A stretch of DNA of 41,172 nucleotides, taken from NCBI GenBank assembly GCA_015233825.1, contig JADGIS010000004.1, positions 1 to 41,172 on the forward strand, read 5' to 3'. Origin of the DNA: Erysipelotrichaceae bacterium RD49. GTDB taxonomy: Bacteria; Bacillota_I; Bacilli_A; Erysipelotrichales; Erysipelotrichaceae. The notes under the pieces were generated by a model. That model searched no databases, was not told the DNA's origin, and was given only the letters and a program-made list of their open reading frames with translations. This document shows, piece after piece, positions 1 through 41,172 of the stretch. Position 1 is the stretch's first letter; every line of letters starts with the position of its first letter. The position numbers were made by a program, and so were the translations under genes.

Positions 1-386
1 CATTCCTCCTTAAGCAGATTAATCGTCCAGCGTACTCGGCCATCGGGTGCAGCTGAGCACGCTTTGGCTATAATAACCGCCTCAGTTCTTCCGTCCGTCT
101 TTTTCTTAGCGCGGTCGGAGTTTGGCGATCTCTTAAGCTTCAGAACGGCTTCAAGGCCTTCTGATCCGAATTTACGAATAATGTTCGATACAGTCGCAGG
201 AGTTGTTCCAGCACGGATGGCAATCTGTTTTTGGTTTAGAACAGGCTGGACGGCGTTATCCGCCTCAATAAGAACATTCGCGCGAAATCTCACAGTCCAA
301 GAAGTATCAGGGTCCTTAGAAATTTGAAGCAATTTTTTTCGCTCTGATGCAGTTAAATTAACGATGTATTGTGGTTTTCTTCCCAT
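1..386 (-). CDS. IS630-family transposase, N-terminal part (cut by window edge)
   Basis: This is the N-terminal 128 codons of a transposase. It reads MGRKPQYIVNLTASERKKLL at the start, followed by a helix-turn-helix segment around residues 50-75 (NQKQIAIRAGTTPATVSNII) that binds the transposon ends in IS630/Tc1-type enzymes. The next part (GLEAVLKLKRSPNS, then RVRWTINLLKEE) matches the usual linker before the DDE catalytic domain, which lies outside the window. The start is the ATG at 386. No stop or frameshift is seen, so the copy could be intact beyond the edge. The family call rests on the HTH and linker pattern only; the catalytic triad cannot be checked here. Confidence 0.72.
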   Translation of the reverse strand, partial: MGRKPQYIVNLTASERKKLLQISKDPDTSWTVRFRANVLIEADNAVQPVLNQKQIAIRAGTTPATVSNIIRKFGSEGLEAVLKLKRSPNSDRAKKKTDGRTEAVIIAKACSAAPDGRVRWTINLLKEE

Positions 387-459
387 GTTTCACTAAATGA
401 GTCGATTTTAGATGAAAAACCAACGAAAACCTGATACAATCCAGATTGCTTTGGGGTGT

Positions 460-476
460 ATCAAATTTAATTTGAT
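460..476. repeat. 17-bp palindrome upstream of the IS630-like gene
   Basis: Perfect inverted repeat ATCAAAT-TTA-ATTTGAT about 75 bases upstream of the transposase start. It may be part of the element's end or a regulatory site. The element boundary could not be fixed, because its other end is outside the window. Confidence 0.35.
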
Positions 477-485
477 TCATCATAG

Positions 486-519
486 AAAGTCCCGCAGCTC
501 CAACTGTGGGACTTTTTTT
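486..519 (+). terminator. Rho-independent terminator
   Basis: A 12-bp stem (AAAGTCCCGCAG / CTGTGGGACTTT, one G-T pair) with a 6-base loop is followed by seven T on the + strand. No + strand gene ends here inside the window, so it probably belonged to a gene interrupted or displaced by the neighbouring insertion sequence. The remainder of 387-713 shows no gene. Confidence 0.75.
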
Positions 520-675
520 CGTTTATAAGACTTTTTGCAGGGACTTAAATCTCTAAAATCAGCTTTACAGTCCCATATCATTTATATTTTCTTAATCAAT
601 CGAAAAATGATCGACTTTTCTCCTTCTAACTTAAGCATCAATAATACCAAAATCAGGGAGAAGATATAACCTTAT

Positions 676-694
676 TCAGACAATTTTTGTCTGA
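676..694. terminator. Weak hairpin after the TetR gene
   Basis: A 7-bp stem (TCAGACA / TGTCTGA) with a 5-base loop lies about 20 bases past the TetR stop. There is no T-run, so termination is only a guess. Confidence 0.3.
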
Positions 695-713
695 TTCCAA
701 AAATGTATGTTCT

Positions 714-1226
714 TTATAAAATAAGTTTTCGAAATAGCTTAAAACCTTCAGGATCTAAGGGAAAATCGAAGATTCGATTATTCAAAATGTCATTGAGACG
801 AAACACTAGCGCCTGTAAAGTTCGTTTATGAAGGGCATATTGAATGGTCCAATGGAGCTGGTCTGCCTGCAGCTGATCAAAATACCGGTTTGCATTCCAT
901 TCAATGGCATCCATGAACAAGTCCAGCCGCTCGATTAGAGAATGGGTATTGTCAGCGGCAATCGCCGCAAACTGTTTCTGGTACTGAATGAGAAATCGTT
1001 CTACCACATTCTTGAATACATCTTCCTTGGATTTGAAAAAGTGGTAAAAGCTGCCCGTTACGACCCCTGCGTCCTCTAAAATCATCCAAACTGAAGTTCC
1101 TTCATAGCCTTTGGCTAAAAAAATCTTCAAAGCCGAATCAAGAATGGCTTCTTTCGTTTTATTCTCTGTTCCTTTATCTTTATGATTTTTATCTTTATGG
1201 TTTTCTACTTTTGCTTTTTTATTCAT
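714..1226 (-). CDS. TetR/AcrR-family transcriptional regulator
   Basis: This is a 170-residue one-component repressor. The N-terminal TetR DNA-binding domain spans about residues 25-70: KEAILDSALKIFLAKGYEGT, then a recognition helix region ending TGSFYHFFKSKEDVF, which is the classic TetR signature. The remaining helical part would bind a ligand and dimerise. It is on the short side for the family (usually about 190-210 residues). It follows a lysine-rich leader of about 20 residues. Its start codon overlaps the stop of the upstream ferredoxin gene by four bases (ATGA), so the two are co-transcribed and translationally coupled. Two matching inverted repeats upstream of that operon (2105-2178) are the likely autoregulatory operators. 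The ligand is unknown. Confidence 0.85.
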   Translation of the reverse strand: MNKKAKVENHKDKNHKDKGTENKTKEAILDSALKIFLAKGYEGTSVWMILEDAGVVTGSFYHFFKSKEDVFKNVVERFLIQYQKQFAAIAADNTHSLIERLDLFMDAIEWNANRYFDQLQADQLHWTIQYALHKRTLQALVFRLNDILNNRIFDFPLDPEGFKLFRKLIL

Positions 1227-2080
1227 TGATCAACCTTCCTCTCATTTTGTGCTATATCGGCAGCGGTAATATATGGATTATGGTATCGCTTTCGTCCTGC
1301 TGGCAGTCCCATCATTTTCGCGATGGGTACTTTTTTGAATTCTTTGATTTGATCGGCAATGTCTTCTTGTTTCAAATCATATCCAATGGCTCTTTGCGGG
1401 CAGAAGGAAACGCAGGCCATGCACTGCGCGCATTTGTGATGGAAAACCGGCTTTCCATCCACGATGGAAATATTGTTTACGGGGCAAACCCTGGCGCAGA
1501 TCCCGCAGTGAATACAGTTCTTTGAGATCGTAAACGGCAGATCGGCATCCTTCTGGAGTTTTTCATAGGGTTCCATTACCTTTTGGTGCAGCTTGGGGAT
1601 GAACTTGTTTTCTTTGGGATACGCACGCGTTTTTCGAAATGCGATCTGCTGGGCAATTTGGTCCAGTTTCTTTTCCGCTTTGGGAACGGCATATTTTGGC
1701 AAAGGCATCGGTGGATAGACCAATACATAATTCGCTACGCTGTTTACCTTCGCTCCATACGAAAGTTTTGCACCTTTTGTCTCTAAAATCCGTTCTAGTC
1801 GTTCACATCCATCTCCCAGAATAAAGCTTGGCATCGCTACCGCAAAGATATAGGCTTTTGGATTGATCTGAAGTTTTTCAACAAAGCGCACTGCCGGCTC
1901 TGGCATGGTCCAGCGGTAAATGGGAAAAACAAAACCGATCACCTCACAGTCTGCTGCCGGTACTTCTTCTGGATTGCTTCGCATCGAAACAATGCAGGTA
2001 TCTTGAAGCCGTTTGGCGATCTTGATTGCCGCCCGCATACTGTTTCCTGTTCCTGTAAAGTAATAAATAACCTTCTTCAT
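1223..2080 (-). CDS. EFR1-family ferrodoxin (flavodoxin domain plus two 4Fe-4S clusters)
   Basis: A 285-residue cytoplasmic redox protein. The N-terminus has a flavodoxin FMN-binding loop (YFTGTGNSMRAA, residues 7-18). The C-terminal third carries two 4Fe-4S motifs: Cys189, 192, 195, 199 and Cys217, 220, 223, 227, each followed by proline in the ferredoxin style. Such fusions (EFR1 family) probably move electrons between flavin and iron-sulfur partners; the physiological partner is not known. The start is well placed behind AAAGGAG. It is the first gene of a two-gene operon with a TetR regulator, whose probable operators lie 25-98 bases upstream, so expression is likely inducible, perhaps by a redox-active or toxic compound (inference). 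Confidence 0.85.
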   Translation of the reverse strand: MKKVIYYFTGTGNSMRAAIKIAKRLQDTCIVSMRSNPEEVPAADCEVIGFVFPIYRWTMPEPAVRFVEKLQINPKAYIFAVAMPSFILGDGCERLERILETKGAKLSYGAKVNSVANYVLVYPPMPLPKYAVPKAEKKLDQIAQQIAFRKTRAYPKENKFIPKLHQKVMEPYEKLQKDADLPFTISKNCIHCGICARVCPVNNISIVDGKPVFHHKCAQCMACVSFCPQRAIGYDLKQEDIADQIKEFKKVPIAKMMGLPAGRKRYHNPYITAADIAQNERKVDQ

Positions 2081-2104
2081 GACCCGTTCTCTCCTTTAAC
2101 CATA

Positions 2105-2123
2105 ATTAGAATATCGTTCTAAT
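2105..2123. promoter_or_regulatory. Probable TetR operator 1
   Basis: Perfect inverted repeat ATTAGAA-TATCG-TTCTAAT with 7-bp arms and 5-bp spacer, ending 25 bases before the ferredoxin gene start. Its position across the promoter region and its second copy at 2162-2178 fit a repressor site for the TetR protein encoded in the same operon. Confidence 0.65.
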
Positions 2124-2161
2124 ACTGTCGTACCGGGACCCACGCTTCCTGTTAACAAGAA

Positions 2162-2178
2162 TTAGAATATCATTCTAG
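2162..2178. promoter_or_regulatory. Probable TetR operator 2
   Basis: Second copy of the inverted repeat (TTAGAA-TATCA-TTCTAG, one mismatch between arms), 57 bases upstream of the first. Two nearly identical sites favour cooperative binding or two overlapping promoters. Confidence 0.6.
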
Positions 2179-2207
2179 CCACGAGAGAATTCCTTGCCCA
2201 TCCGCGC

Positions 2208-2254
2208 AAAAAAGCCTTTACGCTTCAGGAATGAAATTCCTTTTGCGTAAAGGC
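2208..2254 (-). terminator. Terminator of ppdK
   Basis: A 9-bp stem (GCCTTTACG / CGTAAAGGC) encloses a second small stem (GGAAT / ATTCC). On the minus strand it is followed by six T. It lies about 80 bases beyond the ppdK stop. Confidence 0.8.
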
Positions 2255-2335
2255 TTGAAGTTTTAGCTTGGATTGATTTTGTGCCAATCGAGATCTGGCA
2301 GGTGCTCAAAGCATCAAGGGGAAATGAAGATCCGC

Positions 2336-4966
2336 TTATTTCGAATGCTTGATTGCAGCCTGGGCAGCGGCAAGTCTTGCGATTGGTACACGGTATGGGG
2401 AGCAGGAAACATAGTCCAGGCCAATTCCGTCTACAAATTCGATGGAGTTTGGATCGCCGCCATGCTCGCCGCACACTCCAAGGTGGATATCAGGACGGGT
2501 AGCCCGACCGCGCTGGGCAGCGATCTTAATCAGTTCACCAACACCAGTCTGGTCGAGTCTGGCAAATGGATCCTGGTCATAGATCTTGGCTTCATAGTAT
2601 TTTGGCAGGAAGTTTCCAGCATCGTCACGAGAGAAGCCGAACGTCAGCTGGGTTAAGTCATTGGTACCGAAGGAGAAGAATTCTGCTTCTTCTGCCAGTT
2701 CGCCGGCTTTCAGAGCTGCACGCGGCACTTCGATCATGGTACCAACATGGTATTTCATGTCGGAGCCTTCTTCAGCAAGAATCTTCTTGGCTGTTTCGTC
2801 CACGATCTTCTTGACGTATTTCAGCTCTTTGAGATCGCCGATTAATGGCAGCATGATTTCTGGTTCAAGGTTCCAGTCTGGATGGGCTTTATTGACATTC
2901 AATGCAGCGCGGATGATCGCTTCCGTCTGCATTCTGGCAATACCAGGATTGGAGACGTCAAGACGGCTTCCACGGTGTCCCATCATTGGGTTGACTTCGT
3001 GCAAGGAGTCAACAACAGCCTGCAGTTCTTCTGCTTCCATACCCATTTCAGCAGCGAGTTCAGCGACTTCTTCTGGTTTATGAGGCAGGAATTCATGCAG
3101 AGGTGGATCCAGGTAACGGATCGTCACTGGACGGCCTTCCATGGCTTCGTAGATGCCTTCGAAGTCTTTCTGCTGGAGGGGTTCGAGTTTGGCCAAAGCA
3201 GCTTCCATCTGTTCTGGTGTTTTGGCCACGATCATTTCACGGATTGCTTTGATCTTGTCGCCATCAAAGAACATGTGTTCAGTACGAACAAGTCCGATCC
3301 CTTCAGCACCAAACTGTACAGCCTGGGCTGCATCTCTTGGGGTATCGGCGTTGGTGCGAACCTGCAGCCGGCGGCGATCGTCAGCCCACTTCATGAAGCG
3401 TTCGAAATCACCGGAGATTTCAGCTGGAACGGTTTTAACAGCCTGGCCATACACATTACCGGTAGAACCATCTAAGGAGATCCAGTCACCGCGTTTGAAT
3501 GTTTTGCCATTGACTGTGAATTCGCCTTTTTCTTCGTCGATTGTAATATCGCCGGCACCGGATACGCAGCACTCACCCATACCACGGGCAACAACAGCAG
3601 CGTGAGAAGTCATACCACCACGTACAGTGAGGATACCTTCCGCAGCAGCCATACCCTGGATATCTTCTGGAGAAGTTTCCAGACGAACCAGGACAACTTT
3701 TTTACCATTATTATGTTCTTCGATCGCTTCTTCAGCAGAGAAGACAACCTGGCCGCAGGCAGCACCTGGAGAAGCTGGCAGGGCGGTGGTGATCACTTCA
3801 GCGGCTTTCAAATCCTCTGCATCAAACATGGGGTGCAGCAAGGAATCAAGCTGCTGAGGTTCAACCATGAGCAGAGCTTCGTCTGTATTGATGAGGCCTT
3901 CATCCACCATATCGCAGGCAACTTTCAAGGCAGCCTGGGCTGTCCGTTTACCATTGCGGGTCTGCAGCATGTACAAGCGGCCGTTTTCAATGGTGAACTC
4001 CATGTCCTGCATGTTTTTATAATGATGTTCGAGAGTATCGCAGATTTTTACGAATTGTTCGTAAGCTTGAGGAGCGATTTCTTTGAGCTGGCTGATTTTG
4101 TTTGGTGTACGAACACCGGCAACAACGTCTTCACCCTGTGCGTTCATCAAGAACTCACCATACAGAGTGTTTTCACCAGTGGCTGGGTTACGTGTAAAGG
4201 CAACACCAGTACCACAGTCATTACCCATGTTTCCAAATACCATCATCTGGACATTTACCGCTGTACCCCAGTCGGATGGGATATCATTTTGCTGGCGATA
4301 GAAGATGGCACGTTCATTGTTCCAGGAACGGAATACGGCTTCGATCGCTTCCATCATCTGGTCTTTTGGATCGGATGGGAACTCTTCACCCAGTTCCTGC
4401 TTGTAGAATTCTTTAAATTTCTTGACGAGAACCTTCATGTCTTCTGCGTCAAGGTCGAGGTCATCTTTAATTCCTTTTTCGGCTTTGAGTTCGTCGATAA
4501 TTTCTTCGAAACGCTTTTTGGAAAGTCCTTTTACAACGTCAGAGAACATCTGAATAAAACGTCTGTAAGAATCGTAAACAAATCGTGGGTTGCCGGATTT
4601 TTCCGCCATAGCTGCGGCAACATCATCACTGACTCCAAGGTTCAAAATGGTGTCCATCATGCCAGGCATCGATGCTCTGGCACCAGAACGTACGGATACT
4701 AACAGCGGATTTTCAGGATCTCCAAACTTTTTGCCAGTTTCTTTTTCAAGAATGTCGAGGTATTCATAGATCTGTTTCTGAACATCTTCAGAGATCTTCT
4801 CACCATCGTCATAATACTTGTTGCAAGCTTCAGTCGTGATTGTAAAACCGTTAGGCACGGGCATACCGAGTTTGCTCATTTCGGCAAGGTTTGCACCTTT
4901 ACCGCCGAGCAGTTCACGCATATCAGCATTGCCTTCATTGAAAAGATAAACGAATTTCTTTTCCAT
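2336..4966 (-). CDS. ppdK: Pyruvate, phosphate dikinase
   Basis: An 876-residue enzyme that interconverts pyruvate, ATP and phosphate with phosphoenolpyruvate, AMP and pyrophosphate, at the glycolysis/gluconeogenesis junction. Visible parts: N-terminal ATP-grasp domain beginning KFVYLFNEGNADMRELLGGK; central phosphohistidine domain with TVRGGMTSHAAVVARGMGE (His455); C-terminal TIM-barrel PEP/pyruvate domain with MLPLIG, GTNDLTQLTFGFSRDD and the catalytic CGEHGGDP. Length matches the family (about 875). The start ATG at 4966 is preceded by a very strong TAAGGAGG, which is why it is chosen although the frame stays open upstream to 5617. A possible promoter (TAGAAT -10 near 4995) precedes it. 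A terminator at 2208-2254 follows. The upstream HTH-like frame is described separately. Confidence 0.95.
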   Translation of the reverse strand: MEKKFVYLFNEGNADMRELLGGKGANLAEMSKLGMPVPNGFTITTEACNKYYDDGEKISEDVQKQIYEYLDILEKETGKKFGDPENPLLVSVRSGARASMPGMMDTILNLGVSDDVAAAMAEKSGNPRFVYDSYRRFIQMFSDVVKGLSKKRFEEIIDELKAEKGIKDDLDLDAEDMKVLVKKFKEFYKQELGEEFPSDPKDQMMEAIEAVFRSWNNERAIFYRQQNDIPSDWGTAVNVQMMVFGNMGNDCGTGVAFTRNPATGENTLYGEFLMNAQGEDVVAGVRTPNKISQLKEIAPQAYEQFVKICDTLEHHYKNMQDMEFTIENGRLYMLQTRNGKRTAQAALKVACDMVDEGLINTDEALLMVEPQQLDSLLHPMFDAEDLKAAEVITTALPASPGAACGQVVFSAEEAIEEHNNGKKVVLVRLETSPEDIQGMAAAEGILTVRGGMTSHAAVVARGMGECCVSGAGDITIDEEKGEFTVNGKTFKRGDWISLDGSTGNVYGQAVKTVPAEISGDFERFMKWADDRRRLQVRTNADTPRDAAQAVQFGAEGIGLVRTEHMFFDGDKIKAIREMIVAKTPEQMEAALAKLEPLQQKDFEGIYEAMEGRPVTIRYLDPPLHEFLPHKPEEVAELAAEMGMEAEELQAVVDSLHEVNPMMGHRGSRLDVSNPGIARMQTEAIIRAALNVNKAHPDWNLEPEIMLPLIGDLKELKYVKKIVDETAKKILAEEGSDMKYHVGTMIEVPRAALKAGELAEEAEFFSFGTNDLTQLTFGFSRDDAGNFLPKYYEAKIYDQDPFARLDQTGVGELIKIAAQRGRATRPDIHLGVCGEHGGDPNSIEFVDGIGLDYVSCSPYRVPIARLAAAQAAIKHSK

Positions 4967-5479
4967 GCGTTTCCTCCTTATATTTTTCTCATATGCAACC
5001 ATTCTACCCCAAAAATTTTTGAAAGGAACAATCCCCCGAAACTCCGGCAGGTTTGTGGGCGGTTCTATTGAAAACTGTTCCATTTTTGAATTATTTTCCG
5101 GAGTTTCTGCCACAGAATTCACAGCTAGACCATCAATTTTGTGTTGTTTGGCTTTGCAGACAGAACGTTTGGAACACTTTCGCTGACACGAATCCATGTA
5201 CTCTTTTTGCGAAAGCGCAATCAAAAATTCGACTTCTTTGTCTGTTAGCACGTTTGAAACAATAAGAAAGGGCCTGCTGACCATTGACGGGCTTTGGATC
5301 AGCATTTCCGCATCGATCCCATAATATTCCGCAATTCCGTCAATCAGGCCGGCATTTGGCTTATCATCCAGTAAAAACTTATACAAATTGTCTTCTAGCA
5401 GGCCGACTTCCATTTCATTTGCGAATTGTTTGACCGACCGGGTCCTTGAACAGCCCGGAATCGTAAGTAGTCTAATCAT
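4967..5479 (-). CDS. Possible small HTH-like protein, in frame with ppdK and without its own stop
   Basis: From an ATG at 5479 (weak AGAGGA site before it) the frame stays open for 171 codons and runs straight into ppdK. The part around residues 15-55 resembles an Xre-type helix-turn-helix: a helix with VKQFANEMEV, then a second with EDNLYKFLL and a tail IAEYYGIDAEMLI, similar to the common Cro/CI ending. The rest (about residues 60-171) is not recognisable. The interpretations are an intact regulator whose stop was lost, a read-through fusion, or chance openness. The perfect ribosome site just before the ppdK ATG argues that most PPDK is made without this extension. The frame is open further upstream to 5617 but with no recognisable content there. 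Confidence 0.35.
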
Positions 5480-6160
5480 CGTTTGTCCTCTTGCTGGTTG
5501 GAATTGAAAAGCAAAAGACCGAACCAGTGCATCTCTGCTTCCTTTTTCTTTCAAGACATTCAGGATGTTGTGGGGCTTTCGTTTCCACTTCCCATGTCGT
5601 TTTCTGTCGTTTTCCATTCAATTCCAGCTTCGTTTGTGACCTGAATTCATGCTCGGCCTTCCTTTTTTGTTGCCCGGGGGCCTCCGTCCACAAAGGCAAG
5701 AAAAAATCCAGTTCTGCATGGTCAGATCATTCTTTCCTATTGTATGTCATCCTCTCTTCCATGACCGGCATGGATTCCAGGATTCTATTGATTGGCTTTT
5801 CTTCTTGCTTTCAATCTATCGGCCTTTTCGTTTTACAATCTGGAAGATCAAATCTTGAAAACGGATGGCCGCTGGATTGACCGCATTTTTTACTCCAGCT
5901 TTAAGCGATCCTGGATACAATAAATTCAGCTCGAGCCAAGATTTTGTTTCGTTCTGGCAAGGCATGTGGGCAAAATCTGGCCAGGGTCAAACAAATCCTG
6001 CTTTCTTTAAACCTCTTTTTGGGTCTGTCCTTGCATTTTCAGGCGTTCTGAATTCAAAATTCTGGCTAAAGAGAATAGAGTTTTTCTAACAGAACGATCG
6101 ATCGTCTTGTTGAATGGCTTTTCTTTTGATATGGCTTGATCGAACAGCCATTTTGTTTGT
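5480..6160. other. Intergenic region between ppdK/HTH frame and trpS
   Basis: About 680 bases without a convincing gene. No T-box antiterminator motif for trpS is found. A possible trpS promoter is TTGTTG, 17 bases, TATGGC just upstream of the gene. A hairpin with arms AATGGCT and AGCCATT lies immediately before the trpS ribosome site and could affect expression, but its T-run is interrupted. Confidence 0.4.
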
Positions 6161-6175
6161 AAAGGAGTTTTGAGT

Positions 6176-7159
6176 ATGAAAACTATGCTGAGTGGAATCA
6201 AACCAACTGGGCGCCTGACTTTAGGCAATTATATTGGTGCGATTCGTGAATTCGTCAAATACCAGGATGAGTATGAGATGTTTATCTTCATTGCCAATGA
6301 GCATGCCCTGACTGTCCCCATCAAAGCAGCGGATCTGAGAAAAAACACCAAAGATTTAATCGCTTTATATCTGGCTGCCGGCCTGGATCCAGAACGATGC
6401 ACCATCTTTTTACAAAGCGATGTGCCAGCTCATGCCCAGCTTGGCTGGATTATGACCTGTCTGTCCGGCTATGGCGAACTGCAGCGCATGACCCAGTTTA
6501 AAGATAAAATGGCCAAACAGGAAACGGGCATCACGGCTGGCCTGTTTACCTATCCGCCCCTGATGGCTGCTGATATCCTGCTTTATGATCCAGACTACGT
6601 TCCCGTTGGCATCGACCAAAAGCAGCATGTTGAACTGACCCGTGATTTAGCTGACCGCTTTAACAAGCGCTATTCTGAAACCTTCAAGCTGCCTGAACCG
6701 CTGGTCACCAAAGTCGGCGCCAAGATCTACGATTTGCAAAATCCAACCAAAAAGATGTCCAAGTCCGAATCCAGCCCGAAAGGCTGCATCGAACTGCTGG
6801 AAGATCCTGCCCAGGCCCGCAATAAAATCAAAGGGGCTGTAACTGATTCGCTTGGCATTATTCAATATGATCCCGAAAACCAGCCTGGTCTGGCCAATCT
6901 GATTACCATCCTTTCGGCTTTAACTGGTGAATCGATCGAATCGATTGTTGAACGCTACCAGGGCAAAGGCTATGGAGACCTGAAAAAGGAAACCGGTGAT
7001 GTTGTCTTTGATTTCTTAACTGATCTTCAAAAGCGCTACAAAGAAATCATGGACAGCAAAGTCATTGATCAAGTCTTAAAAGAAGGCGCCGAACGCGCCA
7101 GCAAAGTTGCAAACAAGAAAGTGGCGAAAGTCTATCGCAAAGTTGGCCTGACTTTGTAA
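6176..7159 (+). CDS. trpS: Tryptophanyl-tRNA synthetase
   Basis: A 327-residue class I aminoacyl-tRNA synthetase that charges tRNA-Trp. The Rossmann core begins MLSGIKPTGRLTLGNYIGAI, which is the TrpRS form of the HIGH motif region. The KMSKS loop is seen as KKMSKSESSP at about residue 197. The ordered middle part (GVDQKQHVELTRDLA-like) is also present as GIDQKQHVELTRDLADRFN. The ATG at 6176 is selected because AAAGGAG sits eight bases upstream; a TTG six bases earlier is too close to that site. It is a single gene ending in a strong terminator. Firmicute trpS genes are often under T-box control, but no T-box is visible here. Confidence 0.96.
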   Translation: MKTMLSGIKPTGRLTLGNYIGAIREFVKYQDEYEMFIFIANEHALTVPIKAADLRKNTKDLIALYLAAGLDPERCTIFLQSDVPAHAQLGWIMTCLSGYGELQRMTQFKDKMAKQETGITAGLFTYPPLMAADILLYDPDYVPVGIDQKQHVELTRDLADRFNKRYSETFKLPEPLVTKVGAKIYDLQNPTKKMSKSESSPKGCIELLEDPAQARNKIKGAVTDSLGIIQYDPENQPGLANLITILSALTGESIESIVERYQGKGYGDLKKETGDVVFDFLTDLQKRYKEIMDSKVIDQVLKEGAERASKVANKKVAKVYRKVGLTL

Positions 7160-7186
7160 AATTGGCCCTTCCATCAAACCTCTATC

Positions 7187-7228
7187 CGCCTTCATCCAGA
7201 AACCTGCCTTCTGGATGAAGGCGTTTTT
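7187..7228 (+). terminator. Terminator of trpS
   Basis: A 15-16 bp stem (CGCCTTCATCCAGAA / TTCTGGATGAAGGCG) with a short loop, followed by five T, 28 bases after the trpS stop. Confidence 0.9.
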
Positions 7229-7315
7229 GTTTTTCACCTGTTTTCATTTCCCTCTTGCTTGCCTTGCTCTGGGTGCAACAAGACAGCTTATTGCCTGATC
7301 GCTCAAATGCGCCGC

Positions 7316-7337
7316 AAAAAAGGCAGCCAAAGCTGCC
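7316..7337 (-). terminator. Terminator of the SIMPL-like gene
   Basis: A GGCAGC / GCTGCC stem with a CAAA loop, followed on the minus strand by six T, 35 bases past the stop of the gene at 7372. Confidence 0.8.
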
Positions 7338-7371
7338 CAAAGATTCGATATTCTGCTTTTCAAAGCCCCAT

Positions 7372-7992
7372 CTAAAATGACCAGGCTGTTTCCAGATGCG
7401 TGCGTAAAGTCACCAATGGAATCTGCAGGTGGTCGAGCAAAGAAGGAACGGTGCCTTCGGGGTATTCCATCGGTTTGCAGGCTTGAAGCAGGCCGCAGTC
7501 TTTCGACAAGTCTTTGAGCTTTTCCGACTTGAGATCGGCGCAATGCGGCAGGTCTCCGCCAAAAATCGCACTCAGATCTTCAGCCTGGCTTTTGGCCTTG
7601 AGCAGGGCTTCCTGCAAAAGCTGGCCATAATAATCATCCTCATCCTGCAGGAAGTAGCGGATTTTCATCTCAATCGCAAAAGGCATCTGCGCGGCGACCT
7701 GCCAGATGGTATGCAGATCCTCGAGATTTGCTGGTCCTCTGGTCGCCAGGGAGATCAAAGCTTTCTGTTTCTGATCTGCGTCCGAAGAAGAAGACTCCAG
7801 AACTTCGATTGAAAAAGAAGCGGGATCAATCGCGGCACTCTGGAATCCGGCCAGCAGCTGATCGGTAGACTCTTGGAGCTTTCTCAGGCTGGCCTGCATG
7901 GATAAACCTTCACATTTAATGTTCAGCGAGATTTCCATTCCATCATAATGGACAGACCGTATTGCATCTGTCTTCAAAACAACGTTCGTCAT
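7372..7992 (-). CDS. SIMPL-like (DUF541) domain protein
   Basis: A 206-residue protein of unknown function. Residues about 15-170 show the alternating pattern of SIMPL/DUF541 proteins: an early strand region, a helix with LRKLQESTDQLLAGFQSAA, a strand pair, a short YYGQLLQEALLKAKSQAEDL helix and a closing SAIFGGDL turn, comparable to the family's 'A..KA..LA..LG' signature. No signal peptide or membrane segment is visible, so it would be cytoplasmic, which is less usual for the family. A good AGGAGA ribosome site precedes the ATG. It stands alone between terminators. The assignment is by pattern and could be wrong. Confidence 0.5.
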   Translation of the reverse strand: MTNVVLKTDAIRSVHYDGMEISLNIKCEGLSMQASLRKLQESTDQLLAGFQSAAIDPASFSIEVLESSSSDADQKQKALISLATRGPANLEDLHTIWQVAAQMPFAIEMKIRYFLQDEDDYYGQLLQEALLKAKSQAEDLSAIFGGDLPHCADLKSEKLKDLSKDCGLLQACKPMEYPEGTVPSLLDHLQIPLVTLRTHLETAWSF

Positions 7993-8111
7993 GTGATTTC
8001 TCCTACATCAAATTTACAGACTCTGGTCAATCTGTTTTTTAATACGTCCATCTTATCGTTTTTAGAAATCGCATTCAATCCCTTATTTAAAGCCTTGTAA
8101 TTCATATAAAG

Positions 8112-8467
8112 TTACTTGAGACAGATTTTTTGCCTTCTGCCTTTCGAAGCCGCTTCCATCAGAAATAATCCAATGGTCTTGCAAGGATCAGAACGTATAC
8201 AAAATCGCAAATCCTGTGTTTTAGACAAATTCACGAATATGGCTGAAAACGTTTCATAGGGGCTGTTAGTCTCGAAAATGACCAATCCATCTGAAAAAAC
8301 GTAATTTGGATGTTTATTCGCATAATGTAACAGAAAAGTGCCGCATTTTTTCGGGATTTACATTTCAAATAATCGTATTTTTATAGGTTGAGGCCAATAT
8401 CCTTTTAAAACAGTCCATCATGACAACAGAACAGAATCAAATATGGGTAGTCATTTAGTTTATCCAT
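8112..8467 (-). pseudogene. Unrecognised decayed gene
   Basis: Reading the minus strand from an ATG at 8467 gives a short coherent peptide (MDKLNDYPYLILFCCHDGLF) that hits a stop. A shift of frame continues as GYWPQPIKIRLFEM, then one TAA, then 77 further codons with protein-like content (HYANKHPNYVFSDGLVIFE, later RFCIRSDPCKTIGLFLMEA) to a stop at 8112. One frameshift and one nonsense codon therefore separate parts that look like one protein. No family is recognised. The alternative is a chance open frame. The rest of the 7993-8578 gap shows nothing. Confidence 0.3.
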
Positions 8468-8578
8468 TTGGTCAGTTTTTCCTGATGGATCTGTATCTGC
8501 CGTTTCAAAAGGCCAGCCCAAGCAAAAAGACAGAGCGTATTGCCCTGCCTTATCGTTTTCCATCTGAGGCTGCCTGGT

Positions 8579-9904
8579 TCAGTGGCTTTTCAGTTTGGCT
8601 AAACGGTCGTGAACAAGATCTTTAAAGATCTCGCCGCGCACTTCGTAGTTTTTAAACTGGTCAAAAGAAGAAGTTGCTGGACAAAGCAGAATCACTTCGC
8701 CAGGTCTGGCTTCGTCCAAGGCTGCATCCAGCGCCTTTTCCATCGTGTCACAAGTCTGGGTATGGCCAAAGATCTCCTTGAAGACATCCTGGATCTGGCC
8801 GAAGCTGTAACATTTGGCAATCCGGTCATCATATTGTTTCAAAACCGAATAATCGATTCCCTTATCTTTCCCGCCGGCAAGCAGTCTGATCCCGCCATCA
8901 AAGCTGGATAAGGCCGCTTCAGCAGAATGGGTATTGGTCGCTTTGGAGTCGTTGTAAATACGGATATCGTTGAAGGTATCAACATATTCGATGCGGTGCT
9001 CTACGCCTTTAAACTCCTGGATCACTTTTTCAATGATGGGCTGATCGACACCAAGATGATAAGCCATGGCTGCTGCCATCATCGCATTGGCCAGGTTAAA
9101 CGAGCCGACCAGCTTGAGATCTTTGACATCAAACAAGCGCAGATCATCCAGATACACGCTGCCGTCCACCACTTTTAAATTGGCTTTGGGATCACTCAAA
9201 GAAAAATCAATGACCTGGCAGGGGAGATTCTGGGCATAGTGCATCACATTGGGATCATCGAGGTTGCGGATGAAGAAATCTTCCGGTGTGGTGTTTTCGT
9301 AAATCCGGAATTTGGATTGGTAGTACTCTTCCAAGGAATCCATGTAGTCCAGGTGGTCAGGGGCCAAGTTGGACACGACGCTGATATGCGGGCGGAATTT
9401 TTCAATGCCAAGCAGCTGGAAGTTGCTCAGTTCCAAAGCAACGGGAATATCGCTGCCTTCCATTTCATTGACCACTTCGGAAAGTGGAAGGCCGATATTG
9501 CCCGCTGCCTGGGCTCTTGGGTCTTTGGCTTTTAACATTTCATGAAGCAGCGTCGTAATGGTCGTCTTGCCATCGGTTCCGGTTACGGCTCCATATTGAA
9601 AACCAGGGGCAAACCAACTGGCTGTTTCGATTTCAGTATAGATCGGTACGCCTTTTTCTCGAAAATAAGCCACCAGCGGCGCTCGATACGGGATACCGGG
9701 ATTCTTGACGATAAATTCATATTCTTTATCCTTTAAAAAGTCAGGATGGCCGTTGTCGTAAACACGGATTCCCATCGCTTCGAGCTCTTCTTTCGGGGCA
9801 ATTTCTTTCATGTCGGTTAAAACAACCGAATAGCCATGTTTATGAAGCAGTTTGGCAGCCGCAATTCCAGATCTGGCTGCTCCAATGACGAGAACGTCTT
9901 TCAT
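8579..9904 (-). CDS. murD: UDP-N-acetylmuramoyl-L-alanine--D-glutamate ligase
   Basis: A 441-residue cytoplasmic Mur ligase that adds D-glutamate to UDP-MurNAc-L-Ala in peptidoglycan precursor synthesis. The N-terminal Rossmann-like UDP-binding domain starts VLVIGAARSGIAAAKLL. The ATP-binding P-loop is GTDGKTT at residues 109-115, where the commonest form in the family has Asn at position 111. The central domain has NLAPDHLDYM, and the C-terminal domain has NDSKATNTHSAEAAL and AGGKDKGIDY. Length is typical. An AAGGAG site precedes the ATG. It lies directly downstream of mraY, as in dcw clusters, but a terminator separates them. murE, murF, ftsW and murG are absent from this window. Confidence 0.95.
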   Translation of the reverse strand: MKDVLVIGAARSGIAAAKLLHKHGYSVVLTDMKEIAPKEELEAMGIRVYDNGHPDFLKDKEYEFIVKNPGIPYRAPLVAYFREKGVPIYTEIETASWFAPGFQYGAVTGTDGKTTITTLLHEMLKAKDPRAQAAGNIGLPLSEVVNEMEGSDIPVALELSNFQLLGIEKFRPHISVVSNLAPDHLDYMDSLEEYYQSKFRIYENTTPEDFFIRNLDDPNVMHYAQNLPCQVIDFSLSDPKANLKVVDGSVYLDDLRLFDVKDLKLVGSFNLANAMMAAAMAYHLGVDQPIIEKVIQEFKGVEHRIEYVDTFNDIRIYNDSKATNTHSAEAALSSFDGGIRLLAGGKDKGIDYSVLKQYDDRIAKCYSFGQIQDVFKEIFGHTQTCDTMEKALDAALDEARPGEVILLCPATSSFDQFKNYEVRGEIFKDLVHDRLAKLKSH

Positions 9905-10008
9905 GTTTTTCTCCTTGTTCTATCGTTTTGTCTTTTCTTTGGGGGAGTTTTTTCATCTGGATTTTCTACCTTCTGTCTCTATTCGTCAAATCAGGGCTTT
10001 TTCAGGGC

Positions 10009-10048
10009 AAAAAAAACGCCGCTTCCATGCAGTTTGCATCAAGCGGCG
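10009..10048 (-). terminator. Terminator of mraY
   Basis: A stem of 8 bp (CGCCGCTT / AAGCGGCG), extended by ATGCA/TGCAT inside, followed on the minus strand by eight T. It sits between mraY and murD. Confidence 0.85.
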
Positions 10049-10091
10049 GAAAGTCGTCAAAAATTGTATCCAATCCTTTTGGATTGAAAGC

Positions 10092-11096
10092 TTAAATCGA
10101 AAACCAGGCCAGAACGATTGCCAGTAAGGCAAAGGCAGCCTGCCAGCTCCAGAAAACAGCGCAGACTTTCATCTCCGACCAGCCTTTCTTTTCATAGTGG
10201 TGGTGGAGCGGTGCCATTAAGAAGATACGCTTATGGGTCTTTTTATAGTAAGCAACCTGGATAATGTCGGAGAGCGTTTCGGCAATGAAAACCGCTCCAG
10301 CCACAATCAGCAACAGCTCTAAATGAGACATCATCGCCGCTGCAGCCAGCAGGCCGCCTAAAGCCAGCGACCCCGTATCGCCCATGAAGACTTTTGCGGG
10401 GTGCAGGTTAAACTTCAAATAACCGATCAAAGCAAAGATCACCAGGATTAAAATCGCAGCGCTGCTGACTTTGCCTTCCCAGAACATCGCAAAGACAAAC
10501 GGTACCAAAGCGATAATGCTCAGTCCTGCGCAAAGCCCGTCAACGCCATCACTCAAATTGACGGCATTGCTCGATCCTGTAAACAAGAAGAAGCAAAGCA
10601 GGATAAACAACCACACCGGAACCGTCCAGACATTGTGGCCGGGCAGCAGCACAGTTGCCGGATCTCCATTGAGATAAACCAGGGTCAATAGAACGGCTAA
10701 AACGGCCTGCAGGCCAAATTTCAAGATCGGCTTCAGGCCGATATTGGAATGCTGGACAACGATGAGGTAGTCATCCCAAAAGCCGATCAAGCCATATCCG
10801 ACATAGGCTGCCCATAAAACAATCGTTGTCTTGTTCCATGCGCCAGGCAGCAGCCAGCCCATTGCCAGATAGATCAAAAACGGACAGAAGATGAATGCCA
10901 GGCCGCCCATGGTCGGCGTTCCCGTTTTCTTCTTGTGGGAGGCCAGTCCTTCTTCCCGTTCAGTCTGGCCAAACTTTAATTTATGCAGATAACGAATCAA
11001 ACGCGGCATGCACGCCAGCATCAAGGCCAGCGTTAAAAATCCCATTCCAAAGATGAGAAGCGCATCGGACATCGTCATACCGATTTCAGTATTCAT
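10092..11096 (-). CDS. mraY: Phospho-N-acetylmuramoyl-pentapeptide-transferase
   Basis: A 334-residue polytopic membrane enzyme that transfers phospho-MurNAc-pentapeptide from UDP to undecaprenyl phosphate, giving lipid I. About ten hydrophobic segments are visible. Family signatures: KKKTGTPTMGGLAFI near residue 55, the Asp-rich FWDDYLIV, NAVNLSDGVDGL, FMGDTGSLALGG and the C-terminal MAPLHHHYEKKGWSE. The length is normal. An extended -10 promoter lies 32 bases upstream of the start and a strong terminator follows, so it appears to be transcribed by itself, with murD next downstream. Confidence 0.96.
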   Translation of the reverse strand: MNTEIGMTMSDALLIFGMGFLTLALMLACMPRLIRYLHKLKFGQTEREEGLASHKKKTGTPTMGGLAFIFCPFLIYLAMGWLLPGAWNKTTIVLWAAYVGYGLIGFWDDYLIVVQHSNIGLKPILKFGLQAVLAVLLTLVYLNGDPATVLLPGHNVWTVPVWLFILLCFFLFTGSSNAVNLSDGVDGLCAGLSIIALVPFVFAMFWEGKVSSAAILILVIFALIGYLKFNLHPAKVFMGDTGSLALGGLLAAAAMMSHLELLLIVAGAVFIAETLSDIIQVAYYKKTHKRIFLMAPLHHHYEKKGWSEMKVCAVFWSWQAAFALLAIVLAWFSI

Positions 11097-11127
11097 GCAA
11101 AGATCACCTTTCTTCTAAACCGAGACG

Positions 11128-11136
11128 ATTATAGCA
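11128..11136 (-). promoter_or_regulatory. Extended -10 promoter of mraY
   Basis: TGCTATAAT on the minus strand, a consensus extended -10 element. No good -35 hexamer is visible, which is common for extended -10 promoters. It lies 32 bases upstream of the mraY ATG. The remaining stretch to 11481 shows no gene. Confidence 0.65.
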
Positions 11137-11481
11137 TATTGACAGGCATTTCTTAGATGCCTTACCAAAAGCTTCAAAGACATCCTTTCAAGCCCAGGCC
11201 AAGGCCTGCTTTTTTGGGCAGTCCCGTTTGTCTTCCATTCGAACGGGCTGCGCTTGACCTTTTTGAAGCCGCCCTTGGGCGAATATCTTCTTTTTTCTTT
11301 CTTGAATCCCCTTTCCTTTGCGGCGTGGCTGAATTTGGTTTCTTTTTTACGATTGCTAAGCCAGATTTGCCTCTTTAATCGCCATTGGGCCATGTTTTTG
11401 GTAGAATAATGAGTGCTGTTGGTCGATTTCGTCTTTTCCGTTCAGTTTTTTCAATTTTCTATCGTCAAATGACGGTGAATA

Positions 11482-11510
11482 TTGAAAATGAACGGAATGA
11501 GTGCTAATAT
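11482..11510 (+). promoter_or_regulatory. SigA-type promoter of rpmB
   Basis: TTGAAA, 17-base spacer, TAATAT. The transcript would have a leader of about 45 bases before the rpmB start. Confidence 0.7.
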
Positions 11511-11561
11511 GTCAAAGCGACTGTGAACAGACGCCGTAAATGGAGAAGGAGGGATACATCG

Positions 11562-11753
11562 ATGTCTAGAAAATGTGCGATCTCTGGTAAAGGACCTATG
11601 TCCGGAAACAAACGTTCTCACTCCATGAGAGCTTCCCGCCGTAAATGGAACGTAAACCTGCAGAAAGCTACGATCATGGTAGACGGCAAGCCAAAACAGG
11701 TTAGAGTGGCTGCCAGAACTCTGAGAACACTGAAAAAACAGGGAGCTATCTAA
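11562..11753 (+). CDS. rpmB: 50S ribosomal protein L28
   Basis: A 63-residue basic ribosomal protein. It starts [20 protein letters not shown] and ends [12 protein letters not shown], the typical bL28 pattern. The ATG at 11562 has AAGGAGG nine bases upstream; an upstream in-frame ATG would add 13 unrelated residues. It has its own promoter and terminator. It lies divergent from the thiN-rpe-prkC group, the usual neighbourhood of rpmB in Firmicutes. Confidence 0.96.
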
Positions 11754-11764
11754 GATCCCTCACA

Positions 11765-11787
11765 AGCTGCCATCGGCGGCTTTTTTT
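11765..11787 (+). terminator. Terminator of rpmB
   Basis: A stem AGCTGCC / GGCGGCT (one G-T pair) with a 3-base loop, followed by seven T, 12 bases after the rpmB stop. Confidence 0.85.
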
Positions 11788-11962
11788 ATACCTTGCCGAA
11801 ATAAATTTTAGCAACATTAGCTTATTATAAATCTGTTGTTTGCCCTTCAAGCACGCGGCATTCACTGAGAAACCGGCCAAGCAGCCAGCCCGACTGCTGT
11901 TGTCTTTCAAACTGCCAAGCAGCTGCTCCAAAACAAAAACCCTGAATACAAAAAAGCAGCCA

Positions 11963-13306
11963 TCAGATGCCATCAGACATCTGGCTGGCCGCAAAGGAAT
12001 GCACTCTTCGCTCGATGATCGGGGAGTTTTCTTTGACATATTCCTGTTCAAGGTAATCAAAATAGGAGCCAGGCGTGATGATCCCACGAAGGGATAAGAC
12101 ATCGGCGCCAATGCTTCCTAAAATCACGTCCGAAAACAATACGCAGTTGTCGCCGACCACCCAATAGGTCTTGAACATGCCTTTTTTGATTTTATAAAAC
12201 TTGGCCCCCGTCCGGTAATGCAGCCGGCATGGATAATCGCTTTCCAGATCTCCAAGCTTTGAAGCAGTCCCCTTCTTTTCCAAGTCGTTATACCAGCGGA
12301 TCGAATTGTTTTTCAGCTCTTCAAGCATCTGTTCAATGCGCTCATCCTGTTCGGGTGTGGTTTGAATGGTGTATTCAAATAGCGTATTGTGCTCATACTT
12401 CACCAGGTTGGGAAAATAGAGCGCTTCTGGAACAGTAAAATAGACACCATCCCCAAACATTGAAAAGAAACGTTCGCTGTTTTTATCATAATTGCCATAG
12501 GAGTACACAATTCCCTTCCATGAGAAGGTAAAGTGGCCGACTTTCTGAAAGCCCTGGGCCCCAATATGGACGATGCACTTCAACTTTGCAGGAACATCCC
12601 GCTTGACGCTTTTCATTCCATAATCCCGGCCGGTGCGGATCTTTTCATTGATCTGCCGCAAAGCGATATCTGGAAGCAGCGTGCCCAAAACCAGCGGGAG
12701 CGAAACATATAATCCGCGTTTCCAGCGGTAGGTCGATGAGTAGATATCAATCTGGTTGAGCATCAGCCGAATCGAAAGCAGGATAAAATACACGCCAAAC
12801 AAACGAAACAGCATGATGGAATCCACAATGTCGGTGAACATCAGCACCACAAACAAAACGCCATAACTGATGCAGAACAATACGCTGGAGGTCTGGATCC
12901 TGACGTGGTTATAGCGGTGGATGAGCAGCTGGACCAGAACAGCGATAAAGACAAAAAAGCAGTACCAGCCAAAGCAGGTTCGGATAATCCACTCTGGAAG
13001 CTGATCATTAAACATCAATAAAGCTGCAAAAATCAGGGCTAAAAGCCCGTTGACCAGATCAGACCTTGAAATGCGTCCCTGATAAAAATAGCGGATGAGG
13101 GAAAAGCAGCCGTAAATCAGCAGCGCCCCCACCGCGATATTCATGAACAGCGAGAAAAAGGCGGTGGGCATCACCAGGCAGACAATGCCAAAAACAAAGA
13201 GCCCGATGGCCAGAATCCAGCCGCCAAAATACTCAAAAGCCTCAATACGGGGCGCGGAACCGGAAGAATTTTCAAGTTCAGGATTATTGGTAATTGGATT
13301 CGACAC
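11963..13306 (-). CDS. Membrane protein with a permuted papain-like (LRAT/DUF4105-like) C-terminal domain
   Basis: A 447-residue protein of unknown role. The N-terminal half (about residues 25-215) contains seven or eight hydrophobic helices arranged in pairs, like DUF308/HdeD membrane proteins. The C-terminal half is soluble. It has IVHIGAQGFQKVGHFTFSW followed by IVYSYGNYDKNSERFF, and later VVGDNCVLFSDVILG. A GH...YGNYD block followed by an NCxxF motif is the pattern of circularly permuted papain-like folds (LRAT, DUF4105, NlpC/P60 relatives), where the His and Cys would be catalytic. The bacterial lipoprotein N-acyltransferase Lnb is a relative of this type. Its tail overlaps no gene; its start overlaps the end of thiN by 23 bases, so it is in the rpe-thiN operon. 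The substrate is unknown. Confidence 0.6.
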   Translation of the reverse strand: MSNPITNNPELENSSGSAPRIEAFEYFGGWILAIGLFVFGIVCLVMPTAFFSLFMNIAVGALLIYGCFSLIRYFYQGRISRSDLVNGLLALIFAALLMFNDQLPEWIIRTCFGWYCFFVFIAVLVQLLIHRYNHVRIQTSSVLFCISYGVLFVVLMFTDIVDSIMLFRLFGVYFILLSIRLMLNQIDIYSSTYRWKRGLYVSLPLVLGTLLPDIALRQINEKIRTGRDYGMKSVKRDVPAKLKCIVHIGAQGFQKVGHFTFSWKGIVYSYGNYDKNSERFFSMFGDGVYFTVPEALYFPNLVKYEHNTLFEYTIQTTPEQDERIEQMLEELKNNSIRWYNDLEKKGTASKLGDLESDYPCRLHYRTGAKFYKIKKGMFKTYWVVGDNCVLFSDVILGSIGADVLSLRGIITPGSYFDYLEQEYVKENSPIIERRVHSFAASQMSDGI

Positions 13307-13889
13307 AGATCACCCTCCCTTCTTCAAGTTCGACGATCGCCGATTCATTTGAAATCGCATTTGAGCAGGTATAGAAATCCTTTTGGTCGATGCGGGCATG
13401 GTCCAGAGGATACTCAAAACCGATCAGTGAAATCACGGAGGGTTCGAGCGCAAAAAAGGAGACATGTTTATACCCGCGTTTGATCGCATAGCTGCCCGCA
13501 AGCAGGATTTGGACTTTCTGCTTTGTATCCATGCAGACAACCGTTGGATACATCCAGGCGATGCAGCGCAGATTGGCCAGGGTATGATCCAGCCGGCCCT
13601 CTAAAGCACCCCACAAAATGATGTGCTCATAGCCCATTTCGCTGGCTTTGGCGATGGCTAATTGCGAGTCTGTTTCATCTTTGGCCACCGGGTGGCGAAA
13701 GAGCTTAAAAGGCAGATGGTCATCCAGCTGGCCGCTGTCAAAATCACCGATCGCAAACAGGCAGGATTGGCCAGCTTCTAAAATTTTTTTGTAGCCTAGA
13801 TCAATGCCGATCCAGTCGACATTTTTCCAATCAGGAAGATCGTGGGCGATGGGGCTGACCAAAACTGCCGTATCGTGTTGTCTTAACAA
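13284..13889 (-). CDS. thiN: Thiamine pyrophosphokinase
   Basis: A 201-residue enzyme that makes thiamine diphosphate from thiamine and ATP. It shows the family motifs IGDFDS (about residue 47), HPVAKDETDSQLAI, and LWGALEGRLDHTLANL, which supply metal and substrate contacts, and a C-terminal beta domain ending FYTCSNAISNESAIVELEEG. Length is slightly short but within the range. Its start overlaps the rpe stop by seven bases, and its end overlaps the next gene, so rpe, thiN and the membrane gene form one operon. No TPP riboswitch is seen. Confidence 0.93.
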   Translation of the reverse strand: MLRQHDTAVLVSPIAHDLPDWKNVDWIGIDLGYKKILEAGQSCLFAIGDFDSGQLDDHLPFKLFRHPVAKDETDSQLAIAKASEMGYEHIILWGALEGRLDHTLANLRCIAWMYPTVVCMDTKQKVQILLAGSYAIKRGYKHVSFFALEPSVISLIGFEYPLDHARIDQKDFYTCSNAISNESAIVELEEGRVICVESNYQ

Positions 13890-14539
13890 AGCGTAGCCAC
13901 CTTGGCTGGAATATCATCCTTGAAGACATAGCTGCCTGCAACCAGCGTATCCACACCAGCGGCTTTCGCTTCTTTGGCGGTTTGGCCATTGATACCGCCA
14001 TCGATTTCAATACGGCAGTCTGGGTTAAGTTCTTTTCTGGCTTCGTCTAACGCTTTGACTTTGCCTAAGACTTCAGGCATAAAGCTCTGGCCGCCATAAC
14101 CGGGATTGACCGACATGATCAAAACCAGGTCCGCATCCTGCACAAGCGGTAAAAAAGGTTCAATCGGTGTAGCGGGTTTGACGCTGAACCCTGCTTTCAC
14201 GCCTAAAGCATGAATCTCATCGAGCAAAGCTTTGACTTTGGCTGGATCATTGTCCAAAGCCTCGGTATGGAAGACGATTGAATCGGCCCCAGCTTTGACA
14301 AAGACAGGAGCAAAGAAAGCTGGATCGGTCACCATCAGATGAACGTCTAAAAACAAATCGGTCGATTTGCGAAGCTGCTTTAAGATGTCCGGACCAAAAG
14401 ACAGGTTGGGAACGAAGTGGCCATCCATCACGTCGTAGTGAATCCACTTGGCGCCGGACTTTTCGACCTCGCGCAGCTGGTCCTGCATTTTGGTATAGTC
14501 CATGGATAAAACGGAAGGGGCGATAATGAGTTCGGGCAT
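13883..14539 (-). CDS. rpe: Ribulose-phosphate 3-epimerase
   Basis: A 218-residue TIM-barrel enzyme of the pentose phosphate pathway that interconverts ribulose 5-phosphate and xylulose 5-phosphate. Metal-binding and catalytic motifs are in order: IAPSVLSMDY at the start, WIHYDVMDGHFVPNLSFGP, DVHLMV, VLIMSVNPGYGGQSF and EIDGGIN. The ATG at 14539 is chosen because AAGGA lies six bases before it; an in-frame TTG upstream would add six unrelated residues. First gene of the rpe-thiN-membrane gene operon. Confidence 0.96.
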   Translation of the reverse strand: MPELIIAPSVLSMDYTKMQDQLREVEKSGAKWIHYDVMDGHFVPNLSFGPDILKQLRKSTDLFLDVHLMVTDPAFFAPVFVKAGADSIVFHTEALDNDPAKVKALLDEIHALGVKAGFSVKPATPIEPFLPLVQDADLVLIMSVNPGYGGQSFMPEVLGKVKALDEARKELNPDCRIEIDGGINGQTAKEAKAAGVDTLVAGSYVFKDDIPAKVATLC

Positions 14540-14723
14540 AATATTCCTTTCTGACAACGGCCAACTCGATGCCGTTTCTTTATTCTTCTCTCCATCTGTG
14601 CGGAAAAAGGCGGGAAAGATCTTACTTTACCATCCGCAGCGGATCGTTATTCATATTGTGTCGTAATTGTGAACAAATTATGAAGAAAACCTTCGCATTT
14701 CGTAATGAAGCACTTACTTTTTC
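14540..14723. other. Intergenic region upstream of rpe
   Basis: With the adjoining terminator and 14757-14946, this makes about 400 bases without a gene. It must hold the rpe promoter; a weak candidate (TTGTTC followed by a TATGAA-like box 15 bases on) is near 14675. Nothing else is recognisable. Confidence 0.3.
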
Positions 14724-14756
14724 AAAAAAAGAGACTTTCGTGCGGCGAAAGTCTCT
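14724..14756 (-). terminator. Terminator of the prpC-prkC-rsgA operon
   Basis: A perfect 12-bp stem (AAGAGACTTTCG / CGAAAGTCTCTT) with a 4-base loop, followed on the minus strand by seven T. Confidence 0.9.
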
Positions 14757-14946
14757 TGAAAACCAGTATGGCTCATAAAGATGCACATCTTCATAATCCC
14801 TGATCGGAAATCCGAAACAGGTCTCTTTTGACCATAAAAATCGAAAATGTACGTAAAACAGGATACGAATCCAGACCGGCTGGGAGGAATTGGCTAACGC
14901 TTGCCGCACCGGAGGCCTGGTCCTGACTTCAAGGTGCATGCTTGCG

Positions 14947-15816
14947 TTAGTATTGCTTCCAATTCTTGGCTTCTTTGCGAAGCTGGGCGTAATCATCGTA
15001 AAGAACAGGGTTGATTTCACCATTGGCCACGCCGGCTTTAATGACACAATCCGGCTCATCCACATGAATGCAGTCCGCAAACCGGCATCCTTCTTCTAAA
15101 GCCTGGCGAAAATCGGGCAGCAGCTTGTCGAGCTTGGAAATATCCATCCGGGAAAAATCCAGGGAGGAAAAGCCCGGCGTATCCGCCACCAGTCCGCCTG
15201 CCACCGGATGCAGTTCGCAATGCCTGGTCGTGTGCTTGCCGCGGCCTAACGCTTTTGAAATGGCTTGGGTATGCAGCTTAAAGGAAGGGTCCAAGCGGTT
15301 GAGAAGGGAGCTTTTGCCCGCACCGGACTGTCCGCACAAGACGCTGATTTTCCCCTCTAACAGCTCTTTGAGCTGTTCATCATCCGAGCCGGGATGCGAG
15401 AAGAAAATCCGGTAGCCTGCTTTGCGATACCAGTCTAAAATCCGGTCAATCTGCTCAAATTCCTCCTGGCTGACCAGATCCGATTTGGTGATGCAGACAA
15501 CCGGCTCCACGTCGCACAAAAGCACCAGAAAGATCAGACGGTTGAGCAGGTGCTCGGAGAAATCGGGATCTTTCAAGCTGGTGACGATCAACGCCTGGTC
15601 GACGTTGCACACCGTCGGCCTTAATAATTTGTTGGTTCTTGGCAGAATGGAGTCGATGCGTACGCTGTCTTCAATGCGCTCAAAGTTGACCAGATCCCCG
15701 ACATACGGCGTCTGTCCTTTGCGCATCTTGCCGCGCGGCTTGGCGACAAGCAGCTCGCCATTTGCATAAATTGTATATTGATTGGAAATAACTTTAATAA
15801 TTCTTCCTTGTTCCAT
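14947..15816 (-). CDS. rsgA: Ribosome small-subunit-dependent GTPase A
   Basis: A 289-residue circularly permuted GTPase that helps 30S subunit maturation. The N-terminal OB fold covers about residues 1-65 (MEQGRIIKVISNQYTIYANG). The permuted G motifs are TKSD (G4), GQSGAGKSSLLNRL (G1) and DTPGFSSLD (G3). The C-terminal zinc motif contains CRFADCIHVDEPDC. The start is the ATG at 15816, eight bases after the prkC stop. No good ribosome site is visible, so it is probably translated by coupling to prkC. The prpC-prkC-rsgA order is common in Firmicutes. Confidence 0.95.
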   Translation of the reverse strand: MEQGRIIKVISNQYTIYANGELLVAKPRGKMRKGQTPYVGDLVNFERIEDSVRIDSILPRTNKLLRPTVCNVDQALIVTSLKDPDFSEHLLNRLIFLVLLCDVEPVVCITKSDLVSQEEFEQIDRILDWYRKAGYRIFFSHPGSDDEQLKELLEGKISVLCGQSGAGKSSLLNRLDPSFKLHTQAISKALGRGKHTTRHCELHPVAGGLVADTPGFSSLDFSRMDISKLDKLLPDFRQALEEGCRFADCIHVDEPDCVIKAGVANGEINPVLYDDYAQLRKEAKNWKQY

Positions 15817-15823
15817 TATTGAT

Positions 15824-17497
15824 TCAGTAATACAGCGTGATGACGCTGTCGCTCCCTTCTTGGGTATATAACGTTCCCACCGGCGGGTCGATGTCGACCA
15901 CGGTATCGGATCCATAGATTTCTTTTGTATTGACGGCCATGCCTTTCTGGTTGAGATCTTCTTTCGCCTGTTCGACATCCATGCCGATATAGGACTCATC
16001 GATTGTCATCGTCGGATAGGTGGAGACGACAAAATGAATTGTCTGCTGGCTGTCAGGATCGATGCGCTGGCCGGGTTCCAGGCCGGACTGGGAGAGGATG
16101 ACACCGGGATTGATATTGGCATTGCCCTGTTCGAGCACTTCAACCTGTACATTGACTCCTTCATTTGCAAAAAGCTGCTTGACATCATCCAGATACTGGC
16201 CGGAATAATCGCCCACCAAAAAAGTCGGCCCTTTGGAAACCTTGAGCACGAGCGAATTGCCTTCTTTAATATAGCTGCCAGCCGGCACGCTGGTGCTGGT
16301 CGCCAAACCCGGATCATACTGGTCATTGGCCACTTCCTGGACTTCAATCATGTCGGCCGGGATCCCTGCATGATTGAGCTTATCGATGGCTTCCATCGTA
16401 TGGAGCCCTTCCGTTTCCGGAACCTGGTGCCAGCCAAACCAGCCGTCAATGGGGGTAATTCCCGTCGAGATTAACAGATAGCCCGCTACCCCGCAGGCCA
16501 AAATGGCGATCAGGGAGGAGGCAATCACCAGCTTCAGGGGAAATTGATGATGGACAATATCGACATGGCTGAGAGGTTTTTGGTTGGTCGGCGTCAGGTC
16601 CATCTCGGTGATGTAGCCGTCGTTTTTGGTTGGCAGCTGGAGCGACTTGGTTTCCAGCTCCAAAAGTGGAACATCCTGTTTGTCCGGATCCATGCAGTGT
16701 TCAATGGCTTCCAAAAGTTCGGCCGCACTTTGGTAGCGTTCAGCGGGATTTTTAGCGGCAGCCTTAATCACGACATTTTCTACAGCATGGCTGACCGTTT
16801 TATTGTAAGGGGAAATGCGCGGCAACGGATCCTGCATATGTTTGAGGGCAATGGCGGCCGGGTTGGGGCCGGTAAACGGAACCGATCCGGTCAGCAGCTC
16901 AAAAAACACGATGCCCAGTGAATAAATGTCGACGCGAAAATCAGGAATCAGACCGGCTGCTGATTCGGGGGCGAGATAATGGGAGGAGCCCATCACGGCA
17001 TTGTTACGGGTCAGGGTGATCGAATCGGCGGCCAGCGCGATGCCAAAATCAGCGATCTTGAGATCGCCGGTTTTCGAGACCAGCACGTTTTGCGGCTTGA
17101 TGTCACGGTGGATGATATTCCGGCTATGGGCTTCAATGACCGCTGACGTCAGCTTTTTCATGATCTCAACTGCCTGCGCGGCTGGAACGGGACCAGTTCT
17201 GGAGATCAGCTCTTTGAGCGTCATCCCGTTGATATATTCCATGACAATATAATGCAGATCCCCGCTCTCGCCCACATCATAAATTTCTACCACATTGGGG
17301 TGCGAGAGTTTGCGGGCAGCCGAAGCTTCGCGAATGAAGCGGACCAAAGTCTGCTGATCATTGGCCAGCTTCGTACGCAATACTTTAATGGCCACATCCC
17401 GGCCCATGATCTCATCATAAGCCAGATAGACATCGGCCATGCCCCCCTGGCCGATCAGCCGTTTGATCGCATATCGATTGGCGATCTTATCCTGCAT
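15824..17497 (-). CDS. prkC: Serine/threonine protein kinase with PASTA domains
   Basis: A 557-residue membrane kinase that senses peptidoglycan fragments or lipid II and phosphorylates cell-wall and translation targets. The cytoplasmic kinase domain (about residues 8-270) has the glycine loop IGQGGMADVY, catalytic Lys in VAIKVLR, HRDIKPQNVLV, DFGIAL and an APE-type YLAPESAAG. A single hydrophobic segment near residue 330 (LVIASSLIAILACGVAGYLL) separates it from three extracellular PASTA repeats. The ATG overlaps prpC by 11 bases, so kinase and phosphatase are coupled. Also called stkP/pknB/stk1 in other genera. Confidence 0.96.
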   Translation of the reverse strand: MQDKIANRYAIKRLIGQGGMADVYLAYDEIMGRDVAIKVLRTKLANDQQTLVRFIREASAARKLSHPNVVEIYDVGESGDLHYIVMEYINGMTLKELISRTGPVPAAQAVEIMKKLTSAVIEAHSRNIIHRDIKPQNVLVSKTGDLKIADFGIALAADSITLTRNNAVMGSSHYLAPESAAGLIPDFRVDIYSLGIVFFELLTGSVPFTGPNPAAIALKHMQDPLPRISPYNKTVSHAVENVVIKAAAKNPAERYQSAAELLEAIEHCMDPDKQDVPLLELETKSLQLPTKNDGYITEMDLTPTNQKPLSHVDIVHHQFPLKLVIASSLIAILACGVAGYLLISTGITPIDGWFGWHQVPETEGLHTMEAIDKLNHAGIPADMIEVQEVANDQYDPGLATSTSVPAGSYIKEGNSLVLKVSKGPTFLVGDYSGQYLDDVKQLFANEGVNVQVEVLEQGNANINPGVILSQSGLEPGQRIDPDSQQTIHFVVSTYPTMTIDESYIGMDVEQAKEDLNQKGMAVNTKEIYGSDTVVDIDPPVGTLYTQEGSDSVITLYY

Positions 17498-18233
17498 AAT
17501 CTTTTCCCGGTCCGCTTGTGATGACCGTGCAGTTGTCTAATCCGCCTGCCTGGTCTGCCAGCTCAATCAAAAGGCCGGTCTTTTGTTTGAGCGACAAGCC
17601 GGATTCCAATACGCGGGCAATTTTATTTTCCGCAACATACCCATGCAGTCCATCCGAGCAGATCAGCAGGGCTTTGTAGTTGGACTTGATTTTATTCACA
17701 TCCAGTCGAAATGCCCGCCAGACCCCAATCGCATTGGTCAGGGCACTGCGCTTTTCATGGCTGCGGGCTTCTTTGGCCGTGATTTTATTTTCGTTGACCA
17801 GGCTTTGCACATACGAGTGATCTTCGCTCATCTGGATCAAGCCGTCACTGTAAAGCGCATAGACGCGCGAATCGCCGGCATTGAAAATATAGGTGCCATG
17901 ATCACAGATCAGACAGCCGGCAACGGTAGTCCCCATGCCCCGGTTTTTGCGGGTCCACATCGATTTGGCATAAATCGAGTCATTGGCTTTGTTCATTGTT
18001 TTGCGCAGCCATTCATCGACCTGGTAATCCTTGGTAAAGATGGGGGCACGTTCAAAAAGCTCAGCAGCAATCTGGCAGACCATGGCGCTGGCCACTTCGC
18101 CGCTGGCCGCACCCCCGATGCCATCGCACACCAAAAGCAGCTGGTCCCCATGATCATTTTCCTGGATCAGAAAACTGTCTTCATTCAGTTCCCTGGTTTT
18201 TCCAACATCACTCGCTCCAAAGACTTCAATCAT
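17487..18233 (-). CDS. prpC: PP2C-family serine/threonine phosphatase
   Basis: A 248-residue metal-dependent (PPM) phosphatase that removes phosphate from PrkC and its targets. Metal-binding motifs: TRELNEDSFLI, LVCDGIGGAASGEVAS, FNAGDSRVYAL, LICSDGLHGYV and LDNCTVI. The ATG at 18233 is selected behind AGAAGGAAA and matches the family start. Longer in-frame starts add unrelated residues. It is first in the prpC-prkC-rsgA operon. About 250 bases separate it from rlmN; they hold a weak hairpin with CTCTTTTT / AAAAAGAG arms near 18440-18474, and no clear promoter. Confidence 0.95.
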   Translation of the reverse strand: MIEVFGASDVGKTRELNEDSFLIQENDHGDQLLLVCDGIGGAASGEVASAMVCQIAAELFERAPIFTKDYQVDEWLRKTMNKANDSIYAKSMWTRKNRGMGTTVAGCLICDHGTYIFNAGDSRVYALYSDGLIQMSEDHSYVQSLVNENKITAKEARSHEKRSALTNAIGVWRAFRLDVNKIKSNYKALLICSDGLHGYVAENKIARVLESGLSLKQKTGLLIELADQAGGLDNCTVITSGPGKDYAG

Positions 18234-18483
18234 AATGCTTCCTTTCTTCTTTCTTAGCGGCATTCTGTGGTCTGGGTGGACCAATCCGGCCGGGTTGGTC
18301 CATCCAGCTTTCAAAACACGCTGTATCGATGACAAACCATCCTTAGATTTCGTAAAGAAAACCAGGCGGTTTGATTGAGGTATTGCTCTTACTTTGCCTG
18401 ATGATTCATGAAATTGCTACCACATCAAAAATCGAAGCCGCTCTTTTTGGGAATTCAATTGAAAAAGAGGGGTTCAAAGCGTT

Positions 18484-19665
18484 TTACTCTTCTTCAACAT
18501 CCAGCTCATCCTGGCCAAACGCATCATCGTAAACGTTGGCTGTCCCGTCCAGTTCGGCTTTTTGAAAGCTTGGATGGCTGGCTTTGTCTTGGGCTTGCTG
18601 CATGGCTTTGGCCAGCTTGCTTTCTTTTTCCTTGCGCAGCTCTTTAATGCGCAGCTGCCCACAGGCTGCATCGATATCTGAACCATGTTCCTTGCGGATC
18701 GTTACACCGATATTCTGCTTTTTGAGTACATCGTAAAACTTCATCGCTTCCGCGCGGGTAACCGGCTTGTAGCCGTTTTCATCTACGCTGTTATAGGGAA
18801 TCAAATTGACATAGCAGGTATAGGGCCGCAGCAGGCTGGCCAGCTGGCGGGCATGTTCGATGGAGTCATTGACCCCTTTGAGCAGGATGTATTCAAACGT
18901 CAGCTTGCGGTTGTTTTCTTTGCAATAGTAAGCGACCGCATCCATCAGCTGGTCGAGCGGATAGGCTTTATCGATCGGCATGATCTGGCGGCGCAGCTCA
19001 TCGTTGGGGGCATGGAGCGAAATGGCCAGATTGTATTGGTAATGGCCATCGGCAAACTGCTTGATGCGCGGCACAATGCCGGAGGTGGAAATCGTAATGT
19101 GGCGCGAACCAATCGCTAAGCCGCGGTCATGGTTGGCAGTTGCTAAAAAGTTCATGACATTGTCATAGTTATCGAATGGCTCACCGGTTCCCATCACGAC
19201 GATATGGCTTAAGCGTTCATTTTTCTTATCCAGTTCAGCCTGGACATGCATGATCTGGCCCATCATTTCCCCGCTCGATAAATCGCGCTGCTTTTTGGTC
19301 AGGCCCGAAGCGCAGAACGTGCAGCCCATATTGCAGCCGACCTGGCTGGACACGCAGATTGAATTGCCGTAATCAAAAAGCATCAAAACACTTTCCAGCA
19401 AAGCCCCATCTTCGGTCTTGAACAGAAACTTGGTCGTGCCATCGCTGGCGACCTGCTTGCGTACCAATTGAAGCGGATTAAAGGTAAAGTCTTTTTTCAG
19501 CTCTTCGCGGGTCTGCTTGGAGAGGTTGGTCATCTGATCAAAGTCATAGACGCGCTCTTTATATAACCAGGCAAAAATCTGCTGGGTACGGAATTTCTTC
19601 CATCCTTTGGATTCACACCAGTCTTCCATCTGTTTATAGCTCATATCGTAAATACTTTTCATCAT
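18484..19665 (-). CDS. rlmN: Dual-specificity 23S rRNA/tRNA adenine-C2 methyltransferase
   Basis: A 393-residue radical-SAM enzyme that methylates A2503 of 23S rRNA and A37 of some tRNAs. The N-terminal helical domain begins SIYDMSYKQMEDWCESKGW. The radical-SAM cluster motif is SQVGCNMGCTFCASGL (CxxxCxxC). Later motifs include VVMGTGEPFDNYDNVM, LAISLHAPND and the C-terminal catalytic cysteine in HGSDIDAACGQLR. After that comes an extra 50-residue charged and acidic tail (ends DELDVEEE), beyond the usual family length of about 345-360. The ATG at 19665 (or the next ATG) lacks a good ribosome site; the sequence just before it comes from the end of the IscB element. Confidence 0.95.
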   Translation of the reverse strand: MMKSIYDMSYKQMEDWCESKGWKKFRTQQIFAWLYKERVYDFDQMTNLSKQTREELKKDFTFNPLQLVRKQVASDGTTKFLFKTEDGALLESVLMLFDYGNSICVSSQVGCNMGCTFCASGLTKKQRDLSSGEMMGQIMHVQAELDKKNERLSHIVVMGTGEPFDNYDNVMNFLATANHDRGLAIGSRHITISTSGIVPRIKQFADGHYQYNLAISLHAPNDELRRQIMPIDKAYPLDQLMDAVAYYCKENNRKLTFEYILLKGVNDSIEHARQLASLLRPYTCYVNLIPYNSVDENGYKPVTRAEAMKFYDVLKKQNIGVTIRKEHGSDIDAACGQLRIKELRKEKESKLAKAMQQAQDKASHPSFQKAELDGTANVYDDAFGQDELDVEEE

Positions 19666-19679
19666 GTTAGGCAAGGATA

Positions 19680-19712
19680 CCCCATCCAGAACTGCTAAGC
19701 AGTTTGGGTGGC
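19680..19712. repeat. Right-end hairpin of the IscB element
   Basis: An imperfect palindrome (CCATCCAGAACTGC / GCAGTTTGGGTGG, loop TAA), about 100 bases past the iscB stop. Its core matches the hairpin at 21400-21432 in the same orientation, as expected of the subterminal imperfect palindromes of IS200/IS605 elements that Y1 transposases recognise. Confidence 0.5.
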
Positions 19713-19810
19713 CAGGAATTGCCGAACCTCCGTTTCTTTTAAGTATCCATTCGCTCTTTCGACCAGAACTAATTTCCTCATAGATGCAGCACTATGGATT
19801 TTTTTCCTGA

Positions 19811-20986
19811 TCAAGTTTTCAAAACAAAATATCCGCTTTTTCTGCGTCCAGTCATAAAGCATTCCTGTCTTTCGAATTTAACTTGATCAAAAAGGCAGGA
19901 GCCGCCAACCATATGGTCAGTTTGATTTCTCTTACGCTTATGCCCTTTGATGAAGTTGAATTGATGAATCTGGCGGTTATGCCTTCTGATCTTTTTGAGA
20001 TACAGGCATGTTTCTAATGGCTTTGCATTGAGATTGCCTGCAATGCAATAGGCGTCATTGTAATGCTCTTTAGCCAGGTTTAGTTCAATTCGCTTGTTCT
20101 TGGTCAGGTAGCCATAAGTATTGACTACTTCAATATTGGGGTTGGCTTGTTTTAATCGTTCCAGCAGCGTCCAGCGCATAATGCCCATGAAGGCTGCATC
20201 TCGATACGGCTGAGCGCGCTTAGGCAGCTTGAAGTCTTCTGGACCTTTGATCTTTCCTGACTTGATCTTTTTGTGGTATTCGTTATGACACGTTTCGCAA
20301 AGTGTAATCAGGTTGGAAGGCGAGTCGCCGCCAGTCTTCCGGCTTTCAATGTGATGCACATTTAAGACTGGATCTTTCTTTTTGCCATGGCAGTGCTGGC
20401 ATTCGTGGTTGTCTCGAAATAAAACATACTCACGAACATTCCAGAATCCTTTTTGACCGCCATTTTGGTATTCAGTTCCAGAAATATCTGGATTCTTCAG
20501 TTTCTGCGTATCAAAAGAGGCTGTTTCCACAACGATCCTGGTTACAGGAAGAATCTTTTGGACTTCTTCAATGCAACGAAGATGAGTGCCAATCTTATGT
20601 TCAACCGAGGGAGCAAGCCAGCCTTTATGTTTGGTGCGAACACGGTTGCTAAATCTTGGTGCCCGATATCTTGTCTTGCGGTTTCTTCTCGCCCGCCGCG
20701 CTTCTCTTCTAGTCGAGATCAGCTCAGTGATATCTGTTCTGTTCTGGACATCCCAGGCAAGAAGTTCTTTTTCTTTGGTTGAAGCACTCAAACCAATCTG
20801 TTTAGAACCAGCATCCACTCCAAGAGTGACGGGTTGTGTATATCTGGTTGAATCGTATAAAAGCTTGATGGTAAATGGATTTTTCTTTACCACTTTAGCT
20901 TTTCTTTCTTTTAGAAGATGACGCACTTTGCCATGCCTTTCAGTCGGCATTAAAGGTCTGCCGTCTACATCTAATACATAAACCAT
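19811..20986 (-). CDS. iscB: IscB, RNA-guided RuvC/HNH endonuclease of an IS605-like element
   Basis: A 391-residue nuclease, the compact ancestor type of Cas9. Domains in order: PLMP domain (DVDGRPLMPTERHGKVRHLL, residues 6-25), RuvC-I with LGVDAGSKQIG (Asp58), arginine-rich bridge helix (RREARRARRNRKTRYR, residues 93-108), RuvC-II with IVVETASFD (Glu154), an inserted HNH domain with zinc cysteines 196/199 and 230/233 and catalytic VHHIESRK (His211-212), RuvC-III with KEHYNDAYCIAG (His308, Asp311), and a C-terminal part starting KIRRHNRQIHQ. All nuclease residues are present. The ATG at 20986 is chosen for the GAGGA site and the PLMP start; a longer frame runs upstream into the RNA region. 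It would act with an omegaRNA encoded just upstream. Confidence 0.92.
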   Translation of the reverse strand: MVYVLDVDGRPLMPTERHGKVRHLLKERKAKVVKKNPFTIKLLYDSTRYTQPVTLGVDAGSKQIGLSASTKEKELLAWDVQNRTDITELISTRREARRARRNRKTRYRAPRFSNRVRTKHKGWLAPSVEHKIGTHLRCIEEVQKILPVTRIVVETASFDTQKLKNPDISGTEYQNGGQKGFWNVREYVLFRDNHECQHCHGKKKDPVLNVHHIESRKTGGDSPSNLITLCETCHNEYHKKIKSGKIKGPEDFKLPKRAQPYRDAAFMGIMRWTLLERLKQANPNIEVVNTYGYLTKNKRIELNLAKEHYNDAYCIAGNLNAKPLETCLYLKKIRRHNRQIHQFNFIKGHKRKRNQTDHMVGGSCLFDQVKFERQECFMTGRRKSGYFVLKT

Positions 20987-21244
20987 ATTCTTGTCCTCGA
21001 AAGAGGAATGCATCTTGGAAGCTGAAAAAGCCTTCCAGAGAAGTGTGTGAAGCATCAGCCTTCGCCAATGTTATAAGAGGTTTGTTGACCTGCCCACTGC
21101 ACCTGACCTCAGTGCTGTTTCATACAGATCCGCAGAGTCCGGAATTAGGCTGAATGTTCCAGAGTGCCTATTTCAACTTGTTTAAGGTTGATTCTCAAAT
21201 CACGGAGTCAGTTAAGACTCAGGCTAGTGTTACGTTTCATTGAC
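20987..21244 (-). ncRNA. Probable omegaRNA (HEARO RNA) of the IscB element
   Basis: About 250 untranslated bases directly upstream of iscB on the same strand, the standard place for the omegaRNA that guides IscB. It contains several possible stems, among them GAGTC-TTAACT-GACTC near 21209-21224, and paired tracts further on around AGGTC/GACCT near 21080-21110. The 5' boundary is proposed at ATGAAACG near 21241, because HEARO elements start next to ATGA-like motifs. The guide would then be the roughly 16 bases just upstream (minus strand, above 21244). Identity rests on position and general shape; no covariance model was run. Confidence 0.65.
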
Positions 21245-21342
21245 TTTTATATAAATGAGACCTTTCAACATTAGAGACTCGCGCTTTATGTAAAGATCTG
21301 ATGACAATTAGGCTTTCCGAGAATAATTATAAAAGTCATTGA
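21237..21342. repeat. 15-bp inverted repeat pair around a 76-bp core
   Basis: The arms are 21237-21251 (TCATTGACTTTTATA) and 21328-21342 (TATAAAAGTCATTGA), 14 of 15 complementary. The 76-base core has no gene. It could be a miniature element, an internal part of the omegaRNA leader, or the trace of an earlier insertion at the same site. Confidence 0.45.
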
Positions 21343-21399
21343 GACAGATCACTAGTCAATCAGGCTTGAAACAGATGCAGGAAAGCTTCTTATTTCAAG

Positions 21400-21432
21400 C
21401 CCCATCCAAATTGCAAGGCAGTTTGGATGGGG
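21400..21432. repeat. Left-end hairpin of the IscB element
   Basis: A 15-bp stem with one mismatch (CCCCATCCAAATTGC / GCAGTTTGGATGGGG, loop AAG). It is the same-orientation relative of the hairpin at 19680-19712. Just inside it is another inverted repeat (GGCTTGAAA at 21363 and TTTCAAGCC at 21393). The adjoining stretch to 21711 shows no gene. Confidence 0.5.
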
Positions 21433-21711
21433 TCATTGACTACACAACCTCCTGTTGCTTTCTTTGTTCTGAATGGATTGTTGATCTTTTCCTTCAGTGT
21501 AGTCACAAATGGCCTTTTTTCCAATTCAGCCACCAATCGGATCTTGAACCCGGCCCTTTCGCTGCTCGAAATTTTGTCCTTTCCTTTAAGACGTACGTCT
21601 TCGTTTCAATTTTGCAAAGCTTGAGCGGTGCCGCTGCTTTCGCCAAAGAAAAGGCACAGACGCATGATCTGTACCTTGGTTCTGGCAATGGAAAGAAAAG
21701 GGCTGTCGTAT

Positions 21712-22992
21712 TCAGGCTTGCAGGGTTTCGGAATTTGTGGTGGCAGCTTTTTCCTTACGGACGAGCTTGCACAAATAGAAGCCGCCATTTTGTGCGGATG
21801 GTTCAATGGTTTCTTCCTGGACGCGCTCAAAATCAAGATGCGTTTGTAAGAACGCATCGACCTGCTTTTCGTTTTCTTTTTTATCGAGGGTGCAGGTCGA
21901 ATAAATCAAGATACCGCCTGGCCTGGTCTGCTTGCCAGCCGCATTGAGCAGTTCCTTTTGGATGGGCAGCAGGCTGTCGATATTGGCTGGATCGAGCTTG
22001 AGCTTGAGATCCGGCTTGCGCGATAAAATGCCAAGCCCGCTGCAGGGGACATCGCAAAGCACCACATCATAGAGCTTTGGCGGCTCATCGACCTTGGTTG
22101 AATCTGCCTGCCTGGCAATCACGTGCTCCAGGCCCAGCCGCTTGGCATCATTTTCAATGAGCTGCACGCGGTGTTCATGCAGATCCTGGGCGGTGATCTC
22201 TGCCCCATCGCCGCTCATTTCGGCCATTGCCATGGTCTTGGTTCCCGGCGCGGCGCAAAGATCCAAGACGCTCTGTCCTGGCTTGACATCCGCCCACCTT
22301 GCGATTTCATAGCTGCCAGGATCCTGGGCGGAGACTTTGCCTTCCCGGTACAGCCAGTCTGAACCAAACTGGCTTCCCGTATACTCAAACAGCCCAGTCT
22401 TTTCGCTGTCTGCTCTGGCTTTCAAGCGCGGGCATTTCATTGCCTCTTCAATCGAGTAACGCAGCGGATTGACCCGCACCACGACCGGCAAGGTCATATT
22501 GGCTGCTTTGGCAAATTGGAAAGCCTGCTTAGGGCCGTATTGCTTGACCCAAAGCCGGATCAGCCACGCTGGCAGCGAAGTCGATAAAGCCAGGGATTCA
22601 ATCGGATCGCCTGGGTATTCAACCGGATGGTCCTTGACTTTGCGCAGCACCGCATTGACCAGACCTCTTTGGCCTTTAAGAGACCGGGCTGCGATGCGGT
22701 TGGCTTCATCAATGACAGCATAGGCCGGCACTTTCTTTAAAAACAACAGCTGGTAGCAGGACATTGTCAGCAAAATCCCGGTTTTGGCTTCGACTTTATC
22801 ATCAGTGAAACGCCTCCAGGCATGCTGGCACAGTGCATAATTCTGCAAGGTGCCATAAAAGATATTGGTGGCTAAATTCCGGTCCTTTTCATCGACTTCC
22901 TGCAGATGCTTTTTCAAATATAAATTGGAGTACTGGCCATGCCGAATGACTTCGACCAGCGCTTGATAGACCCATTGGCGCACACTGCTCAT
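21712..22992 (-). CDS. rsmB: 16S rRNA m5C967 methyltransferase
   Basis: A 426-residue SAM-dependent methyltransferase. The N-terminal NusB-like RNA-binding domain covers residues about 1-135 (VYQALVEVIRHGQYSNLYL; KGQRGLVNAVLRKV). The C-terminal Rossmann domain has VLDLCAAPGTKTMAMAEM for SAM, the first catalytic cysteine motif DVPCSGLG, and the second, STCTLDKKENE. The length is typical. It starts one base after the priA stop with GAGGA within the end of priA, so translation is coupled. In many Firmicutes fmt lies between priA and rsmB; here it is missing. Confidence 0.96.
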   Translation of the reverse strand: MSSVRQWVYQALVEVIRHGQYSNLYLKKHLQEVDEKDRNLATNIFYGTLQNYALCQHAWRRFTDDKVEAKTGILLTMSCYQLLFLKKVPAYAVIDEANRIAARSLKGQRGLVNAVLRKVKDHPVEYPGDPIESLALSTSLPAWLIRLWVKQYGPKQAFQFAKAANMTLPVVVRVNPLRYSIEEAMKCPRLKARADSEKTGLFEYTGSQFGSDWLYREGKVSAQDPGSYEIARWADVKPGQSVLDLCAAPGTKTMAMAEMSGDGAEITAQDLHEHRVQLIENDAKRLGLEHVIARQADSTKVDEPPKLYDVVLCDVPCSGLGILSRKPDLKLKLDPANIDSLLPIQKELLNAAGKQTRPGGILIYSTCTLDKKENEKQVDAFLQTHLDFERVQEETIEPSAQNGGFYLCKLVRKEKAATTNSETLQA

Positions 22993-22993
22993 A

Positions 22994-25141
22994 TTATTCC
23001 TCCAGATTCATCGGATGGACGTTGAAGTCCACTTTGCATTTTGATGCATTCTTTTCAAACCATAAGGCCAAGTCCCATAAAGATTGGATCAAATGCCCAT
23101 CCTCTTTGGATTTGACGATCAGCCGAAAGCGGGACTGCTTGGTCCGCTGGGAGATTTCGGCCGGACCTAAAACCTCCAGATCCTTTCCTTCTAATATCAA
23201 TTTGAGCTCCAAGGCTTTTTTATAGGCCGTATTGGGATCTTCATGGCGGATGACAACCGTAGCCAAATACACATAGGGTGGATAGTTTCCGGCATGGCGA
23301 AACTTCATCTCTTTGGTGAAGAACGCTTTATAGGCATGACGGACAATGCACTGCAAAACAAAGTGGTCGGGATTGAAGGTTTGGATGATCACCTCGCCTG
23401 GCTTATCGCCCCGCCCCGAGCGGCCAGCCGCCTGTTCGGCCAGCTGATATGCTCGTTCAGAAGCTAAGTAGTCGGGCCTGGCCAGAATGGAGTCAATCGA
23501 CAAGATCCCGCACAAGGTAATGTCATGAAAATCCAGTCCTTTGGCAATCATCTGGGTCCCCATCAAAATATCGCCATGGGCTGCAAATTCGGAAAGCAGC
23601 TTTCCATGCGCACCTTTGGTTTTGGTGGTGTCATGATCCATCCGGATAATGCTGGCCTTGCCAAAAAGAGAGCGGCTTTCTTCTTCCAGGCGTTCGGTTC
23701 CCTGGCCGGTATGGGTAAGCATGGTGCTGCCGCAGTTTGGGCACTGGTGGATCATCGGATAGCGGCGTCCGCACACATGGCAGACCAGGGCATCTTCGCC
23801 TTTATGATATGAAAGCGGGACATTGCAGTCTTCGCAGCGCAGATACTCGTGGCAGCTCTGGCAGCGCACAGTTGGCAGGTATCCGCGGCGGTTGAGCAGG
23901 ATCATCGATTTCTGCTCCAGGGCTAACCGCTTTAAAACCGCCTGGATCAAGTCGGCAGAGTAGTTGCAATAGGTTTGAGTCCGTTTCAAATCGACTAACC
24001 GGATGCGGGCATCCTGACCTGCGGCCCGTTTGGGAATTTCCGCCAGGCCATAAACACCTTTGATCGCTCTGGCATAGGAATCCAGGCTGGGCGTTGCGGA
24101 AGCAAGAACCAGCTTGCACCCATGTGCCTGGGCCCGGAGCTCGGCCGCATCTCTGGCATGATAGCGGGGAGCATGATCCTGTTTGTAGCTGGTGTCATGC
24201 TCTTCATCCATAATGATCAGCCCCAGGTTTTGAAGCGGCAAAAAGACGGATTTGCGCGTGCCAATCACAATGCAGGGGCCGGCCTGCGTAAGATTCTGCC
24301 AGACGGAGACCATCTCGGAATCCGACAAGCGGGAATGGCAGGCATAAACATCGACTTCAAAGCGTGAGGCGATCCGCTCTTCCATCATCGGGGTTAAGGA
24401 GATTTCCGGTACCAGAATCAAAACCTGCTTGTTTTGTTTGAGCGCATCTTTAGCCAGATGGAAAAAGACCTCCGTTTTGCCGGATCCGGTCACCCCATGG
24501 AGCAAAATCGTCTGCTTGTCTGACTGGCGAATCGCCTGCAAGGCATTTTCCTGATAGGCATTGAGCTTAGGCCAAGGCTGCTGGGGGCGGTGGGGCAGGG
24601 TTCCATGGTTGATGATCCGCTTTTCTTTTTCCAAAAGCCCTTGCTTGACCAAAGCATTGATCCGATAGTCCGAAAACTGTTCTTTGGCCTCTTTGAGCAA
24701 GCATTCCTCGGGCAGATTGTCATAGGTTTCCTGCAGTGCTGCTGAAAGGCTTGGCATCTGCTTCAAGCAGCATTTTTTCACCCACAAGGCGTAGGAAAAA
24801 CCAGGCTTGGCCGTCCTGGCATCCAAAGCTTTTGGCAGCATACAGTGGATCATGGCCATCATCGGTGAAATCGTCTGATGGGCGAGCTGTCTGGCCAGTT
24901 CCATCTGCTCCCCATCCAAAACCGGCTTGTCATCGAGAATCTGCAGGATTTCTTTGATCTTCTCTTTCGGGGTCTCGGGCTGATCCGTCTGGGCCATCAC
25001 CAGGCCAGTCAGCTTTTGCCGGCCAAAAGGCACGAAAACCCGGCAGCCAGGCTGGACGGGTTTTGAAGAAAAGTAGGTAAAGGTTTTGGATAAGGCAATG
25101 GTGGGATGTTCAACCATTACCTCATAGTAAGACTCAGGCAC
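22994..25141 (-). CDS. priA: Primosomal replication restart helicase PriA
   Basis: A 715-residue 3'-5' DNA helicase that reloads the replisome at stalled forks. The N-terminal DNA-binding domain is seen as YYEVMVEHPTIALSKTFTYF and GCRVFVPFGRQKLTGLV. Walker A is LLHGVTGSGKTEVF, Walker B is DEEHDTSYKQ. The zinc-binding insertion has eight cysteines (CQSCHEYLRCEDC, then CHVCGRRYPMIHQCPNC). Helicase motifs V/VI are GTQMIAKGLDF and QAAGRSGRGDKPGEV. The start is unsure: a GTG at 25141 behind GGAGG keeps the conserved first strand and overlaps the previous stop by eight bases; an ATG at 25117 would remove part of it. Confidence 0.95.
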   Translation of the reverse strand: MPESYYEVMVEHPTIALSKTFTYFSSKPVQPGCRVFVPFGRQKLTGLVMAQTDQPETPKEKIKEILQILDDKPVLDGEQMELARQLAHQTISPMMAMIHCMLPKALDARTAKPGFSYALWVKKCCLKQMPSLSAALQETYDNLPEECLLKEAKEQFSDYRINALVKQGLLEKEKRIINHGTLPHRPQQPWPKLNAYQENALQAIRQSDKQTILLHGVTGSGKTEVFFHLAKDALKQNKQVLILVPEISLTPMMEERIASRFEVDVYACHSRLSDSEMVSVWQNLTQAGPCIVIGTRKSVFLPLQNLGLIIMDEEHDTSYKQDHAPRYHARDAAELRAQAHGCKLVLASATPSLDSYARAIKGVYGLAEIPKRAAGQDARIRLVDLKRTQTYCNYSADLIQAVLKRLALEQKSMILLNRRGYLPTVRCQSCHEYLRCEDCNVPLSYHKGEDALVCHVCGRRYPMIHQCPNCGSTMLTHTGQGTERLEEESRSLFGKASIIRMDHDTTKTKGAHGKLLSEFAAHGDILMGTQMIAKGLDFHDITLCGILSIDSILARPDYLASERAYQLAEQAAGRSGRGDKPGEVIIQTFNPDHFVLQCIVRHAYKAFFTKEMKFRHAGNYPPYVYLATVVIRHEDPNTAYKKALELKLILEGKDLEVLGPAEISQRTKQSRFRLIVKSKEDGHLIQSLWDLALWFEKNASKCKVDFNVHPMNLEE

Positions 25142-26003
25142 GCGCCTCCAGTTTCTCAAACAGCGGCTTCAGATTGGCCTTTTCATCGCGCACCGGAATG
25201 ATTTTCCCCTCTTTGGAGGTCGCCACAACCGTCAAGCCAGGACCATGACCGGAAGTAAAGGAATCGGAATGGACAACAACGCCGATTGTCACCGCCCCTT
25301 TTTGATAATGCGGTCCATAGGTGCTGTCATGATCGAGCACTGCGACGAAATCGCCAAAGCGCAGGTTGTTCAAGCCAAACTGTTCATTGGCTTCTTTGTC
25401 CTGCGTCATGATGTCATAGTCGCCGGACATCATCGTTGAAGAGCCCACACCACTGCCCATGAGAAAAGCGGGTAAGACGGTTACAACTGGAAAATGAACA
25501 TTTCCCTCTTCGTCCACTTCCAAATCCATGACATCTAATACATCCGGATCGATATTCATCCAGAACACTTCCGGGGCATCTGCGGTTTTTAAGCCCTGGC
25601 CTTTGGTGCGGATCAGGAAATTTTCCGTACCATCCATTTTGTCGAGATCATCTTTGGAAAAGTAAGCCATGCAGTGTTCAATCCCGCCGTGGGTGCCGGT
25701 CACCAGCCCCTTGGCCCCCTTGCCGGCGCCGGAAATGCAGGTCACTGGATTGCCGATGCAGGCAAACGTCTGCACCGCTTCATTTTTCTTTGGATCCGGG
25801 TTGGCCATCGATACGCCGGGTTCCACATGGTCGCCAGCGATGTTCATGCAGTTATCGCCAATGGCGTGCGAGTAGGTGATGCCGCCGACAGCGATGGTGA
25901 TGCGCGCTCTGCCATCATACCCGCCGCGATAGTGCGGACTCGCTGGATGGTCAACCGCCGCGTTGACTGCCATTTCTACCAATTGGTCGCGATTCATTTC
26001 CAT
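25134..26003 (-). CDS. DUF4438 domain protein
   Basis: A 289-residue cytoplasmic protein found in Firmicutes and a few other groups, function unknown. It has glycine-rich and metal-like motifs: ITIAVGGITYSHAIGDNC, HVEPGVSMANPD, CIGNPVTCISGAGKGAKGLV, THGGIEHCMAYF, and near the end VLDHDSTYGPHYQKGAV and VHSDSFTSGHGPGL. No signal peptide or membrane segment is seen. The start ATG has AGGAAAAG upstream; a second in-frame ATG two codons later is equally possible. Its stop overlaps the priA start, so it heads the priA-rsmB operon. The DUF name is from memory of the pattern. Confidence 0.75.
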   Translation of the reverse strand: MEMNRDQLVEMAVNAAVDHPASPHYRGGYDGRARITIAVGGITYSHAIGDNCMNIAGDHVEPGVSMANPDPKKNEAVQTFACIGNPVTCISGAGKGAKGLVTGTHGGIEHCMAYFSKDDLDKMDGTENFLIRTKGQGLKTADAPEVFWMNIDPDVLDVMDLEVDEEGNVHFPVVTVLPAFLMGSGVGSSTMMSGDYDIMTQDKEANEQFGLNNLRFGDFVAVLDHDSTYGPHYQKGAVTIGVVVHSDSFTSGHGPGLTVVATSKEGKIIPVRDEKANLKPLFEKLEARA

Positions 26004-26304
26004 ACGTTTCTCTTTTCCTTTCTGCGGGAATTTCCCTCTTTTGAATTTGGTTGTTGCACTTTGATATCCTTCGATAATGTTTTGATTTTTGCTTGAAATT
26101 AAGCCTGTATTCTCACCTGGACTTCTTCAGCCCGCCTGGATCAAGCAGTCTTTGGGTCCGGTGAATTTTGGTGAATCCTAGATATTGCGTGCTTGATTGG
26201 GTGGTAAACAAGGCCAATCAGATTCCTTCAAGATTTCACCAGCAAAGGCTTGGCAGGATCTTCCAATATTCTTTATATTTTCTTACAGATTTGAATTTCC
26301 GATT
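26004..26304. other. Intergenic region between DUF4438 and SpoU genes
   Basis: About 300 bases without a gene. It holds a hairpin (TGATTGG / CCAATCA near 26190-26222) without a T-run, which may end the SpoU gene transcript. The promoter of the DUF4438-priA-rsmB operon should be here, but no good match was found. Confidence 0.3.
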
Positions 26305-27060
26305 TTAACCTTCGTTGTCTAGACTGACAGGGTGCAAAGGATCAATGCCGTGGACTTTGGTCCAGGCAAAGCCAAAAACCGCTGCTGCACTCACACTGTC
26401 CAGGGCATTGCGGAATTCTCTTCCATAGGGAATAAAGACGTGGTGATCGGAAGCATACAAAATGCGGGAGCTTAAGCCGCGCATTGCCCCGCCGATCGCT
26501 AAAAGCAGATCTTTGGGCAGATCAACATCGAACAGGCTTTGCGCTTGCTCATCACGGGCTGCTGCATAGATCGGACGGTTTTGAAGCTCGGCTGCGCGGA
26601 TAAGCTGTTCATCTTTAGAAATTGTTACAATTGGCAGCCTTTCCCAAGCGCCTGCCGAAGAGCGAAGCAAGATCGCGGTTGCGCTTGACCAGTCCCGTTC
26701 TTGAATAATCATCAGGGAAGCACCCGCCGCATATAAGGTTCGGGCAATGCTTCCCAGATTGTACGGATCTTCAACACCGCTGACATAGACGACAAGACCT
26801 GAAAGATCGGTATCCTCTGTTAAGGGCGGGAGAATACGGCTTTGTGTTTTCAGGATGACCCCGCCATTGCCAGGGGCTAATTCATCCATTGTTTCTTTTG
26901 AGGCCATCGTGACCGCAACGCCGCTCTTTTTAGCAATGGCGATCAGATAGCCGATATCTTTTGATCGTTTTTTGGGATTGACCAGCAGTTCTGAAGCCGG
27001 CCGTTTTTGTCCCTCCAAAACGGCTTTAACGGAAATTGTTCCAGAAATGATTGTATCCAT
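26305..27060 (-). CDS. SpoU/TrmH-family RNA 2'-O-methyltransferase
   Basis: A 251-residue SPOUT methyltransferase that puts a methyl group on a ribose 2'-OH of rRNA or tRNA. The N-terminal L30e-like RNA-binding part (SGTISVKAVLEGQKRPASEL) covers about residues 1-75. The knotted SPOUT domain has motif 1 DPYNLGSIARTLYAAGAS, motif 2 LLLAIGGAMRGLSSRIL, and motif 3 FIPYGREFRNALDSVSAAA, where the usual Asn-Val-Ser is changed to DSVSAA. The target site cannot be told. The ATG at 27060 matches the protein start but has only a weak AAGG far upstream. It is divergent from the AI-2E permease gene. Confidence 0.85.
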   Translation of the reverse strand: MDTIISGTISVKAVLEGQKRPASELLVNPKKRSKDIGYLIAIAKKSGVAVTMASKETMDELAPGNGGVILKTQSRILPPLTEDTDLSGLVVYVSGVEDPYNLGSIARTLYAAGASLMIIQERDWSSATAILLRSSAGAWERLPIVTISKDEQLIRAAELQNRPIYAAARDEQAQSLFDVDLPKDLLLAIGGAMRGLSSRILYASDHHVFIPYGREFRNALDSVSAAAVFGFAWTKVHGIDPLHPVSLDNEG

Positions 27061-27131
27061 ATGAGTATTTGAGCCTTTTTCGAAGCAGATTGTCAAGTGA
27101 TAGTATAGAGAAGAAGGCAAAGGAGTTACTG

Positions 27132-28295
27132 ATGAAATTTGATTTAAAAAACCCTGTCCATCGAAAAATCTTTATCTATTCCACTTCCCTGATCATTGGC
27201 ATTATCGCCTATTTAATCCTGACCCGTGTCAATGACCTGATCTCCTTCTTGAGCACGTGTGTCTCGGTTTTAGCCCCCTTTCTGATCGGTTTTGGCCTTG
27301 CTTTTTTGCTGGACGGCCCTGTCAACTGGGTCATGAACCGACTGCTTGGCGTAGGGCTTCCTGAAAAAAGAGCTAGAAACTTATCGATCTTGATTGTTGT
27401 CGTCCTGTTTTTGCTTTTTATCCTCTTTGTCTTCTGGGTCATGATTCCATCCCTGATGGATTCGATCCGGGTGTTTGTCTCGAACTTTTCCAATTATGCC
27501 CACGGCTTTGAAATGAATTTAGAAGTGCTGGCTGAGAAATACAATCTGGACTTTTCGCAGATTCTCAATCTTTTAAAGGGATTGAATATTGCGGATATGC
27601 TGACCAATTATATGCAGTCCTCCATGTCACAGATCATGTCTTACTCGATGAATATTGTGCATTGGGCAGCCAATCTGGTCATCGCCCTGGCTGCAGCGGT
27701 TTATATGATTGCCGATAAAGACAACCTGCTCAAAGCCGCCAAGATTTTATGCTACTCGTTTTTAGGCCAGCGCAAAGCCAACTTTGTTCAGGTTTATATG
27801 ATGGATGCGAAAAATATCTTCCAGCAGTATATCGTTGGTAACATCATAGATTCCGTCATTGTCGGCTTTATTGCCTGGTTTGGCAGCATGCTCTTTGGCT
27901 TTCCCTACTCGCCAATGATCGGCTTGATCGTGGGGATTACCAATGTCATCCCGGTTTTCGGTCCTTTCTTAGGGGCAATTCCGGTCTGCCTGCTTCTATT
28001 TATCATCAAACCATTAGACGCCCTGATCTTTGCGATCTTCATCTTGATCGTCCAGCAGATCGATGGCAACGTACTCAAACCATTGATTTTAGGGGATAAG
28101 CTTGGGATTTCCGGCTTCTGGATCTTGTTTTCCGTATCGGTTGGCGGTGCATTATTTGGCGTCATCGGTATGTTCCTTGGTGTTCCAGTCTTCGCTTTGA
28201 TTTATGAAGGCCTGAAAGATTATACCAGTCTTCAGCTCAAAGACAGACATATGGTTGTCGATGGTTCGGCTTCGATTGTCGATGATGAATCTTGA
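27132..28295 (+). CDS. AI-2E-family transporter (PerM-like membrane protein)
   Basis: A 387-residue integral membrane protein with about eight hydrophobic segments. It begins KFDLKNPVHRKIFIYSTSL and has family-typical features: LAPFLIGFGLAFLLDGPVNW near residue 55, a long soluble helix region (residues about 130-200), and the C-terminal GNIIDSVIVGFIAW, GITNVIPVFGPFLGAIP and QQIDGNVLKPLILGDKLGIS. Family members were tied to autoinducer-2 export or Na+/H+ exchange; the substrate here is unknown. The ATG at 27132 has AAAGGAG in front. It ends in a strong terminator. Confidence 0.9.
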   Translation: MKFDLKNPVHRKIFIYSTSLIIGIIAYLILTRVNDLISFLSTCVSVLAPFLIGFGLAFLLDGPVNWVMNRLLGVGLPEKRARNLSILIVVVLFLLFILFVFWVMIPSLMDSIRVFVSNFSNYAHGFEMNLEVLAEKYNLDFSQILNLLKGLNIADMLTNYMQSSMSQIMSYSMNIVHWAANLVIALAAAVYMIADKDNLLKAAKILCYSFLGQRKANFVQVYMMDAKNIFQQYIVGNIIDSVIVGFIAWFGSMLFGFPYSPMIGLIVGITNVIPVFGPFLGAIPVCLLLFIIKPLDALIFAIFILIVQQIDGNVLKPLILGDKLGISGFWILFSVSVGGALFGVIGMFLGVPVFALIYEGLKDYTSLQLKDRHMVVDGSASIVDDES

Positions 28296-28335
28296 TATAG
28301 ATTCGAGTAGATCCCTTTTAATTTGACTTCTTATC

Positions 28336-28378
28336 GATCCCTCAATTCTCCATTTTGGATAGCTGAGGGATCTTTTTT
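28336..28378 (+). terminator. Terminator of the AI-2E permease gene
   Basis: A perfect 9-bp stem (GATCCCTCA / TGAGGGATC) with a 19-base loop, followed by six T. Confidence 0.85.
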
Positions 28379-28382
28379 GCTT

Positions 28383-28420
28383 AAAGAAAAGCTCTCTTTG
28401 TTTATGCGACGAAGAGAGCT
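28383..28420 (-). terminator. Terminator of the DUF4956 gene
   Basis: A stem AGCTCTCTTT / GAAGAGAGCT (one G-T pair) with an 11-base loop, followed on the minus strand by TTTCTTTAA. It faces the preceding terminator; the two convergent units end within about 40 bases of each other. Confidence 0.75.
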
Positions 28421-28433
28421 TGATCAAAATAAA

Positions 28434-29072
28434 TTAAAATGACTCAGCACTGCTGGCTCTAACAAGCGTTATCGATAAGTTGCCGTTGCGCGAACGGATA
28501 TCTTCCAGCATATGGCTGTTGTCATTTTGAGTGTAAGGGATAAAGCGATAGGTCAGCTCGTATAAAGTGCCCATTCCAGCTGTTTTCATCTTATCGAGAC
28601 GGACGTTCTTTCCGTAATGTTCTAACAGTTTGCGGTATTCGTCTTCCGCTGGATCATCTTCCGGGACAACGATGTGGATTTCCATCTCTTCAGGTCTGCG
28701 ATTGAGGACAAATGTTCCTAAAACGATCAGAGCACTGAGCATGAAAGCAACCAGGATCGTTGTCCAAATCGAACCGGATGCGGCCAGCAAGCCCATGACC
28801 ATCGCAAATAAAACGCAAACCATATCGCTGCTTTTGCCAGGCAGGGAGCGAAAGCGGACCAGGCCAAAAACACCGAGCACCGCAATCGAAGTGCCAATGG
28901 AGCCATTCACTGCAAGCAGGGCTACGCAAACGACCGGCGGCAGAAGCAAAGAAGAAAGCAGCAAGGATTTTCCTGGTTTAAAGCAAAGCTGGTTGATGCA
29001 GCTTGCCAGAATTCCAAGCCCGAAGGCCAGCAGGATCTGAAGATAAATGTTCGTGGTTAAAAGTTCGGTCAT
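28434..29072 (-). CDS. DUF4956 membrane protein
   Basis: A 212-residue protein with four hydrophobic segments in residues about 8-125 and a soluble C-terminal half. The signature is the conserved GLVRFRSLPGKSSDMVCVLFA after the second helix, in line with DUF4956 proteins. Such genes lie next to VTC-type polyphosphate polymerases in many bacteria, as here, which suggests a shared polyphosphate or cell-surface role (inference). GGAAAGGAAA precedes the ATG. Its first 95 bases overlap the end of the upstream VTC gene in another frame. Confidence 0.8.
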   Translation of the reverse strand: MTELLTTNIYLQILLAFGLGILASCINQLCFKPGKSLLLSSLLLPPVVCVALLAVNGSIGTSIAVLGVFGLVRFRSLPGKSSDMVCVLFAMVMGLLAASGSIWTTILVAFMLSALIVLGTFVLNRRPEEMEIHIVVPEDDPAEDEYRKLLEHYGKNVRLDKMKTAGMGTLYELTYRFIPYTQNDNSHMLEDIRSRNGNLSITLVRASSAESF

Positions 29073-29754
29073 GTTGTTGTTTCCTTTCCATTAATTTTGA
29101 GTAAGCCAATCCGGCTTTTGAGGTTGATGCAGGCTTGATTTCAAGCGCATTGAGTACTTTACAAAGCACTAAAGGCAGGTTAGAAGCGCATTTAATCTCT
29201 AAGATGTTCATGCCTTCTTCCAAAATGGATTCATCGAGTTCGTTATGGGTTAACGTAAGATTGCTTGTCCGAAAGGTCAGTTTGTCATCGATCGTAATCC
29301 GCAGATCGGCCCTGTTTTTCCAAACGTAACATCGTCTGTGGGCATAGAGGACAAACTGCGGAATGAGAGAGTAACGGCTTAAAAGGGATGCCATTTCACG
29401 TGTAGCCTGGTCGGTTGGCTGGAGATCTTGGATAAAAGCGTGAAGAGAGGGCATGGTAAATTCATGGCGGGTTTTAAAGCAAATCCCCTCGGTTTTCTTT
29501 TTCAACTCCAGAAAAACCGGAATCTGCCCGTCTACCACCGGCTTGTAAGCGCGCAGACGGACTTTGACTTTAAGTCCTGGGTTTCCCTCACAGCGCCTGA
29601 GCAGGTCCAAGTTTGGGGTATCGAAGTACATGGAGAAAATTGTGCAGTCGAAAAACTGATCCGGCTGAATCTGGTTTTCAATAGCGGCTAACAGTTTTGA
29701 TTTCTGTTGATCACTGATTTTGTACTTAAGTTCTTTACGAATAAATGTTTCCAT
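28978..29754 (-). CDS. VTC-domain polyphosphate polymerase-like protein
   Basis: A 258-residue cytoplasmic tunnel-fold enzyme of the VTC/CYTH group, which makes polyphosphate from nucleotide. It shows the alternating charged strands of that fold: ETFIRKELKYKIS at the start, TIFSMYFDTPNLDLLRRC, LKVKVRLRAYK, PVFLELKKKTEG, VLYAHRRCYVW, LRITIDDKLTFR and NILEIKCASNLP. The basic and acidic pairs line a tunnel for triphosphate and metal. The ATG at 29754 starts the family-like sequence; upstream residues are unrelated. There is no good ribosome site; a TATAGT -10 box ends just five bases upstream, so the transcript may start at or near the ATG. It is paired with DUF4956. Confidence 0.85.
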   Translation of the reverse strand: METFIRKELKYKISDQQKSKLLAAIENQIQPDQFFDCTIFSMYFDTPNLDLLRRCEGNPGLKVKVRLRAYKPVVDGQIPVFLELKKKTEGICFKTRHEFTMPSLHAFIQDLQPTDQATREMASLLSRYSLIPQFVLYAHRRCYVWKNRADLRITIDDKLTFRTSNLTLTHNELDESILEEGMNILEIKCASNLPLVLCKVLNALEIKPASTSKAGLAYSKLMERKQQHDRTFNHEHLSSDPAGLRAWNSGKLHQPALL

Positions 29755-29906
29755 GCCGCTACTATACGGATTTTGAGTAAAATGAATGTTAAAAACGAAT
29801 TGAAGTATAGATTTTTTAAAATTCGCTTGCCATCGGTTTCCTGAGCCGCTAGTGAATGCATTTTTGGAATCTAAGCGGGCTTCAAAGATGCTGGTGGCTT
29901 GAATCA

Positions 29907-29915
29907 TGTTATAAA
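29907..29915 (+). promoter_or_regulatory. Extended -10 promoter of the putative manganese exporter
   Basis: TGTTATAAA on the + strand. The start ATG is only eight bases after its end, so the transcript would be leaderless or nearly so. No clear -35. Confidence 0.45.
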
Positions 29916-29922
29916 TGAGGGT

Positions 29923-30843
29923 ATGGAATTGTTATTTGAAAGTTTACATCACGCGCTTGAAGATACGTGGCTGATGCTTCCCATCTTGTATGTGGTTTAT
30001 CTGTTTCTCGATTCTTTGCAGCGCAAGACAGATAGCAATGATTCCTTTTTCTGGAATCTCCAGAAATATGGACCATTGTTTGGTGCAGCTTTGGGGTTGA
30101 TTCCGCAATGCGGATTTTCCGTCATTGCTGCCATGCCTTATGTTTCCCGCAATATCACGCTCGGAACGATGATCGCCGTCTTTTTGGCGACCAGTGATGA
30201 AGCCGTCCCCATCCTCATCTCTGAACCGGCCATGCTCCCTTCTTTGGGCTTGCTTTTGGTATTGAAGTTTGTTCTGGCTGCTGCCTGCGGCTGGCTGATT
30301 GATCATGTTGTTGTTCGCAATCAGAAAATCATCAGCTTCAACGACATTGAAGAAGAGGATGAAGAAGATGAATTTCGTGAAGACGAGCAGATCGAAACCG
30401 ATCTGGAAGAACAGAATGCTCCCTCCTGCTCCTGTTGCTACCCGCAATACCCAGTCTGGCTTTCCGCCCTGCTTCGTACAGCGAAGATCTATTTGTTCGT
30501 TTTCATTGTCACCGTCGTGATGGAGATGATTACCCACAGTATCGGTGAAGAAAACCTGGCCGCTTTTTTGCAGACCAGTGAAGCCTACCAGCCGCTGTTT
30601 GCTTCCCTGTTTGGCTTTATTCCAAACTGTGCAGCCACTGTTGTGCTTTGCCAGTTGTATGCGGGTGGTGCTTTAACCTTTGGCTCGCTGTTAGCTGGTT
30701 TAATGACCAATGCGGGTCTTGGCTTAGTTGCCTTGGTTCAATATGATCCCAACCGCAAGCAGTTATGGAAAGTTCTGCTTTTGATGCTGGTTCCTTCTTT
30801 GATCTGCGGCTATATCGTTCAAATGATCGAACTTGCTTTGTAA
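29923..30843 (+). CDS. Putative manganese transporter (permease)
   Basis: A 306-residue membrane protein with two homologous halves, each of about four helices. Repeat 1: LFGAALGLIPQCGFSVIAAM followed by VSRNITLGTMIAVFLATSDEA; repeat 2: LFASLFGFIPNCAATVVLCQ followed by ALTFGSLLAGLMTNAGLG. The halves are joined by an acidic cytoplasmic loop (residues about 135-185) ending in a small SCSCC cysteine group. The pattern fits the 'putative manganese transporter' family (ArsP-like), often under Mn riboswitch control; no such riboswitch is seen here. The ATG at 29923 has only a close GAGGG upstream. A TTG at 29899 is a less likely start. Confidence 0.75.
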   Translation: MELLFESLHHALEDTWLMLPILYVVYLFLDSLQRKTDSNDSFFWNLQKYGPLFGAALGLIPQCGFSVIAAMPYVSRNITLGTMIAVFLATSDEAVPILISEPAMLPSLGLLLVLKFVLAAACGWLIDHVVVRNQKIISFNDIEEEDEEDEFREDEQIETDLEEQNAPSCSCCYPQYPVWLSALLRTAKIYLFVFIVTVVMEMITHSIGEENLAAFLQTSEAYQPLFASLFGFIPNCAATVVLCQLYAGGALTFGSLLAGLMTNAGLGLVALVQYDPNRKQLWKVLLLMLVPSLICGYIVQMIELAL

Positions 30844-30859
30844 AACCTTTTTTCAATGA

Positions 30860-30899
30860 AAAACCGCGCCCAATTCAATGATGAATTGGGCGCGGTTTT
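30860..30899. terminator. Bidirectional terminator after the manganese exporter
   Basis: A perfect 18-bp stem (arms start AAAACCGCGCCCAATTC), 4-base loop, T-rich on both strands. It ends the + strand exporter gene and could also stop minus-strand transcripts that pass the terminator at 30989. Confidence 0.9.
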
Positions 30900-30988
30900 G
30901 TCTTTATCCTTCTGATCCAATTTATCTGGCGAAGCCTTGCGCTCCCATTATCTTTGGATCTGCGAATCTGGCGGTTGGGCAGACATAG

Positions 30989-31017
30989 AAAAAGAGCAGT
31001 GTTTGGGCTGCTCTTTT
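30989..31017 (-). terminator. Terminator of the CHAP-domain gene
   Basis: A 9-bp stem (AAAGAGCAG / CTGCTCTTT) with an 8-base loop, followed on the minus strand by five T. Confidence 0.8.
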
Positions 31018-31030
31018 AGATCGAATGATT

Positions 31031-33538
31031 TTAGTCCTGAACAGGATCAAAGGCCTGCCATCCTTCTTGCAGGTCTTCTTCTTTGGAAGCCTTTGGTTTT
31101 TGAGAAGAAACAGTTGGATTCTCTTTGGATTTCGAGGATCCAGAGGATTGAGCTGGCTCAGAATTCTCTTGACTGTCCTTGGAAGAATAAACCGTTTCAA
31201 AGTCAACAAAGACTTTGTCTTTGACCTTTTCTTTGGCTATTGCTTTTAAGTTCTTCAGATCCGCGCTGATCGAGCCTGAGGTGCTCTTTTCAGCTTTGGT
31301 TGGCGACGAGGTCGTAACAAACTTAACATCTGAACGCGGAATGGCATAAGTCACATCGCCATACAACGCCCGCATCTGTTTGGATGTCAGACGAATGGTC
31401 CGGTAGTCATCAATGGCTTCTTCCCAGATCGGGTTGGAGACGCCATCGAGGTTGGCTTCCTGAATCGTCAATAAATCTTTTTCTTCATCGTAGTCTAAAA
31501 CGATTCCCACATGGTTATGGGCATAGTCTGATGAGAAGACTGCCCCGGATGCTGGCCGTTTCGAACGCTTGAATTTATCGCCATGGACGGATAACAGCTG
31601 GTCGACACACTCATAGCCATTGCCATAGAAGCGCGGCGAGAAGCCATACAGCTCATAAAATCTTGCCCAGGCAAACCATGTACACTGGCCCCAAAGCGAG
31701 GGGACATTGTAAGGAGAGCTGGACAGTTTCCAGGCTTTCTCATTTTCATAATCCGGCAGCAAGTTGATCGTGCCTAGTTTTTCAACTTTCAAACGATAGT
31801 TGATCTTTTTGGAGAGCTTGCGCACGCTGATCATGGACGAATTCTGGATTGAGCTGACATAGGTATTGGTAATCGGCAGATCCGACGAAACAAAGTCATT
31901 TTTGCCAGGCGAAGCGGGTCCGGTATAGACCAGTTCCCCATCTAAGGAATCAAAAGGAACACCCGGCAAGGTGACATTAGGTCCAGTCGTATCGGTAGGT
32001 TTAAAGGTATCACCCGGTTGTGGGAAATCATTGGGTGCATCACCGATATTGGGTTCATCGTTGGCGGGATCGTCTTTTTCATCAGGCTGATCGCCATCCG
32101 GCGTACTTGATCCACCACCACTTGGCAATTCTTCAAATTCTTCTCCTGGCAGTTCTTCTACACCGCTAATCGGAGCCAAAGGGGATGAAGCGGCTGGTTT
32201 TGAAGGAAGCTCTGCGATTGGCGGATTGCCCGTGCTCGATGAAGAACTTGAATCTGGTTTCTTTCCTTCTTCAGAGTTTGAAGAACTGCTGCTTGAAGAT
32301 GAGCTTGCAGACGAATCGGCGGCAGGGGGATTGGACGTTGCAGAGTCAGTGATGGATCCTGCTGGACTGGAAGGCGTCTGTACGGGTGGCTGTTCACTTT
32401 GTACAGGAGTCTGCGAGGATGTCTGAGCCTGCGCGCTTGAAGATGGAGTCTGCTCACTGACAATCTGCGCCGGCGTTTGAACAGGCTGTTCAATCGTTGT
32501 GGTGATCGTTTGGGTGACGGCTTCTTGCTGGGGATGCTCGTTTTCCATCTCTTCAACGGGCGGGAGTTCTTCTGGAGCAGCAGTTGTCTGGACGTTTGTT
32601 GAAAGCAATTGAATTCCTGCATCTGAAGATCCAGAGACCGGAGCTATATAGGTTGCAGGTTCTATTGTTGATGTGGGTTCCACAGCTGCTGGCAAAGCCA
32701 CAGGATTGGGAGCTGGCATGTCCATAGCAGCCGGTTGGGCGGAGGCTGTCGGAGCTGGATCAACCGCTTGCGGGGCGATTGGATCTGCGGGTTCAAAAGT
32801 TGTTTCAGCTGGTTCCAGCGGTGTTTCACCTGCTGGCTGGCCAGGATTTTCTTCTTCAAATTCCCCGCTCACCACCGGATTTTCAACAGGGGCCGGTGCG
32901 GGAGCCGGTGTATAGACAGGAGCTGGCGGAATATAGGTGACCTGCTGCTGAACTGGAATCTGAATGGTCTGAATGCCCGCTTCTCTTGCAGCTTTTTCTT
33001 TAGCGGCTTTTTCTTTTTCTTCCTTTTCTTTTGCTGCTTGTTCCTTGGCTTCTTGTTCGGATTTCGCTTGGTCTAAGACTAAATCGCCAATGCGGCTGAT
33101 CATTTGGGGCCAGTCGATCTGGGTGATGGGATTGGAGGGATAAATGGCAGTTTGCAAGCCTGCGGGGGAGAAGACTGGAAACTCGGGATCAAACAGTCGG
33201 ATCTTACCGACCAGATCAACAATTGAAGCAATTTCCTGGCTGGAAAGAGCCTCAATCGAAGCGTTAAAGACATCCAGTCCGGCTTGCGCCTGCTCACGAA
33301 GAGACTGCAGGTCGGTTTTCTGGCTGGCTGCGTTGGCATAGGCTTCCAGTCCATTGAGCAGGTTTTGTTTCATCGTGCTGATCTGCTTGGAGGACAAGGG
33401 AAGATGACTGAGATTGAGGGTATCCATTGCATCATGATGGGGATCAATACCAGCAGCATGAATGGTCAAGCCCTGAAGATTCTGGGTCATCAACGTCGTC
33501 ACAAGCAGCGTCGCTGCGCTCTTTGTGAATTTTTTCAA
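31031..33538 (-). CDS. Large secreted CHAP-domain peptidoglycan hydrolase or adhesin-like protein
   Basis: An 835-residue exported protein. It starts KKFTKSAATLLVTTLMTQNL, a signal peptide with cleavage near HAAG. Residues about 40-165 form a helical module (LSSKQISTMKQNLLNGLEAY). A Lys/Glu-rich coiled stretch (residues about 165-190) follows, then a very long Pro/Ala/Glu/Ser/Thr-rich linker (residues about 195-570, with a run of nine serines). The catalytic CHAP domain comes last (about 600-735): Cys619 in SLWGQCTWFAW and His676 in HNHVGIVL. A lysine-rich tail follows. CHAP enzymes cut peptide cross-links or the glycan-peptide amide bond. The start is a TTG at 33538 behind AAAGGAAG; the frame upstream is open but reads unlike a signal. 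Single gene. Confidence 0.85.
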   Translation of the reverse strand: MKKFTKSAATLLVTTLMTQNLQGLTIHAAGIDPHHDAMDTLNLSHLPLSSKQISTMKQNLLNGLEAYANAASQKTDLQSLREQAQAGLDVFNASIEALSSQEIASIVDLVGKIRLFDPEFPVFSPAGLQTAIYPSNPITQIDWPQMISRIGDLVLDQAKSEQEAKEQAAKEKEEKEKAAKEKAAREAGIQTIQIPVQQQVTYIPPAPVYTPAPAPAPVENPVVSGEFEEENPGQPAGETPLEPAETTFEPADPIAPQAVDPAPTASAQPAAMDMPAPNPVALPAAVEPTSTIEPATYIAPVSGSSDAGIQLLSTNVQTTAAPEELPPVEEMENEHPQQEAVTQTITTTIEQPVQTPAQIVSEQTPSSSAQAQTSSQTPVQSEQPPVQTPSSPAGSITDSATSNPPAADSSASSSSSSSSSNSEEGKKPDSSSSSSTGNPPIAELPSKPAASSPLAPISGVEELPGEEFEELPSGGGSSTPDGDQPDEKDDPANDEPNIGDAPNDFPQPGDTFKPTDTTGPNVTLPGVPFDSLDGELVYTGPASPGKNDFVSSDLPITNTYVSSIQNSSMISVRKLSKKINYRLKVEKLGTINLLPDYENEKAWKLSSSPYNVPSLWGQCTWFAWARFYELYGFSPRFYGNGYECVDQLLSVHGDKFKRSKRPASGAVFSSDYAHNHVGIVLDYDEEKDLLTIQEANLDGVSNPIWEEAIDDYRTIRLTSKQMRALYGDVTYAIPRSDVKFVTTSSPTKAEKSTSGSISADLKNLKAIAKEKVKDKVFVDFETVYSSKDSQENSEPAQSSGSSKSKENPTVSSQKPKASKEEDLQEGWQAFDPVQD

Positions 33539-33811
33539 AGCAACTTCCTTTCTTATGTTTTCTTCGGCTAAAAATGAATTATTTTCAACAAGCGAAGAGA
33601 CATCGTTTGAATTATACATTGAAACCCGCTCAGCCGCAACGAACCTTATTTGAACTTCCATTCTTTACCTATTTTTTCAACAATTCAAAATATCCTTTAT
33701 TTATCGTTGTATTGGTCACTGTCCGACTTGTTTTCAATTGCCTTTTCTGCAAGAAGCAGCCCAATTCGGCCTTAAACATGAAAATTCGGCATAAGAAAAC
33801 ACGCAAATCCC
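33539..33811. other. Intergenic region upstream of the CHAP gene
   Basis: About 270 AT-rich bases. It should hold the CHAP gene promoter, but no clear pair of hexamers was found. Nothing else is recognisable. Confidence 0.3.
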
Positions 33812-33850
33812 AAAAAAATACCGGATTTGAGGCAAAGTCCAATCCGGTAT
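33812..33850 (-). terminator. Terminator downstream of nfo
   Basis: A perfect 10-bp stem (ATACCGGATT / AATCCGGTAT) with a 13-base loop, followed on the minus strand by seven T (the first one overlapping the stem). It lies about 215 bases past the nfo stop; the DNA between them has only a doubtful 62-codon frame. Confidence 0.85.
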
Positions 33851-34065
33851 ATCATGTTGTCCAATTAAGATAATTGAATACTTATATTCATGTTAGATCA
33901 CAAAAGACAGCTTTTGCGCAAGCCAGATCTTCTATCCAGCGGCCAAACAAGGTCGTTTTGCCCGGTCCTGGCTCAAAACTATGTCTTGTGCCTGCAGGGC
34001 TTTCTGCCAGACCAGGCCCCTCCCTGTTCTGCTTTTGAAGATCCGAATCAGGCCCGCTTGTTGTT

Positions 34066-34938
34066 TTATTGGCCATGGATTTCCGCTTTCTGGGGCCAGG
34101 AACGCAGCCGATTGATTTCACCCTGGTAAGGCGGCTGGTCATCGATATAGGGGGTTTCCAAAATCTTGACGACTTCTTCAAGTCTTGGATCATGGACGAT
34201 TCCAGCCAGAATTTCAAACCCGATGGTGCCGGCCCCAATATTTTCGTGGCGGTCTTTTTTGGCACCGCGGACATTTTTTGAATCATTAATATGGAAGACT
34301 TTAAGCTTATCCAAACCAATGGTCTGGTCGAATTCGTCCATCAGGGCATCAAAATCAGAAAGGTCATAGCCAGCATCATTGAGATGGCAGGTATCCAGAC
34401 AGACACCAATCCGGTCCTGGCGGTGGATCCCCTTCATAATGGCAGCCAATTCGCCGAAATCCCGGCCGACTTCCGTTCCCTTGCCCGCCATACTTTCTAA
34501 ACAGATCATGACATTGCTTTCGTCCTGGTCGAGCACATCATTCAAGCCTTCAACAATCCATTCGATACCTGTCTCTATCCCGGCTTTTAAATGGGAGCCG
34601 GGATGGAGCACCAAAAAGCGGGAGCCGATGGCTGCCGTGCGGCGCAGTTCTTCTTTCAGAAAGTCCCGGCCAAAGTAGGCCGTATCTTCTTTAATGGAGT
34701 TGGCCAGATTGATGATATATGGTGCATGGACAACGACTTGGAAAGCTTTCCATCCGGCTTGTTCATACAATTCAATGCCCTGGTCAATCCGCAGTTCTTC
34801 AATGGGCTTGCGTTTGGAGTTTTGCGGAGCACCCGTATAAATCATGCAGGCATCCGCCCCATACGACAAGGCTTCGGCAATTGATCCCTCAAAGTATTTG
34901 GGCGCTTTCATGCCGACATGACAACCAAGATATTTCAT
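34066..34938 (-). CDS. nfo: Deoxyribonuclease IV (AP endonuclease)
   Basis: A 290-residue TIM-barrel repair enzyme that cuts at abasic sites with a three-zinc centre. Motifs in order: LGCHVGMKAPKYFEGSIAEA, MIYTGAPQNSKRK, VVVHAPYIINLAN, FLVLHPGSHLKAGIETGIEW, MICLESMAGKGTEVG, GVCLDTCHLNDAGYDL, VFHINDSKNVRGAKKDRHEN, and LETPYIDDQPP. All expected His, Glu and Asp ligands are present. Length is typical. Its ATG overlaps the helicase stop by four bases (ATGA), so the two genes are coupled. A terminator lies at 33812-33850. Confidence 0.95.
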   Translation of the reverse strand: MKYLGCHVGMKAPKYFEGSIAEALSYGADACMIYTGAPQNSKRKPIEELRIDQGIELYEQAGWKAFQVVVHAPYIINLANSIKEDTAYFGRDFLKEELRRTAAIGSRFLVLHPGSHLKAGIETGIEWIVEGLNDVLDQDESNVMICLESMAGKGTEVGRDFGELAAIMKGIHRQDRIGVCLDTCHLNDAGYDLSDFDALMDEFDQTIGLDKLKVFHINDSKNVRGAKKDRHENIGAGTIGFEILAGIVHDPRLEEVVKILETPYIDDQPPYQGEINRLRSWPQKAEIHGQ

Positions 34939-36251
34939 CCTTCTCGTTTCGCCCTCTGTTTGGCTTTCGCCCGTTCGCGTTTCTGTTCCTGGATTTCCTT
35001 GCGGATCATCGCTCGTTTGGCTTTATGACGGGCTTTTTCCATCGCTTCATTGCGTTTTTTCTTGTAGTTGGGTTTGACTTTGGATTTGGACTTATGTAAA
35101 ACCTTGGCCATTTCTGCCGTCATCTGCGTATTGCTGGCTTTCTGGCGTTTGGTGCGGTCAACAATGGGGACGAATTCCTTGCCTTTCACATCCATTTCCT
35201 TAAACTCAATGCCCTGTCTTTTCAAAGAAGCAATCGCATTGGCATCTTTTGGCGAATAAATCGCAATGGCCAATCCGTCACGGCCGGCACGGCCCGTCCG
35301 GCCAGAACGATGCTGGTAAAAGCGTAAATCCTTTGGAAAGCCGCAGGAAATGACATGGGTGATGCCTTCTAGATCAATGCCGCGCGAAGCAATATCGCTG
35401 GCTACTATATACGATTTCTTCTGCGTTTGGATCTGGCGGATTGCCCGCGATCGTTCTCTTGCTTCCAGATCTCCATGCAGTTCAACCAGATCATAGCCGG
35501 CATTGCGCATGTCTTTGGCAATGCGGCTGGCTTCCTGGTTGGAATTAGCAAAAATCAGGCAGACATACGGATTGATCGCACCCAGAACATCGATGACTCT
35601 TTCGGACATTGTTTTATGTTTGATGGGAACTAAGTAATGCTGGATATCGGCCGCAAATTCATCATCGCTGCCAATGCGGACCAGTTCCGGATTGGTCAGG
35701 TATTTCTTTAAGAAAGGCTGGAGCATTTCTGGAATCGTTGCCGAGAAGACCATTACGGTTACATCTTCAGACATATGGGACAAAATCGCATCGACATCTT
35801 CCAGAAAGCCAAATTCTAGCGTCATATCAGCTTCATCAATGACCATGATCTTAGCCGTATCTAAACGCAGGGTTTTATCTTCCAAAAACTGGTCTTTCAT
35901 ACGGCCTGGGGTGCCAATAACAATCTGCGGCGTCAAGCCGCCTTCTTTCTTTTCAGTGCCCCCGGTAACCAAACGCACACGCACGCCAAAGTGGTCAGCA
36001 AGCTTTTTAGAGCGCTCATACAGCTGCCAGGCCAGTTCGCGCGTGGGCACGGAAATCACCGCCTGGACTTTATCCACACTTGGGTCGACCATTTCAAAAA
36101 TCGGCATAAAGAAGGCATGCGATTTGCCAGATCCGGTGGTGGAAATACCAATCAAATCACGTTCTTTATTTTTACGGTGAATCACCGCTTCTTGGATCGG
36201 AGTCAGGGACTTGAAGCCCTCGACCTGCATCATTTCTTCAATACGGTTCAC
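34935..36251 (-). CDS. DEAD-box RNA helicase (CshB-like)
   Basis: A 438-residue ATP-dependent RNA helicase, probably acting in ribosome assembly or cold adaptation. Motifs in order: Q motif GFKSLTPIQEAVI, motif I STTGSGKSHAFF, Ia PTRELAWQLY, GTPGRMKDQF, motif II VIDEADMTLEFG, motif III FSATIPEM, motif V ASDIASRGIDL and motif VI HRSGRTGRAGRDG. The C-terminal 75 residues are rich in Lys and Arg (KSKVKPNYKKKRNEAMEKAR), an RNA-binding tail. The start is GTG at 36251 with AGAGGTG eight bases upstream. nfo follows with a 4-base overlap. Which Csh paralogue it is cannot be told for certain. Confidence 0.93.
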   Translation of the reverse strand: MNRIEEMMQVEGFKSLTPIQEAVIHRKNKERDLIGISTTGSGKSHAFFMPIFEMVDPSVDKVQAVISVPTRELAWQLYERSKKLADHFGVRVRLVTGGTEKKEGGLTPQIVIGTPGRMKDQFLEDKTLRLDTAKIMVIDEADMTLEFGFLEDVDAILSHMSEDVTVMVFSATIPEMLQPFLKKYLTNPELVRIGSDDEFAADIQHYLVPIKHKTMSERVIDVLGAINPYVCLIFANSNQEASRIAKDMRNAGYDLVELHGDLEARERSRAIRQIQTQKKSYIVASDIASRGIDLEGITHVISCGFPKDLRFYQHRSGRTGRAGRDGLAIAIYSPKDANAIASLKRQGIEFKEMDVKGKEFVPIVDRTKRQKASNTQMTAEMAKVLHKSKSKVKPNYKKKRNEAMEKARHKAKRAMIRKEIQEQKRERAKAKQRAKREG

Positions 36252-36302
36252 TCAATAACACCTCTTTCTTTTCATTTTGGCATACGAAAAGTATCCCATC
36301 AA

Positions 36303-36331
36303 TTGATAGGCAGGGCCAAAACTTTTATGCT
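36303..36331 (+). promoter_or_regulatory. SigA-type promoter of ispH
   Basis: TTGATA, 17-base spacer, TATGCT. The leader to the ispH ATG is about 170 bases. It sits in the divergent region between the helicase and ispH. Confidence 0.5.
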
Positions 36332-36507
36332 ACATACAGTGTGAGCCATTTTCTTCCTGCCGTATGAATCGAGGCACGAATTTTTACCTGGCTCTTTCTC
36401 AGTGTAAAACAGGACGGGTATTTTCTGGTTTTCCAGGATTTCTCCAACCTGTATTGAAGGGGTCAGAACCACATCAGACCCTACATTTCATATGGAAAGG
36501 AATTTTT

Positions 36508-37401
36508 ATGATTGAAATCCTTGATGTTCCCGTCCAGGGCTTTTGCAAGGGGGTATCCAAAGCGATCGAAACCGCGCAAAAGACCTTGCATTCTGACTGT
36601 CCCAAGCCCGTTACGGTGCTTGGTTCCTTAGTCCATAACGCTTATGTCAACCAGTCCTTGGGCAAGCAAGGGCTGCAGGTTCTAGAAGCCAAAGGCAAAA
36701 GCCGCCTGAAACTGCTTGATGAAATTGACGCCGGGACGGTGATCTTTACGGCCCATGGGGTATGTGATCAGGTTCGCGCCAAGGCTGAAGCCAAAGGGTT
36801 GAATATTGTCGACGCTTCCTGTCCCTTTGTTCTGGCAACCCAAAAACTCATCAACCGCAAACGTGCAGATGGCGCTTCAATTTTATATATCGGCAAAAAA
36901 GGTCATCCCGAAGCTGAGGGCGCCGTGTATGGGCATGAAGGGATTTATCTGATTGAAACCATCGATGACCTGCCCGAGAATTTAACGGGACCAATCTTTG
37001 TGACCAACCAGACAACGATGTCCATTCTGGATCTGGAAGCCTTATTTGACCAGATCAAAGAACGCTATCCGCAAGCCGAATTTTGCAGCGAAATCTGCAA
37101 TGCGACCCGAGTTCGCCAAAAAGCCATTCTCGATTTGGCGGGCCAGAATATTGACTGTTTGATCGTAGTTGGTGATCCGCAAAGCAACAACACGAACCGG
37201 CTGGCCCAAATCGGCCAGGCAGCCGGCATTCAAACCATTATGCAGGTTGAGTCTGCCAGCCAGCTGGATCTGGATGCTTTAAAAGGGACCCATAAAGTTG
37301 CAGTGACTTCCGGAGCAAGCACGCCAGCTTACTTAAAAGACCAGGTGATTGAACGCCTGAATACCTTGAACGACCAGGCAGCTGCTGGCTTTCTTTCTTA
37401 G
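36508..37401 (+). CDS. ispH: 4-hydroxy-3-methylbut-2-enyl diphosphate reductase
   Basis: A 297-residue iron-sulfur enzyme, the last step of the MEP isoprenoid pathway. It makes isopentenyl and dimethylallyl diphosphate. The three cluster cysteines are in GFCKGVSKAIE, DASCPFVLATQK and CSEICNATRVRQ. Other motifs: GSLVHNAYVNQ, VIFTAHGV, TNQTTMS, VVGDPQSNNTNRL and TSGASTPAYL. Length is normal. The ATG at 36508 has GGAAAGGA in front. The frame is open upstream to 36364 but without family sequence. Its TAG stop lies inside a 60-base perfect palindrome. It has a divergent partner, the helicase-nfo operon. Confidence 0.96.
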   Translation: MIEILDVPVQGFCKGVSKAIETAQKTLHSDCPKPVTVLGSLVHNAYVNQSLGKQGLQVLEAKGKSRLKLLDEIDAGTVIFTAHGVCDQVRAKAEAKGLNIVDASCPFVLATQKLINRKRADGASILYIGKKGHPEAEGAVYGHEGIYLIETIDDLPENLTGPIFVTNQTTMSILDLEALFDQIKERYPQAEFCSEICNATRVRQKAILDLAGQNIDCLIVVGDPQSNNTNRLAQIGQAAGIQTIMQVESASQLDLDALKGTHKVAVTSGASTPAYLKDQVIERLNTLNDQAAAGFLS

Positions 37402-37460
37402 GACATGGAGCGGGAATCCTCGGCCATTGAATGGCCGAGGATTCCCGCTCCATGTCCTAA
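37398..37460. repeat. 30-bp perfect inverted repeat with a 3-base loop
   Basis: Arms 37398-37427 and 37431-37460 are perfectly complementary around TGA. The left arm begins TTAGGACATGGAGCGGG and holds the ispH stop; the right arm ends at the point where the GH1 gene loses its homology. A stem of this length and perfection is far beyond an ordinary terminator. It could work as a bidirectional terminator, but no T-run follows on either side. It may be the scar of a rearrangement or an assembly artefact. Confidence 0.9.
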
Positions 37461-38099
37461 AATTTTCAAGCCCGGATAGCTGTGGACTTTTCTGGCGATT
37501 TTCGCATGAGCGACAAAGGTATTGTGCACCAGCTGGCTGACAAAAGCTTCTTCAGTCACACCTTCGGGCTTTACGGCGCCATAGGCTGTCTTTTTCGATC
37601 CTAACTGACCAATCGAATTCTGCTCATTGAAAGAAATCCAGAGCTTGATTTTGTCATGCCAGCGATCAACCAGCATTTCTGCAAGCTTGACAAAATCTTC
37701 AGTAACTTCTCTGGAATAGAAACCATTCTTTTCTTCCATCAGGCTTAACGGCATTTCAAAATGGTAAAGCGAGCACATCGGTTCAATATGATGGGTGATC
37801 ATCGAATCCAGAAAACGGTCGTAAAATTCCAGGCCCTTTTCATTGATGGTCTTTCCATCCGGGGCAATCCGCGACCAGTCCACTGAAAAGCGATAACATT
37901 GTACGTCCAGCTTTTCAAGCAGCGCAAAATCTTCGTCAAAGCGGTGATAGCTGTCAATTCCCTCTTTGAATGTTGATTTGCCCGGTGTGGCAAGCAGATC
38001 GCACACAGCCGGTACTTTGCCATCTTGGTCATAGGCTCCTTCAGTCTGGTGAGCAGTCACTGCTCCGCCCCAAAGAAAATCGTCTCTTAATTTACTCAT
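37398..38099 (-). pseudogene. 6-phospho-beta-glucosidase (GH1), truncated
   Basis: The N-terminal half of a GH1 6-phospho-beta-glycosidase, about 220 of some 470 residues. It reads LRDDFLWGGAVTAHQTEGAY, CDLLATPGKSTFKEGIDSYH, VQCYRFSVDWSRIAPDGK and IKLWISFNEQNSIG, where the acid/base glutamate is in FNEQN. Full-length enzymes need a second catalytic glutamate in an ENG motif, which lies in the missing half. The frame runs through GLKI and then into the palindrome, ending in a non-homologous tail (ILGHSMAEDSRSMS). The start ATG at 38099 has GAGGAAAAG. No other PTS or bgl gene is nearby, apart from the LacI remnant at 40049. The protein must be inactive as a glycosidase. Confidence 0.85.
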
Positions 38100-38253
38100 C
38101 AATCTTTTCCTCTTCTGCTCGAAGCCTGAATCAATCTGCCTAGCCAAGGGGCAGGATTTCCGAGGTCAAATCGAGCTTTCTTAAATGTCTATACATTTAT
38201 TTTTTCACTATTTCTCCCTTTGGACAAGACCTCTTCATCCGCTCATGTCAATG

Positions 38254-38289
38254 AAAAACCGGATTGAAGACGCCGGCCTCCATCCGGTT
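38254..38289 (-). terminator. Terminator of rho
   Basis: An 8-bp stem (AACCGGAT / ATCCGGTT) with a 17-base loop. On the minus strand it is followed by a T-run that overlaps the end of the stem. It lies about 95 bases past the rho stop. Confidence 0.75.
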
Positions 38290-38385
38290 TCAAACTGAAA
38301 GCCTATCCTCGTTAAGCTTTTCTCTCTGGTTTTATTTTTGCTTGGTGCTCAAAAGCTTCTAAAAAATCTGGTCTGGCTGCCAAAA

Positions 38386-39519
38386 CTAGTGTTTGCCTCT
38401 TGCTTCCTTTTCCTGCGTCAAAAGGTTAATCAGCGAATCATTCGTTGAGCAGACTCTGAATGACTTGATAACATCTTCGGTTGCATGCTCTTCAGCCAAT
38501 TTGGCATGGTTGCGAATCATATTGGCAGATTCAATTTCTTTCGGGCTTAATAACAAGTCATCTTTACGAGTGCCCGAGCGCAGAATATCAATCGCCGGGA
38601 AGATGCGCTGGAAGGCAAGATCTCTGGAAAGGACAAGTTCCATATTGCCCGTTCCTTTGAACTCTTCAAAGATAACCTCATCCATACGGCTTCCTGTATC
38701 CACCAGTGCCGTGGCCAGAATGGTCAAGGAACCACCTTCGCGAATATTGCGAGCTGCCCCAAAGAAGTGCTTTGGATAATAAAGCGAGGTTGGATCCAGG
38801 CCACCCGAAAGAATCTTGCCGGAGTTAGGAACCAATAAGTTGTAGGTTCGAGCCAAGCGGGTGATCGAGTCAAGCAGCACGACAACATCCCCGCCCATTT
38901 CAACCAGCGCTTTCGCGCGCTCGATCGCCATTTCAGCCACCCGGCGGTGGTGTTCTGGTTCTTCATCAAAAGTTGAATAGACGACTTCCACATTATGATC
39001 AATGACGGTGTCTTTAATATCCGTTACTTCTTCAGGACGCTCATCAATCAGCAAAATGATCAGATGCACATCGGGATGGTTGACCTGAATGGAGTGGGCG
39101 ATAGACTTTAATAGTGTTGTTTTTCCCGCTTTTGGCGGCGAAATAATCAGGCCGCGCTGGCCCTTGCCGATCGGGCAAAGCAAGTCAATCATCCGGCCGG
39201 CCATATTGGTCGGATCGGTTTCCATCTTTAATTTTTCGGTGGGATAAATTGGAGTGAGCTTTTCAAAACTTTTACGGTGGAGCGAGTCTAAAATCGGCTT
39301 GCCATTGACTGAGTCAACCTGTTCAAGCTGGCGGGCTTTGTTTTCTTCGATCCGGCTACTCAGCTTGCCGCTGATTAAGTCTCCCTCACGAAGCCGCATT
39401 GACTTAATTCGGTTTGCGGAAACGAAAATGTCGTTTCGGCTGGAGAGGTAGTTTTCTCCACGCAAAAACCCATATCCGTCCTGTAAAATCTCCAGGACGC
39501 CTTCTACCTGTTCTGCCAT
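38386..39519 (-). CDS. rho: Transcription termination factor Rho
   Basis: A 377-residue hexameric RNA helicase/translocase. The N-terminal helical Rho_N domain of many Rho proteins is absent: the protein begins directly with the RNA-binding cold-shock-like domain ([40 protein letters not shown]). The ATPase core has [22 protein letters not shown] (Walker A), [32 protein letters not shown] (Walker B and Q-loop region), [11 protein letters not shown], and [20 protein letters not shown]. The start has AGGAT ten bases upstream. A structured leader of over 200 bases precedes it. Confidence 0.95.
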
Positions 39520-39563
39520 GTAAAATCCTGCTTTCTAGTCAGTTGGATTGGAAAATGATTTCC

Positions 39564-39650
39564 AAAAAGATTCCCGCCTCCAGCATTGAAGCCGGGATCA
39601 GAAGAGAAGAAGTCTAAACAGCAGTGAAAATGGATAAGACTTCTTCGACT
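39564..39650 (-). promoter_or_regulatory. Structured rho leader with a terminator-like hairpin
   Basis: Reading on the minus strand, first a hairpin with arms GAAGAAGTCT / AGACTTCTTC (about 39605-39650), then a stem TCCCG(g)CTTC / GAGGCGGGA (39572-39597, with one bulged G), followed by ATCTTTTTGG. This second hairpin has the look of an intrinsic terminator 45 bases before the rho start, and no promoter is seen between it and the gene. It may be an attenuator of rho or the end of a lost upstream gene. Confidence 0.5.
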
Positions 39651-39749
39651 CAAAAAGGAAAGAATAAAAAACGACTGTTCACCGAAGACAAATCCTGATC
39701 GAATGAGAAAAGAATTCAAAACGGTTCCAAGTGCGAATTCAATACTCTT

Positions 39750-39755
39750 ACTATA
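39750..39755 (-). promoter_or_regulatory. Possible rho promoter
   Basis: TATAGT as -10 with TGCA in front, and a weak -35 (TTGGGA) 18 bases upstream. It would give a leader of about 225 bases containing both leader hairpins. Confidence 0.4.
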
Positions 39756-39929
39756 TGCAAAACTGGTTCAAAATCCCAACCGGCCCCCTCAACAAATTGA
39801 AAACCTGACCCATTTTCGGCTGAATTCGCAATCAAGTGGCCTTTTTCGAGTTAGATTCAGATCAAGTTCTGCTGTTCTGTTCTGCTTCTAGCGATCAATC
39901 ATCGAACGAGTTCGGATTGAAGCAAAAAG

Positions 39930-39976
39930 AAAGAACTGTCTGGATCAACCGATTCAATCGATTGATCCAAGCAGTT
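39930..39976 (-). terminator. Long hairpin with a pyrimidine-rich minus-strand tail
   Basis: Arms GAACTG(T)CTGGATCAA and TTGATCCAAGCAGTTC with a loop of about 13 bases. On the minus strand it is followed by TTCTTTCTTTTTGC, so it could terminate a minus-strand transcript that no longer has a gene. The rest of 39520-40048 shows no gene. Confidence 0.4.
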
Positions 39977-40048
39977 CCTGGTTGATGAAAAATGAAGAAG
40001 AGTAATTAGCAGGCACCCAATCGATCGGATTGGATTTTTATCAGGTAG

Positions 40049-40641
40049 TGCAGTCTACTCGACAGTGATTATGACACGCTGGTAATGAACCCGATTGTAT
40101 TTGCTGTCATCGTGGACTTCAACAACCATTCGGCAAACTGTCGGTTAAGAAGCTCAAAGAAATCGGCTGCCAACAGATCTGGTCTGTGGCAAACGAGCGG
40201 GATCTTTATAATTTTAAAGAACGAAGAGCCGGATTCTGCCACGAAATTGAAAAATATATTCCAAGCCAGGGTGAAAAGCAGATTTTCAAAGCCGGACGGG
40301 ATATCCAGCAGATGAAAGAAAACTTTCGAAACTGGCTTGGTTTTCATTCTGACTCTGACAGCTTCATCTGTGAAAACAACCAAATCGGCATTGCCACCAG
40401 CCAGGTCCTCATTGAAGAAGGAATTCAGCCAAGCCAGGATGGATCGATCATCTCAATCGACGAAATCGAACCCTATTTATCCGGCAGCATCAAGCTGGCC
40501 TGCTGGAGACTGGATCATGAAGACCGCTATGAACCGGCCGTGGATTTGCTTTGCAGAGAAATCGAAAAATCACTGAGTCATAAACTCAAACTGGTTTCCC
40601 GATCGCAGTTTTCATCCAGCCAATCCTTGAAGAAAGTCTAA
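40049..40641 (+). pseudogene. LacI-family regulator remnant (sensor domain only)
   Basis: A fragment of the periplasmic-binding-protein-like domain of a LacI-type repressor. A first frame reads LLDSDYDTLVMNPIVFAVIV and VDFNNHS; near 40130 it shifts, and the second frame continues KLSVKKLKEIGCQQIWSVAN, RRAGFCHEIEKY, then DSFICENNQIGIATSQVLIE, EGIQPSQDGSIISIDEIEPY and ends LVSRSQFSSSQSLKKV. The last part matches the LacI 'A.ND..A.G....L...G..VP.D.S..G.D' pattern, diverged. The N-terminal helix-turn-helix is missing. With the GH1 fragment this suggests an old beta-glucoside operon in decay. A GTG at 40186 could start a 151-residue protein, but without DNA-binding part. Confidence 0.55.
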
Positions 40642-40655
40642 ACCACGGATCAAAA

Positions 40656-40708
40656 GCCTCTCGCTCCGTTTCTGGTTATAGCCGCAAATGGATCGAGAGG
40701 CGATATTT
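40656..40708 (+). terminator. Terminator after the LacI remnant
   Basis: A perfect 8-bp stem (GCCTCTCG / CGAGAGGC) with a 30-base loop, followed by ATATTTTAAA on the + strand. Long loop, short T-run: moderate. Confidence 0.5.
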
Positions 40709-40794
40709 TAAAATAATTTGGCATCAGAAGTATCTTCAAGAACAACTTCAAAAGAGGTTCTCCATCAGATCCAGATGCTGTTTTTTACGACTGT

Positions 40795-41172
40795 CTAAGC
40801 TGCTGCTGCGAGCAGTTTTGGATTCCAGAAGCTCTGGTTGCTTCTGGTCAGCGTCATGATCGAGTCATACAGATCATAGGTCGCCTGCTTGTCATAGTTA
40901 TAGGTAAAAATGACATCAAAGAGGAAAGGCGAATACTCCAGATTCCTCTTTTGGAATGCCAAAAAGTGAATAGAAGTCCTTTTCTTTAAGACGAATTAGA
41001 TAGTAATGACCCATTTTGTTTAGCTCATATTCCAATTTGAAGCTGTGAAAGCCACGATCCATAATAAGAATTGATTGAGTAGAGCATCGAGAAGCAAGTT
41101 CTAATGCGCCAGCTCTTTCATTCTTATCACCCATTCGCTGAATACAAACGTCTTGATACATACGATTATCTA
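40795..41172 (-). pseudogene. IS4-family transposase fragment, frameshifted (continues beyond the window)
   Basis: The frame from the window edge reads DNRMYQDVCIQRMGDKNERA, then STQSILIMDRGFHSFKLEY (second Asp of the DDE triad) and GHYYLIRLKEKDFYSLFGIP, typical of IS4-type enzymes, and stops at 40916. A neighbouring frame continues the family-like sequence as FDVIFTYNYDKQATYDLYD and ends at 40795 (FWNPKLLAAAA). This indicates a frameshift near 40925 and loss of the C-terminal part with the catalytic Glu. The N-terminal part lies outside the window. The element is thus degenerate, if the frame change is not a sequencing error. Confidence 0.6.

What the first reader, a model, noticed from the sequence alone, without database searches (positions are those of the whole stretch)
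20987..21440. Intact IscB nuclease with an adjacent omegaRNA region, unaccompanied by tnpA
The nuclease at 19811-20986 keeps every visible catalytic residue: RuvC Asp58, Glu154, His308, Asp311; HNH His211-212; both zinc pairs. About 250 untranslated bases sit upstream on the same strand, where HEARO/omegaRNAs are encoded. The locus lacks tnpA, so it is either mobilised in trans or kept for another role. At 391 residues it is smaller than the well-studied OgeuIscB and could be a useful natural variant. The guide would be the bases just upstream of the RNA scaffold on the minus strand.
Basis: partly seen in the sequence, partly recalled or inferred. Interest (0 to 1): 0.75.

Follow-up and report, generated by a model that had tools for sequence, protein, structure and literature searches.

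The report
IscB transposon replacing host gene's ribosome-binding site
This is a damaged copy of a repeated RNA-guided nuclease transposon (IscB) that jumped exactly between a host gene's ribosome-binding site and its start codon, and its right end carries a replacement ribosome-binding site set next to the start codon by an RNA hairpin, a layout we find again in IscB elements of other phyla and for which we found no earlier description.

Summary
The IscB is real (catalytic residues match solved IscBs) and a HEARO/omegaRNA lies upstream, but this copy is damaged. A 123-bp insertion with a 5-bp direct repeat splits the omegaRNA (64.9 bits, below the Rfam cut-off of 83; eleven other HEARO loci in the genome pass it). 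The 391-aa ORF ends at a nonsense codon shared by seven copies; intact siblings run about 40 residues further. The genome holds over 20 related copies plus 58-64-bp micro-elements. Ends are exact: GTCAATGACC...CCTAACAT(G), inserted 5' of ATGRA. This copy splits rlmN's Shine-Dalgarno (SD) from its start codon.

New result: the right end carries its own SD (GGAGG), then a stem-loop, then ATG. In this genome all 8 SD-bearing copies abut true start codons; none of 16 SD-less copies and none of 9 micro-elements do. The same layout (SD, outer stem whose sequence changes but pairing is kept, a few nt, ATG) recurs in IscB elements of Bacillota, Fusobacteriota and Gammaproteobacteria, usually at start codons.

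Best reading: an ordinary IscB/HEARO element type with an apparently undescribed portable ribosome-binding site that keeps the interrupted host gene translated. The function is inferred, not tested.

The parts
19663..21440 (-). Whole IscB/HEARO element, left end GTCAATGACC at 21440, right end CCTAACATG at 19663
   Evidence: Ends defined by comparison of about 18 copies and by restored reading frames when flanks of copies C11 and C273 are joined
19811..20986 (-). iscB ORF, 391 aa, catalytic residues kept, C-terminus truncated
19695..19810 (-). Nonsense codon TGA (end of the listed ORF) followed by the untranslated rest of the iscB frame, ...RKLVLVERANGYLKETEVRQFLATQTA*
   Evidence: Intact siblings read TTA here; seven copies share the stop
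21049..21440 (-). omegaRNA (HEARO) region including left-end hairpin
   Evidence: RF02033 E 3e-12, 64.9 bits, below cut-off 83; siblings match from the left end onward
21229..21351 (-). 123-bp insertion with imperfect terminal inverted repeats, flanked by ACTAG on both sides, splitting the omegaRNA
   Evidence: Absent from the sibling copies; no second full copy; similar ends next to CTAG on contigs C54 and C263; TIRs can pair
21441..21456 (-). Deduced guide AACAGGAGGTTGTGTA
   Evidence: Left flank immediately 5' of the scaffold (sequence); guide position as established for IscB
21448..21453 (-). Orphaned original Shine-Dalgarno AGGAGG of rlmN
   Evidence: Same-genus relatives without this element have the SD directly before the rlmN ATG
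19727..19731 (-). Element-borne replacement Shine-Dalgarno GGAGG
   Evidence: Present in the 8 start-site copies, absent from 16 others
19670..19723 (-). Right-end stem-loop: outer stem GGCAA (19723-19719)/TTGCC (19674-19670) around the terminal hairpin
   Evidence: Pairing kept with different sequences across elements; MFE fold
19658..19662 (-). Target motif ATGAA (TAM-like) = rlmN start
   Evidence: Right flank of the copies is ATGRA
18484..19662 (-). rlmN, host gene, 392 aa from this ATG (the listed TTG start at 19674 lies inside the element)
   Evidence: TIGR00048; N-terminus conserved in relatives

Best explanation
The locus is a decayed copy of a multicopy IscB/HEARO (IS200/IS605-type) element that was inserted precisely between the Shine-Dalgarno (SD) of rlmN and its ATGAA start. 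Shown: the element ends, the split, the insertion in the omegaRNA, the nonsense codon, and an element-borne SD followed by a stem-loop whose pairing is kept across distant elements and that ends a few nt before the host start codon. Inferred: in the mRNA the stem-loop folds the spacer away so that the element's SD sits at a usable distance from the AUG, and the host gene stays translated by direct initiation, helped in many relatives by an iscB stop codon lying 0-8 nt from the AUG (translational coupling). Elements with this portable ribosome-binding site can therefore live at start codons inside host operons, which in turn can transcribe guide, omegaRNA and iscB. Also inferred: movement in trans by a Y1 TnpA that recognises the end hairpins, with IscB from intact copies cutting empty sites. 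This copy probably no longer makes a working complex but may still serve rlmN.
For: Exact junctions; empty rlmN site in relatives; SD-start association in this genome 8/8 against 0/16 and 0/9 micro-elements; by hand over 57 elements 32/5/0/20, automatic rule 32/8/3/15, p 7e-6, not corrected for relatedness; orphaned SD in the left flank in 13/19 start-site elements against 1/16 others; downstream genes with family matches from their first residues, e.g. L9, RNase P, DUF4317; outer stem GGCAA/TTGCC, GGCGA/TCGCC, GCCGT/ACGGC, GGCGG/CCGCC, GACCAC/GTGGTT, GGCACAA/TTGTGCC, ACAAGGA/TCCTTGT, CTCGA/TCGAG; MFE folds leave SD and AUG single-stranded on either side of the stem; five near-identical copies in G291 all carry the SD whether or not at a start, so it is element-borne.
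Against: No expression data. The stem could serve only transposition (single-strand hairpin). Five SD-bearing elements are not at start codons. In a longer context the window right end has a competing fold, and folding energy is not unusual. A 5-bp helix can be found in about 32% of shuffled arms. Coupling to iscB translation could do the work without the stem.
Confidence: 0.65

Rival explanations
1. One reading: an intact, compact IscB with a functional adjacent omegaRNA.
For: Catalytic residues kept; HEARO hit E 3e-12. An inserted hairpin at a junction might be tolerated.
Against: 123-bp insertion between the guide-proximal stem and the core; nonsense codon removing about 40 C-terminal residues, in the region expected to hold the TAM-interacting domain.
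Confidence: 0.08
2. The SD-like sequence and stem have no role in host translation. GGAGG is a by-product of iscB coding (ERR or ETEV codons), the stem is a TnpA end structure, and start sites are seen only because ATGRA is common at starts and such insertions are less harmful.
For: In relatives GAAAGGAGG reads as ERR in frame with iscB (sequence). The terminal hairpin is shared with the left end and with micro-elements. Some SD-bearing elements are not at starts.
Against: SD varies where the protein could stay the same (AGA AAG against AGG AGG) and follows start-site location. The 5' arm of the outer stem is missing in micro-elements that moved anyway, so it is not needed for movement, yet it keeps pairing elsewhere. 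In decayed iscB copies GGAGG is kept.
Confidence: 0.2
3. Host-gene translation continues mainly by termination-reinitiation: ribosomes finishing iscB (stop 0-8 nt from the host AUG, or TGATG/ATGA overlap) start the host gene; SD and hairpin are secondary.
For: iscB stops next to or overlapping the host AUG in several elements, e.g. L075, L079, L091, L092, L083, L132, L095 and the Pseudoalteromonas plasmid (sequence).
Against: In this genome the iscB frame stops in the hairpin loop, about 30 nt before the rlmN ATG, and start-site copies with broken iscB exist (C66, C99, C166, C265).
Confidence: 0.25

Closest known systems
IscB/HEARO (OMEGA) elements of the IS200/IS605 superfamily; Rfam RF02033, NCBIfam NF040563
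   Same: Protein family, upstream omegaRNA, guide in the left flank, A/NTGA-type motif at the right flank (IsrB TAM NTGA, PMC9581776), usual absence of tnpA (PMC9755519)
   Different: Right end carries an SD and a structured spacer placed before host start codons; this copy has a split omegaRNA and a truncated frame
IS200/IS605 non-autonomous elements (PATE/MITE-like)
   Same: Micro-elements with one hairpin, same ends and same target
   Different: Derived from an IscB element, with target ATGRA read on the iscB strand
Ribosome-binding sites with a hairpin between SD and start codon (phage T4 gene 25, recalled from memory)
   Same: A hairpin shortens a long SD-AUG spacer
   Different: Here the site is carried by a transposon and serves whichever gene it lands before; no expression data
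IStrons (IS605 plus group I intron)
   Same: A transposon that limits damage to its host gene at the RNA level (from memory)
   Different: No intron was reported in the window by Rfam at gathering threshold; the proposed means is translation initiation, not splicing

Membership tests
IscB RNA-guided nuclease | IscB family protein with PLMP/RRXRR, RuvC and HNH | tested here: met
   NF040563 1.6e-111; RRXRR 1e-64; HNH 1.5e-8
IscB RNA-guided nuclease | RuvC and HNH catalytic residues | tested here: met
   Alignment to solved IscBs
IscB RNA-guided nuclease | Complete C-terminal domain | tested here: not met
   Nonsense codon; siblings run about 40 residues further. Family identity is not in doubt; intactness is
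HEARO/omegaRNA | RF02033 over the curated cut-off | tested here: not met
   64.9 against 83 bits, interrupted copy; 11 other HEARO loci of the genome pass
HEARO/omegaRNA | Transcribed RNA that guides cleavage | not testable with these tools
   Needs RNA sequencing and a cleavage assay
IS200/IS605-type element | Subterminal hairpins at both ends, fixed short target on one side, no target duplication | tested here: met
IS200/IS605-type element | Y1 TnpA acting on these ends | tested here: inconclusive
   Two apparently full-length Y1 ORFs elsewhere in the genome, but no IscB-type ends found beside them
Structured-spacer ribosome-binding site | SD, stem-loop, AUG with kept pairing | tested here: met
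Structured-spacer ribosome-binding site | SD needed for translation of the host gene | not testable with these tools
   Needs a reporter assay

The most novel reading that the evidence does not exclude
IscB/HEARO elements are adapted to live inside operons at start codons: the right end is a conserved portable ribosome-binding site that makes the host gene depend on the element, the host operon supplies guide, omegaRNA and iscB, and the guide then contains the host's own Shine-Dalgarno, which could bias later RNA-guided activity toward other start sites.
Probability: 0.35. Interest if true: 0.85.

Novelty: new variant of a known kind. Interest (0 to 1): 0.66.

Why it matters
It would explain how nuclease-bearing transposons sit at the starts of housekeeping genes without silencing them, and why ATGA-type motifs flank HEARO elements. 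It offers a compact, testable translation element (SD, hairpin, AUG) and a route by which imprecise loss of a transposon is selected against. It also corrects a candidate tool enzyme: this copy is a damaged one, while at least six sibling copies keep open frames and omegaRNAs over the cut-off.

Tried and rejected
Rfam at gathering threshold: no hit in the window. Viral contigs with the protein and with a right-end pattern: none. A second full copy of the 123-bp insertion: none. IscB-type ends at the two full-length Y1 ORF loci: no match. The 271-bp rsmB-rlmN gap as another mobile element: no other copy, and relatives in which rsmB was seen have gaps of 165-333 bp. A mini-ORF ATGGGGTATCC...TGATG overlapping the rlmN start was considered for coupling; it exists only with the GATGAA type of junction and has no SD of its own at usable spacing. 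A first tree built on unaligned flanks was discarded for a reference-projected one, in which SD-bearing copies fall in two groups. MAFFT put some outer stems one column out of register, so pairing was tested per sequence. In that test shuffled arms reach 5 bp in about 32% of draws and arms swapped between classes in 25%, so helix length alone is weak; the strength lies in all 15 elements pairing and in the fixed position. For L095 the longest helix found was a competing one, not GCCGT/ACGGC. Literature: no paper in the held library joins IscB with start-codon insertion or Shine-Dalgarno; Weinberg 2009, Kapitonov 2016 and Altae-Tran 2021 are not held, so an earlier description there cannot be excluded.

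Full report
Observation. HEARO matches 21049-21233 at 64.9 bits, under the curated cut-off of 83, with model positions 3-50 not found.

The genome. The same element occurs over 20 times in this 2.97-Mb genome, mostly 85-92% alike and often broken; 11 HEARO hits pass the cut-off, best 117.2 bits. Against the other copies the window copy has an extra 123 bp at 21229-21351 flanked by ACTAG on both sides, with imperfect inverted repeats; similar ends next to CTAG occur on two other contigs. It separates the guide-proximal stem from the scaffold core. The iscB frame ends at TGA where intact copies read TTA; seven copies share this stop, and the intact frame runs on for about 40 residues.

Ends and target. 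The left end is GTCAATGACC, the right end CCTAACAT or CCTAACATG, and the right flank is ATGRA. Joining the flanks of copy C11 restores a complete phosphatase frame and those of C273 another frame. Micro-elements of 58-64 bp with one hairpin and the same ends sit at the same motif. Same-genus genomes G001 and G002 lack this IscB (matches there are only weak HNH hits) and have the rlmN Shine-Dalgarno directly before ATG. In the window AGGAGG (21448-21453) is left 1.8 kb from the ATG at 19662.

The right end. Sixty-four bases upstream of the rlmN ATG lies GGAGG (19727-19731), followed by a stem-loop (GGCAA/TTGCC outside, the terminal hairpin inside), then TAACATG and ATG. Copies in this genome come with GGAGG or without (AAGAATT, GCAACT) at this place. 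All eight with GGAGG abut a true start: rlmN, an ABC-F-type ATPase, a DUF4317 protein, ribosomal protein L9, murB, a probable Hpt protein, a secreted protein and a probable PTS IIA protein (the last three identified by reading the sequence). None of 16 without it does, nor any of nine micro-elements, one of them degenerate. Two SD-less copies face an ORF of more than 80 codons; we read one (C111a) as in-gene and the other (C257) as having its real start 22 codons further on behind its own AAGGAGG. In a tree the SD-bearing copies form two separate groups among SD-less ones, so these are not eight independent events.

Other genomes. In related families and orders the same layout recurs with other stem sequences, at ppaC, rnpA, a hibernation-factor gene, a GH2 gene, an M42 peptidase gene, a DUF4438 gene and others. 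Three elements with poor or no SD there (L081, L082, L121) are not at start codons. In complete genome G291 five near-identical copies of a distant IscB (about 37% identity) all carry GGAGG and stem GGCACAA/TTGTGCC; three are at start codons by our reading, two are not. Plasmids of Finegoldia, Cetobacterium, Anoxybacillus, Paenibacillus and Pseudoalteromonas show it too; Natranaerobius has it in an intergenic place; a gut-phage copy inside a gene lacks the SD. By hand the tally over 57 elements is 32 SD/start, 5 SD/non-start, 0 no-SD/start, 20 no-SD/non-start. An automatic rule over 58 elements (anti-SD pairing energy, downstream ORF of 80 codons or more) gives 32, 8, 3, 15, p about 7e-6. Neither is corrected for relatedness. 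The left flank keeps an orphaned Shine-Dalgarno in 13 of 19 start-site elements against 1 of 16 others.

Structure. SD to AUG is 50-64 nt in line and mostly 8-12 nt if the outer stem is closed. MFE folds of five elements leave SD and AUG single-stranded either side of the stem, although the folding energy itself is not unusual for the window copy and a longer context has a competing fold. In several relatives the iscB stop lies 0-8 nt from the host AUG or overlaps it (sequence), so translational coupling may add to or replace direct initiation.

Mechanism, by step. Shown by sequence: insertion between SD and ATG; a new SD in the element; a stem between them with pairing kept across distant elements. 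Inferred: the stem closes in mRNA, ribosomes use the new SD, the host gene stays on. Inferred from established IscB knowledge: guide from the left flank, cleavage of empty sites by intact siblings, movement by a Y1 TnpA in trans.

Conclusion. The first finding, an intact compact IscB, is downgraded. The element type is known; the right end as a portable ribosome-binding site is, as far as the held library goes, not described, and is the part worth testing.

Noticed in passing
G000: loci L147-L155: Micro-elements of 58-64 bp made of the left-end start, one hairpin and the right-end tail of the IscB element, at ATGRA sites; gene-free relatives that seem to have moved on their own.
   Followed up: partly
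window 21229-21351; L072, L073: A 123-bp element with imperfect inverted repeats; related ends (TGTTTCGTCTCAATGAC next to CTAG) on contigs C54 and C263 hint at an insertion-sequence family with CTAG target.
   Followed up: partly
G000 C65 (L020), C268 (L160), C269: A second, more diverged IscB family (about 48-62% identity) in the same genome, with its own HEARO over the cut-off on C268 and the SD-stem-ATG right end on C65.
   Followed up: partly
L137: Element whose right-end hairpin seems deleted, leaving GGAGG 15 nt from ATG; it lies inside a gene.
   Followed up: no
L086 (G195): An IscB directly followed by a Y1 TnpA-like ORF, a likely autonomous arrangement.
   Followed up: no
L054-L056, L059, L060 and others in G000: Several fragments of Y1 tnpA, some at contig ends, suggest a collapsed repeated tnpA that the assembly does not resolve.
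   Followed up: no
window 25134-26003 and L090: A DUF4438 gene lies in this window near the IscB locus, and in another genome (G141) an IscB element sits at the start of a DUF4438 gene; probably coincidence.
   Followed up: no
right ends, e.g. L091, L092, L095: The conserved TTCCTCCC just inside the outer stem could also pair with the SD, so the right end might switch between an open and a closed form.
   Followed up: no
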